A DNA stretch of 64,000 bases, taken from NCBI RefSeq assembly GCF_036248255.1, contig NZ_CP109178.1, positions 4,092,001-4,156,000 of the forward strand. The letters run 5' to 3'. This stretch comes from Streptomyces sp. NBC_01717. Lineage in GTDB: Bacteria; Actinomycetota; Actinomycetes; Streptomycetales; Streptomycetaceae. The translations under genes and the position numbers were made by a program. Under the pieces are notes generated by a model. The model saw only the letters and a list, made by a program, of their open reading frames with translations, was not told the origin of the DNA and searched no databases. This document shows, piece after piece, positions 1-64,000 of the stretch; within the stretch, counting starts at the first letter, position 1, and the number at the start of each line of letters is the position of its first letter.

Positions 1-81
1 TACTGCGACTCGGAGACCGTCGTGGCCCTCGACCTGCCACGCCAGGGACGACCGGATTCCGGTCCGGGCGGCGGGCCTTGA
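1..81 (+). CDS. Possible 3' end of an unidentified gene (5' cut by window)
   Basis: Frame 1 is open from the first base and ends in TGA at 79-81, giving 26 residues that end in a Gly/Pro-rich stretch. The codons have the G/C third positions expected of a coding region here, and the frame ends just before the next gene on the same strand. The piece is too short to assign to a family, and it may be chance. Confidence 0.3.
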   Translation, partial: YCDSETVVALDLPRQGRPDSGPGGGP

Positions 82-115
82 GCGAGGCGGCGCGCTGCGG
101 CGTACGGTCGTGACC

Positions 116-772
116 ATGCGCATTGTCATCGCAGGTGGACATGGTCAGATCGCGCTGCGGCTGGAGCGGCTGCTCGCTGCGCGCGGAGATGAAGCGGCAG
201 GCATCATCCGCAATCCGGAACAGAGCGAGGACCTCCGGGCGGCCGGCGCCGAACCGGTCGTCCTGGACCTCGAATCGGCCACCCTGGACCAGACGGCGGA
301 GGTCCTGCGCGGCGCCGACGCAGCGGTCTTCGCAGCCGGCGCGGGCCCCAACAGCGGTACGGAACGCAAGGACACGGTGGACCGCGGCGCGGCAGTGCTC
401 TTCGCGGACGCCGCGGAACGGGCCGGCGTACGGCGCTACATCGTGGTGTCGGCCATGGGTGCCGACCCGGACCACCCGGGCAACGAGGTCTTCGACGCAT
501 ACCTCAGAGCCAAGGGCGCCGCCGACGCGTACGTACGTTCCAGGACGGCACTCGACTGGACGATCCTGCGCCCCGGAATGCTGACGAACGACGCAGGCAC
601 CGGCCAGGTCCAGCTGTCCGTCTCGACGGGACGCGCACCGGTGCCGCGCGACGACGTGGCGGCGGCGCTGCTGGAACTGCTGGACACCCCGGCGACGGCA
701 GGCCTGACGCTGGAACTGATCTCGGGGAGCGTGCCGGTGACGGTGGCGGTGAAGGACGTCGCAGGGAACTGA
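116..772 (+). CDS. NAD(P)-binding SDR-type oxidoreductase (NmrA/atypical SDR)
   Basis: The 218-residue protein opens with the dinucleotide-binding loop IVIAGGHGQIALRL, a GxxGxxG-type fingerprint close to the N-terminus. It continues as an atypical short-chain dehydrogenase of the NAD(P)H-binding (PF13460) type. The segment VRRYIVVSAMGAD and the later WTILRPGML are typical of this group, which acts on quinones, flavins or sugar nucleotides or has regulatory roles. There is no catalytic YxxxK pair in the classical position. The ATG at 116 is preferred over the GTG at 110 because relatives start with MRI; no strong ribosome binding site decides it. The substrate is not predictable. Confidence 0.85.
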   Translation: MRIVIAGGHGQIALRLERLLAARGDEAAGIIRNPEQSEDLRAAGAEPVVLDLESATLDQTAEVLRGADAAVFAAGAGPNSGTERKDTVDRGAAVLFADAAERAGVRRYIVVSAMGADPDHPGNEVFDAYLRAKGAADAYVRSRTALDWTILRPGMLTNDAGTGQVQLSVSTGRAPVPRDDVAAALLELLDTPATAGLTLELISGSVPVTVAVKDVAGN

Positions 773-1125
773 GCGGCCGGCTGCGCGGCTCCGGGTTCCC
801 GGAACCCGTTCGACGGTGATCACACGCGATCGCCGTCGGACGCCCTCCCTGTGCCCCTCGCCAACTCCTGGTCACGCGGGCTCTCTTGGTCCGGACGAGT
901 GACCGTCTCCACGCACGTCGAACGAGCTGGACGAGGCTTCGCATCCGGAGGACTCGATTCGGCGTCGCCGAGGAAGCCCCCTCCCCCGGCTGGTGAGTGC
1001 GTGTATCGCTTGGGCAGTGCTGTTCCTGCCGACCAGGCCAACGGCACCCCGAGCCGTGTGGCTTTCGCACGGTCCCTTGCGGTCGATCCCGTACCCGGCG
1101 TCGGTCGAGCCTCGGCGGCAGCGTT
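773..1125. other. Gene-free interval with a 17-bp palindrome
   Basis: Convergent interval between the SDR gene and the first collagen-like gene. It contains a perfect hairpin (CGGGTTCC, one-base loop, GGAACCCG; 792-808) that may end transcription of the SDR gene, although no T-run follows. Open frames here have no recognisable domain, and I see no gene. Confidence 0.5.
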
Positions 1126-1455
1126 TCAGCCGTCCTGGCCGTCCCTCCCCCTCCGGCCGTTATGACCGTGCCTACCGTTAAGGCCGTCTTCCCCGTATCG
1201 CCCGGACTTGCCGTCCCTGCCTGGCGGGCCGGAGGGGCCGCGCGGACCGGGGGGTCCGGACGGACCGGAGGCACTGGGCTCGACGAGGTGCGCCTGGAGG
1301 TCGATGTGCTGCGTCTGCAGATCGTCGAGCTGCATCTGATGGGCGACGAGTGCGGCCGACTGCGCGACGAGCACGGAGATCAGCACGGCGCCGAGCACAA
1401 GGGGGCGCCACGACCTATGTGGCGTTTCGTTTACGCTGTTCACATCATCCCTCAC
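1126..1455 (-). CDS. Collagen-like membrane-anchored protein (copy 1)
   Basis: A 109-residue protein with a short basic N-terminus, a hydrophobic segment at about residues 18-40 (signal anchor), a polar linker (QTQHIDLQAHLVEP) and a run of Gly-X-Y triplets to the end (GPSGPPGPRG, then charged GRDGKSG-type triplets). The collagen-like run is only about 15 triplets long. Start is GTG at 1455. It is paralogous to the next minus-strand gene in the anchor, linker and 5' flank, so the pair arose by tandem duplication. Likely membrane-tethered with the triplet domain outside. Function unknown; it may be a surface or spacer protein. Confidence 0.7.
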   Translation of the reverse strand: MRDDVNSVNETPHRSWRPLVLGAVLISVLVAQSAALVAHQMQLDDLQTQHIDLQAHLVEPSASGPSGPPGPRGPSGPPGRDGKSGRYGEDGLNGRHGHNGRRGRDGQDG

Positions 1456-1777
1456 AGTGCGTGACGGCGAAAAGTGTAAATGACGAAGATCTGGAGGAGG
1501 CGGAGCTCCTCGTCGAGCATCTGCCCCGCGGCGACCTCACAGGCCCCGGGTTCGCCCATCACTGCACGAAGCCGCTGAACACGTCATCGAGGCGAAGCGC
1601 GACCTCACGGTTCGCCGGCACAAGACAACGGCCACCCGGGTCGAGCACAGGGCGGCGCCCCGACTTGTGGCCAACCACAGGATCGACTACCTCAAGCACC
1701 CAGTGCCGCAGTTCATCGCATGCTGCCGTCCGTGACCGCGAGCGTCCCCGTCCGGTCATGGATGGGTTGAACATCCT
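1456..1777. other. Upstream region of collagen-like copy 1, duplicated upstream of copy 2
   Basis: About 85 bp immediately upstream of copy 1 (roughly 1456-1540) match the region upstream of copy 2 (roughly 2213-2295), including GTGACGGCGAAA and a GACGA..GATC..GAGGAGGCGGA block. The shared part probably holds the promoter, read leftward. The rest of the interval (1541-1777) shows open frames on both strands but nothing I recognise. Confidence 0.5.
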
Positions 1778-2212
1778 CTAGTGCATGACGGAGGAGCTGC
1801 CCGGGAGGGCTCTGCCTTCAGCCTCCCCACGGGGACTCCGGGTCTCAGTCGGTGATGGCTCGGCTGCAACGTCTTGGCCGTCCTTCCCGTCCTTACCCGG
1901 CGGGCCATCCCGCCCATCCCGCCCATCCCGCCCGTTCTGCCCGTCCTGCCCGTCCTGCCCGTCCTTCCCGTCCTTGCCCGGCGGGCCGGGGGGGCCAGAC
2001 GGACCAGGGGGGCCGGACGGACCGGAGGTACTGGGCTCGACGAGGTGTCCCTGGAGGTCGATGTGCTGCGTCCGCAGATCGTCGATCTGCTCTTGCTGGG
2101 CGACGATCGCAGCCGACTCCACGATGAGCGCGACAATCAGCGCTGCCCCGAGCACAAGGGGGCGCCGCGGTTTACGCAGCATTTCAGTTACCCAGCTCAC
2201 GTGATGCCTCAC
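1778..2212 (-). CDS. Collagen-like membrane-anchored protein (copy 2)
   Basis: The gene encodes about 144 residues: a basic N-terminus, a hydrophobic anchor (LVLGAALIVALIVESAAIVA), a linker almost identical to copy 1 (DLRTQHIDLQGHLVEP) and about 20 Gly-X-Y triplets dominated by GKDGQDG and GRDGRDG. It ends in a 25-residue polar tail that copy 1 lacks. The GTG at 2212 is chosen because it aligns with the GTG of copy 1 (VRHHV versus VRDDV), although the frame stays open further upstream. The charged K-D/R-D triplets are those that stabilise bacterial collagen trimers. Probably a trimeric surface stalk; unproven. Confidence 0.7.
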   Translation of the reverse strand: MRHHVSWVTEMLRKPRRPLVLGAALIVALIVESAAIVAQQEQIDDLRTQHIDLQGHLVEPSTSGPSGPPGPSGPPGPPGKDGKDGQDGQDGQNGRDGRDGRDGPPGKDGKDGQDVAAEPSPTETRSPRGEAEGRALPGSSSVMH

Positions 2213-2503
2213 TATGCGTGACGGCGAAAGTGTAAGCGACGAGGATCCGGAGGAGGCGGACCTCGTCATCGAGTGTCTGCCTCGCGGCGACCTCGGACGC
2301 CCACACGCACCGGTCAAAGCTGGGACAGCGTTGAATCAGGGTGAGACAAGGTGAACGCGGAAGGGGTGCCCCTCACCGAGAGACACCTCTTCCGGCCGGC
2401 GCATACGCTGAACTGCTGCGGTGGGTGTGGGATCTGAACGCCCGGTGACTTGCGCCACGACGGTTCGGCGAGCCATGCAGGCCGACACCCGCTTCCAGGG
2501 CCG

Positions 2504-3283
2504 TCACACTCCGCCTGCGGCTCGGGGCCGTAGGCGGTGGTGCATCAGTCCCGCCGCGCACACCACGGCGGGGACTCCGACGGCGGGTACGGTCCACCAC
2601 GGGATGCCGATCCACACGGCCGGGAGTCCCACCCCGAAGCAGGCGGCGACGCTGGTGATGAGCAGCCGTTTGCCGTACGGATTCCAGGTGAACGGCTCGT
2701 AGCCGCGAGGCCTGACAAGGCGAACCGCGCCGAACGCGAACGCCTGAGCCGCGACGAGCGCGGCGAGCACGCCGATGGCAGCGTTCATCTGGAGCTCGTC
2801 ACGGGGCGCATCGGAGCTGTTCTGCCGGACCCCATCCTTACTGAGCACCACTATGTCGCGGCGCCAGACGGTGGCGGTGACCCGGTCGCCCGGCTCCAGC
2901 CGCTCAAGGAGCGGTCCTGGGTCACCGAAGTCCACGACTCCCCGCCAGGCGTCCTCATCCTTGAGGGTCGCCTCGTAGGTGGAAGTCTTCCCGGACTTGA
3001 CGACCGTCTTCACGACGGTGAAACGCCAGGTGCTCAGGCAGTCACTCCCCACCTGCGCCGTTGCATGAGCGGGACACGGTTCGGCTGCCTGGTAGTCCCG
3101 GTAGCGCTCCCTGTCGGAGGGCAGCCACCAGGAGAACACCAAGTAGCAGGCTGCCGCCGGTATCAAAGACAGCAGGATCAGCAGCACGCCCATGAACCGC
3201 GCCCGACCCGGCGACCGCCGATCGGTACCGTCCTTGCTCGGCGGTCTGCCCGTGCTGTGAGCCCTCGCCCGCGCTGTTGTCAT
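2504..3283 (-). CDS. Multi-pass membrane protein, unknown function
   Basis: A 259-residue protein with a basic N-terminus, one hydrophobic segment at about 30-52 (FMGVLLILLSLIPAAACYLV), an extracytoplasmic region of about 110 residues with two cysteines (EPCPAHA and DCLSTW, possibly disulfide-bonded), then hydrophobic segments near 167-187 and two more between about 208 and 245. The middle region (beta-rich, with LEPGDRVTATVWRRDIVVL) resembles the DUF3592-like domains of actinobacterial membrane proteins, but I cannot assign it firmly. No neighbour is in the same operon. Confidence 0.65.
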   Translation of the reverse strand: MTTARARAHSTGRPPSKDGTDRRSPGRARFMGVLLILLSLIPAAACYLVFSWWLPSDRERYRDYQAAEPCPAHATAQVGSDCLSTWRFTVVKTVVKSGKTSTYEATLKDEDAWRGVVDFGDPGPLLERLEPGDRVTATVWRRDIVVLSKDGVRQNSSDAPRDELQMNAAIGVLAALVAAQAFAFGAVRLVRPRGYEPFTWNPYGKRLLITSVAACFGVGLPAVWIGIPWWTVPAVGVPAVVCAAGLMHHRLRPRAAGGV

Positions 3284-3714
3284 CGCCTACCCCCTCCGCC
3301 CCAGCCTCCATCAGCCAGAGGCAGGAATACACCCAGGTCGCACGGCAGTCTGTGAGAGGGGCCGGCTTCCGTATCCCGGCAAAACCAGTGCGATGGGCAG
3401 GGACGCAGAGTGAGGTATATCCCTGATTGCGGGCATCCGGTGGGGATCGGATCGTGCATGCCGCAGGCCTGTCTGACGGAGCTTCAGAGGAACCTGATGG
3501 GGACAAGGCAGATCGAGGGGCAGGCGTATCCGGAGATGGCTCTGCACTCGCGAAGGTCGTGCTGACTGCCTCGGCTGACCGCGGCTTCGCGCCCTACCCA
3601 GCGGTGCAAAGCTCCATGAGCACCAAGGCGATGTCGTCCGTACGGGGGCCCCAAGAACACCGCGGGGGACCCTCGCCCGTTTCGAGCGCTGGTCGGCCGT
3701 TCGGCCAAGGCCGC
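3284..3714. other. Gene-free interval
   Basis: Open frames exist on both strands, but none shows a hydrophobic core, motif or convincing start. It may be decayed sequence between two unrelated membrane protein genes. Confidence 0.4.
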
Positions 3715-4401
3715 TCACATATCACTTGGCGACTGACTTGGTTGGCGACGCTTTGCTGACACGCCACCTTCCGCCCACCCCTCGGGTCGGCTGCGTCGAG
3801 CGCGCCAGCTCCACACTGTGTGCCCGACGAGAGCGACAGCGGAAATGATTGCAGTAACGCGAATCGTGTTCCAGGTCATGGAGAACGTCATCCCTTGCGA
3901 GTCCGCCTCTGTGCTCAAGCGCTGAGTGGCCTCGAAGTAGGCGATCAATGGAACAAGCAGGCGGAACAGAAGGCCACCGACTCCGGGCGTTCGCGCTACG
4001 TTCCCCACGAGTCCCACAGGCGCACCGAACACGAGAGCCGCTATTCCCCACACGAGAATTTGCCCCTCGCTGGAGGCGCCAGGTTCCATTCCGGCCGGAA
4101 CGGGGGCGGCGCGTTCCACTCCGGCCGGAATGGTGAGGTTCATATCCTTAAAAAGGTAGTATGCGACTACGCCGATAGCCAACCCCAAAGGCGGCAGCAA
4201 CGTTGACTCAATTTTGGATCGGCGGAAATAGCCCACCAAGAATGCATAACAGGCCCACGGCCAACCACTAGAAAAAACAGTACTCACGGCGACGCAAACG
4301 GGATCATCCCATTTCCCAGCTACGGGGCCCACTAGGCCAAGTAGCAAACCCGCCCCGAGAGACACAGTGACCGGCACAACGCGAGTGCACAGGAAGCGCA
4401 T
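3715..4401 (-). CDS. Multi-pass membrane protein, unknown function
   Basis: A 228-residue protein starting at ATG 4401, preceded by GGGGAAGAG on the minus strand; the frame is open further upstream, but this start has the only good ribosome binding site. It has five or six hydrophobic segments, including VTVSLGAGLLLGLVGPVAG near the N-terminus, LPPLGLAIGVVAYYLF, ILVWGIAALVFGAPVGLVG and TAIISAVALVGHTVW. A loop carries the duplicated VERAAPVP/PAGMEPG segment. The C-terminus is basic. Codon choice includes A/T-ending codons unusual for its neighbours, which suggests horizontal origin. No family recognised. Confidence 0.6.
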   Translation of the reverse strand: MRFLCTRVVPVTVSLGAGLLLGLVGPVAGKWDDPVCVAVSTVFSSGWPWACYAFLVGYFRRSKIESTLLPPLGLAIGVVAYYLFKDMNLTIPAGVERAAPVPAGMEPGASSEGQILVWGIAALVFGAPVGLVGNVARTPGVGGLLFRLLVPLIAYFEATQRLSTEADSQGMTFSMTWNTIRVTAIISAVALVGHTVWSWRARRSRPEGWAEGGVSAKRRQPSQSPSDM

Positions 4402-4947
4402 GTTTTCTCTTCCCCGTTCAGTGGGTAAATCAGAGCCGGAGGTGGTGCCACTCCGAGGCTGCGCGGGCAACCGAACGGCCCCCGAGCGGCGCACCAACCT
4501 ACCGCATCTTCCGAGGAGTTACCGCTTGGTGCGGGGATCAAACGTCTGGACATTTCAGCAGTTCGCGACGCCTGCTTCAGGTTGATTACGGCAATTTGTC
4601 GTCAAGGGCTGGCGATCTAGGTGCCCCAGTCACCTGCAGCCTCCAACCGTGGTCGGTGGCTGATACTTAATGCTCGGCTCAGGGCAACGTCGCCCCTAGG
4701 CTTTTAGGTTGGTTCCGAAAACCCCGCCGGAGCGGTGAGTCACCTCTTGGACCTCGCCGTATTCCCCTACGGGGTTACGTTTCACTGGCGATGCGAGAGG
4801 ATTTGTCCGCTGTTCCATCGGAAGAAATTACTCGGAGGGTTGACTGTACTATCGCGAGAGCGAAGGTGCGCGTAAAGGGATTGACTGTTCGTTTTCATGG
4901 TATAGTCCTAATGAATTTACAGGACGGCACGAAAAAAGGGGAATGGC
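4402..4947. other. AT-richer intergenic region with promoter-like elements
   Basis: This 546-bp stretch is less GC-rich than its surroundings. It contains two copies of TTGACTGT (4840 and 4881, 41 bp apart), a TATAGT at 4901-4906, and a small hairpin (CCCCTACGGGG near 4765). The second TTGACT and the TATAGT are only 14 bp apart, too close for a standard sigma-70 promoter, so the arrangement may be activator-dependent. It lies upstream of the gene at 4948. No reading frame here is convincing. Confidence 0.4.
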
Positions 4948-5547
4948 GTGAATACCGAGAAGGTTACGGCTCGACGTCTTACGGCCGGAGAGGTTTCGGA
5001 ATTGGGCCTCCAGGACAACATCTTCGTCTCAGCGGAGATGGATGGCCTTCCTCTCGACTGCTACGCCCCGGCTTTCCTCACGGGGCCGGGTAAGAATTTC
5101 GAGGGAGGGTCCTTCACTGCGAGGACGATCTTCGGTGAGGAAATTCATGTTCTCCCGGACAATGTCGAAGAGCGCGGGATCTGGATTGCCGACAAGGCAG
5201 GGGAAGAAATCGAGGTTCTCCAGAGTGCCGGCGTCCTCCTGAACCTCGCCCTCTTCGTGCCCGACGGGAAAAAGGAATCCCTGGAGTCGCTCTACTCCGC
5301 CGCACGGGACGCGTTCGGCGCGGGGATCGTTCAGCGCTGGAGCGAGGAAACCGTCGCGGTGCCGGACGTCAAGGTCGACCTGTACGAGGAGCCGGCCCGG
5401 GGGCGGAAGAACACGAACAGCCAAAACCGCGACCGCCGTGCCCTGGACATCTACCCGACCCGAGTGCGGTTCCTGGAGCCCAGCGATGGCTGGAGGTTCA
5501 TTGTCGAACCGCACAAGGAGATCGTCGATGACACGCCGACGATCTGA
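4948..5547 (+). CDS. Hypothetical protein, 199 aa
   Basis: Starts at GTG 4948 behind AAAAAAGGGG, a good ribosome binding site. The protein is soluble and acidic, with no signal peptide or membrane segment. It has a beta-rich N-terminal half (NIFVSAEMDGLPLDCYAPAF) and a helical middle (LESLYSAARDAFGAGIVQRW). I recognise no family. It is followed by a strong terminator and preceded by an AT-richer leader, so it is probably a single-gene unit acquired by transfer. Confidence 0.6.
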   Translation: MNTEKVTARRLTAGEVSELGLQDNIFVSAEMDGLPLDCYAPAFLTGPGKNFEGGSFTARTIFGEEIHVLPDNVEERGIWIADKAGEEIEVLQSAGVLLNLALFVPDGKKESLESLYSAARDAFGAGIVQRWSEETVAVPDVKVDLYEEPARGRKNTNSQNRDRRALDIYPTRVRFLEPSDGWRFIVEPHKEIVDDTPTI

Positions 5548-5579
5548 CCTGATGGCAGGTTAGCCTCGACCTTTCGCGG

Positions 5580-5610
5580 GAGCCCGTCAGCTTGCTGACG
5601 GGCTCTTCTT
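5580..5610 (+). terminator. Rho-independent terminator
   Basis: Eleven-base perfect stem GAGCCCGTCAG / CTGACGGGCTC with a CTTG loop, followed by TTCTTCGCTT. It lies 33 bp after the 199-aa gene. Confidence 0.85.
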
Positions 5611-5614
5611 CGCT

Positions 5615-6345
5615 TGTTGGGGCGTACGGGCAGGCCGCTGGCCTGATTGTCGCGTTTGGTGGGCTTCGACGGGGTTGATGTTTCCCGTGGGATCGCAGGT
5701 GCCTGCAGCGGGCGGTGGTGATCAGCTGGGTGGCGGCTGAGAAGAGGCCGAGTCGCAGACGGCGGGATTCCCGGAGCCGGGCCGGCCGGCCGGTCGGAGC
5801 GAGCATCGGCATCCAGGCCGGCAGGTCGAATGCGAGCTGGACGATCTCCAGCCAGATCTGGTTCTGGGCCGTGCCATGCAGGGGAAGGGGAGGTTGCGTT
5901 GGCCGGTGGCGCGCGCATTGCTGATGCGGTCCTCGGCGCAGCGCTGTCGGTGCCGCAGTGCCGGCTGCGCGATCGGGCTGTCCTTGGTGTTGGTGGCGAA
6001 GTGGGTGAGCCGCAGGCCGTCGGCGTCGGTGAAGCGCAACTGGGTGCCGAGGTACGGCCGTTCCTCGCGGACGATCAGCCGCATGCCCTTCGGTCGGCCG
6101 GTCAGGCAGTCCCCGTGGAGCTTGGCGACCCAGGCGCCGTCGCGGATCTCGCCGCCGGGTTCGATGGGGCATCCAGGCGGAGGGCGGCAGTGCCGGCACC
6201 GACCGGTGAATCTCTTCGGTGATGGTCATACCGACCGAGTGGGACGGCCATCGGCCCTGCTTCGCGAGCCATTCGACGCACGCGTGGGCGCCTCCGCCGA
6301 ACTCCGTGCGGATCAGCGTCTGCCGCGGCACCTTTTCGAGGCCAT
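5615..6345 (-). pseudogene. IS1380-family transposase remnant (frameshifted, 5'-truncated)
   Basis: Minus-strand translation gives successive pieces of one transposase in different frames: TLIRTEFGGGAHACVEWLAK and SVGMTITEEIHRSV, then MRLIVREERPYLGTQLRFTD and GLRLTHFATNTKDSPIAQ, then HGTAQNQIWLEIVQLAFDLP and LTGRPARLR-like sequence. The order matches the C-terminal half of IS1380-type DDE transposases. At least two frameshifts and the missing N-terminal half show it is dead. The promoter-proximal half is replaced by unrelated sequence near 6345. Confidence 0.75.
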
Positions 6346-6495
6346 TGCGCCTCCTCGTCTGCCGCGGGACTCCTGCGTTTGTCGCCGAACCCCTGCGGAT
6401 ACGTCTGCGATCGGTAACAGAGGGATCTTGTACGGGCGTTCGCATGTCTTCATGAGGGCAGGGCATCGGCGGGGACAGCAAAGGGGTGGGTGGAC

Positions 6496-7278
6496 ATGGC
6501 AAGGCACAAGGGAAGGGGCTGGCACGGCCGGGTTCTCGCGGCGGCGCTCGGGGTGACAGCGGTGGCCGCTGCCACCTCGGTGTGGACCGCGCAGGCCGAC
6601 ACCGCCGGAGGGCGGCAGCCGCAAGCGCGTGTCTCAGCGCCGGACGCCCGGCCTCAGGACCGGACCGTGACCAAGGTGGCGGCGGACATCGCACACGCCT
6701 CGGACCGCGGCGCCCGGGGCGTCAACATCACCATCGACGACGGACCGGACCCGGTCTGGACGCCGCAGGTGCTGCAACTGCTGAAGGACAACGGTGTGAA
6801 GGCTACGTTCTGCATGGTGGGCACGCAGGCCCAGGCACACCCGGACCTGGTCAAGGAGGTCGTGGCGGCCGGGCACCGGCTGTGCGACCACGCGGTCTCG
6901 CACGACACCGCCATGGACACCAAGTCCGAGGCATACCAGTCGCAGCAGATCCTGGATGCCGAACGCATGATCACCAAGGCGTCGGGAGGCGTCCGGCCAC
7001 AGTATTACCGGGCCCCGGGCGGTGCTTTCACCCCGTACAGCCGGCAGCTCGCCGCGTCCCGGGGGATGCGACCGTTGGGCTGGAACGTCGACTCCAAAGA
7101 CTTCGAGCGTCCTGGTGTGGACACCATGGTCGCCACCGTCAAGAGCGAGATCTCCAACGGGCCGACCGTCCTCTTCCACGACGCGGGAGGGGATCGCTCC
7201 CAGACCTTGGCCGCTCTGCGCGAGATCCTGCCCTGGCTGAAGCAGCAGGGGTACTCCTTCGGCTTCCCCGTGCGGTGA
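6496..7278 (+). CDS. Secreted polysaccharide deacetylase (NodB homology, CE4)
   Basis: A 260-residue protein with an N-terminal signal peptide (basic start, hydrophobic LAAALGVTAVAAATSVWTAQA) and one NodB domain. Motif 1 is TIDDGPD (Asp81-Asp82, catalytic base and metal ligand). Motif 2 is DHAVSHD (HxxSH metal ligands). Motif 3 is YRAPGG, motif 4 is WNVDSKDF and motif 5 is LFHDAGG. All key residues are present, so it should be an active Zn/Co-dependent deacetylase of N-acetylated glycans such as peptidoglycan or chitin-like polymers, outside the cell. ATG 6496 is preferred because AAGGGG lies about 9 bp upstream; GTG 6490 is too close to it. It stands alone between IS remnants. Confidence 0.9.
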   Translation: MARHKGRGWHGRVLAAALGVTAVAAATSVWTAQADTAGGRQPQARVSAPDARPQDRTVTKVAADIAHASDRGARGVNITIDDGPDPVWTPQVLQLLKDNGVKATFCMVGTQAQAHPDLVKEVVAAGHRLCDHAVSHDTAMDTKSEAYQSQQILDAERMITKASGGVRPQYYRAPGGAFTPYSRQLAASRGMRPLGWNVDSKDFERPGVDTMVATVKSEISNGPTVLFHDAGGDRSQTLAALREILPWLKQQGYSFGFPVR

Positions 7279-7380
7279 GTGAGGCTCGCCCGCACTGACA
7301 TCCAGACCCGGACCCCCGCACCAACAGACAGACATGAACAGCAGAACCCGACCACTGACGAAAGCCCGTCGGCAGCCAAC

Positions 7381-7574
7381 CGCCGCCGGCGCGGCAAGAG
7401 GGGCGGTCGGCCCACCGGTTTCGACACGACGATCCATAAGCGCAGGAACGAAGTCGAGCGGACGATCAACGCCCTCAAGAACTCCGGGCCGTGGCCACAA
7501 GGTTCGACAAGCGCGCCTACATCTTCCACGGCACCGTCACCGCCGCCTCGATCCGACTCTGGCTCCGCCCATGA
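7381..7574 (+). pseudogene. IS5-family transposase C-terminal remnant
   Basis: Encodes RRRGKRGGRPTGFDTTIHKR and NEVERTINALKNS, then after a frameshift near 7490 AVATRFDKRAYIFHGTV and TAASIRLWLRP with a stop at 7572-7574. This is the DDE C-terminal block (NxVER..N.LK..R..ATR.DK) of IS5-group transposases. Only the last 65 residues survive. Confidence 0.75.
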
Positions 7575-7586
7575 TCTCCGCTGGAT

Positions 7587-8093
7587 CTAGTCGCCGGTCG
7601 TGCCGTCGAGCATCTCGCGCAGGATGTCCAAGTGGCCGTTGTGGCGGGCCGTCTCCTCGGTGAGGTGGAGGAGGATCCAGCGCAGGTCGACGTGGAGGCC
7701 GTTGCGGACGGCTCGCTGGGCCTGCTTGTCCAGGCCGTTCCCGGCGACCAGTTCGCGGTAGCGGGCGCTCTGTTCGACGTATTCGTCGAGCAATTGCGTG
7801 AGCGGGAAGTCGACGGCGATACGCATCTCGCGGTCGGGGTCCTCCTCGGTCCAGGGGCCCCGGTCTTCCTCGCCGAGGAAGACCACCTGGAACCAGTAGT
7901 ACTCGACCCAGCGAAGGTGGTTGATCACTCCGCTCATGGTCATCAGCGGTGAGCCGGGCAGGAGCGCCTTGTGAGCGTTCTCCGCGGAGACGCCCTCGCA
8001 CTTGGTGCGGGCGGTGTCACGTGCGTAGTCGAGAAACGTGGTGAGCTGGGTGCGCTCGTCCCACGCGGGCGGCGTGTCGTCGATTCTTGTCAT
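7587..8093 (-). CDS. DinB-family protein (DUF664)
   Basis: A 168-residue protein forming the four-helix DinB/YfiT fold. The metal-site histidines are visible as GVINHLRWVEYYW in helix 2 and as LLHLTEETARHNGHLDILRE in the last helix, the typical DUF664 signature of actinobacteria. Members of this superfamily include mycothiol-dependent transferases; the substrate here is unknown. Start is ATG 8093. It is followed only by transposase debris, so it is probably monocistronic. Confidence 0.85.
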   Translation of the reverse strand: MTRIDDTPPAWDERTQLTTFLDYARDTARTKCEGVSAENAHKALLPGSPLMTMSGVINHLRWVEYYWFQVVFLGEEDRGPWTEEDPDREMRIAVDFPLTQLLDEYVEQSARYRELVAGNGLDKQAQRAVRNGLHVDLRWILLHLTEETARHNGHLDILREMLDGTTGD

Positions 8094-8223
8094 CGCGCGA
8101 AGCGTCCCCGATCACCGCGACCGATGTCGAGGCATTTAACGCCGGGCCCAACCCGCTCCGCGAGCAGGCCGCCCACGACACGGCGAGCGGCCTGCGTCCT
8201 TCGTAGCGTTGTGCTGCCTGCCG

Positions 8224-8352
8224 TCAGCTCTGGCCGGCCGTGCGGCGCCTGCGCGCGATGAACACTGCGCCGGTGCCGACCACCACGACCGCGAGACCGA
8301 CACCCGCGACGACGGGAGTGCTGCTCGATGCCCCGGTCCTGACCGCGTGGCA
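8224..8352 (-). pseudogene. Orphan C-terminal anchor resembling a sortase sorting signal
   Basis: Minus-strand frame ending at TGA 8224 encodes VRTGASSSTPVVAGVGLA followed by VVVVGTGAVFIARRRR. The small-residue linker, about 18 hydrophobic residues and an Arg tail are the layout of an LAxTG-type cell-wall sorting signal, with xRTG where LAxTG is expected. No N-terminal part in this frame looks like a protein, so it is probably the last remnant of a deleted surface-protein gene. Confidence 0.45.
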
Positions 8353-8385
8353 ACATACGCACTGCCCAGCGGGGCGACCGCGTTC

Positions 8386-9450
8386 TCACGCATCGGCACC
8401 TTGCACGCCGGGGCGCTGCTTCTGGGCGTCGACGACGGCCCGCTCCAGCACGGCGGTGCGTTCGAGGACCGTGCCAGGCTTGATGTCGTTGGCCTGCTTG
8501 ACCTGGACGCCGCGGCTGCCGAGATAGGCGTACGTCTTGGGGTCGAAGATCCACTCGGTGCGACCGCCGCTCTGCTGGTCGACGTGGGCCAGGGCGATGC
8601 CCTCGCGTCCCGCGGCGTCCTTGGCATGGTCCAACACCACAACCCCGGGGATCTTGGCCGCGGCCCGGTACAGCGCCGCGTTCAGCTTGGCCGGTGCGAG
8701 CTGCTCCTTGAGCAGGTCGCCGACAGTGGTGAATGCCTCCTGGTCCGGGGAGTTCCCCTGGCCCTTGGTCTCCTTGTAGATCTTCTTCAGCAGGGCGTCC
8801 GGGTCGGTGGGCAGCGTCTTGAGGTAGTCGTAGGAGGGGCCGTTCAAGCTGTTCTCGACGGCGCTGTCGAGGGTGATGCCGCCCTTGGGCCGGTAGCCGG
8901 GCTCGTCCAGCCAGCCCTGCTTGCCGTCGGGGGAGTTCCATGCTTCACGGATATGCAGGGGCTGGACCCAGGTCTTGGACTTGTCTGTGTCGGTGTGCGA
9001 GACGGTGAGGTAGGAGACCTTGCTCTTGATGTAGATGTACTGGCCCGGGCCGGGTTCGGGCGTCTTGCCGGCCGAGGCGGCGGCGGCGATGTGCTCGACG
9101 GTGGAGGCGAGCTGGGCGGCGCTGCCGGTCTCGATGCGGACGACTGGCGCTTCGACGGGGAGCGGGGTGGCTGCGGTCGCGCCGCTGCCCCCGGAATTGG
9201 TCAGCGCGGTGAAGGCGAATGCGCCGGCCAGGGCGGCGGCGGTGACCGGGACACCGATCAGCAGGGAACGGCGTGCCACGCGGCGGGACGGCGCAGGGGC
9301 GGGTGCAGTGGGCTGGATCTCGCCCATCAGGTGCTCCTCGAGAAGCAGGTGACGGTCGAGCGACAGGTGCGGGTCTCCCGGCGCCGGCAGCAACCGGGCC
9401 AGTTCCGCGTGGTCCAGCGACTCCTCACGCCGAGACTTCTTGCGGATCAT
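8386..9450 (-). CDS. CU044_5270-type membrane protein, partner of the ECF sigma factor
   Basis: A 354-residue protein: a cytoplasmic N-terminus of about 70 residues, one membrane segment (LLIGVPVTAAALAGAFAFTA), then a large extracytoplasmic domain (VSYLTVSHTDTDKS, EWIFDPKTYAYLGSRGVQ). This matches actinobacterial CU044_5270 proteins, which sit next to ECF sigma factors and are thought to act as membrane-bound regulators. The ATG at 9450 overlaps the sigma-factor stop as ATGA, so the two are translationally coupled. A ribosome binding site (GAGAGG) lies just upstream inside the sigma gene. Confidence 0.8.
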   Translation of the reverse strand: MIRKKSRREESLDHAELARLLPAPGDPHLSLDRHLLLEEHLMGEIQPTAPAPAPSRRVARRSLLIGVPVTAAALAGAFAFTALTNSGGSGATAATPLPVEAPVVRIETGSAAQLASTVEHIAAAASAGKTPEPGPGQYIYIKSKVSYLTVSHTDTDKSKTWVQPLHIREAWNSPDGKQGWLDEPGYRPKGGITLDSAVENSLNGPSYDYLKTLPTDPDALLKKIYKETKGQGNSPDQEAFTTVGDLLKEQLAPAKLNAALYRAAAKIPGVVVLDHAKDAAGREGIALAHVDQQSGGRTEWIFDPKTYAYLGSRGVQVKQANDIKPGTVLERTAVLERAVVDAQKQRPGVQGADA

Positions 9451-10094
9451 CCGGACCTCTCCTCGTACGACTCGTGTGACCGGGCCGCAGAAGTGCGGCC
9501 GCCCTGTACTTGTCCGTTGCGCGGTAGCGGTTCCGTGCGTTTCCTCAGTTCTTCGTCGGCCAGCTTGCTCAGCCGTTTGCGGGCGCGGGACAGGCGGGAG
9601 CGCACGGTGCCGACCGGGACGCCGAGCACGGCCGCCGTCTCCGCGTAGCTGAGCCCGGACCACACACAAAGTGTGAAGACCTCGTGCTCGCTCCGGCTCA
9701 GCTTCTTCAGCACCCGCTGGGCGGCGGCCAGTTGGTCGGCATCGGTTATGCGGCCGACGAGTTCGTCGGCGAAGTCCGGGACCGCTTCCTTGGCCGGCAG
9801 GCGCTCCAGGGCCCGCCGGTGGCGGCGCGCAGCGCGGGTGGTGTTGCGCAGTACGTTCACGGCGATGCCCATCAACCAGGGGCGCGGACTGTCGCCCTCG
9901 TCCCGCAGCTTGACGCGCAGCCGCCACGCCTCCAAGAAGGTCAGCGAGACGATGTCCTCGGCGACGGTCCAGTCCCCGGTCACACGCACCGCGTGCCGGT
10001 GGACCAGTCGGGCGTGGTCACGGAAGAGCTCGCGGAACGCCTCGGGGTCGCCTGCCCGTATCCGGGTGTGCAATGAGTAGTCCACGTCCAGCAT
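9447..10094 (-). CDS. ECF-family RNA polymerase sigma factor
   Basis: The protein has sigma region 2 (FRELFRDHARLVHRHAVRVT, DWTVAEDIVSLTFLEAWR, WLMGIAVNVLRN) and region 4 with its helix-turn-helix (LSRSEHEVFTLCVWSGLSYA, VLGVPVGTVRSRLSRARKRL). It directs transcription of a small regulon in response to a signal probably relayed by the overlapping membrane partner downstream. The ATG at 10094 starts just before region 2; the frame remains open to a GTG at 10148, which cannot be excluded. The Ser/Arg-rich C-terminal tail after region 4 is not conserved. Confidence 0.88.
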   Translation of the reverse strand: MLDVDYSLHTRIRAGDPEAFRELFRDHARLVHRHAVRVTGDWTVAEDIVSLTFLEAWRLRVKLRDEGDSPRPWLMGIAVNVLRNTTRAARRHRRALERLPAKEAVPDFADELVGRITDADQLAAAQRVLKKLSRSEHEVFTLCVWSGLSYAETAAVLGVPVGTVRSRLSRARKRLSKLADEELRKRTEPLPRNGQVQGGRTSAARSHESYEERSG

Positions 10095-10137
10095 TGTCCA
10101 CGCGGCAGGGCAGGTTCCCGTGGCGTGCGTCACACGG

Positions 10138-10700
10138 TCAGGAGACATGGGGTGTCAGTGGGAGCCAACCAACGGCCAGTAGGTGCGAGCTGGCGGCGAG
10201 CAACTCCGGGTACGGCTCTGCCATCCGCGCTGCCGCCATGGCAGAGGCGATCAGGTCATCCGTGGGCCCGTCACCCGGCTGTTGCTCGGCTGCCTTCACA
10301 AGAGACCACGCGGGCCCCTCGATACCGAAAACCTGCACGTCCGTCAGACCGGAGGCGGCCAGCTCAGCCACAAGCTCTTCGGCGCGGTGGAAGTAGGACA
10401 GGGCGAACCCTCGTGCACCGTCGTAGACAGCCGTCTCAAAGATCTTGGAGACGGAGTCATGAATCCGCTCGGCATGAAGGTGGGCGTACGTGACGTGCTC
10501 AAAGAGTGACGCGTAACGGTTGATTGCAGCCGCAGCGACCAGCCCGTCCGGCTTCACCACGCGGTGGGCTTCCGCCAGCGCCCTACGCCGGTCATCGAGG
10601 TCGGGAAGGTGGTACAGCGGCCCAAAGAGCTGCACAACGTCGAAACTGTCGTCCGGCTCACGCAGATCGCGGGCGTCCCCCACGATCGCCGAGCACACGG
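10138..10700 (-). pseudogene. SAM-dependent methyltransferase, N-terminus lost at the island boundary
   Basis: The minus-strand frame encodes a class I methyltransferase from the motif II region on (VGDARDLREPDDSFDVVQLF, GPLYHLPDLDDR, ALAEAHRVVKPDGLV) to a full C-terminus. The N-terminal part with the glycine-rich SAM-binding loop is missing: before about residue 50 the frame runs into sequence that, on the plus strand, is the 3' end of an integrase gene. This is the junction of a deletion or insertion at the left edge of the tRNA-Tyr island. The product cannot bind SAM normally. Confidence 0.75.
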
Positions 10701-10768
10701 CCGACGCGCTCCAGCGCGCCGACCATCGGATCGATGCGGCACTGCGTGAGTGGAACGAACCGGAGTGA
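10688..10768 (+). pseudogene. Last ~26 codons of a lost tyrosine integrase
   Basis: Plus-strand frame ending at TGA 10766 encodes ADALQRADHRIDAALREWNE plus PE. The C-terminus of the integrase at 24480 reads ERANHRIDAAMREWNEPE. Both have the same sequence downstream of the stop. This is therefore the 3' tail of an older, related but not identical integrase belonging to an earlier element at the same tRNA. Confidence 0.75.
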
Positions 10769-10775
10769 GGGTGCC

Positions 10776-10797
10776 GCCTGTCCCCCGGGGGACAGGC
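10776..10797. repeat. 22-bp perfect palindrome downstream of integrase
   Basis: Half-site GCCTGTCCCCC followed directly by its exact complement. The copy near 24489-24507 is one base weaker at each end. It lies 8 bp after the integrase stop, where an excision-protein site or a terminator would be expected; no T-run follows. Confidence 0.6.
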
Positions 10798-10895
10798 GGG
10801 GGACACGGCCTGATCAGAGGCGGGATACCGGCGGCACGAGGTAAGACAAGCCACCCATTTCGACCCCCTCCCCCAGACGCGTCCGGAGCATGCAG

Positions 10896-10938
10896 AAACC
10901 CCCGCTGATCTGCTGTGTCAGCAGGTCAGCGGGGGTTT
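10896..10938. terminator. Bidirectional hairpin terminator (left copy)
   Basis: AAACCCCCGCTGA ... TCAGCGGGGGTTT with an extended inner stem. Both strands end in T-runs, so it can serve integrase (plus) and tRNA (minus) transcripts. Its twin lies at 24608-24649. Confidence 0.75.
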
Positions 10939-10947
10939 CCCGTTCTG

Positions 10948-10999
10948 TGGCGGCGCCAGGGTTCGAACCTGGGTAGGCTGAGCCGGCAGATTTACAGTC
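10948..10999. other. Attachment-site copy: 3' 52 nt of tRNA-Tyr
   Basis: Identical to the 3' part of the functional tRNA-Tyr (24659-24710), running from the discriminator base through the T arm and variable arm to the anticodon loop. After 10999 the sequence diverges from the tRNA. This is the left att site of the island, and the identity block is the crossover region used by SLP1-type integrases. Confidence 0.85.
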
Positions 11000-11194
11000 C
11001 GCGCCCAGCGTGCCCGCGGACCAGGCACTTCCTCAGTCGCCGGTTGTGGCGCCCCATACCGACCCCCCGGTTCGATCAGTCTGCCCTGACATCCGGTCGG
11101 CACGTGCTCGATTCCAGGTAGGCCCGGACCACTCGGGGAGCCCACTGGCGGAGGGCGGCATAGTATGGCAAACCTGGGCGAAAGGGCTACTGTC

Positions 11195-11316
11195 ATGCCC
11201 CGGGCGATCTGGCGCGACGCCATCAGCTTCGGCCTGGTCACCCTCCCCGTTCCAGGTCGTCGCAGCTGCCGAATCCCGCGACATCACCCTGCACCGCATC
11301 CACGAGAAGGACCGGG
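11195..11316 (+). pseudogene. Ku-protein N-terminal remnant (frameshifted)
   Basis: Starts MPRAIWRDAISFGLVTLPV, the hallmark N-terminus of bacterial Ku (non-homologous end joining). After a frameshift it continues QVVAAAESRDITLHRIHEKD, again Ku. The rest of the Ku barrel is missing and the sequence runs into the enoyl-CoA hydratase start at 11341. It is preceded by a plausible -10 (TAGTAT at 11161). Clearly non-functional. Confidence 0.8.
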
Positions 11317-11340
11317 CTGGACGAGGACAGGAAGACCGAG

Positions 11341-12180
11341 ATGACCGCCTCGTACGAAACCATCAAGACCAGGCTGGACGGCAACGTCCTGTCCGCCACG
11401 TTCAACGCGCCGCCGATGAACCTCATCGGTCCCGGGGTCGTACGGGACCTGGTCGCACTGCTCGAGGAACTGTCACACCCGACCGCCCCACGCGTGGTGA
11501 TCTTCGACAGCGCGGATGCCGACTTCTTCTTCCCGCACGTCGACATGACGAAAGTCCCCGAGTACACCGCTGAGGCCGCGAAGGCCGGAGGCCCTGGCGA
11601 TGCTTCCCTGGGAATGCTGTTTCGCAAGCTGAGCCAGCTCCCGGCTGTCACCATCGCCAAGCTGCGCGGCCGTGCCCGGGGAGCGGGCAGCGAGTTCCTC
11701 CTTGCCTGCGACATGCGCTTCGCCTCCCGGGAGAACGCCATCCTGGGCCAGCCCGAAGTGGGAATCGGAACACCCCCCGGCGCGGGCGCGATCCAGCACC
11801 TCACCCGCCTGCTGGGCCGGGGCCGTGCACTCGAAGCCGTGCTGACGTCGTCGGACTTCGACGCCGACCTCGCCGAACGCTATGGATGGGTCAATCGTGC
11901 GGTCCCTGACGCCGAACTGGACGAGTTCGTAGCAGGCATCGCCGCGCGCATGAGCGGCTTCCCCCGCGATGCGCTGATCTCAGCCAAGTCGGCGATCAAC
12001 GCCATCAGCCTGCCGGCTCCCGCCGAAGTGCGCGCGGACGCCGCGCTGTTCCAACAACTCGTCCGAGGCGAGGGAGTACAGCAGCGCACCGCTGAGCTGT
12101 TCAAGCAGGGCTTCCAGACCCGCGGTGCCACCGAACTCGGCCTCGGAGACGCCCTGGGCGACTTGAAGGCCGTCGACTGA
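11341..12180 (+). CDS. Enoyl-CoA hydratase/isomerase (crotonase) family protein
   Basis: A 279-residue crotonase-fold protein. The oxyanion-hole segments are NAPPMNLIG..FFFPHVDM and AKLRGRARGAGSEFLLACDM, and the second acidic site is GQPEVGIGTPPGAGA. The family hydrates or isomerises acyl-CoA thioesters. The usual ADxK..G loop near residue 60 is altered to ADADFFFPHVDM, so the substrate is probably not a simple enoyl-CoA. Start ATG 11341 follows AGGAAG at a suitable distance. It directly abuts the Ku remnant, so it may have lost its own promoter and be read from the Ku promoter. Confidence 0.85.
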   Translation: MTASYETIKTRLDGNVLSATFNAPPMNLIGPGVVRDLVALLEELSHPTAPRVVIFDSADADFFFPHVDMTKVPEYTAEAAKAGGPGDASLGMLFRKLSQLPAVTIAKLRGRARGAGSEFLLACDMRFASRENAILGQPEVGIGTPPGAGAIQHLTRLLGRGRALEAVLTSSDFDADLAERYGWVNRAVPDAELDEFVAGIAARMSGFPRDALISAKSAINAISLPAPAEVRADAALFQQLVRGEGVQQRTAELFKQGFQTRGATELGLGDALGDLKAVD

Positions 12181-12590
12181 TGAAGAGCTGCCGTACAGCC
12201 CCCAGACGGCCGCCCGGCTCAGGTGCCCTGCAGATTTGCAGTCCGCGCTCTGCGCACAGGGTGACCTGGGCAAACACGCGGACCGCCCCACAGACGCCGC
12301 AACTCCCATTTCGCAAGGACCGGCATTCGAGGAGCACTCTTGCTAGTGCCGACCGAATAGGTTCGCCGTGTCGAGACAGGGCGCGGTCTGGCCATTTCGC
12401 CGCCATCCTCAAGCTGTCCGGCCCACACAGGTGGCCAAGGGATTTGGCGCGGCGCTCCCTCCCGGCGGAGCAATGCTCAAGACCTGTGGATCGACCTCGG
12501 GTTGAGCGCGAAGTGCGTACCTTCCCGAGTGATCGATTGATGGTCATCGAGTAGGCCGGTGCTACGAACACCGGTCGGGAAGGCACGCCC
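12181..12590. other. Interval with a tRNA-like junction remnant and the left end of IS256
   Basis: Positions 12230-12248 (GCAGATTTGCAGTCCGCGC) resemble the att junction at 10986-11003 with one mismatch in the core, suggesting an old att site. From about 12490 the sequence belongs to the left flank of the IS256-type element. No gene seen. Confidence 0.45.
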
Positions 12591-13847
12591 GTGCTCAGCG
12601 TAGTCAACGCCGACGGCACCACCGCCAATGGCTCCTCGCTCATCGACGAGATCGTCCGGGAGGGTGCGAGGCGGATGCTCGCCGCCGCGCTGGAGGCCGA
12701 AGTTGACGCCTACATAGCCGAGTTGGCTGACGAGAGGGACGCACGTGGGCGGCGGCTCGTGGTCCGCAACGGCCATCACCAGCCCCGTTCGGTGACCACC
12801 GTTGCCGGGAGCGTCGAGGTCAAGGCCCCGCGGGTCAACGACAAGCGCATCGACGAGGCAACCGGTGAGCGCAAGAAGTTCTCCTCGGCGATCCTGCCGC
12901 CCTGGGCCCGCAAGTCCCCGAAGGTCAGTGAAGTGCTGCCGCTGCTCTACCTCCACGGCCTGTCGTCCGGGGACTTCGTGCCCGCGCTGGAGCAGTTCCT
13001 CGGCAGCTCCGCCGGGCTCTCGCCGGCGACCGTGACCCGGCTGACGCAGCAGTGGCAGGCCGACCACAAGACGTTCGGCGAACGCGATCTGTCCGCCACC
13101 GACTACGTCTATGTCTGGGCCGACGGCATTCACCTGCGGATACGCCTGGAGGAAGCGAAGGCCGCGGTCCTGGTCGTCATGGGCGTGCGCGCGGACGGCA
13201 CCAAAGAACTGATCGCCATGGCGGACGGCTACCGCGAGTCCTCGGAGTCCTGGGCGAGCCTGCTGCGCGACTGCCAGCGCCGTGGCATGCGTGCTCCCGT
13301 CCTCGCCGTTGGCGACGGCGCCCTCGGCTTCTGGAACGCGATCAATGAGGTCTTCCCCGAAACCCGTCACCAACGATGCTGGGTTCACAAGACGGCCAAC
13401 TGCCTGGACAGCCTCCCGAAGTCGGCCCAGCCCGCGGCAAAGAAGGCCATCCAGGACATCTACAACGCCGAGGACCGCGAGCACGCGGCCAAGGCCGTCG
13501 CCGCGTTCGCCAAGCAGTACAGCGCAAAGTTCCCCAAGGCCGTCAAGAAGATCGTCGATGACGAGGACGAACTGCTGGCCTTCTACGACTTCCCCGCCGA
13601 GCACTGGATCCACCTGCGGACCACGAACCCCATCGAGTCGACCTTCGCCACCGTCCGACTACGGACCAAGGTCACCAAGGGCGCCGGATCCCGCGCCGCC
13701 GCCCTGGCCATGGTCTTCAAGCTCGTCGAATCCGCCCAGGCCCGCTGGCGAGCCGTGAACGCACCCCACCTAGTCGCCCTCGTCCGAGCCGGCGCCCGCT
13801 TCGAACGCGGCCACCTCATCGAGCGGCCCGAGGCTCACGCAGCCTGA
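12591..13847 (+). CDS. IS256-family (mutator) transposase
   Basis: A 418-residue transposase, full length for the family. The DDE triad is visible as YVWADGIHL, VLAVGDGALGFWNAI and RTTNPIESTFATVR; the conserved QRCWVHK motif lies between the second D and the E. The N-terminal half carries the DNA-binding helices (LIDEIVREGARRMLAAALEA, GHHQPRSVTTVAGSVEV). No frameshift, so it is probably functional. I could not identify clear terminal inverted repeats by eye. Confidence 0.93.
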   Translation: MLSVVNADGTTANGSSLIDEIVREGARRMLAAALEAEVDAYIAELADERDARGRRLVVRNGHHQPRSVTTVAGSVEVKAPRVNDKRIDEATGERKKFSSAILPPWARKSPKVSEVLPLLYLHGLSSGDFVPALEQFLGSSAGLSPATVTRLTQQWQADHKTFGERDLSATDYVYVWADGIHLRIRLEEAKAAVLVVMGVRADGTKELIAMADGYRESSESWASLLRDCQRRGMRAPVLAVGDGALGFWNAINEVFPETRHQRCWVHKTANCLDSLPKSAQPAAKKAIQDIYNAEDREHAAKAVAAFAKQYSAKFPKAVKKIVDDEDELLAFYDFPAEHWIHLRTTNPIESTFATVRLRTKVTKGAGSRAAALAMVFKLVESAQARWRAVNAPHLVALVRAGARFERGHLIERPEAHAA

Positions 13848-14001
13848 CCCATAGGGATAACGGCCGCACGGTGACCAGTGCTTCCACCTCTTGCTGTCAG
13901 CGGACCCGGGTCGCGTCTCGGTAACTGGCACCAGCAGGCCCGGATATTGGTCACCTGCGATCATCAAGCGATATCAGTCGAGGAAGAAGAAGGGGCACAC
14001 G

Positions 14002-14556
14002 ATGCTGCCACGTTTGCGTGTAGCCGGTCCCGACGACGCCGAAAAGGTAGCGCTGCTGCACGCCGACAGCTGGCGTCGGCACTACCGCGGCGCCTATGCC
14101 GATTCATACCTGGACGGCGACATCCTCACCGACAGGTTGTCCGTCTGGTCTTCGCGGCTCGCCGCCCCGGCCGACAGCATGACGATTCTCGCCGAGGATC
14201 ACACCGGGCTCGCGGGCTTCGTACATGCCGTGTTCGACGACGATGATCGATGGGGCAGTCTCATCGACAACCTGCACGTCGCCCACGACCGTCAGCGCAC
14301 CGGTATGGGTACCGTATTGCTCGCCCGCGCAGGCGAGTCCATCGCCGAACAGGCGGTCGGCAAGTCCATGTATCTGTGGGTACAGGAACAGAACATCTCT
14401 GCTCAGCGGTTCTACCGCGCTATGAACGGCACCTGCGTTGAAGAAGCGCCGATTTCGCCCCCTGGTGGCGTGACATCCCGGCTGAACGGGACCCCCAACA
14501 AGCTCCGCTTCACCTGGCCCGACACCTTCGCGCTGGCTTGCACCACCGGTCGCTGA
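14002..14556 (+). CDS. GNAT-family N-acetyltransferase
   Basis: A 184-residue protein with the GNAT core: a motif D/A-like beta strand (MTILAEDHTGLAGFVHAVFD), motif A acetyl-CoA loop RQRTGMGTVLLARAGE and motif B LWVQEQNISAQRFYRAMNG. The start ATG 14002 follows AAGAAGGGG; the frame is open upstream but relatives begin at MLPRLRV-like sequence. The substrate is unknown; the fold matches antibiotic- and protein-acetylating enzymes. It is possibly cargo of the island. Confidence 0.85.
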   Translation: MLPRLRVAGPDDAEKVALLHADSWRRHYRGAYADSYLDGDILTDRLSVWSSRLAAPADSMTILAEDHTGLAGFVHAVFDDDDRWGSLIDNLHVAHDRQRTGMGTVLLARAGESIAEQAVGKSMYLWVQEQNISAQRFYRAMNGTCVEEAPISPPGGVTSRLNGTPNKLRFTWPDTFALACTTGR

Positions 14557-14576
14557 ACTCTTCGGAGTCCGAAGCA

Positions 14577-14768
14577 GTGGATCAAGCCACGATCACTGAT
14601 CCACAGGTCTTGACAATATCTCCTCCCGGCGGAGGGAGCGCCGCTCTTGCTCCTAAGTACCAGGCAGCCATCGAGCGCCGGCGCGGCCGCACCGTGGAGC
14701 CGACCCCCGTGTGTACGGGATGCTTCGTTCAGCTGCAGGCGACGGGCGTCTGTGACTCTTGCGGCTGA
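14577..14768 (+). CDS. Small zinc-ribbon-like protein, 63 aa
   Basis: From GTG 14577 (weak GGAG upstream) a 63-residue frame ends in CTGCFVQLQATGVCDSCG, two CxxC knuckles 11 residues apart, a likely zinc ribbon. The middle (YQAAIERRRGRT) is basic. Small proteins of this style occur in Streptomyces mobile elements, but I cannot name a family. It ends exactly at the next att-like repeat. Confidence 0.45.
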   Translation: MDQATITDPQVLTISPPGGGSAALAPKYQAAIERRRGRTVEPTPVCTGCFVQLQATGVCDSCG

Positions 14769-14770
14769 GT

Positions 14771-14852
14771 GGCAGCTTTACAGTCCGCGCCCAGCATGCC
14801 CGCCGACCAGGCAGTTCCTCAGTCGCTGGATACGGCGCCCCGCACCGACCCC
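14771..14852. repeat. Second copy of the att-junction right flank
   Basis: About 82 bp, roughly 85% identical to 10985-11067 (GGCAG.TTTACAGTCCGCGC, then CCAGC.TGCCCGC and CAGTTCCTCAGTCGC). It includes the last dozen bases of the tRNA-Tyr identity block. It marks another integration junction inside the island. Confidence 0.65.
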
Positions 14853-15056
14853 ACAGGGCCCACTAAGAGTTGCGGAGCGCTACCTCAAAACCCGCAGGGC
14901 CGTGGTCTGGTGTCGTTCGTGCGAGGGGGCCCCACGGTCATGCGTTGGCGGGACTCCCTCGGTGTCCCGCCCGCCCCTGATCCCCGCTCAGGGGAGCCGG
15001 TTGTTCATGACGCCACTTCCCGGACACCCTGGGCTCTTGCTGTCAGAGACCGACGG

Positions 15057-15302
15057 TCAGCCGAGCCAGAAACGCCAGCGGGCGTGAGGCGGTGCGCAGT
15101 CGCCGGAGGCGACGGCTTTCCAGTAACCGCGCTCTATAGCTTCCTGCTGCTCCGCCCCAGTCCCCGACCAGAGCACCACGTAGTCGCAGCTCGGACGGAC
15201 AGCTTGGGCGGCGAACCAGCCGAGAGCCCCAGCAGCCAGGGCCGTGACTGTGCAGGCGATAAGGAGAAGCCGACGGGCGCTCACGGGTATGGGAGGGATC
15301 AC
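15057..15302 (-). CDS. Small exported or membrane-anchored protein, 81 aa
   Basis: The N-terminus has a basic patch followed by LLLIACTVTALAAGALGWFA, a signal peptide or anchor, then a hydrophilic domain of about 45 residues with two Cys (SCDYVVLWSG, GDCAPPH) that could form a disulfide. No family recognised; found inside the integrative island, alone on the minus strand. Confidence 0.5.
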   Translation of the reverse strand: MIPPIPVSARRLLLIACTVTALAAGALGWFAAQAVRPSCDYVVLWSGTGAEQQEAIERGYWKAVASGDCAPPHARWRFWLG

Positions 15303-15434
15303 GGGCGCATCGTACTGACTACATCAGTGACCTTGGCCCGGCGGCTTCGCAGTCACTGGAGCCTTCACCGCAACTGCTGTGGCGCCGGGCCGCAAAGCAG
15401 CCCTATACGCGGCCGGGCCAGGGATAGTGGCTGA

Positions 15435-15854
15435 TCAGGATTCGGGGCAGAGCGTCTTACGCAACCCGAAGTTGATGTGACTTCCGTCGTCATCGGTCAG
15501 CGTGACGCCGTCGTAGGAGAACCGCTGTGCAGCACTGTGGTCCGGGTTCGTCGCGCCGCCATCGAGGGCCGCGCACTGGTTGCGGGCCGCGTTGATCGCC
15601 TTGTCCTCGTCATGGATGAGGTTGCTGTTGACGTCCAGGATGGTCGCGAGGACGGCGTCGCGCTCGGCGCCGATGGGCTTGGGTGGCAGGCCGGCGTTCT
15701 TGGCGCCGCCGCTGTCGTCTGCGGCGCTCGACGCCTCGGGTGCGGTGCTCTTGATGGTGTCGGTCTTGCTGTCGCTGCCCTTGTCGCTGTTGCAGCCAAC
15801 GACGGTGACGGCGAGTATGGCGACGATGGCCACGCTGGTGGTGCGGATACGCAT
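15435..15854 (-). CDS. Putative lipoprotein, 139 aa
   Basis: ATG 15854 follows AGGGGGGATC, a strong ribosome binding site. The signal peptide ends in the lipobox AVTVVGC, so Cys21 would be lipidated. A disordered Ser/Asp/Lys linker leads to a domain of about 80 residues with two more cysteines (RNQCAALDGG and RKTLCPES). Exported and membrane-tethered; function unknown. Confidence 0.75.
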   Translation of the reverse strand: MRIRTTSVAIVAILAVTVVGCNSDKGSDSKTDTIKSTAPEASSAADDSGGAKNAGLPPKPIGAERDAVLATILDVNSNLIHDEDKAINAARNQCAALDGGATNPDHSAAQRFSYDGVTLTDDDGSHINFGLRKTLCPES

Positions 15855-16884
15855 GATCCCCCCTGGTCTGACACGAGTAGGAACATGCTGAGGCAGGCGG
15901 GACGCTGCAGCGGTCACGGAGTCGTGACCTGCTGCGGACGCGTTTGAAGCGATCCCCTCCCCGTGGCGGTCGCCGCCTCCAGGGCGGATGGCCGTGCTGG
16001 TGCTCTCAGTTTCCCGGGGCCCCGCCTGAGCATGGTCGTCGCCCTACCCGGCGAGGGCGAGGTGGTGCAGACGCCCTCGGACAGGCCCGCTCGGTGGGAC
16101 AGATTTGCAGAGGGCTCCCCTTAACCCCTCTCACCTGCAGCTTCTCCATCGCTAGACGCTCCTGGGGCACACCTGGGGGAAGGTGCCCGGAGAACACCGC
16201 TTTAGGAGTTCCTTCCGGCGGCCCAAGGGCCGGGTATGCGGCTCGCTAGCGTCCTGCGCAGCGTCCGGCATCGACTTTCCTGGTACGGCAGGGTGCACCG
16301 GTGTTGCCGTCAAAGACTGCAGTCAGACCAGCGGTCTCGATGTCCTCCGGCGACAGAGTTCTTCAGGTGGTCACGTCACCTGAATGGCTGCCGCGAATCC
16401 CGACCATTCCGATCACGTGCCCGAGGGTCGTGGCACCCCGCTCCGATGCTGCCCGAGCGCGGCCCCATAGCGGGCGGCGGTCAACGGCGCATCCCGTCCG
16501 ACGACACATGATGTGGCGTCAGTCTGTATTTCGCGACGGGCTACTGAGTTCACGTCAGGCATTGATCTCACAGCCTCAAAGGCAGGTTCGGCAGCCGTGT
16601 GGCGGCGCCACGAACTGGGTCGCTTCTCTACCGCCTCGGGAGACATCCGCCGAGGTGTCACACACCCACACGAGGGCGGTCACTGTTTGTGCATGAACGA
16701 GCACTCTTAGGCTGATCTAGGTACGTTCATGGAGGGTTCCGATCGATCACCCCAGTCCACGCCGGATTGCCCAAGGGGTCCCACCCCAGCTGCATGAATG
16801 TCTTCGGTGCCGTTGGGGCCGATATCAGGCAACCAATGGGCTGCGAAGTCCTTCCGGCACATCCAGTCACACAGGAGGTACGTC
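15855..16884. other. 1-kb interval without a recognisable gene
   Basis: Several short frames exist on both strands, but none has domain features, a good start or consistent codon bias. A weak tRNA-like string (CAGATTTGCAG near 16099) is present. The last part (about 16720-16884) is probably the promoter and leader of the Gly-rich gene. Confidence 0.4.
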
Positions 16885-17100
16885 ATGAGTGCATTCTCGA
16901 TCTTCAACGGCCGCGGTGGCCGAGGTGGTGGCCGCGGTGGCCGAGGTGGTGGCCGTGGCGGCTACGGCGGACGTGGCGGCCGTGGCGGCCGTGGCGGCTA
17001 CGGCGGACGTGGCGGCCGTGGCGGCCGTGGCGGCGGCGGCGGCTACGGCGGCGGCTACGGCGGCGGCTTCGGCGGCGGCGGCTACGGCGGCGGCTACTAA
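16885..17100 (+). CDS. Small RGG/GYG-repeat glycine-rich protein, 71 aa
   Basis: ATG 16885 follows a perfect AGGAGG. After a short non-repetitive start (MSAFSIFNG), nearly all residues are Gly, Arg and Tyr: the first two thirds are RGG/RGGG/GYGGRGG repeats, and the last third is GGGYGGGYGGGFGG-type sequence with no Arg. Predicted fully disordered and strongly basic at its N-terminal side. RGG boxes bind RNA and phase-separate in eukaryotic proteins; whether this one does is inference. Alternatives are a surface-adhesive peptide or a modified-peptide precursor, though no maturase gene is adjacent. Confidence 0.65.
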   Translation: MSAFSIFNGRGGRGGGRGGRGGGRGGYGGRGGRGGRGGYGGRGGRGGRGGGGGYGGGYGGGFGGGGYGGGY

Positions 17101-17255
17101 GCATCGCCGCCTCACCCGAGGATCGTCATCGGGGGGCGACGGCGCGTCCCGTCCGTCGCCCCCCTTCCGCCGCATGCCCCCACCCGGCTCCCTCCCCGAG
17201 AAGGTGACCCCGCTCGGCGGACGCGACACCCGCCGACTCGGCTCACATCAAGCCC

Positions 17256-17540
17256 GTGGCCCCGGCAGCCGAGGACAGTCCAGTGCCCCTTGCGGCGGCC
17301 GTGTCTTCGGCCGACGCGTTCCGCCGCTTCTGGCCGTGGGCACGCCCCGACCGGTACCGGCTCGCCGCGAGTGTCGTCCTCCTCATCGCGGGGTCCGCGG
17401 GTGAAGTCGCTTCGGTGTGGCTCTTCAAGAACCTGGTCGACCAAGTCCCGATCCCCCACCGGTTCACAGCGTTCCTGCCGCTGGCCGGACTCATGGCCGC
17501 CGTGGCTGTGGTCGCGGCGCGCCACGGCATCCGCTTCGAC
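17256..17540 (+). pseudogene. ABC exporter transmembrane-domain fragment
   Basis: Encodes about 95 residues matching the start of a type-I ABC exporter: FRRFWPWARPDRYRLAASVV, LLIAGSAGEVASVWLFKNLV and FTAFLPLAGLMAAVAVVAA (first two membrane helices). It stops matching at about 17540, where the sequence switches to an integrase fragment in another frame. The ATP-binding domain is absent. The start codon (GTG 17256 or GTG 17283) is uncertain. Confidence 0.7.
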
Positions 17541-17541
17541 C

Positions 17542-17769
17542 ATTCGCAGGAAGCGAGCGATCTTCCACAACGCGCTCGGCTACGCGGTCGACGCCGGGCT
17601 TCTGCCCCAGCACCCTCCCGCCCAGGTCCAGTGGAAGGCACCTGAGCAGGTGGAAGAGGAGTTGGACCCCGCGACGGTGCCTGACCCTCGACAGGTGCTC
17701 GCGCTGCTCGATGAAGTAGAGAAAGTTCTACCGCGCTCGCTGACGCCGATGGTGAGCCACTGTGGGTGA
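17542..17769 (+). pseudogene. Tyrosine integrase internal fragment
   Basis: Encodes IRRKRAIFHNALGYAVDAGL and LPQHPPAQVQWKAPEQVEEE, then LDPATVPDPRQVLALLDEV. This corresponds to the linker between the core-binding and catalytic domains of SLP1-type integrases and is clearly related to the start of the integrase at 23.7 kb. Both ends are cut off. It is fused to the ABC fragment and is probably the scar of another element. Confidence 0.7.
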
Positions 17770-17774
17770 GTTGT

Positions 17775-18110
17775 TCACAGCACCCCCAGCTCGGTGTCAG
17801 GCCGGCAGTGGATGCATGCCCGGATCCCGTCGGCGAGGGCGGCGAGGGCCTGTTCGCGGGTGATGGTGCGGTGGCGCTTCCCCGCCGCGTAGCACCCGCC
17901 GACATCGATGGGTCGGGCCCCTACGCCGATGCCCAGCTCGACAACCCAGTCCGGGGTGGGCGGTCGCCGCTCCTCGCCCTGCTGCCGCTCTCTCTCCCGC
18001 TGCTCGGCCGCCGCATCGCCTCGTCGATGCGCTCCACCCACATGGCATGCCAGGTCCGCAACGCGCGGAGCCGCGCCAGGTCGCTCGGGAGGAGATCGGA
18101 ATGTGTTCGA
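17775..18110 (-). pseudogene. DUF6233 protein, frameshifted and lacking a start codon
   Basis: The C-terminal part is intact (AAAEQRERERQQGEERRPPT, PDWVVELGIGVGARPIDVGG, ALADGIRACIHCRPDTELGV), typical of DUF6233 proteins of Streptomyces. The N-terminal part (SDLLPSDLARLRALRTWHAM, WVERIDEAM) is in a different frame, so an indel lies near 18020. Upstream of SDLL there is an in-frame TAG and no start codon. These genes are common in mobile regions; function unknown. Confidence 0.7.
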
Positions 18111-18179
18111 GTCTACGTCCGGCGCTTGAGCGTCATAAGCGGGCGTAACGTTCGGAAGCCGACGAGAGGAGCCGCACGC

Positions 18180-18509
18180 ATGACCGACGCTGACCTGCTG
18201 CGATCCCTCGGAGTCGACCCGTCGCAGCTGGACCCCGCGCCACCATGGGCACCCAGGGCCGGCGCCGAGCGGCTCGACGGCAGCCATCCGTGCGCGCTCT
18301 GCGGCAAGCCCGCCAGAGCGACCGTGGGCGTCGACACACCCGGACATGGCCGCCGCTGGTTGGACCGGTGCATGCCCTGCCTCATCGCCACCACCCCACG
18401 CGGTGGTCCCCGCGCGCCGCTCGCGGACACGCTGGCCGTTCTGCGGGAGACAGCCCGAGAGGCGGGCGCCACCGTGACCATCAGGACCGACGAGTGGTGG
18501 CGGCCCTGA
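18180..18509 (+). CDS. Hypothetical protein with CxxC pairs, 109 aa
   Basis: ATG 18180 is preceded by GAGAGGAG. The middle carries CALCGKPARATVGVD and WLDRCMPCLIA, two CxxC pairs about 27 residues apart, likely a zinc site. The C-terminal part is helical (ADTLAVLRETAREAG) and ends in TDEWWRP. No known family recognised. A strong terminator follows 23 bp after the stop. Confidence 0.7.
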   Translation: MTDADLLRSLGVDPSQLDPAPPWAPRAGAERLDGSHPCALCGKPARATVGVDTPGHGRRWLDRCMPCLIATTPRGGPRAPLADTLAVLRETAREAGATVTIRTDEWWRP

Positions 18510-18532
18510 TCCAGCTGCCGTGAAAAACGAGT

Positions 18533-18569
18533 GGCCGCCGTTGCACCTTCGTTCGGTGCAACGGCGGCC
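18533..18569. terminator. Strong hairpin terminator
   Basis: A 15-bp perfect stem GGCCGCCGTTGCACC with loop TTCGTTC. It sits between two convergent genes (18509 on plus, 18585 on minus) and can serve both. No long T-run, as is usual in Streptomyces. Confidence 0.8.
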
Positions 18570-18584
18570 GCGTCGGCAGGGCCG

Positions 18585-18764
18585 TTACTGCAGCTTCCGC
18601 GCAATCCGGTTCTCGGGTACCTGCTCTGTCTGCATGTTCTGCTCGTTCTTGATGGTGTAGCTAGCCTGCTGCCCGCTGGCTTCGGCACGCTCGATCTTGC
18701 CCTGCGACTGCTGGTCTTGCTGGTTCCGGTACTCCACACGATCACCCTGCTTGAACTGCGGCAT
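18585..18764 (-). CDS. DUF2945 (hypervirulence-associated TUDOR-like) small protein
   Basis: 59 residues starting MPQFKQGDRVEYRNQQDQQS, the characteristic opening of DUF2945 proteins, followed by GKIERAEASGQQASYTIKNE. The fold is a small SH3/TUDOR-like barrel. ATG 18764 follows GGAGAG. Cellular role unknown; widespread in actinobacteria and proteobacteria. Confidence 0.75.
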   Translation of the reverse strand: MPQFKQGDRVEYRNQQDQQSQGKIERAEASGQQASYTIKNEQNMQTEQVPENRIARKLQ

Positions 18765-18926
18765 GGACTCTCCAAGTCTCGTCGGTGGGAGGCTGGCCCC
18801 GCTCATTCGGCGAGGGACGCCCCTCCTTGCGCCCGTGACTATCGCTAGGCGCACTGACAGCTCACCTCCACCTCCACGCCACAGCAACCACTACGGGCCG
18901 AATGGAGGACGTCGTAGTCTGCCGCC

Positions 18927-19123
18927 GTGGACCGCTATCGCGTGACCCTGTCATCGGCGCCCGCATCATCATGCGCGGCTGGTGGTCCGACGAGGCGGTG
19001 GCCGAGCGGAAATACACGCGCTGGATAGGCGAACGTGGCGGCGTCGACGGCGCCCGGATCACGCTCACCGACGAGCAGGGCGGCGGGCGCGTGCTGCAGT
19101 CCTGGCCACCCGAGAACCCCTGA
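18927..19123 (+). pseudogene. Small hypothetical protein, frameshifted
   Basis: The 5' part in one frame reads VDRYRVTLSS. The continuation in a second frame reads IMRGWWSDEAVAERKYTRWI and ARITLTDEQGG..LQSWPPENP. Together they resemble one small Streptomyces protein of about 65 residues, broken by an indel near 18955. Without the shift no frame gives the whole protein. Confidence 0.5.
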
Positions 19124-19473
19124 TGCTGCCCGGCCCGGTCGTCCTGCCGTCCCGCTACCGTTGAACCGTCCCTATCCCGCTTGCTGGCTGCTTGTTGCGA
19201 CTCGGACCTGCCCCGGCCGTTCAACGCCGGCGGTGCTTCGCACTGGCCGCGCTAGGGCGCGTATCGGGTCGTGATCAGGAGGAGGTTCGGGTGAGGTGTC
19301 ACGAAACCCGATGGGCCTTTCCTGGCCGGCGCCTGTTCTCGGGGCGCCGGGCCAGCTGGCGACGTGAGGGCTGAGTTGGGAGTTGACCCTGACACTGTGT
19401 GAGGGGGTTGACTGCTCCTACCTGCCCGGCGACCCGCCGGCGGAGATCACCTCTGTCTCTATGAAGGATTCTC
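19124..19473. other. Interval holding the left end of the composite element and a MerR-type promoter
   Basis: CTAG at 19252-19255 is followed at 19256-19277 by a 22-bp terminal repeat. A GC-rich hairpin (GGCGCC..GGCGCC, about 19328-19346) and a 19-bp-spacer promoter (19383-19413) follow. No gene. Confidence 0.55.
19383..19413 (+). promoter_or_regulatory. MerR-type promoter/operator
   Basis: TTGACC (19383-19388), a 19-bp spacer containing the near-palindrome CCTGACACTGTGTGAGG, and a weak -10 (TTGACT, 19408-19413). The long spacer with a dyad between -35 and -10 is the signature of MerR-family-activated promoters. It reads into the gene at 19474. No merR gene is seen nearby, and the -10 is poor. 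Confidence 0.5.
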
Positions 19474-20412
19474 GTGCTCGGCTACGTCGGCTCCGGCCCC
19501 TACTGCTACACGAACTCGCTGGCCATGATGCTGAGTGAGGAGTCTCCCTCGACCGCAGTCATCGAGACACTGACGGGCTCACCGTTCGGCGCCCAGCTCA
19601 TCGGCGGTTCCCTGCCGTTGTTCGATCCTTACGGTTGGCACCCCGAGGCCGGCCTCGACGCCGCGATCGCTCTGCTGGGTTGGAGCTGTGAGCGCAGCGA
19701 CGGGGGGACACCGACCGAGGCGCTGGAGCGGTTGCGTGCCGCCTGCTCGCGGGGGCCGGTCCTGGTCGGGCCGGTGGACATGGGCCTGCTGCTGTACCAG
19801 CCCGGCACGCCGAACGCCGACGGCGGTGACCACTACGTCGTGGTGCTCGCTGCCGACCAGGACTCCGTCGAACTCCACGACCCCCACGGCCACCCCTACG
19901 TGACCCTGCCCACGCAGGCTTTCCTCTCCGCATGGGAGGCGAAGGCGATCAGCTACATCGACGCCCCGTTCGTGCTGCGGACCGACTTCGTGCGCCATCG
20001 CCGGGTCGCTCCCATCGACGCGTTGAGGCAGTCGCTGCCGGGAGCCGAGCGTTGGCTGGCCGGCCGTGACGACCTGCCCATGCCGCCCGGTTCACTGGGC
20101 GGAGCCGCCGCCGTCGAGGCGCTCGCCGACATGGTCGCCCAGGGCATGCCCTCGGGCGTCCGCACGCTGCTCACCGCGTTCGGCGTCCGCGTGGGAGCAC
20201 GCCGTCTGAACGACGCGGCAACCTGCCTGGAAGCGCTGGGACTGTCGCGCGCAGCCTCCATCGCACAGGGCCAGGCCAGGATCCTGGGCGGTCTGCAGTA
20301 TCCGCTGGTGCACGGCGACGACCAGGCCGCAGCAGCGCGGCTGCGGCAACTCGCCCCCACCTATGCGCAGCTGCACACGGCCGTGGGTACGGCACTGGAC
20401 AGCGCCTTCTGA
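19474..20412 (+). CDS. Papain-like cysteine peptidase/acyltransferase-fold protein (BtrH_N-like)
   Basis: A 312-residue protein starting at GTG 19474 behind GAAGGA. The N-terminal 180 residues carry a papain-type catalytic layout: Cys11 in GPYCYTNSLAMML, His120 in GGDHYVVVLAAD and Asp136 in ELHDPHGHPYV. This is the arrangement of C39-like/BtrH N-terminal domains; BtrH transfers an acyl group from a carrier protein to an aminoglycoside. The C-terminal third is helical and of unknown type. Other members sit in natural-product clusters; here it is cargo of an IS-like composite. Catalytic activity is plausible, substrate unknown. Confidence 0.65.
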   Translation: MLGYVGSGPYCYTNSLAMMLSEESPSTAVIETLTGSPFGAQLIGGSLPLFDPYGWHPEAGLDAAIALLGWSCERSDGGTPTEALERLRAACSRGPVLVGPVDMGLLLYQPGTPNADGGDHYVVVLAADQDSVELHDPHGHPYVTLPTQAFLSAWEAKAISYIDAPFVLRTDFVRHRRVAPIDALRQSLPGAERWLAGRDDLPMPPGSLGGAAAVEALADMVAQGMPSGVRTLLTAFGVRVGARRLNDAATCLEALGLSRAASIAQGQARILGGLQYPLVHGDDQAAAARLRQLAPTYAQLHTAVGTALDSAF

Positions 20413-20543
20413 ACGGAATGAGGAGCGCATCCTCCCTTCCAGGGGCCTCTCCCCGACCGTTGCGTATGCCCTCCGGCTCGCCCGCCACCGGACCGGGTCC
20501 GTGACCGTTGGCTTGGCAGACCTTGAGGCCGAATCTCTCAGAT

Positions 20544-20565
20544 TGATTACAGTCCGATACGCGCC
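20544..20565. repeat. Inner terminal repeat of the cargo unit
   Basis: TGATTACAGTCCGATACGCG.. is the inverted partner of 19256-19277 (18 of 22 matched), in the same orientation as the right end at 21640-21661. It is directly followed by the left end of the IS5 unit (20566, GGGGCTCGTACTTTTGTGAT..). Confidence 0.65.
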
Positions 20566-20584
20566 GGGGCTCGTACTTTTGTGA

Positions 20585-21117
20585 TCAGTGGGTGATCTGT
20601 GTGAGGTCTTTGATCCAGATCATCGAGGCGCGTAGGTGAAGGCCAGCGAGGTAGCTGCCCGGGGTCTTGTCGTAGCGCGTGGCAATGCCTCGCCAGGCCT
20701 TGAGCTTGTTGATCAGGCGCTCGACGGTGTTCCGCTCCTTGTAGAGGTCGGCGTCGTGGCCGACCGGACGGCCGCCCCTGGAGCCCTTCTTCCTCCGATT
20801 GGCGGCCTGGTCCCTCTTCTCCGGGATGACCGCCTTGATGCCGCGTTGCCGCAGGTGGGCCCGGTTGCCTCGGGACGAATAGGCCTTGTCCCCGGCGACC
20901 GCGCCGGGTCGGGTGCGGGGGCGGCCAACGGGCCCGCAGACCCGGATCTTCCCCAGCACGGGGATGAACTGCGGGCTGTCGGCGGCCTGACCCGCGGTCA
21001 GGACGAGCGCCAGCGGGCGGCACTTCCGGTCGGCGGCGAGGTGGATCTTGCTGGTCTGCCCACCCCTGGAGCGTCCGAGGAGAGCGGCCTTCAGCCGGAC
21101 TTTGCGCCGGCGCCGGA
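20585..21117 (-). CDS. IS5-family transposase, second frame (orfB, DDE C-terminal part)
   Basis: Frame from about 21117 to the stop at 20585: EEQRRIRRRRKVRLKAALLG, GRSRGGQTSKIHLAADRKCR, AVAGDKAYSSRGNRAHLRQR (second Asp) and ERNTVERLINKLKAWRGIAT (DDE glutamate). It has no good start of its own upstream of the overlap, so it is likely produced by ribosomal frameshifting from orfA (21588-21091), as in other two-frame IS5 transposases. Confidence 0.8.
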
Positions 21118-21588
21118 TGCGTCGCTGCTCCTCCCGCTCGGGATCGGTTTCGGCGTCCCGTCCGGTTTGTCCTTCAGGACTGCCCCCTTTGACCGGGCCT
21201 CCTTCTCCTCGGCGGCAGCCTTCTCCAGGACGGTGATGACGTCCTCGCCAAGGTGCATCCCGGCAGCGTCATGGTGGGCCCGCGCAGTGGTGGAGTCGAC
21301 GCTGACCAGGGACAGGTCCACCTCACCGCGCTTCGCGGCTTCCGCGATCACGCCCTCCAGCAAGGCCTCGAAGACGCTGGCGTCCCGCCACTGCCGGAAG
21401 CGGTTGTGGACGGTCGACCAGGCGCCGAACTCCTTCGGCATCTCTCGCCACTGCCCGCCCGTCCTGAACCGCCAGATCACCCCTTCGAGCTGTTGCCGCA
21501 GCCGCTCCGGGTACGGGCCGTACTCTCCGACCGGCAGGTAGGGCCTAATGAACTCCCAGTCCAGGTCCGTCAGTTGCATGCGCGTCAT
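21091..21588 (-). CDS. IS5-family transposase, first frame (orfA, N-terminal part)
   Basis: 165 residues with the IS5 N-terminal domain (LTDLDWEFIRPYLPVGEYGP, EGVIWRFRTGGQWREMPKEF, WSTVHNRFRQWRDASVFEAL) and the first catalytic Asp in LSLVSVDSTTARAHHDAAG. The end (GRSSDASGAGAKSG) overlaps orfB by about 27 nt in another frame. Both parts look undamaged apart from the frame change. Confidence 0.8.
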   Translation of the reverse strand: MTRMQLTDLDWEFIRPYLPVGEYGPYPERLRQQLEGVIWRFRTGGQWREMPKEFGAWSTVHNRFRQWRDASVFEALLEGVIAEAAKRGEVDLSLVSVDSTTARAHHDAAGMHLGEDVITVLEKAAAEEKEARSKGAVLKDKPDGTPKPIPSGRSSDASGAGAKSG

Positions 21589-21661
21589 GCAAGATGATCT
21601 ACCGGACCCGGTCTCGTCGCGAGGGTGAATCCCACAGATTGATCACAACCCGATACGTGCC

Positions 21662-21895
21662 CTAGTCGCCTTCCGGCTCCGGATGCAGGACGGCCAACTT
21701 CACGGCCATCTCCAGCTCGTACCGGGACACCCCGGCCGCCGCGGCATGCGCGGTCACCGCGGCCTGGAACGCTGCAGCACCCTCGCGCCAGGGCTCCCAC
21801 GCCTCCTCGGTGTACGGCTCGGGGAGGGCCTTGCGCTGCTCCGCGACCGCAGACCGTTCCAGCACGATCGGATCTTCAGGGATGTCGATTGCCAC
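21662..21895 (-). CDS. Small hypothetical protein, 77 aa (island-associated)
   Basis: A soluble helical protein (MAIDIPEDPIVLERSAVAEQ, AAFQAAVTAHAAAAGVSRYE, LEMAVKLAVLHPEPEG). Similar short proteins recur in Streptomyces mobile regions; no function is known. Its TAG stop lies within the CTAG that flanks the IS5 composite, so the composite inserted at the very end of this gene and may have changed or created its stop. Confidence 0.6.
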   Translation of the reverse strand: MAIDIPEDPIVLERSAVAEQRKALPEPYTEEAWEPWREGAAAFQAAVTAHAAAAGVSRYELEMAVKLAVLHPEPEGD

Positions 21896-22135
21896 GGCCG
21901 GATCGTAAACGGGGCCACTGACAACCGACCGGAGCCGCGCAGCTCACGGCCCAACCGCTTCATCAAGGTCTCCACGTGGACAACCGCGCATATGGGTGCG
22001 CTCCGCTCGACCACTCGCTTGATCGTTCGGCGCGTCTGCCGTCAGGGCCACCTAGCGCGGTGGAAATCTGCCGGAGGGTGCCCGAGAGCGGGACTTTCCC
22101 GTCCATTCGCTTGCTTCTCTGAGGAGTAATTGAGC

Positions 22136-22969
22136 ATGAGTACTGAGAACCGCACCCGGTCCGGCATCGGGCCGCTGCTCAGGCAGGGCAGGTGGTGCGT
22201 CGGCGGTGCTGCGGCGTCGCTGCCCCTCGTGGTGCTTGGTTTCGCCGAGCCTGCGATTGCGGCCCCGTTGAGCTCGCTGTCGGCGCCCACGAGCTCGGTA
22301 CGTGCCGCCGGCGGCGATGAGTGCCGGGACGGCAGGGGCGATCACGGCGGCGTACCCGGCCCCCTGGGCTACGGCCACGACAAGTGCAAGGTCGGACCCA
22401 CCGGCCCGCAGGGCGCCACCGGCCTGCAGGGTCCGCAGGGCGACCCCGGACAGACGGGCGGCATCGGTCCGCAGGGCGACCCCGGACAGACGGGCGGCAT
22501 CGGTCCGCAGGGCGACCCCGGACAGACGGGCGGCACCGGACCGCAAGGCGACCCCGGACAGACGGGCGGCACCGGACCGCAAGGCGACCCCGGACAGACG
22601 GGCGGCACCGGACCGCAAGGCGACCCCGGACAGACGGGCGGCACCGGACCGCAAGGACCGGCAGCACCCCAACTGGTCCTCGGTCAGTTCCTCTCGACCC
22701 AGATCGTGCACGGCGCGACGCTTACTTGTGCGAGCACCAACACGACCGCGTCCAATACAACGTGTACAGGGCTACAGATCAACGGTATCGACGTCCGGCT
22801 CGCGATTACTGAAGCGGTAGCCGTCTGCAATGCCATCACCGGTCATGGCTTCAGCTCCGCGATGGGGCTTAACTCCGCCGCGGATCCCCACTTCATCTGG
22901 AACGGCACGACATGGGAGCTCAGCTCGATCAACGCCTCGCCGATGGACAACCTCGTCTGCAATCGTTGA
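22136..22969 (+). CDS. Secreted collagen-like protein with 12-residue repeats
   Basis: 277 residues from ATG 22136 (GAGGAG 11 bp upstream; a TTG at 22130 is an alternative). It has a signal peptide ([20 protein letters not shown] ending AIAA), a short Cys-containing region ([16 protein letters not shown]) and a Gly-X-Y domain made of six near-identical [11 protein letters not shown](I/T) units. A C-terminal globular domain of about 100 residues has Cys residues ([32 protein letters not shown]) and probably acts as a trimerisation or binding head. Likely extracellular; host function unknown. Confidence 0.8.
22430..22645 (+). repeat. Six 36-bp tandem repeats inside the collagen-like gene
   Basis: Unit GGTCCGCAGGGCGACCCCGG + ACAGACGGGCGGCATC. 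Copies 1-3 and 4-6 form two sequence subtypes (GGTCCGCAGGG versus GGACCGCAAGG). Near-perfect DNA identity implies recent expansion or slippage; copy number probably varies between strains. Confidence 0.9.
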
Positions 22970-23011
22970 GCGCGAGGCCAGTTGTGGACCATCCGCATGA
23001 TAGGCGCGCTG

Positions 23012-23524
23012 TCAGGCGGTGTAGTCCTCGAAGCCGTGGTCGGCCAGTGCCGTTCGTCGCTGCGCGAGCCAGCCTGAGACGCGCGGCCCCCCGTTTACCG
23101 CGCCACCCTCTCGGACGGTCCGGACGTGCTCGAACTCCTGCCGAAGGTAGTACCGCTGCAGTGCCTCGTTCGTTGACCACGCGTCAAGACGGAGCCACTT
23201 CGTACCATCGCGATACGCCCTGTCGCCCGCCCAGTCGAGCAACCGCCCACCAAGGTTCTGCCCGGCGTAAGCACGGGACACGGTCAGCTTGGTGACGAAA
23301 GTGGACGGCTCAGCCAACTCCCGTTCCGTCCACAGGCCGTCTTCCGCCTCCGGTGAGAGTGTGATGGTGGCTGCGGTCGCGGCGCCGTCCATGACCATGA
23401 AGACGGAGCCAGCCTCAATCGTGGCTGCCAGCCGGTCAGCTGGATAGGGACGCTGCCACTGGTCGCTGCCGAGACGAGTGAGCCAAGCTGCGGCCTCCTC
23501 GCGGAGGGCCAGGAGCTTGGTCAC
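23012..23524 (-). CDS. GNAT-family N-acetyltransferase
   Basis: 170 residues from GTG 23524. Motif A is visible (FVTKLTVSRAYAGQNLGGRL, LDWAGDRAY), as is the motif B/C end (WLRLDAWSTNEALQRYYLRQ, EFEHVRT). The GTG overlaps the TGA of an upstream minus-strand frame (MNYEIGDQSARSEDDPLART) as GTGA, suggesting translational coupling. In frame with the GNAT, RPDDVTKLLALREE continues upstream of the GTG, so the true start may be earlier. Confidence 0.8.
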   Translation of the reverse strand: MTKLLALREEAAAWLTRLGSDQWQRPYPADRLAATIEAGSVFMVMDGAATAATITLSPEAEDGLWTERELAEPSTFVTKLTVSRAYAGQNLGGRLLDWAGDRAYRDGTKWLRLDAWSTNEALQRYYLRQEFEHVRTVREGGAVNGGPRVSGWLAQRRTALADHGFEDYTA

Positions 23525-24433
23525 GTCGTCCGGGCGAGAGGATCGTCCTCGCTTCGGGCGGACTGGTCGCCGATCTCGTAGTTCATCCGGTTCAGGTCGC
23601 CTCGGAATGTCGTGACGGTGCAGCGAATGGGCCGCTCAGACGCCCTGGGGCTGAAGATCGATGGAAAACCGGCTGCGCACGGCGCAAGCGTGCCTGCCTC
23701 AGTGATGTGCTGGGGCTCGCCGTCGAAGAGCGGTATTTCACTACGCCCGTGAATCCGCTGACCACCGTCAAGTGGGTCGCACCGAAGTCTGCCGAGGAAG
23801 TCGACCCCGAGAGCGTCGCCAACCCCCGCCAGGTTCGCTCATTGCTCAAGGGTGTGCGCGAGCAGGGGCCGCGCGGCGCGCATCTGGAGGCGTTCTTCGG
23901 GTGCCTGTACTACGCGGCCATGCGGCCGGCCGAAGCAACCGCACTTCGCCGTGAACAGTGCCACTTGCCGGAGACGGGGTGGGGGACGCTGACGCTGCGC
24001 CAGGGGGCCACTCGAGCGGGACGGAATTGGACCAACGACGGGCAGGCGCATGAGGTGCGGCATCTGAAGGCGCGGGCTGTCAAAGACTCGCGGCCGGTAC
24101 CGATCCCCCCGCATTTCGTGCGGCTGCTGCGCCAGCACATCGCCACTCACGGCGTCGCTCCGGACGGACGGCTGTTCCGGACGAACCGTGGGGGGCTGCT
24201 CCACGAGACCGGATACGGCGAGGTCTGGGCGCGGGCCCGCAAGGACGTGCTGGCCGAGCAGGAGGCTGCGTCTTTGCTCGCCCGCCGTCCTTATGATCTG
24301 CGCCACGCCGGGGTCTCGTTCTGGCTGAGTTCCGGGGTGGATCCGATGGAGTGCGCGCGGCGAGCGGGGCACACCATCGCCGTCCTGTTTCGGGTGTACG
24401 CGAAGGTGCTGGCACAGACGCAGGAGCGTGCCA

Positions 24434-24740
<307 letters not shown>

Positions 24741-24908
24741 TCGAACGACGCGTTGGAACTCCGTTTGACTGGGGCTCCTTGGCGACGACGTAAACGATAC
24801 CCGATGACCGGGGGTGCTCCGCCACCTGATTGATCAGTGCTCGCGGCGGTCGGCGGTGGCTAGGCTTTGCCCTGTACCCACCGCATACGACGCAAGGAGC
24901 CACACGTC

Positions 24909-25397
24909 ATGGCCGACTCCAGTTTCGACATCGTCTCGAAGGTCGAGCGGCAGGAGGTCGACAACGCCCTCAACCAGGCCGCCAAGGAGATCTCGCAGCG
25001 CTACGACTTCAAGGGCACGGGTGCCTCGATCTCCTGGTCCGGCGAGAAGATCCTGATGGAGGCGAACGGCGAGGAGCGTGTGAAGGCGATCCTCGACATC
25101 TTCCAGTCCAAGCTGATCAAGCGGGGCATCTCACTGAAGTCGCTGGACGCGGGCGAGCCGCAGCTGTCCGGCAAGGAGTACAAGATCTTCGCCACGATCG
25201 AGGAAGGCATCTCCCAGGAGAACGCCAAGAAGGTGGCGAAGATCATTCGTGATGAGGGCCCGAAGGGCGTCAAGGCGCAGGTCCAGGGCGATGAGCTGCG
25301 GGTCAGCTCGAAGAGCCGGGACGACCTGCAGGCCGTGCAGGCGCTGCTGAAGGGGCAGGACTTCGACTTCGCCGTGCAGTTCGTGAACTACCGGTAG
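24909..25397 (+). CDS. yajQ: YajQ-family cyclic-di-GMP/nucleotide-binding protein
   Basis: 162 residues, the standard family length (UPF0234). N-terminal [20 protein letters not shown] and [15 protein letters not shown], central [16 protein letters not shown] and the C-terminal half [20 protein letters not shown] are all diagnostic. YajQ has two RRM-like folds; homologues bind tRNA/nucleotides or c-di-GMP. The ATG at 24909 follows AAGGAG. It starts the conserved chromosomal block beside the tRNA. Confidence 0.95.
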
Positions 25398-25559
25398 GTC
25401 TTTCGGCCGCCCGCCCGATCGGGCGCGGCGCGGGGTCGGGGCGGGGTGGCAAGTGCCGGCCGGCCTCGCACCTCCGGGTGTGACGTCCGAATACCGCCGG
25501 TCGTAGGGGGCGGGCGGGCGCAGACTTGTCCGTACGGAACGACGAATCGGGCGATTCGC

Positions 25560-25612
25560 GTGATTCGTCGCCCTGTACGGAGTCACTCCGTACGGAGTCG
25601 CCCAGTACGGAT
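25560..25612. promoter_or_regulatory. GTACGGA repeat cluster upstream of ogt
   Basis: Four GTACGGA-type motifs, including the palindrome CTCCGTACGGAG, lie within about 55 bp just before the ogt start; another TCCGTACGGA is at about 25530. The spacing suggests binding sites for a regulator of the alkylation-repair genes, although CGTACGG is also frequent in Streptomyces DNA by chance. Confidence 0.35.
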
Positions 25613-25629
25613 GAAGAGAGGGACCGGCC

Positions 25630-26139
25630 ATGACCATGTATGCGACCGTCGACAGCCCGCTGGGCGAACTGCTGCTGGTCGGCGAGGAAGCAGCTGTCGA
25701 GGCGGGCGGTGTGGCGCTCGCGTCGCTCTCCATGCCCGGTCAGAAGGGTGCCGCTGTCGTCCAGGACGGCTGGATCCACGCGCCGGAGGCCTTCGCCGGG
25801 ATCGCCGGCCAGCTGCGGGCGTACTTCGAGGGCCGGCTGACGCACTTCGACATCGCGTACGTGGAGGGGCAGGGCACCGAGTTCCAGCGCCGGGTCTGGG
25901 ACGCGCTGGACACCGTCCCGTACGGGGAGACGGTGTCGTACGGACAGATTGCCCAGCGGATCGGCACGCCCGGGGCGGGCGTGCGGGCCGTGGGGACGGC
26001 GATCGGGCGCAACCCTCTGCTGGTCGTGCGCCCGTGCCATCGGGTGATCGGTGCGGACGGGGCACTGCGGGGTTACGCCGGCGGCCTGGAGCGCAAGGAG
26101 CGACTTCTGGGGCTGGAAGGTGCCCTGGTGGTGCGCTGA
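25630..26139 (+). CDS. ogt: Methylated-DNA-[protein]-cysteine S-methyltransferase
   Basis: A 169-residue suicide repair enzyme that transfers O6-alkyl groups from guanine to Cys136 in VVRPCHRVIGADGALRGYAGG (arginine finger, active site and downstream helix). The helix-turn-helix part (ALDTVPYGETVSYGQIAQRI) is complete. The N-terminal domain begins MTMYATVDSPLGELLLVG, normal for Ogt. Ribosome binding site GAAGAGAGG precedes ATG 25630. The alkB-like gene 77 bp downstream makes a two-gene alkylation-repair unit. Confidence 0.93.
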   Translation: MTMYATVDSPLGELLLVGEEAAVEAGGVALASLSMPGQKGAAVVQDGWIHAPEAFAGIAGQLRAYFEGRLTHFDIAYVEGQGTEFQRRVWDALDTVPYGETVSYGQIAQRIGTPGAGVRAVGTAIGRNPLLVVRPCHRVIGADGALRGYAGGLERKERLLGLEGALVVR

Positions 26140-26216
26140 GGGGCCGTGTGCTCCGTGAATGTGCGCTGAGCGGCCGAGTACCGAATGGCGCTGAGTACCG
26201 AACGGCGGTGTGCTGA

Positions 26217-26897
26217 ATGGCGGGTCTCTTCCCCAGGCCGCGGGCCGTCGTGGCGCCGGGGGCGGTACATGTGCCGGAGTGGCTGTCGGTGGAACGGCAG
26301 CGGGAGCTGGTCGAGGCGTGCCGGGGGTGGGCGCGGGGGCCTGTGCCGCTGCGGCACACGGTGTTGCCGGGCGTCGGGGTGATGTCCGTGCAGTCGGTCT
26401 GTGTGGGCTGGCACTGGCAGCCGTACCGCTATTCGCGTACCGCGGATGATGTGAACGGCGCCAGGGTGGCCGAATTCCCGGACTGGTTGGTGGAGTTGGG
26501 CCGGGAGGCGCTGGTCGAGGCGTACGGGGAGGAGTACTCGGCCGAGGCGTACGCGCCGGACACCGCACTGATCAACTTCTATGACGGCGCGGCGAGGATG
26601 GGCATGCACCAGGACAAGGAGGAGCGGTCGGGCGCTCCGGTCGTCTCGCTCAGCATCGGCGATACGTGCGTCTTCCGATTCGGCAATACGGAGGACCGTG
26701 GACGGCCTTACACGGATGTGGAGTTGGCTTCCGGTGACCTGTTCGTCTTCGGTGGGCCGTCACGCTTCGCGTTTCACGGCGTGCCGAAGGTCCGTCCCGG
26801 GACGGCTGATCCTGCGACGGGTATGAACGGTGGCCGGCTCAATGTGACGCTGCGCGAGACCGGGTTGGGCGGACCGGGCGCGGGCGGGCGTCAGTGA
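26217..26897 (+). CDS. alkB: AlkB-family Fe(II)/2-oxoglutarate-dependent DNA repair dioxygenase
   Basis: 226 residues. Iron ligands: HxD in GMHQDKEE and the distal His in RFAFHGVPKV; the 2-oxoglutarate-binding Arg pair is in GRLNVTLRETG. The lid region (ALINFYDGAARMG) and substrate loop (GWHWQPYRYSR) match bacterial AlkB. It oxidatively removes methyl groups from 1-methyladenine/3-methylcytosine. The last 7 bp overlap the convergent gene on the minus strand. Imperfect GAGTACCGAA(T/C)GGCG repeats precede the start. Confidence 0.92.
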   Translation: MAGLFPRPRAVVAPGAVHVPEWLSVERQRELVEACRGWARGPVPLRHTVLPGVGVMSVQSVCVGWHWQPYRYSRTADDVNGARVAEFPDWLVELGREALVEAYGEEYSAEAYAPDTALINFYDGAARMGMHQDKEERSGAPVVSLSIGDTCVFRFGNTEDRGRPYTDVELASGDLFVFGGPSRFAFHGVPKVRPGTADPATGMNGGRLNVTLRETGLGGPGAGGRQ

Positions 26898-27163
26898 CGT
26901 TCTCGTGAGTTCCCGAAGAGCAGTCGGTAGATGATGAGCAGCACCAGTGAGCCGCCGATGGCGGAGATCCACGTCGTGGTGTCGTAGAAGTCGTTGGATA
27001 TCGGGCGGTCGAGGAAGTGCGACGATATCCAGCCGCCGATGAAGGCGCCGATGATTCCGATGAGGGTGGTGCCGACCAGCCCGCCCGGGTCGCGGCCGGG
27101 GAGCAGGATCTTGGCAATGGCTCCGGCCAGCAGTCCGAGAATGATCCAACCGATGATGCTCAT
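26891..27163 (-). CDS. GlsB/YeaQ/YmgE-family small membrane protein
   Basis: 90 residues from ATG 27163: MSIIGWIILGLLAGAIAKIL, then GGLVGTTLIGIIGAFIGGWI and a third hydrophobic helix (ISAIGGSLVLLIIYRLLFG). This is the transglycosylase-associated protein family, common stress-linked inner-membrane proteins with no proven enzyme activity. Its stop overlaps the stop of alkB on the other strand. Confidence 0.88.
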   Translation of the reverse strand: MSIIGWIILGLLAGAIAKILLPGRDPGGLVGTTLIGIIGAFIGGWISSHFLDRPISNDFYDTTTWISAIGGSLVLLIIYRLLFGNSRERH

Positions 27164-27262
27164 GTTGCCGAACCTACCCTTCGCCTGGTTGTGAAACCCA
27201 AGACGTTGCACGAGCCTGCGTGGTTGCCGGTTGAGCAGAAAGAGCGGCAGGTCACAGCGGGC

Positions 27263-27604
27263 TCAGATGCGGGCGTTGTAGTCCGGCCAGGGTTGCAGTT
27301 CCGGTACGTCGTCGTCGGGGTCCTCTCCGTACCACCCGGTTCCGTCCAGGGCGACGAGGGAGTGTTGCCCGGAGAGGGCGGGTCCGCCGGTGATCGGCAG
27401 CAGCCCGTGTCCCGGGCCGAGGCCGCCGTCGGTGATGGGGTTACGGACGACAGTGGGTAGTGGCGGCGGGGAGAAGCCGGGGGCCGCTGCCGCACGGGCG
27501 ACGTCTTCGGTGGTGGGGACTCCGGGGAGCGGGTGCTTCACCCGTCGCGGGGCGGTGTGCGCCGTCTTCTCGGCGGCTGTCGGCAACTGCTCGGTGTCGT
27601 TCAT
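27263..27604 (-). CDS. Hypothetical protein, 113 aa
   Basis: A Pro-rich soluble protein (MNDTEQLPTAAEKTAHTAPR, GFSPPPLPTVVRNPITDGGL) with an acidic C-terminus (YGEDPDDDVPELQPWPDYNA). No family recognised and no membrane segment. The ATG at 27604 gives the best start, though its ribosome binding site is weak and GTG codons upstream are possible. Confidence 0.5.
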   Translation of the reverse strand: MNDTEQLPTAAEKTAHTAPRRVKHPLPGVPTTEDVARAAAAPGFSPPPLPTVVRNPITDGGLGPGHGLLPITGGPALSGQHSLVALDGTGWYGEDPDDDVPELQPWPDYNARI

Positions 27605-27705
27605 GGGTTCATGGTGGACGACGGCACTGACAGTGGGCCGTCGACGGGTCGACGAGGTGGTCCTCGGCGGCCGCGCCGCCTCGCTGTCCGGTTGTCCGGC
27701 CTGCG

Positions 27706-28098
27706 TCAGCGTCCGACGAACGGCTGGTCGGTTCGGACGATTTCCTTGCCGAAGGGCATGAGTGAGACCGGGATCAGCTTGAAGTTGGCGATGCCGAGTG
27801 GGATGCCGATGATCGTGAGGCAGAGCAGGATGCCGGTGGTGATGTGACCGAGGGCGAGCCACCAGCCGGCGAGGATCAGCCAGAGGACGTTGCCCACGCA
27901 GGAGGGCGCGCCGGCGTCGCGACGGTCGACGACTGTGTAGCCGAAGGGCCAGAGGGCGTAGAGGCCGATGCGGAAGGCGGCCAGGCCGAACGGGATTCCG
28001 ATGATGGTGATGCAGAGGAGGATGCCGGCGGCTATGTAGGCGAGGAACATCCAGAAGCCGCACAGGACCAGCCATATGACGTTCAGGATTGTCTTCAC
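27706..28098 (-). CDS. YccF-domain membrane protein
   Basis: 130 residues containing two copies of the YccF domain: [19 protein letters not shown] (first) and [19 protein letters not shown] (second), each preceded by a W-rich membrane helix. Family members are inner-membrane proteins of unknown function, possibly channel-like. GTG 28098 overlaps the htpX stop as GTGA, so it is translated with htpX. Confidence 0.92.
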
Positions 28099-28958
28099 GG
28101 GCGATGACCTGCCATCTGCTCGAGTCGGGCGATGCGCTCCGCCATCGGCGGATGTGTCGAGAACATCTTGGACATCCCCTGGCCGGGGCGGAACGGGTTC
28201 GCGATCATCATGTGGCTCGCGGTCTCGATCTTCGGCTCGGGGGGCAGGGGGTGCTGTTTGGTTCCGGCGTCCAGTTTGCGCAGGGCGCCGGCGAGGGCCA
28301 GGGGGTCGCCGGTCAGCCGGGCGCCCGAGGCGTCTGCTTCGTACTCGCGGGAGCGGCTGACGGCGAGCTGGATGACGGAGGCGGCGAGGGGGCCCAGGAT
28401 CATGATCAGCAGCATGCCGAGGATGCCGGGGCCTTCGTCGTCGTTGGATCGGCCCACGGGGATCAGCCAGGCGAAGTTCACCAGGAACATGACGACGGAG
28501 GCGAGTGCTCCGGCGACGGATGAGATCAGGATGTCGCGGTTGTAGACATGACTGAGCTCGTGGCCGAGGACGCCGCGCAGTTCGCGTTCGTCCAGGATCT
28601 GGAGGATGCCTTCGGTGCAGCAGACTGCCGCGTTGCGCGGGTTGCGTCCGGTGGCGAATGCGTTGGGTGCCTGGGTCGGGGAGATGTAAAGCCGTGGCAT
28701 GGGCTGCCGGGCCGCGGTGGAGAGTTCACGGACGATTCGGTACAGCTGTGGCGCTTCGAACTCGCTGACCGGGCGGGCCCGCATGGCTCTGAGTGCGAGC
28801 TTGTCGCTGTTCCAGTAGGCGTAGGCGTTGGTGCCTACTGCTACGACGAGCGCGACGACGAGCCCTGTACGTCCGAAGAAGCTGCCGATGACGATGATGA
28901 GTGCTGACAGGCCCCCGAGGAGTACGGCGGTTCTCAGCCCGTTGTGCCGGCGGTGCAC
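28095..28958 (-). CDS. htpX: Zinc metalloprotease HtpX
   Basis: 287 residues. M48 peptidase: two N-terminal membrane segments, HELSH at 133-137 (His133, His137 and Glu134) and the third zinc ligand Glu205 in [12 protein letters not shown], with further membrane segments between. It degrades misfolded membrane proteins at the cytoplasmic membrane. First gene of an htpX-yccF unit. Confidence 0.95.
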
Positions 28959-29180
28959 GGTACGCCCTCCAAGTGGTGCAGCAGGGGAACCCTTTGCTGG
29001 TGGTGCTCCACTCCCCAGTGGAGCCTCCTGTACTGGTCAACGCCAGGCGGGGAGAGCTAGTTCCCTTGTGCGCACGGCCGGAGGGCGGGCCGTGTCCGGC
29101 GGCTTGTCCGGCTGTTCGGGCCGGAGCAGGCATTGGGCCGTACGGGTGTCGGGGGGGCGGTGCGGGTCGCGCGGGGAGGG

Positions 29181-29642
29181 TCAGCGCTGGGCGGGGAGTT
29201 TGGCCAGCGCGAGGGCCTCGGAGTCGGGCTCGACCTCGCTGGTGCAGTGGGCGCAGCGGGAGGCGATGGCGGGGATCTCGGTGTAGCAGCGGGGGCAGTC
29301 GCGCAGGGCTGCCTTGATGTCGACCTTCTGGTCCTTGCTGGACGCGAAGCGGTTCTGGACCTTGGTCATCGGGACGACGACGCAGAAGTAGAGCACCGCG
29401 GCGGTGATCAGGAAGGCGATGGCGGCGGCGAGGAACTTTCCGTACGGAAATTCGGCGCCCTCGACCGTGAACCGGGCCTTGCTGAAGTCGCCGACGGAGC
29501 CGGTGGCGAGGCCGATCAGGGGGGTGATGAAGGCGGTGCTGAAGCCGGTGACGACTGCGGTGAACGCGGCTCCGACGGCGAGTCCGATCGCCATGGAGAT
29601 GACGTTTCCGCGCAGGATGAAGTCCTTGAACCCGTTCAGCAC
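29181..29642 (-). CDS. mscL: Large-conductance mechanosensitive channel MscL with C-terminal zinc-ribbon-like tail
   Basis: 153 residues from GTG 29642 behind AGGAGCGAG. The N-terminus GFKDFILRGNVISMAIGLAV, first helix and gate region, periplasmic loop (FTVEGAEFPYGKF) and second helix (AAIAFLITAAVLYFCVVVPM) are canonical. The C-terminus, normally a helical bundle, carries CPRCYTEIPAIASRCAHC, two CxxC pairs that look like a zinc ribbon. The channel releases solutes on hypo-osmotic shock. Confidence 0.93.
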   Translation of the reverse strand: MLNGFKDFILRGNVISMAIGLAVGAAFTAVVTGFSTAFITPLIGLATGSVGDFSKARFTVEGAEFPYGKFLAAAIAFLITAAVLYFCVVVPMTKVQNRFASSKDQKVDIKAALRDCPRCYTEIPAIASRCAHCTSEVEPDSEALALAKLPAQR

Positions 29643-29761
29643 TGCTCTCGCTCCTGTCCACTGTGTGCGTGTGTGTGTCGTACGTCTGTGTCGTTGTGCG
29701 GGCATGACCCTGCCCTGTTCGGTCCGCCCGAGGCAAACCGATCTTGGGCGGGGGCGTGCGG

Positions 29762-31318
29762 TCAGAAGAGGTTGACCGCGGCGAACCGGAGTACGAGCTG
29801 CGGGGCACCGGAGAGCACGATGCCGACTGCGGCGGTGAGGGCGATCGCGGTGGTGAGGGAGACGGGTGCGCGCAGGGTCTGGACCCCGATCGCCGGGCCG
29901 GCTGCCAGGGCGGCGGCCGGGGCGGCCGGCTCAGCCTCTTCCGGGGCGCGGAACAGCGCCGCCGTCCACTGCAGGTAGTAGTAGAGCGCGATCACGACGT
30001 TCACGGCCATGACGACGGCGAGCCAGCCGAGTCCCGCGTCCACGGCCGAGGAGAAGACCGTGACCTTGGCGAAGAGGCCCACGATGCCCGGCGGGAGGCC
30101 GGCCAGGCAGAGCAGGAAGAAGCCCATCGCGAGGGCGGTGAGGGGGCGGGTGGCGTACAGGCCCCGGTAGTCGGAGAGGCGGTTGTCCGGCTTCGTGCGG
30201 GCGACAAGGGCGGCCACGGCGAAGGCGCCGAGGTTCACGACGGCGTACATGAGGGCGTACGCGACGGTGGAGCCGATCTGTTCGTCGCTGGAGTAGGCGG
30301 CGGAGGCGATCGGCACGAGGAGGTATCCGGCCTGGGCGATGGACGACCAGGCGAGCAGGCGTACGGCGCTGCGGGCGCGGGTGGCGGTCTGGCGCAGGGC
30401 GGCGACGTTGCCGACGGTCATGGTGAGGGCGGCGACGACGGCGAGGGCCGGTCCCCAGACGTCGGCGTAGGACGGGAACGCGATCACGGTGACGAGGATC
30501 AGCCCGGAGAAGCCGACGGCCTTGCCGACGACCGACAGGTAGGCGGCGACCGGCAGCGGGGCGCCGACGTAGGTGTCGGGGACCCAGAAGTGGAACGGTG
30601 CGGCTGCCGTCTTGAAGGCGAAGCCGACAAGGGTGAGGGCGACGCCCGCCTTGGCGAGGATGGACAGCTGCTCGGGGACGTCGTGGAGACGGGTGGCGAG
30701 TTCCGTGAGGTGAAGGGTGCCGGTCGTCGCGTACACGAAGCTGACGCCGAGGAGCATCACGGCCGTCGCGACGACGGAGGAGAGGAAGAACTTGAGGGCC
30801 GCCTCGGACGAGCGCCGGTCGTCGCGCTTGATGCCGACGAGGGCGAAGGCGGGCAGGGATGCGACTTCGAGGGCGACGACGAGGGTGGCGAGGTCGCGGG
30901 CGGCGGGCAGGAGCGCGGCGCCTGCCGCGGAGGACAGGAGCAGGAACCAGAATTCGCCGACCGGAAGTCTGCGGGTGTCGCCGAAGGAGAGCAGCGCAGT
31001 GAGCAGGGCGCCGCCCAGGACGAGGACCTGGATGATCAGGGCGAAGTGGTCGGCGGTGTAGCTGCAGGCTTCGGTGCCGGTTCCCGTGGTGAGGCAGAAG
31101 GTGGAGTGGTTGCCGTCGCGCAGCGGGATGAGGAGGGCGAGGGCGGCGACGAGTCCGGCGATGCTCGCCAGGCCCAGGAGGGGTTTGCGTTCCTCGGGGA
31201 GGAACAGGTCGGCGACCAGGATGATCAGGGCGACCGTCGCGACGATGACGGGGGGCGCGATGGCGAGCCAGTCGACGGACTGGACGAGACTGGTGGTGCT
31301 GTCGGCCGCTGTGGTCAC
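29762..31318 (-). CDS. nuoN: NADH-quinone oxidoreductase subunit N (partial-cluster copy)
   Basis: 518 residues from GTG 31318, which overlaps the nuoM stop as GTGA. It is a membrane antiporter-like subunit (proton channel) of complex I with 14 predicted helices; conserved pieces include LLGLASIAGLVAALALL, FALVGIKRDDRRSSEAALKF and AGYLLVPIASAAYSSDE. The conserved channel lysine lies in the AALKFFLSSVV helix. Last gene of a ten-gene nuo cluster. Confidence 0.93.
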   Translation of the reverse strand: MTTAADSTTSLVQSVDWLAIAPPVIVATVALIILVADLFLPEERKPLLGLASIAGLVAALALLIPLRDGNHSTFCLTTGTGTEACSYTADHFALIIQVLVLGGALLTALLSFGDTRRLPVGEFWFLLLSSAAGAALLPAARDLATLVVALEVASLPAFALVGIKRDDRRSSEAALKFFLSSVVATAVMLLGVSFVYATTGTLHLTELATRLHDVPEQLSILAKAGVALTLVGFAFKTAAAPFHFWVPDTYVGAPLPVAAYLSVVGKAVGFSGLILVTVIAFPSYADVWGPALAVVAALTMTVGNVAALRQTATRARSAVRLLAWSSIAQAGYLLVPIASAAYSSDEQIGSTVAYALMYAVVNLGAFAVAALVARTKPDNRLSDYRGLYATRPLTALAMGFFLLCLAGLPPGIVGLFAKVTVFSSAVDAGLGWLAVVMAVNVVIALYYYLQWTAALFRAPEEAEPAAPAAALAAGPAIGVQTLRAPVSLTTAIALTAAVGIVLSGAPQLVLRFAAVNLF

Positions 31319-32889
31319 GACTTGCCTCCTGCGAGGAGCTTCTGCACGGCCGGGTCGGTGAGGCCGAGGAGGACGGCGGGCCACAGGCCGGCGAGGACGG
31401 TGAGGGCGGCGAGCGGGGTCCAGGCGGCGAACTCGTACGTCTGGATGTCTGCGATCCGGTGCGGTTCCTCACGCTTCTCGCCCATGCAGACGCGGCGTAC
31501 CACGATGAGCATGTATGCGGCGGTGAGCAGGGTGCCGAACGCGCCGATCGACATGAAGGTGAGGAAGGCCGGGCGGCTGAGGCCCGGGGCCGGGTCGAAG
31601 GCGCCGAACAGAGTGAGCATCTCGCCCCAGAATCCGGCGAGACCGGGCAGGCCGAGCGAGGCCACGGCGGCGAAGGCGAGGAGGCCGCCGAGGCGGGGGG
31701 CGCGGCCGTAGAGGGCGGCTCCGGTGGCACCGGAGAGGGTGTCGAGGTCGGCGGTGCCGTACCGGTCCTTGACGGCGCCGACCAGGAAGAACAGCAGGCC
31801 GGTGATGAGGCCGTGGGCGATGTTGGCGAAGAGCGCGCCGTTGACGCCGGTGGGGGTCATGGTGGCGATGCCGAGGAGTACGAAGCCCATGTGGCCGACG
31901 GAGGAGTACGCGATCAGGCGCTTCAGGTCGCCCTTGGAGCCGGGGCGGGCGAGGGCCAGGCAGGCGAGCGATCCGTAGACGATGCCGACGACTGCGAACG
32001 CGGCGAGGTACGGCGCGAAGGTGTGCATTCCGTCGGGGGTGATGGGCAGCAGGATGCGGACGAATCCGTACGTGCCCATTTTCAGCAGCACGCCCGCGAG
32101 GAGCACCGAGCCGACGGTCGGGGCGGCGGTGTGGGCGTCCGGCAGCCAGCTGTGCAGCGGCCACATCGGGGTCTTCACGGCGAGCCCGATACCGATCGCG
32201 AGTACGGCGATGACCTGCACGGACGAGGTGAGCCCACGGCCGTTGTCAGTGGCGAGTGCCACCATGTCGAAGGTGCCGCTCTTCAGTCCGATGAGGAGCA
32301 GACCCAGCAGCATGATCACGGAGCCGAGCAGCGTGTAGAGGATGAATTTCCAGGCGGCGGCCTGCCTCTGTGCGCCGCCCCAGCGGGCGATGAGGAAGTA
32401 CATCGGGATGAGGACCATCTCGAACGCCAGGAAGAACAGCAGCAGGTCGAGGACGGCGAAGGTCGCGAGGGTGCCGGACTCGAGGACGAGGACGAGTGCG
32501 ACGAAGGCCTTCGGGGAGGGGCCGTCGGGCATTTTGAAGTAGCTGTAGAGCGCGCAGAGGAAGGTCAGCAGCGCGGTCAGTACGAGAAGGGGGAGCGAGA
32601 TGCCGTCGATGCCGAGGTGGATACGGACGTCGAGCGCCGGGATCCAGCTGATGTCGGTGGTGGCCTGCATCTTCGACGGGTGGTCGTGGTCGAAGCCGAG
32701 GGCCAGCACGATCGCGGCGACGAGGATCGCGCCGGTGACGGTCACGCCGTGGCGGAGCACGGCCTGGTCGGAGTTCTTTCCCCGCAGCCCGGGCGGGGCC
32801 GGCAGGAGGGCGGCGACGGCGCCGATGAGCGGGCCCACGACGATGAACGCGAGAAGGAACTGCATCACGGATTCGCTGATATCGATCAC
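31315..32889 (-). CDS. nuoM: NADH-quinone oxidoreductase subunit M (partial-cluster copy)
   Basis: 524 residues. Antiporter-like complex I subunit: HLGIDGISLPLLVLTALLTF, FEMVLIPMYFLIARWGGAQR (with the conserved Glu of the proton channel) and AAWKFILYTLLGSVIMLLGL (Lys), then KTPMWPLHSWLPDAHTAAPT, diagnostic for NuoM. ATG 32889 lies 3 bp after the nuoL stop. Confidence 0.95.
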   Translation of the reverse strand: MIDISESVMQFLLAFIVVGPLIGAVAALLPAPPGLRGKNSDQAVLRHGVTVTGAILVAAIVLALGFDHDHPSKMQATTDISWIPALDVRIHLGIDGISLPLLVLTALLTFLCALYSYFKMPDGPSPKAFVALVLVLESGTLATFAVLDLLLFFLAFEMVLIPMYFLIARWGGAQRQAAAWKFILYTLLGSVIMLLGLLLIGLKSGTFDMVALATDNGRGLTSSVQVIAVLAIGIGLAVKTPMWPLHSWLPDAHTAAPTVGSVLLAGVLLKMGTYGFVRILLPITPDGMHTFAPYLAAFAVVGIVYGSLACLALARPGSKGDLKRLIAYSSVGHMGFVLLGIATMTPTGVNGALFANIAHGLITGLLFFLVGAVKDRYGTADLDTLSGATGAALYGRAPRLGGLLAFAAVASLGLPGLAGFWGEMLTLFGAFDPAPGLSRPAFLTFMSIGAFGTLLTAAYMLIVVRRVCMGEKREEPHRIADIQTYEFAAWTPLAALTVLAGLWPAVLLGLTDPAVQKLLAGGKS

Positions 32890-32892
32890 GGC

Positions 32893-34893
32893 TCACGACC
32901 CGGCGTTGACGGTGGCAAAAACGACGGCGGCGATCGCCAGGACAAGGGAACCGGCGAGCAGTGCGCTGAGGTAGGTCTGCACATTGCCGGTCTGGGCGCG
33001 GCGGACGGCGGTGCCGAGCAGGCGTGCGCCGGTGCCGGAGCCGCGTACGTACGTGTCGACGACCTCGCGGTCCAGGAAGCGGACGAGGCTCGCCGCGGCC
33101 TGGACGGGGCGGACGAACAGTTTCGTGTAGAGGGCGTCCAGGTGGAAGCCGGTGGCGGCGTGGCGGTGCAGCGGGCCGAGCAGCAGACGGCCCGGGTCGG
33201 CCGGGTCGGGGGCGCCCGGGGTGTCGCCGTAGCCGGCGGTGTGGTGGGTCATGGCCTCGGCCTCGACGAGTGCGGGTTCGGCGTCGGGGTGGGCGACGAC
33301 GGCGCCGACGGGGATGCGGGCGGCGAGGGCCGTGGTGTGGCGCCAGGCGGCGTAGGTGACGAGGCCGCCGACGAGGGCGACGCCTGTGGAGAGGACGGCG
33401 GTGGTCACGGTCGGGGTGAGGCTGTGGCCGTCGAACCAGTCCGTGATCACGCCGACGGTCAATCCGAAGGCGATGGTGGGGATGGCCAGGGCCCAGAGGA
33501 CGGCGGTCATCGCGACGGGCTGCCTGCCGTGGTCGGGGACCTCGGCTCCGCGGCCGCGGAAGGCGAGGAGCCAGAGGCGGGTGGCGTACGCGGCGGTGAG
33601 GACGGCGGCAAGCAGTCCGGCGACGAGGACGGTCCACCCGGCGGCGGCCGGGGCGACGTGCCGGTCGCCGAGCGCGGTGTGTTCGGCAGCGACGAGGACG
33701 GCTTCCTTGGAGAAGAAGCCGGCGAACGGCGGGATGGCGGCGAGCGCGAGGAGGGCGACGGTCATCGTCCAGTAGGCGTCCGGGATGCGCTTGGCCAGTC
33801 CGCCCATGCGGGACATGGCGGCCAGCGAGTTGGTCCCGGCGGCGTGGATGACGACGCCGGCCGCGAGGAAGAGGACGGCTTTGAACGCGCCGTGCGAGAT
33901 GAGGTGGAAGACGGCCGCCCCGCGGTCGCCGACGGCCAGTGCACCCGACATGTAGCCGAGCTGGCCGATCGTCGAGTACGCGAGGACGCGTTTGATGTCG
34001 TCCTGGGCGAGCGCTGCGAGCCCCGATCCGATCATCGTGACCGCCGCCATCACGGCGAGGACGACGAGGGCGGCGCCGGATTCGGCGAAGACGGGGAGGA
34101 GCCGGGCCACGAAGTAGATGCCGGCGGCGACCATCGTCGCGGCGTGGATCAGCGCGGAGACGGGGGTCGGGCCCGCCATCGCGTCGGGCAGCCAGGTGTG
34201 CAGGGGGAACTGGGCGGACTTGCCGACGACCCCAGCGAGCAGCAGCAGGGCGATGACGGTGGGGTGGTCCAGGCCGCCGTTGGCGACGGCGCCGAGGATG
34301 CCGGTGATCCGGAAGGTGCCGGTGTCGGCGGCGAGCGCGAAAAGACCGATCAGGAAGGGGACGTCGCCGAGCTTGGTGACCAGGAAGGCCTTGAGGGAGG
34401 CGGCGCGCGCTTCGGGTGTCTCCCAGTAGTGGCCGACGAGGAAGTACGAGCAGATGCCCATGATCTCCCAGCCGACCATCAGCACCATCAGGTCGCCGGA
34501 GTAGACGACGAGCAGCATCGCGGCGGTGAACAGGGAGACGAGGGCCGCGTACGAGGGGTAGCGGGGGTCGTCGCGCAGGTAGCCGGTCGAGTAGATCTGC
34601 ACGCAGGTCGCGACGAGCCCGACCAGGACGGCGACGAGGACCGCGAAGCCGTCGAGGTGGAGGGCGAGGTCGATCGGGACCGAGCCGGTGGGGGTGAGCC
34701 GGGTCGCGGCGTCGATGGCCGGGCCGCCGCCCTGGCGTGCGGCGACGACGACGGCGAGTACGGCCGTGACGAGGGTGGGGAGGACGGCGAGGGGGCGTAC
34801 GTAGCCGGGGGCGGTGCGGCCGAGGAGCAGGCCGGCTGCGGCGCCGAGGAACGGGAGGAGGGGGACGAGGACGGCGAGGGTCGTGGTGGTCAC
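32893..34893 (-). CDS. nuoL: NADH-quinone oxidoreductase subunit L (partial-cluster copy)
   Basis: 666 residues. The largest membrane subunit with 14 antiporter-type helices plus the C-terminal lateral helix region. Diagnostic strings: [40 protein letters not shown] and [20 protein letters not shown]. The long cytoplasmic loop between about 510 and 600 carries a poorly conserved hydrophilic insert. GTG 34893 overlaps the nuoK stop. Confidence 0.95.
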
Positions 34894-35285
34894 GCGGTGG
34901 CCTCTGCCTTCTTTGCCTTCCCTGCCGGAGCAGTGGCCTGGTCTTCGGTGCTGTCGCCGGGGAGGGCTTCGGCGGCGTCGGTTTCGGCGGTGTCACGGAG
35001 GCGGTCGACGTCCGAGCTGCCTCGGTTGCGGTAGACGGCGAGGACGATCGCCAGGCCGATGCCGATCTCCGCCGCCGCGATGGCGATGGTGAAGAGGGTG
35101 AGGGCCTGGCCGGAGTGCAGGGCGTCGCGGAGCCAGACGTCGAAGGCGACCAGGTTGAGGTTGACGGCGTTGAGCATCAGCTCGACGGACATCAGGACCA
35201 GGATCGCGTTGCGGCGTGCGAGGACTCCGTACAGCCCTGTGCAGAAGAGGAGGGCGGCGAGCACGGCGGGGTAGGCGAGGTGCAT
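34890..35285 (-). CDS. nuoK: NADH-quinone oxidoreductase subunit K (partial-cluster copy)
   Basis: 131 residues. Three membrane helices with the conserved Glu residues in [20 protein letters not shown] and [20 protein letters not shown]. The usual length is about 100; the extra C-terminal 30 residues are charged ([26 protein letters not shown]) and look like a cytoplasmic tail. The ATG overlaps the nuoJ stop by one base. Confidence 0.95.
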
Positions 35286-35845
35286 CAGCTCTGCTCCTTA
35301 CTGCGCTTGCGGGACAGGACGATCGCGCCGACGAGGGCGGCGAGCAGCAGGACGGAGAGCGCTTCGAAGGGCAGGACCCAGTGCCGGAAGAGGAAGGCGC
35401 CGGTCGCCTCGGTGGACCCGTGGGCCGGTCCGTCCAGGTCGATCCAGGTGGTGCGGAAGGCGTCGACGACGACCCAGACGAGGGCCGCCGCGGCGGCGAC
35501 CGCCACGCCGAGGGCCGCCCAGCGGTTGCCGGAGTCGGCGTCCGGGGAGCGGCCGATGGGGGCTTTGGTGAGCATCAGCCCGAAGAGAAGGAGGACGACG
35601 ACGGAACCGACGTAGATCAGCACCTGCACCCAGGCGATGAACTCCGCAGTGAGCAGGAGGTACTCGACGGCGAGGCCGCCGAGCGCGACGACCAACCAGA
35701 GGGCGGCATGGACCAGCTGCTTGGTCGTGACGGTGATGAGGGCCGCTCCGAGGGTGGCGATGCCGACCAGGACGAAGGCGATCTCGATGCCGGTCGGGGA
35801 GAGGAAGCCGGGGTGGGCGATGGCCGCGGTGGCTGCGAGTGTCAC
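35285..35845 (-). CDS. nuoJ: NADH-quinone oxidoreductase subunit J (partial-cluster copy)
   Basis: 186 residues from GTG 35845, overlapping the nuoI stop as GTGA. Five membrane helices; [20 protein letters not shown] and [20 protein letters not shown] contain the conserved TM3 pi-bulge region (YVGSVVVL). Confidence 0.93.
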
Positions 35846-36444
35846 TCCTTCCCCTCTTCCTCTTCGTGGGCCTGCTGGGACGGCTGAGCTGCTTCCTTGG
35901 CCTGCTCGGCCTCTTGGGCGCGCTGGGCTTCGAGTTTCTCCGCCGTCTTGCGGGCGGCGGCGATCTCCTTCGGGTCTTCCGCGCCCGGGTCGAGCGCGGG
36001 CGGTTCGGGCACCGTCCACATCCATTCGCGGAGCTTGTCCCGCTCATGGGTGAGGTCGTGGATGTCCGTCTCCGCGTACTCGAACTCCGGCGACCAGAAC
36101 AGCGCGTCGAAGGGACAGACCTCGATGCAGATGCCGCAGTACATGCAGAGCGAGAAGTCGATCGCGAAGCGGTCGAGGACGTTGCGGCTGCGCTCGCGGC
36201 CGCCCGGGGCGGCAGCGGGCACCGTCTCCTTGTGGGAGTCGATGTAGATGCACCAGTCCGGGCACTCACGGGCGCACAGCATGCAGACCGTGCAGTTCTC
36301 CTCGAACAGCCCGATGACACCGCGGGAGCGGGGCGGGAGTTCGGGCTGGACGTCCGGGTACTGCGCGGTGACCGTCTTCTTCGTCATCGTCCGCAGGGTG
36401 ACGGCCAGGCCCTTGGCCAGGCCTGAGCCGGGGATCGGAGGCAT
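35842..36444 (-). CDS. nuoI: NADH-quinone oxidoreductase subunit I (partial-cluster copy)
   Basis: 200 residues. Two 4Fe-4S motifs, [12 protein letters not shown] and [12 protein letters not shown] (clusters N6a/N6b), in the peripheral-arm subunit that passes electrons to NuoB. The C-terminus has an extra coiled-coil-like tail ([20 protein letters not shown], then an EEEEGKE end). ATG 36444 overlaps the nuoH stop by one base. Confidence 0.95.
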
Positions 36445-37412
36445 TAGCTGATCGCCACCTTCACGATGCCGGTGAGCGCGATCTGCGCGAGGGCGAGCGG
36501 GATGAGTGTGGTCCAGGCGAGCTTCTGCAGCTGGTCCTCGCGGAGGCGGGGGTAGCTCACCCGCAGCCAGATGACGACGAAGGCGAGGACCGCGGTCTTG
36601 AGGAGCGTCCAGACCCAGCCGAGTCCGTCGGCGCCCAGCGGGCCGTGCCAGCCGCCGAGGAAGAGGACGGTGGTCAGCCCGCAGAGGACGACGATGCCCG
36701 CGTATTCGGCGAGCAGGAACAGTGCGAACCGCAGACCGGTGTACTCGGTGTACGCCCCGAAGATGATCTCCGAGTCGGCGACCGGCATGTCGAACGGCGG
36801 TCGCTGCAGTTCGGCGAGTCCGGCCACGAAGAAGACCAGGGCGCCGACGATCTGCCAGGGCAACCACCACCACTCGAAGGCGTTGACGATGCCGGGGAGG
36901 GAGACGGTGCCGGCCGCCATCGCGACGGACGCCGCGGCGAGCAGCATCGGCAGTTCGTAGGCGAGGAGCTGGGCGGCGGTGCGCAGACCGCCGAGGAGGG
37001 AGAACTTGTTCGCCGATGCCCAGCCGGCCATCAGCGAGCCGAGCACTCCTACGCCCATGACGGCGAGCACGAAGAAGATGCCCGCGTCGACCACCTGGCC
37101 GACCGCGCCCTCGCTCGGGCCGATCGGGATGGCGACGAGCACCAGGAGGTACGGGAGGAGGGCGACGGCCGGCGCGAGCTGGAAGATACGGCGGTCGGCG
37201 TCGGCCGGGACGATGTCTTCCTTCTGGGCGAACTTCACACCGTCGGCGACGAGCTGGGCCCAGCCGTGGAAGCCACCCGCGTACATCGGGCCGAGGCGGC
37301 CCTGCATGTGGGCCATCACCTTGTGCTCGGTCTGGCCCACGACGAGTGGGACGACCATGAACACCCCGAAGACGATGATGAGCCGGAGGGCGACGTCGAG
37401 TACGTCGTTCAC
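36444..37412 (-). CDS. nuoH: NADH-quinone oxidoreductase subunit H (partial-cluster copy)
   Basis: 322 residues, eight membrane helices. Conserved quinone-cavity strings [40 protein letters not shown] and [17 protein letters not shown]. It forms the quinone entry with NuoB/NuoD. GTG 37412 overlaps the nuoC stop. Confidence 0.95.
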
Positions 37413-38758
37413 GCGGTATCGCCTCCGGCGGGGTGGTTGGGGGTCGGCTCGGGTGCGGGGTCGGGGTCCTGGGTGTCGGGCTGCGCCGGGGGCTCGGGCT
37501 CATCCGCGGCGTCGGGCTGCGCCGGGGGCTCGGGCTCGTCCGAGGTGTCCGTGGAGTCGGTGGCGGGGCCGCTGCGCGGGGCCTCTCCGCTGCCCGCCCC
37601 TTCCCGGACCGGGGGCTCCGCCCCGGGGGCCCCGCTCCTCGATCGCCGGAGGGACTGAGAGGTGCCCGGCTCCTCGGAGGTGCCGAGGGGCTGAGAGGTG
37701 CCCGGCTCCTCGGAGGTGCCGACGGTCTGAGCGGAGCCCTCTTCCGGGGTCTCGTCGAAGGCCGGGCGGGCATTGTGCCAGGGCGCGTCCGTGCTGCGGG
37801 GCGCCGGTGCCGGTTCCGCCGGTGCCGGTTCCGCCGGTGCCGGTTCCGCCGGTGCCGATGTCGATGCCGGTTCCGCCGGTGCCGGTTCCGCCGGTGCCGA
37901 TGCCGGTTCCGCCGATGCCGTCGTCGCCGGTTCCGTCGCTGCCGGCTCGGGCGCCGCCGTCTCCCCCAGCTGGCTCGCCGAGCCCTGGGACGCGCTCCGG
38001 GTGCGGCGCGGGGGCGCGGTAGGGGGTGTGGTCTCCGTGCTCGCGGCGGGCGCTGCCGCCTCCGGCTGCTGGCTCGCCGAGCCCTCGCTCACGCTGCGGG
38101 CGCGGCGCACCGGGCGGTCGCCCGCGGCCCTGGCGGTGCGGGCCGGGCGGGTCGGGGCGGGAGGGAGCTGGCCCTTGAGGGGGCCCCACTCGTTCGGGTC
38201 GGGGACACCGGGCGGCAGCATCGTGCGTCGCTTCGGTCCGCCGTGTTCGGATTCGCCCGGCTCCTTCGCGCCCGGCCAGGCCTTGGCGACCCGGGCCGCC
38301 AGCACGAAGTCCTTGCGCAGCGGGTGGCCCTCGAAGCCTTCGGGCAGCAGCAGCGGCACCAGATGCGGGTGACCTTCGAAGCCGATGCCGAACATCTCGT
38401 GCGTCTCGCGCTCGTGCCAGGCGGCGCCGGAGTAGACACCGACGGCCGTGGGAAGGACGGCGGCGTCGTGCGGGACGGTCGTACGGATCAGGAGTCGGCG
38501 GACCTTGCCGCGTGCCGGGGCGGCGACGTGGGCGCAGACGCGGAAGCCGGTGCCCGGTTCGTCGACGGCGCTCAGCCAGTCGAAGTAGGTGCAGCCCAGC
38601 CGGTCGCGGGCCGTTTCGAGGGCGGCGATCCAGGCGGTGGCGGGGACGTCGACGGTCAGCAGGTCGTACGCGTGCTCCGCCGTGGCGTCCTCGCCGAAGA
38701 GTTCGGTGACGGCGTCCGGCAGGCTGTCGTACGCGTCGGTGGCGGGAGTGCTGGTCAC
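37409..38758 (-). CDS. nuoC: NADH-quinone oxidoreductase subunit C with a long disordered C-terminal tail
   Basis: 449 residues. The first about 190 form a normal NuoC 30-kDa domain ([57 protein letters not shown]). The remaining about 255 residues are Pro/Ala/Glu/Ser-rich, with internal repeats ([21 protein letters not shown] twice, PEPPAQPD twice). NuoC is usually about 200-250 residues. The tail is predicted unstructured. It is not a frameshift artefact: the frame continues to the nuoH overlap. Confidence 0.92.
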
Positions 38759-39387
38759 TTCCGGTCCTCCCCCGGTGCGGGCGGGGCGGCGACCAGGCCG
38801 CTGCGCAGTGCGGCGGTGGAGGGCCGGCTGCCGCCGCCCGTCGCGTACCGCTCACCCAGCGACTCGCGGGCGATCTTCTCCTGCAGCTTGAGGATGCCCT
38901 GGAGCAGGGCCTCCGGCCGGGGCGGGCAGCCCGGTACGTAGACGTCGACGGGGATGATCTGGTCGACGCCCTTCGTCACGGAGTACGAGTCCCAGTACGG
39001 GCCGCCGCAGTTCGAGCAGGCACCGAAGGAGATGACGTACTTGGGCTCGGGCATCTGCTCGTACAGCCGCTTGACGGCCGGAGCCATCTTGTCCGTCACC
39101 GTGCCGGAAACGATCATGAGGTCGGCCTGGCGGGGGCCGGGGGCGAACGGGATCACGCCGAGCCGGATGAAGTCGTGCCGGGCCATGGACGCGGCGATGA
39201 ATTCGATGGCGCAGCAGGCGAGGCCGAAGTTGAAGACCCAGAGGCTGTAGCGGCGCCCCCAGTTGAGGACCACCTTCATCGGCTCCGGCGCGAGCCGGGA
39301 CAGCACGCCGAGCCGCTTCGGCTCCGGCAGCAAGGTCGTTTCGGGCCGGGGCTGCGGCTCGGGGGTCTGCGGGCTCGTCACGTCCAT
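38755..39387 (-). CDS. nuoB: NADH-quinone oxidoreductase subunit B (partial-cluster copy)
   Basis: 210 residues. Cluster N2 ligands are visible in [15 protein letters not shown] (tandem Cys), [13 protein letters not shown] and [14 protein letters not shown]. The C-terminal about 40 residues ([14 protein letters not shown]) extend beyond the conserved core. ATG 39387 overlaps the nuoA stop by 10 bp. Confidence 0.95.
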
Positions 39388-39788
39388 TCGAGGACGCCCT
39401 TCTTCCATGCGTAGAGCAGTCCCACGGCCAGGAAACCGAGGAAGATGAACATTTCCACCAGCGTCGTCGCGCCGTATCCGGGCGCGGCGAATACGGTCGC
39501 CCATGGAAACAGGAAGATCGAGTCGACGGCGAAGATCACGTACAGGAAGGCATAGACGTAATAACGGACCTGGGTATGTGCCCATCCTTCACCCACGGGG
39601 TCCACGCCGCACTCGTACGTGAGGAGCTTTTCCGGTGTCGGAACCACGGGGCGCAGCAGTCGTCCGGCCCCGAAGGCCACGGCCACGAACAGCACGCCGA
39701 TCAGTGCGAGCAGTCCGACCACCGAGTAGCTGTCGAAGTAGTCCGACGCGAGAACGGTCGATTCCGGCAGGTCCGCCACGTAGGCCAC
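39378..39788 (-). CDS. nuoA: NADH-quinone oxidoreductase subunit A (partial-cluster copy)
   Basis: 136 residues. Three membrane helices with [20 protein letters not shown] (the conserved Cys loop), [20 protein letters not shown] and [20 protein letters not shown]. First gene of the minus-strand cluster; it starts at GTG 39788, 170 bp from the divergent sensor kinase. Confidence 0.95.
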
Positions 39789-39958
39789 GTCCGCCCCTCC
39801 GCTCCCTCATACCTGTTCGACGATCTGTACGCACGGGAGTCTAGGCCCTGCTAAAGAGACGGTAAGCAGCCGCGTCGGGCAAGAGGTGGGGTTATCCCTA
39901 CTTCACCCCACCCATGAACCCCATGGCGTGCGCAGGTCCGGCCCGGCAGGCTGGGCGT

Positions 39959-41188
39959 ATGACCATGAGCCCCCCGGTGCCCGACGGCGACCGGCTGCCG
40001 CCCGCCCGCTTCGCCCTCGACCCGTGGACGTGGAAGGAGATCTCTTATCTCCTGTCCAACCTGCCGATGGCGCTCGCCGGGTTTGTTTACACAGTGTTCA
40101 TGATCGGTGTCGGCGTGGGACTTTCGGTCACGGTGATCGGTCTGCCGCTGCTGGCCGCCGGGCTGCAGGGGGCGCGGCTGCTCGGCCGGGCGGAGCGGGG
40201 CCGGGCCAGGGGGTTGCTCGGGATACGGATCGACGAGCCGAGCTCGGTGGCACTGGCCCGTCACGACCAGGGCTTCTTTCCGTGGCTGTGGTCGAGTCTC
40301 AAGGATCCGGTGGGCTGGCGCGCGGTGCTGTACTCGTTCATCCGGCTGCCCTGGGGCGTGCTCACGTTCACGGTGACGTTCGTGAGTCTGTTCGTTCTGT
40401 GGCCCGTGCTGCCCTTCATCGCACGTCTGCTCACCGGTGCGGACCGGGCGATGGCGCGCGGGCTGCTCTCGCCGTCGGACGAGCTGGAGCGCCGGATCGC
40501 CGAGCTGGAGTCGGACCGCGGGGTGGTCGTGGACACGGCAGCCGCGGACCTGCGGCGTATCGAGCGCGATCTGCACGACGGCGCCCAGGCCCGCCTCGTC
40601 GCGTTGGCGATGGGGCTGGGTCTGGCGAAGGAGAAGCTCACCGAGGACCCCGAGGCGGCCGCCCGCATGGTCGACGAGGCGCACGGCGAGGTGAAGGTCG
40701 CGCTCCAGGAACTCCGCGATCTCGCCCGCGGCATCCACCCCGCCGTCCTCACCGACCGCGGCCTGGACGCCGCGCTCTCCGCCATCGCCTCCCGCTGCAC
40801 CGTCCCGGTGCGGGTGGGGGTGGACCTGCCGGGCCGCCCGGCGGAGGCGATCGAGGGCATCGCCTACTTCACCGTCTCCGAGCTGCTGCAGAACGTGAGC
40901 AAACACAGCGGGGCACGCTCGGCTTCCGTCGAGGTGTGGCGGTCGGCGGAGCGGCTGCTGATCCGGGTCAGCGACGACGGCCGGGGCGGGGCCCGGATGG
41001 ACGGCGGGACCGGGATGTCGGGGCTGGCGGAGCGGCTGGGAGCGGTCGACGGGCTGTTCGTCCTCGACTCGCCGTCCGGCGGGCCGACGACGGTCACCGC
41101 GGAGCTGCCCTGGCGGGACCGCGACCAGGGGCGGGGCCCGGACCGGGACCGGGGCCGGGACGGCGCGGGCGCCGCGGAGCGCCGTTAG
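39959..41188 (+). CDS. Sensor histidine kinase 1 (HisKA_3/NarL-type partner)
   Basis: 409 residues. The N-terminal membrane sensor region has about four helices (ALAGFVYTVFMIGVGVGLSV, VTVIGLPLLAAGLQGARLLG, VLTFTVTFVSLFVLWPVL), the actinobacterial putative-sensor type. The dimerisation/phosphoacceptor domain is RRIERDLHDGAQARLVALAM with His206 as phosphorylation site. The ATPase domain shows ELLQNVSKHSGA (N-box), DDGRGGA (G1) and GMSGLAERL (G2). It phosphorylates a LuxR-type regulator, probably the one at 42958. It shares a 300-bp near-identical DNA block with the next kinase. Confidence 0.9.
   Translation: MTMSPPVPDGDRLPPARFALDPWTWKEISYLLSNLPMALAGFVYTVFMIGVGVGLSVTVIGLPLLAAGLQGARLLGRAERGRARGLLGIRIDEPSSVALARHDQGFFPWLWSSLKDPVGWRAVLYSFIRLPWGVLTFTVTFVSLFVLWPVLPFIARLLTGADRAMARGLLSPSDELERRIAELESDRGVVVDTAAADLRRIERDLHDGAQARLVALAMGLGLAKEKLTEDPEAAARMVDEAHGEVKVALQELRDLARGIHPAVLTDRGLDAALSAIASRCTVPVRVGVDLPGRPAEAIEGIAYFTVSELLQNVSKHSGARSASVEVWRSAERLLIRVSDDGRGGARMDGGTGMSGLAERLGAVDGLFVLDSPSGGPTTVTAELPWRDRDQGRGPDRDRGRDGAGAAERR
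40511..40810 (+). repeat. 300-bp block shared by the two kinase genes (copy 1)
   Basis: Matches 42089-42388 with only two differences (GCG GAC versus GCC GAT codons). It encodes the end of the linker, the phosphoacceptor helices and the start of the ATPase domain. Outside this block the genes are much more divergent. Confidence 0.95.
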
Positions 41189-41344
41189 CCGCAGCCCGGA
41201 GGCCGGGGTGGGGAAAACCCCCGGTCGAAGAGGGATACCGGCCTCATGGTGCCTCGTCCCGCAGAACAGCACCCTTGATGTATCAGCCGCTGTACGGGCT
41301 GTACCGGACAAGACCACCGCTGAAAGAAGAAACGGACGGCACCC

Positions 41345-42700
41345 ATGGCCACGGCATACGGACCGGACACTCGGGACCATCAGCGGTACGGTGCCGGCCC
41401 CGGGAACAACCCCCCGGTGAAGCACTTCTTCCCGGCGGTGCTGCGCGCGCCGCTGGAGGCGAGGACCTGGCGCGAGTTCGGCTATCTGCTGCTGAGTCTG
41501 CCGATCAGCGTGGTGCTCTTCAGCTTCGCGATCACCATGACGTCGCTGGGCGTGGGCCTGCTGATCACCTTTCTCGGTATCCCGGTCCTCGCCCTCGGTC
41601 TGGCGATGTGCCGAGGCTTCGGCGTGATGGAGCGGGCCCGGGCGCGAGGGCTGCTGAAGCTGGAGGTGGCGGAGCCGGCTCCGGTGCGCGGCAGGACGGG
41701 CGGCCTGATGTCATGGGTGGGGGCGGTCCTGAAGAGCGGGGTGTCCTGGCGGCATCTGCTCTACGCGCTGCTGCACTTCCCGTGGGCGGTCTTCGCCTTC
41801 ACCGTGTCGTTGACGTTCTGGGCGTACGGATGGGCGGCGTTCAGCTACCCGCTGTGGCAGTGGGTGTTCCCTGCGTACGTGGGGGTCGACGGCATTCAGC
41901 TGTACGGCGACGCCACGCACCACGTCTATCTCGACTCGCCGTTCGAGCTGGCCGCGACCAGCGCGTTCGGTCTGGTGCTCGTCCTCCTCACCCCGTGGAT
42001 CATCCGCGGTCTGGCGTCCGTGGACCGGGTGATGGTGTACGGGCTGCTCGGGCCGTCGCGGCTGGCGTCACGCGTCGTCGAGCTGGAATCGGACCGCGGG
42101 GTGGTCGTGGACACGGCAGCCGCCGATCTGCGGCGTATCGAGCGCGATCTGCACGACGGCGCCCAGGCCCGCCTCGTCGCGTTGGCGATGGGGCTGGGTC
42201 TGGCGAAGGAGAAGCTCACCGAGGACCCCGAGGCGGCCGCCCGCATGGTCGACGAGGCGCACGGCGAGGTGAAGGTCGCGCTCCAGGAACTCCGCGATCT
42301 CGCCCGCGGCATCCACCCCGCCGTCCTCACCGACCGCGGCCTGGACGCCGCGCTCTCCGCCATCGCCTCCCGCTGCACCGTCCCGGTGACGGTCGAGGTG
42401 GACCTGGCGTCCCGGCCCGCGCAGGCCATCGAGGGCATCGCCTACTTCACCGTGTCCGAACTGCTGCAGAACGTCAGCAAACACGCTCAGGCGACGCGCG
42501 CGACGGTCGACGTGTGGCGTACGGCCGACCGGCTGCTGCTCCAGGTCACCGACAACGGGCGGGGCGGCGCGAATCTGTCGGCGGGCAGCGGCCTCGCCGG
42601 TCTGGCCGAGCGGCTGGACGCGGTCGACGGTGTCCTTGTCGTCGATTCCCCGGTGGGCGGCCCGACGAGGGTCACGGCCGAGCTCCCCTGGCGTGGCTGA
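41345..42700 (+). CDS. Sensor histidine kinase 2 (HisKA_3/NarL-type partner)
   Basis: 451 residues. The membrane sensor part is longer than in kinase 1 (five or more helices: EFGYLLLSLPISVVLFSFAI, SLGVGLLITFLGIPVLALGL, FAFTVSLTFWAYGWAAF, AFGLVLVLLTPWIIRGLA) with an extracytoplasmic loop (GVDGIQLYGDATHHVYLDSP). Phosphoacceptor His270; ATPase boxes ELLQNVSKHAQA, DNGRGGA and GLAGLAERL. The catalytic domains are near-copies of kinase 1, so both may feed the same regulator. Confidence 0.9.
   Translation: MATAYGPDTRDHQRYGAGPGNNPPVKHFFPAVLRAPLEARTWREFGYLLLSLPISVVLFSFAITMTSLGVGLLITFLGIPVLALGLAMCRGFGVMERARARGLLKLEVAEPAPVRGRTGGLMSWVGAVLKSGVSWRHLLYALLHFPWAVFAFTVSLTFWAYGWAAFSYPLWQWVFPAYVGVDGIQLYGDATHHVYLDSPFELAATSAFGLVLVLLTPWIIRGLASVDRVMVYGLLGPSRLASRVVELESDRGVVVDTAAADLRRIERDLHDGAQARLVALAMGLGLAKEKLTEDPEAAARMVDEAHGEVKVALQELRDLARGIHPAVLTDRGLDAALSAIASRCTVPVTVEVDLASRPAQAIEGIAYFTVSELLQNVSKHAQATRATVDVWRTADRLLLQVTDNGRGGANLSAGSGLAGLAERLDAVDGVLVVDSPVGGPTRVTAELPWRG
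42089..42388 (+). repeat. 300-bp block shared by the two kinase genes (copy 2)
   Basis: Partner of 40511-40810. Confidence 0.95.
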
Positions 42701-42957
42701 GGCGGAGCACCTCACGGGGAGCGCGTCACACAGCAACATTGTCGCGCAACACATCTCGCACAGCACATCCATACGCAGGTACGAATCGTCGTGCGGCGCC
42801 CGGATCCGTTCCGGGCGCCTCCGTCGCGTCCCCCGCCCGTACACAAACGTCCGTCACAGCCCCCGCCCGCGGACCGATGCTGGGATGCTGGGGGCACGAG
42901 GGACGGATCGGTCGGCGGTGGAGCCGGCGCACAGCAACAGGGGGACAGGGCGTCGTG

Positions 42958-43629
42958 GTGGAGGACAGGGTGCGAGTGGTCATTGCCGAGGATTCGGTAC
43001 TGCTCCGGGAGGGGCTCACCCGATTGCTGACCGATCTCGGGCACGACGTCGTCGCGGGGGTGGGGGACGCCGAGGCCCTGATCAAGACCGTGGGCGATCT
43101 TGCCGAGGGGGGCGAGCTGCCCGATGTGGTCGTCGCCGATGTGCGGATGCCGCCGACCCACACCGACGAGGGCGTGCGGGCGGCGGTGCGGCTGCGCAAG
43201 GAGTACCCGGGCATCGGGGTCCTGGTCCTTTCGCAGTACGTCGAGGAGCAGTACGCCACCGAGTTGCTGGCCGGCAGCAGCCGCGGTGTGGGCTATCTGC
43301 TGAAGGACCGGGTGGCGGAGGTCCGCGAGTTCGTGGACGCCGTGGTCCGGGTGGCGCAGGGCGGCACGGCGCTGGACCCTGAAGTTGTGGCTCAGTTGCT
43401 GGGCCGGAGCCGTAAACAGGACGTCCTGGCCGGGCTGACGCCGCGCGAGCGCGAGGTGCTCGGTCTGATGGCGGAGGGGCGGACCAACTCGGCGGTCGCG
43501 AAGCAGCTGGTGGTGAGCGACGGCGCGGTGGAGAAGCACGTCAGCAACATCTTCCTGAAGCTCGGCCTGGCGCCCAGTGAGGGGGATCACCGACGGGTCC
43601 TGGCCGTTCTGACCTACCTCAACTCTTGA
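42958..43629 (+). CDS. LuxR/NarL-family response regulator
   Basis: 223 residues. The receiver domain has the acidic pocket ED (residues 10-11) and the phosphoacceptor Asp61 in VVVADVRMPP; a flexible PTHTDEG insert after MP is typical of this group. The DNA-binding domain is LTPREREVLGLMAEGRTNSA with recognition helix VSDGAVEKHVSNIFLKL. GTG 42958 is preferred; GTG 42955 directly precedes it. It follows the two kinases, making a three-gene signalling locus between the nuo and kor operons. Confidence 0.92.
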   Translation: MEDRVRVVIAEDSVLLREGLTRLLTDLGHDVVAGVGDAEALIKTVGDLAEGGELPDVVVADVRMPPTHTDEGVRAAVRLRKEYPGIGVLVLSQYVEEQYATELLAGSSRGVGYLLKDRVAEVREFVDAVVRVAQGGTALDPEVVAQLLGRSRKQDVLAGLTPREREVLGLMAEGRTNSAVAKQLVVSDGAVEKHVSNIFLKLGLAPSEGDHRRVLAVLTYLNS

Positions 43630-43630
43630 T

Positions 43631-43651
43631 TACCTGACACCCTGTCAGGTA
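43631..43651. repeat. Perfect inverted repeat after the response regulator
   Basis: TACCTGACA-CCC-TGTCAGGTA, starting 1 bp after the stop codon. It could be a short terminator (no T-run) or an operator; the 9-bp arms resemble TetR/GntR-type sites. Confidence 0.6.
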
Positions 43652-43886
43652 GTGGCCGGTGGCCATGCCTGGGCCGCGGAATGAGCGCCTGCGAGCGCCC
43701 GGCCACGCCGACGGACAGCCCAGGGGGTTCGCGAAATATGGCAAAGCGGCACGAAAAGGCGTCTCATAGTGGCGTCCACCATGTGACCGGTCCGGGGAAG
43801 GCGACCCTTACCGACGTAGGGTGGGCCTTGGGACCGCCGGCGGGCCGGACGGTCCCGAGCCGCCGCCCCGAGGGAGGTCCAGTTCA

Positions 43887-45852
43887 GTGACCAGCCAGGT
43901 CAGTAGCCCAGCCGACCAGGCCGATGAGGCCAATGACGCCGATCAGGCCAGTGAGGCTGTCCTCGGGGAGCAGCGAGCCCCCCGGTCCGCAGCACCGGGC
44001 GCCGACGGGAAAGAGATCCGCCGCCTGGACCGGGTGATCATTCGCTTCGCGGGTGACTCCGGAGACGGTATGCAGCTCACAGGTGACCGGTTCACCTCGG
44101 AGACGGCGTCGTTCGGGAACGACCTGTCGACGCTGCCGAACTTCCCGGCCGAGATCCGGGCCCCCGCAGGCACCCTTCCGGGCGTCTCGTCGTTCCAGTT
44201 GCACTTCGCCGACCATGACATCCTCACGCCGGGCGACGCTCCGAACGTGCTGGTCGCGATGAACCCCGCGGCACTGAAGGCGAACATCGGCGATGTGCCG
44301 CGCGGCGCCGAAATCATCGTCAACACGGATGAGTTCACCAAACGCCCGATGGCGAAGGTGGGCTACGAGACCAGTCCGCTGGAGGACGGCTCGCTGCAGG
44401 CGTACAACGTCCATCCGGTGCCGCTGACGACGCTGACGATCGAGGCGCTGAAGGAGTTCGGGCTCTCCCGCAAGGAGGCCGAGCGCTCGAAGAACATGTT
44501 CGCGCTCGGGCTGCTCTCCTGGATGTACCACCGGCCGACCGACGGCACCGAGGCGTTCCTGCGGGCGAAGTTCGCCAAGAAGCCGCAGATCGCCGAGGCG
44601 AACGTGGCCGCGTTCCGGGCGGGCTGGAATTTCGGTGAGACGACCGAGGACTTCGCGGTCAGCTACGAGGTGGCGCCCGCCTCGCACACCTTCCCCACCG
44701 GTACGTACCGGAACATCTCCGGGAACCTCGCCCTGTCGTACGGGCTGATCGCCGCGAGCCGGCAGGCGGATCTGCCGCTCTACCTGGGCTCGTACCCGAT
44801 CACCCCGGCCTCCGACATCCTGCACGAGCTCAGCAAGCACAAGAACTTCGGCGTCCGCACCTTCCAGGCGGAGGACGAGATCGCGGGCATCGGTGCCGCG
44901 CTCGGTGCGGCGTTCGGCGGCTCGCTCGCCGTGACGACGACGTCCGGGCCCGGTGTGGCCCTGAAGTCGGAGACCATCGGTCTCGCCGTCTCGCTCGAAC
45001 TGCCGCTGCTCGTCATCGACATCCAGCGCGGTGGCCCGTCCACCGGTCTGCCCACCAAGACCGAGCAGGCGGACCTGCTCCAGGCGATGTACGGGCGCAA
45101 CGGCGAGGCTCCGGTGCCGATCGTGGCGCCGAGGACCCCGGCCGACTGCTTCGACGCCGCGATCGACGCGGCCCGGATCGCACTGACGTACCGCACACCG
45201 GTCTTCCTGCTCTCGGACGGCTATCTCGCCAACGGCTCCGAGCCGTGGCGGATCCCGGACATCGACGAACTTCCGGACCTGCGCGTGCAGTTCGCCACCG
45301 GACCCAACCATGAGCTGGCCGACGGCACCGAGGTGTTCTGGCCGTACAAGCGCGACCCGCACACCCTGGCCCGCCCGTGGGCCGTTCCCGGCACCCCCGG
45401 TCTCGAACACCGCATCGGCGGCATCGAGAAGCAGGACGGCACCGGCAACATCTCGTACGACCCGGCGAACCACGACTTCATGGTCCGCACCCGCCAGGCG
45501 AAGATCGACGGCATCGAGGTCCCCGACCTGGAGGTCGACGACCCGGCCGGCGCCCGGACCCTGGTCCTGGGCTGGGGCTCCACGTACGGCCCGATCACCG
45601 CCGCCGTCCGCCGGCTGCGCTCGGGCGGGCATCCGATCGCCCAGGCCCACCTGCGCCACCTCAACCCCTTCCCGAGGAATCTCGGCGAGGTGTTGAAGCG
45701 TTACGACAAGGTGGTCGTCCCGGAGATGAACCTCGGCCAGCTGGCCGCGCTCGTCCGGGCGAAGTATCTGGTCGACGCCCATAGTTACAACCAGGTCAAC
45801 GGTATGCCGTTCAAGGCCGAGCAGCTCGCGACAGCTCTCAAGGAGGCCATCG

Positions 45853-45860
<8 letters not shown>
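43887..45860 (+). CDS. korA: 2-oxoglutarate/2-oxoacid:ferredoxin oxidoreductase, alpha subunit
   Basis: 657 residues from GTG 43887 behind GGGAGG. The N-terminal gamma-type domain (VIIRFAGDSGDGMQLTGDRF, FADHDILTPGDAPNVLVAMN) is fused to the alpha domain (YRNISGNLALSYGLIAASRQ, LYLGSYPITPASDILHELSK, TTTSGPGVALKSETIGLAVS). With KorB it oxidatively decarboxylates 2-oxoglutarate to succinyl-CoA and reduces ferredoxin. The first about 45 residues are Asp/Glu/Ala-rich and probably disordered. Confidence 0.93.
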
Positions 45861-46932
<1,072 letters not shown>

Positions 46933-47010
46933 GGCCTTGCTCTCGGGTCGGTCCGCGAGCGGGCAGGATCCGGACGAGAGGCGCCGACACGCGGACGGGC
47001 ACACCGTACG

Positions 47011-47052
47011 GGTGCCGGACCGGGGAGTCTTCACCGCTCCCGGCCCGGCACC
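47011..47052 (+). terminator. Hairpin terminator after korAB
   Basis: GGTGCCGG-A-CCGGGGAG pairs with CTCCCGG-C-CCGGCACC across a 10-nt loop, followed by CGTTCTC. It separates korB from the permease start 16 bp later, so the permease may be partly read-through controlled or have its promoter inside this region. Confidence 0.65.
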
Positions 47053-47067
47053 CGTTCTCATGTGCCC

Positions 47068-49023
47068 ATGGCCCTGGACCGTCCCACGTACCGCATCAAA
47101 CGGCATCTGCTCGGCAAGCCCCTCACCACCGAGCGCATCAGCGACGAGAAACTGAGCAACCGGACGGCGCTCGGGGTGCTCGCCTCCGACTGCATCAGTT
47201 CGTCCGCGTACGGCTCCGAGGAGATGCTGCGGGTCCTCGTGCCCGTCGTCGGCGCGGCGGCCTTCACCCTGCTCATGCCGGTGACCGGCGCGATCCTGTT
47301 CGTCCTGTTGCTCCTGACGCTCTGTTACAGCGATGTCGTCATGATCTACACCCGGGCGGGCGGTTCGTACGTCGTCGCCCGGGAGAACTTCGGGCCGAAC
47401 ATCGCGCAGATCGCCTCCGTGGCGCTGCTCGTCGACTACATCGTGACCGTCGCCGTCCAGGTCTCGGCCGGCACCAACGCCCTCATCTCGCTGGCCCATC
47501 TGACCGGGGGCGGCTGGACCGGCCTGGACCATCTGCAGCTGCCGGTCTCCGTCGCGGTGATCGTGCTGCTCGCGTACGGGAATCTGCGTGGCATCCGCGA
47601 GGCGGGCCGGACCTTCGCACTGCCCGCATATCTCTTCATGGCCGCGGTCGGTCTGGTGCTGGTCGTCGCCGGGGCGCGCGGGCTGACGGGCGGACTGCCG
47701 CACGCCGATCTGCACGCGCCGGGGGTGGTGCCGCTGGGCACCCCGGGCAACGGCTGGCTCTACGGCGCCTCGCTCTTCATCGTGCTGCGGTCCTTCGCCA
47801 ACGGCGGCTCGTCGCTCACCGGACTCGAAGCGATCTCCAACGGCATCTCCGCGTTCCGCGAGCCGCAGGGCCGCAACGCCCGCCGCACGCTCATCACCAT
47901 GAGCTGTGTGCTCGGCGTCCTCGTCCTGGGCGTCTCCACCCTGGCGCACTTCACGCACGCCGTCCCGTACACCGACGGCACGCCGACCGTCATCGCGCAG
48001 GAGGCCCATCTCGCCTTCGGCAGCGGGCCGTTGGGGATGGTCGGGCTGACCTTCGTGCAGTTGGCGACCGCGCTGGTCCTCTATACGGGCGCCAACACGC
48101 CGTTCACGGGCTTCCCGTTCCTCGCCAGCTTTGTGGCCGCGGACCGGTTCCTGCCGCGGGTGCTGACCCGGCGCGGGCACCGGCTGGCGTTCTCCAACGG
48201 GATCATCGCGCTGACCGTCGTCTCGCTGGCGCTGCTGCTGGTCACCGGCGCCAGCGTGGACAAACTCGTGGCGCTGTACGCGATCGGCGTGTTCACCGCG
48301 TTCACCATGGCCGGGTCCGGCCTCACCGCGTACCACCTGCGCCGCCGCGAGCCCTACCGCCGGGTCAAGATCGCGGTCAACGGGCTGGCCGCGGTCATCT
48401 CGGCCGCCGTGGTGCTGATCTTCGCGGTCACCAAGTTCACCGAGGGCGCCTGGCTGGTCGTGGTGGTCTTCCCGCTCGGCGTCTGGGCGCTGATGCGGAT
48501 CAACCGCGAGTACCGGCGCGAGGCCGCCGCACTGGAGAGCATCCAGGCGTCGGGCGCCGACCGGCCGCGGGTGCGGCGCCATCTGGTCTTCGTCCTCGTC
48601 GACACGCTCGATCTGGCGACATTGAAGGCGCTGCGGTACGCCCACGAGCTGCGCCCGGACGAGATCCGGGCGGTGCACTTCTCGATCGACGAGGCGCACG
48701 GCAGGCGGCTGGCCGCCCGGTGGGAGGCGACGGCCGCGACGACGGTCTCGCTGGAACTGGTGGCGTGCCCGGACCGGCGGCTGCGTCATGCGATGAAGGA
48801 GCTCGCGACCCGGACCACGGCGGACGGGGAGACCTCATTGACGGTGCTCGTGCCGCGGCGGCTGTATTCCAACGCCCTCGGGAAGATCCTGCACCGGGGC
48901 ACCGGCGAGGCGATGGCCATCGCGCTGGAGCAGCTGCCGCACGTGGCGGTGACGATCCTGCCGTTCGACGTCTCGCGCGCGCTGCGGGCGCTGGCGGAGG
49001 GGCGGTCCCCTCAACCCGACTGA
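47068..49023 (+). CDS. APC-superfamily permease (KimA/potassium-importer-like layout)
   Basis: 651 residues. About 12 membrane helices; the start (LGVLASDCISSSAYGSEEML) and the helix VVMIYTRAGGSYVVARENFG are typical of APC-superfamily cation/amino-acid transporters that include KimA. The C-terminal about 150 residues form a soluble USP-like domain (HLVFVLVDTLDLATLKALRY, AVHFSIDEAHGRRLAA). The substrate is not certain: K+ and amino acids are both possible. ATG 47068 is chosen; GTG 47062 and ATG 47060 are nearby alternatives. Confidence 0.88.
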   Translation: MALDRPTYRIKRHLLGKPLTTERISDEKLSNRTALGVLASDCISSSAYGSEEMLRVLVPVVGAAAFTLLMPVTGAILFVLLLLTLCYSDVVMIYTRAGGSYVVARENFGPNIAQIASVALLVDYIVTVAVQVSAGTNALISLAHLTGGGWTGLDHLQLPVSVAVIVLLAYGNLRGIREAGRTFALPAYLFMAAVGLVLVVAGARGLTGGLPHADLHAPGVVPLGTPGNGWLYGASLFIVLRSFANGGSSLTGLEAISNGISAFREPQGRNARRTLITMSCVLGVLVLGVSTLAHFTHAVPYTDGTPTVIAQEAHLAFGSGPLGMVGLTFVQLATALVLYTGANTPFTGFPFLASFVAADRFLPRVLTRRGHRLAFSNGIIALTVVSLALLLVTGASVDKLVALYAIGVFTAFTMAGSGLTAYHLRRREPYRRVKIAVNGLAAVISAAVVLIFAVTKFTEGAWLVVVVFPLGVWALMRINREYRREAAALESIQASGADRPRVRRHLVFVLVDTLDLATLKALRYAHELRPDEIRAVHFSIDEAHGRRLAARWEATAATTVSLELVACPDRRLRHAMKELATRTTADGETSLTVLVPRRLYSNALGKILHRGTGEAMAIALEQLPHVAVTILPFDVSRALRALAEGRSPQPD

Positions 49024-49063
49024 GCGCCACCTGCCCACCCGGGCCCGACTTCCCCGAGCCGCC

Positions 49064-49453
49064 TCAGCCCGGCCGGCCCTGCGTCGCCTTCCGCGCGTCG
49101 TACGTCTCACGGGCCGCGTGTACGGCGTCGAGGCGCCGCTCGGTCCAGCGCGCCAGCCCCCACACCTGCTCGGCGGCCTCCTTGCCCAGCTCGGTGAGCG
49201 TGTAGTCCACCCTTGGCGGGATCACCGGCTTGGCGTCCCGGTGCACGAATCCGTCGCGCTCCAGTGTCTGGAGGGTCTGGGCCAGCATCTTCTCGCTGAC
49301 GCCGCCGACCTCGCGGCGCAGTTCGCTGAACCGGTACGGGCGCTCCAGCAGGGCGGCGAGGACGAGGACGCCCCAGCGGCTGGTGACGTGTTCGAGCACC
49401 AGCCGGGAGGGGCACATCTGCCGGTTCACATCCGGCACCTTGCTTACGCTCAT
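49064..49453 (-). CDS. HxlR-family transcriptional regulator
   Basis: 129 residues. Winged-helix protein: an N-terminal Cys before the helices (NRQMCPSRLVLEHVTSRWGV), LVLAALLERPYRFSELRREV, GGVSEKMLAQTLQTLERDGF and the wing VIPPRVDYTLTELGKEA. The single Cys14 is the likely redox-sensing residue, as in QorR/YodB-type members that react with quinones or diamide. Divergent from the reductase at 49563, which is probably its target. Confidence 0.92.
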   Translation of the reverse strand: MSVSKVPDVNRQMCPSRLVLEHVTSRWGVLVLAALLERPYRFSELRREVGGVSEKMLAQTLQTLERDGFVHRDAKPVIPPRVDYTLTELGKEAAEQVWGLARWTERRLDAVHAARETYDARKATQGRPG

Positions 49454-49456
49454 ACC

Positions 49457-49481
49457 AGTACCTTACTTCAGAGTGGGTACT
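49457..49481. promoter_or_regulatory. Inverted-repeat operator between hxlR gene and reductase gene
   Basis: AGTACC (49457-49462) and GGTACT (49476-49481) separated by 13 bp, immediately upstream of the regulator start. The half-site spacing resembles operators of HxlR regulators such as QorR, which repress their own gene and the divergent reductase gene. Confidence 0.65.
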
Positions 49482-49562
49482 TTCCCTTAGTTAGTGCCGC
49501 CCCTAGGGTGAGTGACACAGAGCCCGAACGAGGACCAGAGCACCCAAAGAGGAGAAACCCCC

Positions 49563-50423
49563 ATGAGCATCGTCGTCACCGGAGCCACCGGAGAGCTCGG
49601 CCGTCTCGTCGTCGACGAGCTGCTGGCCACCGTGCCCGCGAGCGAGATCGCCGCCGTCGTCCGTGACAAGGAGAAGGCCGCCGGTCCGGCCGCCCGTGGC
49701 GTCGAGCTGCGGATCGCCGACTACGACCGGCCCGAGACCCTCACCGACACCTTCGAGGCCGGCGACCGGGTCCTGCTCATCTCCGGCAACGAGGTCGGCA
49801 AGCGCGTGCCGCAGCACACCGCCGTCATCGACGCGGCCAAGGCGGCGGGCGTCGCGCAGCTCGCGTACACCGGCGTGCTGGGCGGCCCCGGCGCCGACTT
49901 CCGGTTGGCCGCCGAGCACAAGGTCACCGAGCAGCTGATCCTCGACTCGGGCCTGCCCCACACCTTCCTGCGCAACGGCTGGTACACCGAGAACTACACG
50001 GCGAACCTCGCCCCCGTCCTGGCACACGGCGCCGTCGTCTCCAACGCGGGCGAGGGCCGGGTCGCCTCCGCCACGCGCGCCGACTACGCAGCCGCGGCAG
50101 CCGCCGTACTGACCGGCGAGGGCCACCTCGGCAAGGCCTACGAACTGAGCGGCGACGTCGCCTGGTCGTTCGCGGAGTACGCGGCCGAGGTGTCGAAGGC
50201 CACCGGCAAGGAGATCGCGTACAACAACGTCCCCGCCGCCGTGCACCAGGAGATCCTGGTCGGCGCCGGCCTGCCCGAGGGGTTCGCGGCGATCCTGGTC
50301 GATGTCGACGAGGCGATCGCGCGCGGGCTGCTCGCCGGGACGAACGGTGATCTGGCCCGCCTGATCGGGCGCCCGACGACGCCGCTCGCCGAGACGGTGG
50401 CCGCCGCGGTCGCCGCCGCGTAG
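49563..50423 (+). CDS. NmrA-like NAD(P)H:quinone oxidoreductase (QOR2-type SDR)
   Basis: 286 residues. Starts MSIVVTGATGELGRLVVDEL (nucleotide loop) and continues with VRDKEKAAGPAARGVELRIA, DRVLLISGNEVGKRVPQHTA, LAYTGVLGGPGADFRLAAEH and LPHTFLRNGWYTENY, the typical QOR2/YtfG pattern. Reduces quinones with NADPH. Ribosome binding site AAAGAGGAG precedes ATG 49563. Regulated with the divergent HxlR gene. Confidence 0.93.
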   Translation: MSIVVTGATGELGRLVVDELLATVPASEIAAVVRDKEKAAGPAARGVELRIADYDRPETLTDTFEAGDRVLLISGNEVGKRVPQHTAVIDAAKAAGVAQLAYTGVLGGPGADFRLAAEHKVTEQLILDSGLPHTFLRNGWYTENYTANLAPVLAHGAVVSNAGEGRVASATRADYAAAAAAVLTGEGHLGKAYELSGDVAWSFAEYAAEVSKATGKEIAYNNVPAAVHQEILVGAGLPEGFAAILVDVDEAIARGLLAGTNGDLARLIGRPTTPLAETVAAAVAAA

Positions 50424-50544
50424 GGCGCGTCCTCGACCGGGCCGGCCCGGCGTCATGACCGTATCGCAATACGGGTATGACACCGGGCTCTCGTGGCGTT
50501 ACCGTCGTGCAGTTGGCGGTGCAGCCGAATGGCTGACGCGGAGG

Positions 50545-51555
50545 ATGCCGGGAGGGCCCGTGGCGGGGACAAATGAACAGCGGGCGGGCTTGCTGTCCGG
50601 CTTCGGCGCATACGGCCTGTGGGGCCTCGTCCCGCTCTTCTGGCCGCTGCTGAAACCGTCCGGGGCGATCGAGATCCTCGCCCACCGCATGGTCTGGTCG
50701 CTCGCCGTCGTCGGTATCGCGCTGCTCGCGCTGCGCCGCTGGGCATGGATCGGCGAGCTGGTACGGCAGCCGAAGAAGCTGGGACTGATCGCGGTCGCCG
50801 CGGCCGTCATCACCGTCAACTGGGGTCTGTACATCTGGTCGGTGAACAACGGCCACGTCGTCGAGGCGTCACTCGGCTACTTCATCAACCCGCTGGTCAC
50901 CATCGCCATGGGCGTGTTGCTCCTCGGCGAACGGCTGCGCCCGGTGCAGTGGGTGGCGGTCGGCACCGGCGTCGCGGCGGTGCTCGTGCTGGCGATCGGA
51001 TATGGGCGTCCGCCGTGGATCTCGTTGACGCTGGCGTTCTCCTTCGCGACGTACGGCCTGGTGAAGAAGAAGGTCAACATGGGCGGCCTGGAGTCGCTCA
51101 GCGCAGAGACCGCCGTGCTGTTCGTGCCCGCGCTCGGGTATCTGCTGTGGCTCGGGGCGCAGGGCGACGCGACGTTCGTGTCCGGGGGTGCGGGCCATGC
51201 GGCGTTGCTCGCCGCGACGGGTGTCGTGACGGCCGCACCGCTGGTCCTGTTCGGGGCCGCGGCGATCCGCGTACCGCTCTCGACGCTGGGCCTCCTCCAG
51301 TATCTGGCGCCGGTCTTCCAGTTCGGCCTCGGCATCCTGTACTTCCACGAGGCGATGCCGCCGGAGCGGTGGGCCGGGTTCGCGCTGGTGTGGCTGGCGC
51401 TCACGCTGCTGACGTGGGACGCGTTCCGGACGGCGCGGCGGACGAGGACGCGGGCGGCGCAGCTCGCCGCGTCGGCGCAGCCGCCGTCGCAGCGTCCCCC
51501 GCACCAGCTGCCGGCCGACGGGAGCTCTCCCCCGTACGCAGCCCGAGGGCAGTGA
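50545..51555 (+). CDS. rarD: RarD/EamA-family transporter
   Basis: 336 residues, ten predicted helices in two EamA halves. RarD-type strings: GLLSGFGAYGLWGLVPLFWP, ILAHRMVWSLAVVGIALLAL, VNWGLYIWSVNNGHVVEASL and GYFINPLVTIAMGVLLLGER. Predicted drug/metabolite exporter or chloramphenicol-type permease. The start is uncertain: ATG 50545 has GGAGG directly before it, GTG 50560 has GGGAGGG too close. The Arg/Ala/Pro-rich C-terminal 45 residues are disordered. Confidence 0.9.
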   Translation: MPGGPVAGTNEQRAGLLSGFGAYGLWGLVPLFWPLLKPSGAIEILAHRMVWSLAVVGIALLALRRWAWIGELVRQPKKLGLIAVAAAVITVNWGLYIWSVNNGHVVEASLGYFINPLVTIAMGVLLLGERLRPVQWVAVGTGVAAVLVLAIGYGRPPWISLTLAFSFATYGLVKKKVNMGGLESLSAETAVLFVPALGYLLWLGAQGDATFVSGGAGHAALLAATGVVTAAPLVLFGAAAIRVPLSTLGLLQYLAPVFQFGLGILYFHEAMPPERWAGFALVWLALTLLTWDAFRTARRTRTRAAQLAASAQPPSQRPPHQLPADGSSPPYAARGQ

Positions 51556-51709
51556 TCGGCGCGCCTTCGCCACCGGTGGGCCGGATCGGTGGCACGCGCC
51601 GCCTGCGACGCCCGGGCGACCATGATCGACAACCGAATATGACTCAGTTGCTTTTTTAACTCTGTTGCGTTTTCCTGGATGTCCACGGAACCGCAACCGA
51701 GGAGTACCC

Positions 51710-53266
<1,557 letters not shown>

Positions 53267-53267
53267 G

Positions 53268-53870
53268 TCAGCAGCCCCTGCGCAGCGGGGTGAAGGACAG
53301 CTTGGCGCCCTCCTTGAGCTCGGTGGCCTTGCGGTAGACGTCCGACTCGACCTCGTACCAGACGTCGTCCTCGGTGGAGTTGCCGCCGACATTGTCGAGT
53401 TCGACGCACCAACGCGCCCGGCGCACGACACGGGTGTACCTCGTGGTGCCCTGCTGGACCTTCTTGCAGTCCTTGTAGGAGTCGTCGGTGTACCAGGTCC
53501 GGGTCCTCTTCCGGCGGCCCGTGCCGCTGGTGGAGGTGTGCTTGACCCTCCTGACACGGGGCGTGCAGCGCTCGACCATGCGCGGCCGGGTGCCCGTGGT
53601 GGTCTTCCGCGTGACGTGGCGGGTGTCGTCGCGCAGTCCCGAGACGGTGCGGTCGGGCGGGCTCGCCGACGCGCCGTCGACCGCCCCCGAGCCGACGGGA
53701 CCGGTGGGCACGGCGTGGCCGCCGGGGCTGCTGGGCTCGTCGGGGCCGCTGCCGCAGGCGGTGAGCAGGGCGGCCAGGAGGACGGCGGCGAGGACCGGGC
53801 GGATACGGATCCGAGCCGTCGAGGTCCTGACGGACCGTATGGAGTGGCTGCTGTCGGGCGGGTTGGTCAC
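53268..53870 (-). CDS. Putative lipoprotein with basic repeat-like domain, 200 aa
   Basis: The frame has a GTG at 53870, with the lipobox in VLAAVLLAALLTACGSGPDE (lipidated Cys). A disordered linker leads to an unusually basic Thr/Arg-rich middle (RHVTRKTTTGTRPRM, RKRTRTWYTDDSYKDCKKVQ) and a beta-rich end (YTRVVRRARWCVELDNVG). Exported and membrane-anchored. The upstream part of the frame (to 53945) is likely not translated. No family recognised. Confidence 0.65.
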   Translation of the reverse strand: MTNPPDSSHSIRSVRTSTARIRIRPVLAAVLLAALLTACGSGPDEPSSPGGHAVPTGPVGSGAVDGASASPPDRTVSGLRDDTRHVTRKTTTGTRPRMVERCTPRVRRVKHTSTSGTGRRKRTRTWYTDDSYKDCKKVQQGTTRYTRVVRRARWCVELDNVGGNSTEDDVWYEVESDVYRKATELKEGAKLSFTPLRRGC

Positions 53871-54023
53871 GGGACGCCTGTTCTGGACGGCGGGGGCAGT
53901 GGAGGCTGTTGCCACCACTGGCTGACCTGCGCGAAGGTACCCCACGGCCGACGGCGTGAGGCATCGCGGGCAACGGTCCGGACCGTCGGCCGGGCGCGGG
54001 CGTCCCGGGCGAGCCCTGTCGGC

Positions 54024-54635
54024 TCAGCCGTCCCCCTCTTGATGTCGGGCGCGGTGCGCCCGCACCTTGTGCCGGTTTCCGCACCGCTCCATCGCACACC
54101 AGCGCCGCCTGCCGGGCCGCGAGGTGTCGACGAACAGCAACTGGCAGTCATAAGAGCCGCATTCACGGATGCGGCGTGCGTACGGCCCGGTGAAGAGCTC
54201 GACCGCGTCGCGGGCGACGGTGGACAGCAGTGCGCTGCCCGTGGCCCCGGAGACCCACTCCTTGCCGGCCCCGGCAGCGATGCGCGGCACCAGCGGGGGT
54301 TCGGCCGCCACCGCGTTCACGACCTCGAAGTCCGCGGCACCGGGCACCGTCCCGTGCGCCCGGACAGTGGCCAACCTCCAGAGGCAGGCGCGCAGTTCAT
54401 GGGCGCGCGCCAGTTCACCGGCGCTCACCGAGAGATCCGGCCCGAGCCGCAGCCGGCTCTCGCCCGCCCACCGCACCAGGTCGGCGGGGGTGTGCAGCAC
54501 CTCGTACCGCGGATATCCGCGGTGGCCGCCGGTGGGGAGCAGCTCCAGGCACAGGGCACCGGGGTCGAAGCGGTACGGCCGCCCTTCGGAGGCGTGAAGT
54601 ACCAGTCCCGGCGCGCCGGTTGCCGACTCTCTCAT
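54024..54635 (-). CDS. CGNR zinc-finger (ABATE-domain) regulator
   Basis: 203 residues from ATG 54635. N-terminal ABATE domain (CLELLPTGGHRGYPRYEVLH, RAHELRACLWRLATVRAHGT) and C-terminal CGNR zinc finger (ECGSYDCQLLFVDTSRPGRR, WCAMERCGNRHKVRAHRAR). Predicted stress-responsive DNA-binding regulator. It starts 22 bp from the divergent VOC gene, which is probably its target. Confidence 0.9.
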   Translation of the reverse strand: MRESATGAPGLVLHASEGRPYRFDPGALCLELLPTGGHRGYPRYEVLHTPADLVRWAGESRLRLGPDLSVSAGELARAHELRACLWRLATVRAHGTVPGAADFEVVNAVAAEPPLVPRIAAGAGKEWVSGATGSALLSTVARDAVELFTGPYARRIRECGSYDCQLLFVDTSRPGRRRWCAMERCGNRHKVRAHRARHQEGDG

Positions 54636-54657
54636 GTAACCACTATGAACGGTTTCC

Positions 54658-55107
54658 ATGACCCTGCACTGGAAGCTAGTCATCGATGCCACGGACCCGC
54701 ACGCCCAGGCCGACTTCTGGGCCCTGACACTCGGCTATCCGGTCGAGGACCACAGCGCGCTGATCGAGCGGCTGCTCACCCTCGGAGCCGTATCGGAGGA
54801 GGCCACCGTGGAGTCGCACGGCCGCCGGGCCTGGCGGGACCTCGCGGCGGTACGCCACCCGGACGATCCGTACGAGGAGGAGAGCGGCACGGGCCTCGGG
54901 CGCCGACTGCTGTTCCAGCGCGTTCCGGAACCGAAGACGGGGAAGAACCGGCTCCATCTGGACGTGCACGCCGGCCCGGAACGACGCGACGCCGAGGCGG
55001 CGCGGCTGGAGGGCCTGGGGGCGACACGACTGCACAAGGTGGAGGAACCGGGGGGCACCTGGTGGGTGATGGCCGATCCGGAGGGCAACGAGTTCTGCGT
55101 GCAGTGA
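54658..55107 (+). CDS. VOC-superfamily (glyoxalase-like) protein
   Basis: 149 residues. A single-chain tandem vicinal-oxygen-chelate fold: MTLHWKLVIDATDPHAQADF, WALTLGYPVEDHS, then LHLDVHAGPERRDAEAARLE and WWVMADPEGNEFCVQ. Only some metal-ligand positions (His in the first strand, Glu near the end) are kept, as in glyoxalase-like resistance or dioxygenase relatives. Function unknown; control by the adjacent CGNR regulator is likely. Confidence 0.88.
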   Translation: MTLHWKLVIDATDPHAQADFWALTLGYPVEDHSALIERLLTLGAVSEEATVESHGRRAWRDLAAVRHPDDPYEEESGTGLGRRLLFQRVPEPKTGKNRLHLDVHAGPERRDAEAARLEGLGATRLHKVEEPGGTWWVMADPEGNEFCVQ

Positions 55108-55247
55108 CACCGGGGCGGGTCCGGGCCTCCCGCTCTGCGCAGTTCCTCCGGCTATGCCCCTGCCGGCTCGCCGCCGCGTCCCGAACCCGGACCGTCCACG
55201 CAGGTCAGGGCCGTACGACGGGAAGCGGATCTCCCTAGGCTTGGCCC

Positions 55248-56054
55248 ATGCCCATCCCACCCGCATATGCCCTTGTCGCGACGGACCTGGACGGCACCCT
55301 GCTGCGCCACGACGACACCGTCAGCCCCCGCTCCCGTGCCGCGCTCGCGTTGGCCACCGCGGCGGGGGCGCTCCATCTCGTGGTCACCGGGCGGCCGGTG
55401 CCGGGGATACGGAACCTGCTCGCGGAGCTGGACTACCGGGGCCTCGCGGTCTGCGGCCAGGGCGCGCAGCTGTACGACGCCGGGACCGGGCGCATGGTGC
55501 ACGCGGCCACCCTGGACCGGGACCTGGCCGACACCGCACTCGGCAAGATCGAGGCCCAGGTGGGTCCGGTCTTCGCGGCCGTGGACCAGGACGGACCCGA
55601 GGGCCGGACGCTGATCGAGCCGGGCTACCTGATGCCGCACCCGGCCCTGCCCGCCCAGCGGACGGGCCACCGGGACGAGTTGTGGGCCACCCCGATCGTC
55701 AAGGTCCTCATCCGCCACCCCGAGCTCACGGACGACGCACTGGCCGTCGCAGCCCGAGCCGTCGTCGGCGACCTGGCCACCGTCACACTGTCCGGCCCCG
55801 GCACGGTCGAACTCCAGCCGTACGGCATCGACAAGGGCACCGGGCTCGCACTGGCGGCCGAGACCCTGGGCCTGGATCCGGCTGCCACGATCGCGTTCGG
55901 GGACATGCCCAACGATCTGCCGATGTTCCGCCGGTCCGGGCACGGGGTCGCGATGGCCAATGCCCATCCGGACCTGCGTGCGGCAGCGGACGAGGTCACG
56001 GCGTCGAACGGGGACGACGGGGTCGCGGTCGTGCTGGAGCGCGTGTTCGGCTGA
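55248..56054 (+). CDS. HAD-superfamily hydrolase, Cof subfamily
   Basis: 268 residues. Motif I VATDLDGTLLR (nucleophile Asp), motif II VVTGRP (Thr), motif III Lys in YGIDKGTGLAL and motif IV FGDMPNDLPMF, with a C2-type cap between II and III. Predicted phosphatase of sugar phosphates, pyridoxal phosphate or nucleotides. ATG 55248. Confidence 0.92.
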   Translation: MPIPPAYALVATDLDGTLLRHDDTVSPRSRAALALATAAGALHLVVTGRPVPGIRNLLAELDYRGLAVCGQGAQLYDAGTGRMVHAATLDRDLADTALGKIEAQVGPVFAAVDQDGPEGRTLIEPGYLMPHPALPAQRTGHRDELWATPIVKVLIRHPELTDDALAVAARAVVGDLATVTLSGPGTVELQPYGIDKGTGLALAAETLGLDPAATIAFGDMPNDLPMFRRSGHGVAMANAHPDLRAAADEVTASNGDDGVAVVLERVFG

Positions 56055-56144
56055 GCCGCATTCGGAGCGGCATCCATGCGGCGCCGGAACGGCGTCGGCC
56101 GGCGGAAGCGGCGCGTACCCGTTCCCAAACTACATGCACGCGCA

Positions 56145-56150
56145 TATAGT
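56145..56150 (+). promoter_or_regulatory. -10 element and overlapping dyad upstream of the reductase
   Basis: TATAGT with TTCCCA (56122-56127) 17 bp upstream makes a sigma-70-type promoter. A dyad TGCAC-N9-GTGCA (56135-56139 / 56149-56153) overlaps the -10 and could be a repressor site. The TetR gene downstream of the reductase is a candidate binder. Confidence 0.5.
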
Positions 56151-56197
56151 GCAGATGCACACAGGCGCAGCACGCAACCGTTCACGGGGGACCAGCC

Positions 56198-56749
56198 ATG
56201 ACCACTCGTACGTTTCTGTTCCTGCTCGGCAGCAGCCGCACCGACGGCAACACCGAGGAACTCGCACGGCTCGCCGCCGAACAGCTGCCGCCCGAGACCG
56301 AGCAGCGCTGGCTGAACCTGAACGAACTGACACTCCCCGACTTCGAGGACCTGCGGCACGACGGTGACGGCCGCTACCCCGCCCCCACCGGCAACGCCGC
56401 CACCCTGCTGGACGCGACGCTCGGCGCGACCGATCTGGTACTCGCGTCACCGCTGTACTGGTACGCGATGTCCACCTCCACCAAGCGTTATCTGGACCAC
56501 TGGTCGGGGTGGATGCGCGTGCCCGGCGTCGACTTCAAGCAGCGGATGGGCGGGCGGACCCTGTGGGGCGTCACGGCGCTGGCGACGTCCGATCACAGCG
56601 TCGCCGAACCGGCGACGGGTACCCTGCGGACCATCGCCTCGTACATGCGGATGGAGTGGGGCGGGATGCTGCTGGGGGTCGGCACCCGGCCCGGTGACGT
56701 ACTGGGCGACACGGCCGCCGTCACCCGCGCCAAGACCTTCTTCGGCTGA
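56198..56749 (+). CDS. NAD(P)H-dependent oxidoreductase (flavodoxin-fold)
   Basis: 183 residues. Phosphate-binding loop LLGSSRTDGNTEELARLAAE, and LVLASPLYWYAMSTSTKRYL (the flavodoxin-type PxYW loop). It reduces quinones, azo or nitro compounds with NAD(P)H and FMN. Followed 12 bp later by the convergent TetR gene. Confidence 0.9.
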   Translation: MTTRTFLFLLGSSRTDGNTEELARLAAEQLPPETEQRWLNLNELTLPDFEDLRHDGDGRYPAPTGNAATLLDATLGATDLVLASPLYWYAMSTSTKRYLDHWSGWMRVPGVDFKQRMGGRTLWGVTALATSDHSVAEPATGTLRTIASYMRMEWGGMLLGVGTRPGDVLGDTAAVTRAKTFFG

Positions 56750-56761
56750 CGGCACCTCATC

Positions 56762-57352
56762 TCACGGCTCCGGTGCGCCCAGCGCCCGGAGCACGTGCGT
56801 GACCAGTGCCGCGACCGTCGCCTCGTCCTGACTCGGTTTGCGCAGCACATGGCGGTAGTAGACCGGTCCGTAGAGCATCTCCACGCCCAGCGGCAGATCC
56901 GCGCCCGGCGGGATCTGGCCCTGTTCCTGGGCTCGGCGCAGCCGGGCCACCGCCTCGGCGAAGCGGGGCTCGATCAGCTGGGTCCGGACCGTTTCGGCGA
57001 GTTCGTCGTCGTGATGGAGTTCGGAGAGGATCCCGGCGTAAGCCGGGCCGAACGGCGGCGTGGAGAGCAATCTCACCGCGCCTGTCACATGGGTACGGAT
57101 GTCGGCGGCGATGTCGCCGGTGTCGACGAACGGCGTGGCGTCGACCAGTGCCTCCGTGAACGCCTCCAGCAGCACCGCACTCTTCGACGGCCACCAGCGG
57201 TAGATCGTCTTCTTGCTGACACCCGCCCGGGCCGCGATCGCCTCGATGGTGACGCGGCCGTACCCCTTCTCCGTGCACAGTGCGAGGGCGGCATCCAGGG
57301 TCGCCCGTCGTGATCGCTCGCTACGGCGCAGCGAACTCGGCGATGTGATCAT
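56762..57352 (-). CDS. TetR-family transcriptional regulator
   Basis: 196 residues. Helix-turn-helix ALALCTEKGYGRVTIEAIAA, RAGVSKKTIYRWWPSKSAVL; the C-terminal half is a TetR_C-type ligand domain (TPPFGPAYAGILSELHHDDE, LYGPVYYRHVLRKP). Probable regulator of the neighbouring reductase and/or the ABC exporter. ATG 57352. Confidence 0.93.
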   Translation of the reverse strand: MITSPSSLRRSERSRRATLDAALALCTEKGYGRVTIEAIAARAGVSKKTIYRWWPSKSAVLLEAFTEALVDATPFVDTGDIAADIRTHVTGAVRLLSTPPFGPAYAGILSELHHDDELAETVRTQLIEPRFAEAVARLRRAQEQGQIPPGADLPLGVEMLYGPVYYRHVLRKPSQDEATVAALVTHVLRALGAPEP

Positions 57353-57549
57353 TCGGTGAGCATAGGGGTGTCGAGTCCAATCCTTGTTGACAGGGCGTCG
57401 TCAGAAGTCGAACAATGCAGAGGCAGAAACGGAACGTACCGTGTCGTTCCTGCTGTTCGCACCGTTCGTGCCGTTCGTGCCGCGACGAGCCGATCGGGGG
57501 ACGGCTCGCCCGGCCGACGGCACGAGCGGAACCGCGAACACCCCGCCGC
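57353..57549. other. Short interval between tetR and the ABC permease
   Basis: About 200 bp with repeated GTTCGTGCCG motifs (57461-57482) and no gene. It is upstream of the tetR start and downstream of the permease stop, so it may hold tetR control sites. Confidence 0.4.
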
Positions 57550-58437
57550 TCAGGCAGTGATGTCCTTCGCTGTGAAGCGTGCCCACGCGGCCGAGCCGAA
57601 CACCGCCGCGTACAACCCCTGCAGCCCCAGGTTCTTGACCACGTCGTCCCAGTAGACGGGGTCGCGCAGCAGGTCCGCGAAGGACAGCCAGTAGTGCGGG
57701 AACAGGTACGGGTGCATACCGCTCAGCTGCGGGATCGAGTCCAGGATCTGCACCGTGATCAGCACCCCGACCGTCGTGGCCATCGCCGCGATCCCGCTGC
57801 CGGTGAGCGTCGAGATGAACAGCCCGAGCGCCGCGAACCCGATGAGCGACGCCGCCACCGCCACCGCGATCAGCCCGGCCCGCAGCAGCCCCTCGCCGAA
57901 GCCGATCTGCGTCCCGGAGATCGTCGTGACCTCGCCGACCGGGAACAGCAACGCCCCGACGGCCAGTGCCGACGCCGCCACGACCACCGTCGCGACCAGG
58001 CAGAACACCAGCGTGGAGGCGTACTTGGCGATCAGTAGCCGGGTCCGGCCCGCGGGCGCGACCAGCAGATAGCGCAGGGTGCCCGCACCGGCCTCGCCCG
58101 CGATCGAATCACCCGCGACGACGCCGACGGCCATCGGGAGGAAGACCGGCAGGGTCACGGAGAGGGCGGCGAAGACCAGGAACAGGCCGTTGTTGGTCAC
58201 CTGGGAGAGAAACGCCGGGCCGCCGCCCTCGCCCGGGCCGGCCGGCGAGCCGTCGCTCGTCTCGATCCTCACCGCGATCCCGATCAGTACGGGTACGGCG
58301 GCCAGCACCCCGAGGAGCGCGAGCGTGCGCCAGCGGCGCAGCGTCGTGGTCAGTTCGGAGCGGAGGATCCCGAAGGTCCACAGCGGGTTGCGGGACCGGC
58401 CCGCCCCCACCGGTCCGACTGCTTCAGCCTGCGACAT
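57550..58437 (-). CDS. ABC-2 type transporter permease
   Basis: 295 residues from ATG 58437 (ribosome binding site GAGAGGG). Six or seven hydrophobic helices, including LALLGVLAAVPVLIGIAVRI, LVFAALSVTLPVFLPMAVGV, LVATVVVAASALAVGALLF and ALGLFISTLTGSGIAAMATT. It pairs with the ATPase gene, whose stop it overlaps by 14 bp. Predicted to export lipids, peptides or drugs. Confidence 0.92.
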   Translation of the reverse strand: MSQAEAVGPVGAGRSRNPLWTFGILRSELTTTLRRWRTLALLGVLAAVPVLIGIAVRIETSDGSPAGPGEGGGPAFLSQVTNNGLFLVFAALSVTLPVFLPMAVGVVAGDSIAGEAGAGTLRYLLVAPAGRTRLLIAKYASTLVFCLVATVVVAASALAVGALLFPVGEVTTISGTQIGFGEGLLRAGLIAVAVAASLIGFAALGLFISTLTGSGIAAMATTVGVLITVQILDSIPQLSGMHPYLFPHYWLSFADLLRDPVYWDDVVKNLGLQGLYAAVFGSAAWARFTAKDITA

Positions 58438-59410
58438 CGAAACCCTCTCCGGTGAGTGCGACAAAGGCGTCCTCGAGCGAGGCCCGCTGGACGCCGAACG
58501 ACCGTACGCGCACCCCGCCGCGGACCAGCGCCCCGTTCAGGTCCGCGAGTTCGACGTCGGCCGGCGGGGCCTCGGCGCTCACCCGGTCACCGTCGGCGGT
58601 GATGCCGGTGACGCCGAGCTCCTTGAGGATGCGGGCGGCGTCGCCCGGGTCGGGGGTGGTGACGGTGAGGCGGCCGCGGGTGCCCGCCGCGAGGTCGGCG
58701 ACCGGGCCCTGGGTGATCAGCCGACCCCGGGCCATCACCGCGGCATGCGTACAGACCTGCTCGATCTCGTCGAGGAGGTGGGAGGAGAGGAAGACGGTGG
58801 TGCCGTCCGCCGCCAGTTCCCGGACCAGGGCGCGGATCTCGCGCATCCCCTGCGGGTCCAGTCCGTTGGTCGGCTCGTCCAGGACGAGGAGGCGGCGCGG
58901 CTGGAGCAGGGCGGCGGCCAGGCCGAGGCGCTGCTTCATGCCCAGCGAGTACGCCTTCGCCTTCTTGCCGGCCGCCGCCCCGAGCCCGACCCGGTCCAGC
59001 GCGGTCGCGACCCGGGCCCGGCGGGTGCGCGGATCGGCGGTCGGGTCGGCGGAGTCGTACCGTACGAGATTGTCCCGACCGGTCAGGAACCCGTACAGCG
59101 CGGGCCCTTCGATCAGCGCTCCGACCTGCGGGAGTACGGTGCGGGCGGCGCGCGGCATGGGATGGCCGAGGACCCGGGCGGTGCCGGACGTCGGGTCGAT
59201 GAGGCCCATCAGCATCCGGATCGTGGTGGTCTTCCCGGAGCCGTTGGGCCCGAGGAAGCCGAATACGCTGCCGCCCGGGACGCTGAGGTCGAGGCCGTCG
59301 ACGGCGAGCTGGCCACCGCGGTACCGCTTGGTGAGACCGCGGGTCTCGATCACGGCCGTTCCGGTCCGGGGCACCACCTCGGACTCGATCACGGCGCCGG
59401 TCTCTGTCAT
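58424..59410 (-). CDS. ABC transporter ATP-binding protein (drug-exporter type)
   Basis: 328 residues. Walker A GPNGSGKTT, Q-loop LPQVGALIEGPALYGF, signature YSLGMKQRLGLAAALLQP, Walker B LLVLDEPTNGLDP, H-loop SSHLLDE and the C-terminal DUF4162-like domain (TPDPGDAARILKELGVTGIT, ASLEDAFVALTGE). Like DrrA/NodI-type exporters. First gene of the two-gene operon. Confidence 0.95.
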   Translation of the reverse strand: MTETGAVIESEVVPRTGTAVIETRGLTKRYRGGQLAVDGLDLSVPGGSVFGFLGPNGSGKTTTIRMLMGLIDPTSGTARVLGHPMPRAARTVLPQVGALIEGPALYGFLTGRDNLVRYDSADPTADPRTRRARVATALDRVGLGAAAGKKAKAYSLGMKQRLGLAAALLQPRRLLVLDEPTNGLDPQGMREIRALVRELAADGTTVFLSSHLLDEIEQVCTHAAVMARGRLITQGPVADLAAGTRGRLTVTTPDPGDAARILKELGVTGITADGDRVSAEAPPADVELADLNGALVRGGVRVRSFGVQRASLEDAFVALTGEGFDVAG

Positions 59411-59436
59411 GCGTGACTCCCATGGGTCGGATAACC

Positions 59437-59473
59437 GACCGCCCCGCCGTACGGAGCGTACGGCGGGGCGGTC
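59437..59473. terminator. Strong hairpin terminator
   Basis: A 17-bp perfect stem GACCGCCCCGCCGTACG with GAG loop. It lies between the ABC ATPase start and the upstream lolA-like stop, so it ends the lolA-like transcript on the minus strand. Confidence 0.85.
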
Positions 59474-59525
59474 GCGCGGTGCGGGATGTGCGGGTCGTCC
59501 GGGCGGTACGAGTCGTGCCGGGGCG

Positions 59526-60800
59526 TCAGTTGGCGCTGTCGGCCGCCCTGACGAGCGCGTCCTTGGTGACCAGCCCGACGTAGACCTTGCCGTCGTCCGT
59601 CATCAGTGCGTTGACCAGTCGGGTCTTGAAGACCGTGCCCGAGCCGAACTTTCCGGTGACCTTGTCGCCGAACGAGTCCAGGAACTGCTGTGCCGCAGGC
59701 GGCACATCGCCGGACTTCGGCGATGTCGGGACCGCCCGGCCGCCCGGCGCCTCGATCTCCGCGACCGCGCTCCAGCCCTCGCCGATCACCTTCACCCCCT
59801 TGCCGCCGGCCAGGCCGTCCAGGCCGTCCAGCCCGGCCGGTCCACCCGGCACCTTGAACTCCTGTGCCTGCTTCCCGGCTTGCTGCTGCGCCTTCGCGTC
59901 GTCGGCCTCGGTCACCTTGGCGCCCTTCGGCGGGGTGAACGTGAACGAGGAGGCGGCGGGCTTCGCGAAGTCGACGCCGGTGAACCCGGCGTCGATCACG
60001 GCCTTGCCGCCGCTGCTCGGGGAGAGCGTGAACTTCAGCGGTACGCCGTTCTTAGCGTCGACCGCGATCGTGATCGCGCCGATCGTCGAGCCACCCTGCT
60101 TGGGCTTGATGACCAGCTTGTACGCGTCACGTCCGGCGACCTGCGCCGTGCCGTCGACCGTCACCGACGTGGTGGGGCCGGCCGTCTTCAGCGCCTCTTC
60201 GGCGAACGCCTTCGGCGTGGTCGGCACGCCGTCCGGGACCGTTGCCTCGCCACGCTTCTCCGCGTGGCCCGAAGCCTTGTCGCCGGTCGCGTGGAACGCC
60301 TCGTTGGACTTGCTGTCGTATGCCCAGACCTGGTCCCCGTTGCGGATCACGCTGTACTCGGCGGCGCTGTCCAGTATCGAGACGCGCTGCTTGTCGGGGC
60401 CGTCGGCGGCCACCCGCAGCGTGTGCGTGCCGGAGGCGAGCTCCGTCAGCTTTTCCTGCGGGTCGGCGCTCGAACCGCCGTGCGCTCCGTCGCCCTGCGC
60501 CAGCGAGCCGGCGAGCCCGCCCAGCGACGGGATGCCGAGGTCCGTGCTGATCTTGACCGTGCCGGAAAGCTGCTCCGTGTCCGATGCGGCGATCTTCTCG
60601 ATGAGCTGCTGTGCGGTGATCTTCGGCAGATCGGGGTCACCGGAGTCCGCGAGCGCCGGGACCAGCCCGATCGTCGCGGCCGCCACCCCCGCCACCGCGA
60701 CCGGGACCACGTAGCGCGCCGCCTTGCGGCGGCCGGCCATGGTGCCGGTGGCCTCGTCCGCGGCGTTGCCGGTGGTCTCTGCGCTGTCGTTCGGTGCCAT
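59526..60800 (-). CDS. LolA/DUF2092-type exported protein
   Basis: 424 residues from ATG 60800 behind GGAGGTAGGG. N-terminal membrane segment (YVVPVAVAGVAAATIGLVPA) after a basic RRKAAR, then a LolA-like half-barrel (KITAQQLIEKIAASDTEQLS, GTVKISTDLGIPSLGG, YSVIRNGDQVWAYDSKSNEA, GRDAYKLVIKPKQGGSTIGA) and a second beta domain. LolA-like proteins bind acyl chains of lipids or lipoproteins in their barrel; in Gram-positives the role is unclear. A dyad (TTTGGTCAG / CTGACCAAA, 60875-60909) lies upstream. Confidence 0.85.
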   Translation of the reverse strand: MAPNDSAETTGNAADEATGTMAGRRKAARYVVPVAVAGVAAATIGLVPALADSGDPDLPKITAQQLIEKIAASDTEQLSGTVKISTDLGIPSLGGLAGSLAQGDGAHGGSSADPQEKLTELASGTHTLRVAADGPDKQRVSILDSAAEYSVIRNGDQVWAYDSKSNEAFHATGDKASGHAEKRGEATVPDGVPTTPKAFAEEALKTAGPTTSVTVDGTAQVAGRDAYKLVIKPKQGGSTIGAITIAVDAKNGVPLKFTLSPSSGGKAVIDAGFTGVDFAKPAASSFTFTPPKGAKVTEADDAKAQQQAGKQAQEFKVPGGPAGLDGLDGLAGGKGVKVIGEGWSAVAEIEAPGGRAVPTSPKSGDVPPAAQQFLDSFGDKVTGKFGSGTVFKTRLVNALMTDDGKVYVGLVTKDALVRAADSAN

Positions 60801-60874
60801 GTGTGCCCTACCTCCGTGGTCGGCGGCTTCCGTCCGGATGCACTCGTCCACTCCGTGCCGCCATTCTCACCCGT

Positions 60875-60909
60875 TTTGGTCAGGAGTGGTTGTTCTCCAT
60901 CTGACCAAA
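60875..60909. promoter_or_regulatory. Dyad upstream of the LolA-like gene
   Basis: TTTGGTCAG and its complement CTGACCAAA separated by 17 bp, with an inner GGAG/CTCC pair. Either an operator or a leader hairpin of the minus-strand transcript starting before 60800. Confidence 0.4.
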
Positions 60910-61029
60910 TTCGAGGTGGCGAAGCGTCAGCCCGCGGGAGCAACTCCGCATACCTCTGCGGTATGACACCACCCGGCCGGGCCTCCCCCGACCCGTAGGG
61001 GTCGGGGTGCACAGCACGCCTGCCGGGGC

Positions 61030-62040
61030 TCAGCCCGCGCGGTGCACCACGGCGTCGCACAGCTCTTCCAACGCGGCCTTCGCGTAGCACTCGGGCAGCG
61101 GCGCCAGCGTCGCCCGCGCCTCCTCGGTCCACCGGATGGTGTCCCGCCGGGCCCGCTCCAGCGCCGGGTGCGCGCGCAGCCGGCGGAGCGCCTCGGCGAG
61201 CCGGGCGTCGTCGCTGAGGTCGCCGTCCAGCAGCTCCAGCAGCTCCAGGTCCTCCGGCTTTCCGTCGGCCGCCGCCTGCGCCCGCAGGTGCAGCACGGGA
61301 AGCGTCGGGATGCCTTCGCGCAGGTCCGTGCCGGGGGTCTTGCCGGACTCGTGGGAGTCGGAGGCGATGTCGAGTACGTCGTCGGCGAGCTGGAAGGCGA
61401 CGCCGAGCCGCTCCCCGTACTGGGTGAGGATGTCGACGGCCGACTCGTCGGCGCCGGCCATCATCGCGCCGAACCGGCAGGCCACGGCGATCAGCGAGCC
61501 GGTCTTGCCGCGCATCACGTCGAGGTAGTGCTCGACCGGGTCGCGGCCGTCGCGCGGCCCCGCGGTCTCCAGGATCTGGCCGGTGACCAGGCGCTCGAAC
61601 GCCTCCGCCTGGATGCGCACGGCCTCCGGACCCAGGTCGGCCAGTATGTGCGAGGCGCGGGCGAAGAGGAAGTCGCCGGTCAGCACGGCCACCGAGTTGC
61701 CCCAGCGGGTGTTGGCACTGTCGACTCCGCGGCGTACGTCCGCCTCGTCCATGACGTCGTCGTGGTACAGCGTGGCGAGGTGCGTCAGCTCGACGACCAC
61801 GGCGGACGGCACGACACCCGGCGCGTCCGCGTCACCGAACTGGGCGGACAGCATCGCCAGCAGCGGCCGGAAACGCTTCCCCCCGGCCCGTACGAGATGC
61901 TGCGCAGCCTCTGTGATGAAGGGGACGTCGCTCTTGGTGGCATCGAGCAGTCCCGCCTCGACAGCTGCCAAACCGGTCTGGACATCGGCCTCAAGAGCCT
62001 GGTCCCGCACGCTCAGTCCGAACGGCCCGACGACGGTCAC
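61030..62040 (-). CDS. Long-chain polyprenyl diphosphate synthase (menaquinone side chain)
   Basis: 336 residues. First Asp-rich motif LYHDDVMDEADVRRG and second LADDVLDIASD (both DDxxD), plus GGKRFRPLLAMLSA and RGKTGSLIAVACRFGAM. The small-side pattern around the first DDxxD (THLATLYHDDV) is typical of all-trans hepta/octaprenyl synthases. In actinobacteria this product feeds menaquinone synthesis. GTG 62040. Confidence 0.93.
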   Translation of the reverse strand: MTVVGPFGLSVRDQALEADVQTGLAAVEAGLLDATKSDVPFITEAAQHLVRAGGKRFRPLLAMLSAQFGDADAPGVVPSAVVVELTHLATLYHDDVMDEADVRRGVDSANTRWGNSVAVLTGDFLFARASHILADLGPEAVRIQAEAFERLVTGQILETAGPRDGRDPVEHYLDVMRGKTGSLIAVACRFGAMMAGADESAVDILTQYGERLGVAFQLADDVLDIASDSHESGKTPGTDLREGIPTLPVLHLRAQAAADGKPEDLELLELLDGDLSDDARLAEALRRLRAHPALERARRDTIRWTEEARATLAPLPECYAKAALEELCDAVVHRAG

Positions 62041-62484
62041 GAGGGGATCTCCTGTCTGCTGACGATCACACGGAATGTCGATGTGTCGCTGTCATCACTC
62101 AAGTCAGCGTATCCGGTCCCCTTTCGATCACCGTGGGCGCCTTCCCGCCACCGCCGGTATGTTCGGGTTGTCCAGGAGCACCGTCGCAGCCGGACGGACC
62201 CACCCGCCTCCCGGCGACGCCCGGGCCCTTTCCGGCCGATCGGGGGCCCACGCCCCCGGCCGGACCCGAGCTCCGGGTGGCCGCCGCCGTCGGGATGACG
62301 CCCGGCCCGATCCAGTACGTGCCGTCCGGCGTCACCTGGCCGGGCGCAGCCACGACGGCGGGTTCCCGGGCGCCCCGGAGCCGCATCGCCCGGCCGATCG
62401 TCGGCGGTGCGGTCCAGGCCACCGTCGGCGCCGCCGCGCCCCGTCGCCCAAGCGCCCCATGTCCCCCGTCCACCGAGGTACGCC
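62041..62484. other. Intergenic region upstream of two divergent genes
   Basis: 444 bp between the minus-strand polyprenyl synthase and the plus-strand hydrolase. Open frames here are shadows or chance. Probably holds promoters for both; an AT-richer patch is at about 62067-62130. Confidence 0.4.
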
Positions 62485-64000
62485 ATGCACATCCGCACCC
62501 GGTTCCCCTACGACACGGCCCACGAGGATGTCTGGATCCCGCTGCCGGACGGCACACGACTGTACGCCCGGATCTGGCGGCCGATCACCGACGAGCCCGT
62601 ACCGGCGCTCCTGGAGTACCTGCCGTACCGGCTGAGCGACTGGACGGCGCCGCGCGACCGGCAGCGCCACCCCTGGTACGCGGGCCACGGCTACGCCTCC
62701 GTACGCGTCGATGCCCGTGGGCACGGCAACAGTGAGGGGCTGCCGGGCGACGCGTACGACGCGACCGGGCCCGCCGACGGGGTCGCCGTCGTCCACTGGC
62801 TGGCCGGGCAGGAGTGGTGTTCCGGCCGGGTCGGCATGTTCGGCATCTCCTGGGGCGGCTCCATCTCGCTCCGGATCGCCGCGCTCGCCCCCGAGCCGCT
62901 GAAGGCGATCGTCACGGTCTGCTCGACCGACGACCGCTACGACAACGACGCGCACTACATGGGTGGCTCGGTCCTCGCCGTCGGCATGCACGCCCGGGCG
63001 GCCACCACGCTGGCCTTCACCGCCCGGCCGCCGGACCCGGCGCACGTCGGTGACGGCTGGAAGGCCATGTGGCTGAAGCGGCTCGAAGCGGTCGACCCGC
63101 CCATCCACACCTGGCTGGCGCACCGGACCCGCGACGCCTACTGGGCCCACGGCAGCGTCTGCGAGGACTACTCCGCCATCGAGGCGCACGTGCTCGCGGT
63201 CGGCGGGTGGCACGACCCGTACCGCGACACGGTGCTGCGGCTCGTCGCACACCTCGACCCGGCGAAGGTGCGCGGCCTGATCGGGCCGTGGTCGCATCAG
63301 TACCCGGACCGCGGCCTGCCGCCGGGCCCGTCGATCGGCTTCCTCCAGGAGACGCTGCGCTGGTGGGACCAGTATCTGAAGGGCGAGGACACCGGTGTCA
63401 TGTCCGAGCCACTGCTGCGGTCCTGGATCAGCGAGTCGCACCGGCCCGCGACGGTGTACGAGACGCTTCCCGGCCGGTGGGTCGGCGACACCGGCCGGCC
63501 GTCGGAGAACGTCGCGACGGTCGCGTACGCCCTCCGGGGCGGCCCGCAGACCGTGCGCTCGCCGCAGCAGACCGGGCTGGACGCCGGGCGCTTCGTCCCG
63601 TTCGGCAACGACGCCGATCTGCCGCCCGACCAGCGGGACGAGGACGCCAAGTCGGTCTCGTTCGAGTTCCCGGTCGAGGACGCCCCCCTCGAGATCCTGG
63701 GCCGTCCACGGGTGAAGCTCCGGATCCGGATGGACGTACCGCGCGGCCAGGCGATCGTCCGGCTCTGCGACGTCACACCCGACGGGGCCTCCACGCTCGT
63801 CACCCGCGGCGTCCTCAACCTGTCCGCGCGGCACGGCCGCGACCGGTCCGACGACTGGACGCCCGGCGCGACCGAGGACGTCACCTTCGAGCTGAACGGC
63901 ATCGGGCACACCTTCTCGCCCGGCCACCGGATCAGGCTCGCCGTCTCGTCCTCGTACTGGCCGTGGATCTGGCCGCAGGCCGGTTCGGCGGGGTTCACCC
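62485..64000 (+). CDS. CocE/NonD-family hydrolase (3' end outside window)
   Basis: The open frame runs from ATG 62485 (GAGG at 62475) to the window edge, 505 codons seen. X-Pro dipeptidyl-peptidase-like alpha/beta hydrolase: DVWIPLPDGTRLYARIWRP, RVDARGHGNSEGLPG, nucleophile Ser in GMFGISWGGSISLRIAAL, the catalytic Asp in GGWHDPYRD and His in GPWSHQYPDRGLP, then the jelly-roll domain (VTPDGASTLVTRGVLNLSA). Related to cocaine esterase, cephalosporin acylases and nonactate-type enzymes. Confidence 0.92.
   Translation, partial: MHIRTRFPYDTAHEDVWIPLPDGTRLYARIWRPITDEPVPALLEYLPYRLSDWTAPRDRQRHPWYAGHGYASVRVDARGHGNSEGLPGDAYDATGPADGVAVVHWLAGQEWCSGRVGMFGISWGGSISLRIAALAPEPLKAIVTVCSTDDRYDNDAHYMGGSVLAVGMHARAATTLAFTARPPDPAHVGDGWKAMWLKRLEAVDPPIHTWLAHRTRDAYWAHGSVCEDYSAIEAHVLAVGGWHDPYRDTVLRLVAHLDPAKVRGLIGPWSHQYPDRGLPPGPSIGFLQETLRWWDQYLKGEDTGVMSEPLLRSWISESHRPATVYETLPGRWVGDTGRPSENVATVAYALRGGPQTVRSPQQTGLDAGRFVPFGNDADLPPDQRDEDAKSVSFEFPVEDAPLEILGRPRVKLRIRMDVPRGQAIVRLCDVTPDGASTLVTRGVLNLSARHGRDRSDDWTPGATEDVTFELNGIGHTFSPGHRIRLAVSSSYWPWIWPQAGSAGFT

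Follow-up and report, generated by a model that had tools for sequence, protein, structure and literature searches.

A passenger gene for a CtaG/BtrH-fold protein in an IS5-family element of Streptomyces, probably inserted as one unit

Insertion sequences (IS) can carry more than their own transposase when neighboring DNA becomes enclosed by their ends. We analyzed a 64-kb stretch of DNA, hereafter the window, from a 10.2-Mb Streptomyces genome of three contigs, and found a 2,406-bp segment (19256-21661) that is probably an IS5-family element with a cargo gene, resembling a transporter IS, and would have been inserted as one unit. It combines a complete IS, the tips of another, and a stand-alone gene that is modeled as a CtaG/CcbD-fold enzyme. 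Elements with the same ends and other cargoes recur in the genus.

Layout of the element and family of its IS

The segment consists of a left part with the cargo gene (unit A) and a right part with the transposase (unit B), with the following features:

19252-19255, no strand: left CTAG, target copy (sequence and repeat comparison)
19256-19277, plus strand: left outer IS end, 22 bp, abutting native upstream DNA of the cargo gene (repeat comparison and relatives)
19383-19413, plus strand: promoter-like sequence before the cargo gene, which we take to be of the MerR type (TTGACC, 19-bp spacer with a palindrome, TTGACT)
19474-20412, plus strand: cargo gene, 312 aa, CtaG/CcbD/BtrH-fold protein by model, with Cys11-His120-Asp136
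20525-20565, minus strand: remnant of an IS 5' end, 41 bp, with the right IS end of unit A as its tip (20544-20565)
20566-20587, plus strand: degenerate inner IS end of unit B
20585-20959, minus strand: transposase ORF B, DDE half, 124 aa, listed from the first start codon
21091-21588, minus strand: transposase ORF A, DUF4096 half, 165 aa
21640-21661, minus strand: right outer IS end, 22 bp
21662-21665, no strand: right CTAG, target copy, containing the stop codon of a 77-aa gene (21662-21895, minus strand)

An earlier note, made from the letters alone, had described the left unit as having IS-type ends and a Cys-His-Asp gene in place of a transposase, and the right unit as a two-frame IS5 transposase. 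Both descriptions agree with what we find: the 312-aa ORF lies in the former, and the ORFs of 165 and 124 aa, which IS5-family models match, lie in the latter. The NF033580 model (IS5 family) gives E values of 1e-29 for ORF A and 1.2e-24 for ORF B, and its scores of 103.9 and 87.2 bits both fall under the curated cut-off of 110 bits, as expected for the halves of a split protein. Pfam DUF4096, DDE_Tnp_1_2 and DDE_Tnp_1 score above their cut-offs in the transposase ORFs, and by profile models the transposase is thus of the IS5 family. ORF B lies in the -1 frame relative to ORF A, the same layout is seen in unit B and in a plain copy of the IS elsewhere in the genome (L002), and the transposase frames are intact.

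The ends belong to the same family, as had been proposed. Two plain copies in this genome, L002 and L003, differ at 2 positions in 1,105 bp (99.8% identity), have identical 22-bp terminal inverted repeats and are flanked by CTAG on both sides, which is the short target duplication expected of an IS5-family element. The close likeness of two CTAG-flanked copies shows, judging by sequence, that the IS moved in this genome not long ago. Both are 88% identical to unit B, and 366 of 392 genomes of the genus have a match to the IS, be it close or distant. The pattern of CTAG plus the 22-bp end (up to 3 mismatches) is found at 7 places in the 10.2-Mb genome and its reversed control at 0. CTAG itself occurs 22 times in the window against 250 expected at equal base use. 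In PMC3281130, the IS427 group of the IS5 family is described as short IS with two overlapping transposase ORFs, short terminal repeats and a short target duplication, usually of 2 bp. The present IS is a candidate member: it is likewise short, with short terminal repeats and a short target duplication, here of 4 bp, and its two frames may be joined in the way of that group.

The outer inverted repeat (19252-19277 and 21640-21665) is 92% complementary over 26 nt, CTAG included on both sides. Four matching 22-bp ends had been claimed. Three stand (19256-19277, 20544-20565 and 21640-21661), agreeing with one another at 18-20 of 22 positions and with the end of L002 at 17-21 of 22, but the fourth, 20566-20587, is degenerate and agrees with the outer end of unit B at only 13 of 22. 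The two ends of unit A match at 18/22 (82% over 22 nt), and a stretch of 41 bp at its inner right end (20525-20565) resembles the 5' end of unit B (21621-21661, 80%). We considered whether the inner end of unit B is a natural variant and rejected this, as no end resembling it (up to 5 mismatches) is present in 29 related IS loci, 22 of which have both ends at plain spacing.

The cargo gene and its spread

The note had called the cargo papain-like and of BtrH_N type. Its general fold type is supported by modeling, but the BtrH_N family itself (PF14399) scores 15.9 bits against a cut-off of 29.7, and Peptidase C39 (PF03412) 17.5 bits against 22. A sequence search of solved structures with the cargo protein gave a best E value of 0.37. 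The predicted structure matches the solved structures of CtaG, CcbD and AziU3-U2 over its whole length at 10-14% identity, with the same Cys-His-Asp order and a His-Asp distance of 16 residues, as in the CtaG variant names C11A/H128A/D144N, whereas C39 structures align with its first half only. His120 and Asp136 are invariant in a 24-sequence alignment, and Cys11 is nearly so, one row being without its N-terminus. The protein thus models as a CtaG/CcbD-fold Cys-His-Asp enzyme and, on this model, is more likely a transferase than a peptidase; its chemistry is predicted to be acyl or aminoacyl transfer through Cys11. In contrast to these systems, the gene in the window stands alone, and a fold match does not show the reaction. 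No match to an anti-phage family was found.

Matches to the gene occur in 24 of the 392 genomes, its own and one weak match counted, with the nearest relative in the same genus (G224) and a 92% match in S. diastatochromogenes. In the 22 other Streptomyces genomes with strong matches, no IS end (up to 6 mismatches) was found within 1.5 kb on either side of the gene, one of the 22 loci being cut at a contig end. The loci of ten relatives have in common the gene, no more than about 330 bp before it and some tens of bases after it; farther out the flanks differ, two short weak matches and a genome represented twice excepted. At the position of the left IS end, S. flavochromogenes and S. hydrogenans have uninterrupted native upstream sequence, and in S. 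diastatochromogenes the bases adjoining the tip are present and the tip is absent. On these grounds the IS tip was, by sequence comparison, most likely joined to native DNA, and the cargo captured, in the lineage of the window. Two other origins of the left end were tried and rejected. One was an eroded transposase 3' end, with which 15 of 20 tip-adjacent bases agree; we take these bases as native because S. diastatochromogenes has the same ones without the tip. The other was an ancient IS end common to the relatives. In L017, L019, L021 and L050 (L022 being the same genome as L050), the best or second-best match of a 42-base end consensus lies roughly 190-230 bp before the gene. The fraction of 4,000 random 90-bp windows scoring as high with the 22-bp tip alone is 0.021 for L019, 0.17 for L050 and L021, and 0.79 for L017, which is not significant overall and leaves L019 as a weak hint. 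GC-rich tandem repeats lie upstream of the S. diastatochromogenes copy (L017:1152-1292), where the window has the IS tip.

The note had also suggested that unit A is mobilized in trans, and had named further copies of it, alone and flanked by CTAG, as possible support. Mobilization in trans is unsupported so far: neither the genome search nor the CTAG-plus-end pattern found a second unit A in this genome, none lies at the gene in the 22 others, and the composite and unit A are each known from one copy. Genomes with the 312-aa gene in this position without IS ends were named there as a counter-case; the gene does occur without such ends, but at other positions.

These observations fit a reading in which the gene generally spreads by another route, such as plasmids, large elements or recombination, with its IS link local, late and without weight for that spread. 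The flanks of close relatives differ and contain no IS ends, the family is a wide one, with 894 homologues scored, and plasmid records with cargo matches include Sinorhizobium (64) and Enterococcus (6); DNA of unit A matches 10 plasmid records, none of which covers 80% of it. Nothing stands against this reading family-wide, although the copy in this genome has IS tips and CTAG as its borders. We lean towards it, and since insertion as one block concerns this copy only, the two may hold together and their probabilities overlap. On a Streptomyces plasmid (L202:5166-6930), a cargo homologue starts 22 bp after a MerR-family gene.

The same ends around other genes

CTAG plus the 22-bp end (up to 2 mismatches) occurs in 110 of the 392 genomes and the reversed control in 0. 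Among the matches listed, which are the first places per genome and hence give no rate, convergent ends less than 10 kb apart form 26 closed pairs in 17 genomes, 11 of them plain (1,084-1,096 bp) and 15 non-plain, the focal one included; ends 29.6 kb apart in G141 were left out. Among these same matches, 9 of the 14 other non-plain pairs hold genes with Pfam domains, some of the domains in L168 and L169 having been tested on the corresponding gene of L174, L184 or L182. The cargoes comprise an MMPL transporter with a histidine kinase and a response regulator (G033, with a deleted form in G212 and a distant version in G177); TetR, anthrone-oxygenase-like and ABM proteins (G243, in which a transposase was looked for and not found); a glyoxalase fold (G177); an NmrA/NAD-binding protein (G240); LysR with SnoaL (G142); a zinc-type dehydrogenase (G264); and SnoaL with DUF3224 (G365).

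Five pairs were not counted as Pfam-supported cargo. A second pair in G243 (L170) holds an ORF without a Pfam match, and L172 (G177) holds extra DNA in which no gene was found. L176 (G129) is probably a nested IS, because its ORF looks like IstB by eye. L177:1231-1893 (G097) measures 663 bp and has perfect ends, CTAG on both sides and a 150-aa ORF without a Pfam match and no transposase inside, making it a candidate transposase-less cassette. L188:1306-4791 (G010) is an ordinary composite arrangement, with two full inverted IS copies, each flanked by CTAG on both sides, around about 1.3 kb with a gene. Across the elements the cargo lies on either side of the transposase, and L168, L178 and L179 keep a piece of the transposase 3' end at the far end, as expected if one IS of a composite has eroded. 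On contig 1 of G166, IS ends stand in mirror order near both chromosome ends by eye, which suggests IS copies inside long terminal inverted repeats.

Joint movement of IS and cargo is best supported by the MMPL element. Its cargo is found at these ends, with 92-99% identity, in ten genomes (G033, G252, G382, G063, G067, G319, G220, G212, G007 and G309). The 5.6-kb IS form with MMPL transporter, histidine kinase and response regulator is seen at L174:1259-6912 and also in L168, L181, L184, L190, L192, L193 and L195; as L181, L184 and L190 show, the whole transposase or both ends are not kept in every copy. In the copies compared, homology ends at CTAG, the outside sequence differs in all eight copies inspected, and CTAG lies outside at least one end of each.

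IS with passenger genes (transporter IS; Siguier 2009, IS1595 family, as cited in PMC3129680), transposase-less mobile insertion cassettes (MIC231; De Palmenaer 2004, as cited in PMC3129680) and mobilized adjacent DNA (TMos) are established, according to PMC3129680, PMC9330008, PMC7986276 and PMC3281130. Like the transporter IS described there, the present element has one transposase and a passenger gene between two IS ends with the target duplication outside, but it keeps a complete IS and extra internal ends, which is atypical, its partner IS is eroded to tips, and it belongs to the IS5 family. Unit A resembles MIC231, as outlined there, in having IS ends and a passenger gene without a transposase; it differs in adjoining unit B and having no CTAG flanks, and hence no target duplication, of its own. 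The TMos of PMC3281130 and PMC9330008 likewise involve a single transposase-bearing IS that moves a neighboring segment, whereas the far end of the present element is a genuine IS tip (21/22 against a plain copy). A composite transposon is also bounded by IS ends on both sides, but requires two full IS copies, as in L188, and here one full IS faces tips. Among the matches listed, the titles and abstract beginnings in the open-licence literature contain no passenger-carrying IS5 element in Streptomyces. The principle is known; the IS lineage, its repeated carriage of cargo and this cargo appear new.

More tentatively, and at slightly less than even chances, this IS5 lineage may act as a standing gene shuttle of Streptomyces. 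With the full IS kept and its partner eroded to a tip, it would repeatedly have given rise to compact elements by which one to three accessory genes pass from species to species (MMPL with a two-component system, regulators, oxidoreductases, glyoxalase-fold, SnoaL-fold and CtaG/BtrH-fold proteins), with occasional transposase-less forms moved in trans. If so, genes could pass from one Streptomyces species to another by a path that is readily overlooked, in a short and common IS that repeatedly takes up accessory genes. Because the end sequence is fixed and the target is CTAG, copies of this IS can be counted in any genome. A precise history would also be gained for a single copy of a CtaG/BtrH-fold enzyme gene that stands alone and whose promoter-like sequence is presumably of the MerR type.

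Insertion of the two units

We picture the origin of the element as follows. In an ancestor, IS ends would have come to flank a CtaG/BtrH-fold enzyme gene that stood alone and had its own promoter. Of the two IS, one would have retained its transposase (unit B) and the other would have been reduced to tips (22 bp at 19256 and 41 bp at 20525-20565). Because the inner end of unit B has decayed, the outer two ends are the likely working ends. A transposase produced by frameshifting from ORF A into ORF B would act on them, and the block would have been inserted at CTAG, duplicating these 4 bp. That IS and cargo travel as one unit is credible, since other Streptomyces too have cargo-bearing copies with these ends.

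The note had concluded that the pair moved as one from CTAG lying outside the outer ends and not at the inner junction. The pattern is as described (CTAG at 19252-19255 and 21662-21665, and CGCC/GGGG at the junction), but the outer CTAGs alone do not prove joint movement, since CTAG is the usual target of the IS and decay of the inner end of unit B could have removed an inner CTAG as well. The conclusion draws indirect support from the recurring cargo-bearing copies and from an unoccupied locus. When the two flanks joined without the element were searched in the 392 genomes, one genome (G070) had the two flanking genes as neighbors, with neither the cargo gene nor the IS at the locus. The flank matches there are separated by 193 bp, compared with 156 bp in the query, at 80% and 67% identity, and no CTAG is present at the site; the site has diverged, so that the unoccupied locus is visible but the 4-bp duplication is not. 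The right flank alone gave only weak matches in 33 of 120 relatives, its own genome included (best other E 1.2e-14). Joined flanks of 15 insertion sites were examined for restored host genes, with spanning ORFs at three; in L175 the gene starts within the right piece, and in L178 neither piece has a Pfam match. We counted against insertion as one unit that a single composite copy is known, that G070 is diverged and without CTAG, that restored host genes are uninformative, and that unit A possesses a good right end of its own, which would allow A and B to have arrived independently.

Separate arrival would mean that a transposase-less unit A was inserted at CTAG and that unit B later entered the CTAG at its right end, with the inner CTAG and the end of unit B decaying thereafter. 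The ends of unit A are fair (18/22 mutually) and the inner end of unit B is altered; transposase-less forms with the same ends exist elsewhere (L177 and L169), and in L175 the inner IS end still adjoins a CTAG. Here, however, the junction has no CTAG, and unit A alone is absent both from this genome and from the cargo gene in 22 others, and we regard two events as unlikely. A resident gene with IS copies landing by chance on both sides, in a block that never moved as a unit, is very improbable: in G010 a gene does lie between two full IS copies that each have a CTAG of their own (L188), but the G070 locus has neither gene nor IS, and no CTAG lies at the inner side of the cargo. Insertion of 19256-21661 as one unit thus remains our preferred reading for this copy. 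Beside the element, at 22130-22969 of the window, lies an ORF with collagen-like Gly-Pro-Gln-Gly repeats.
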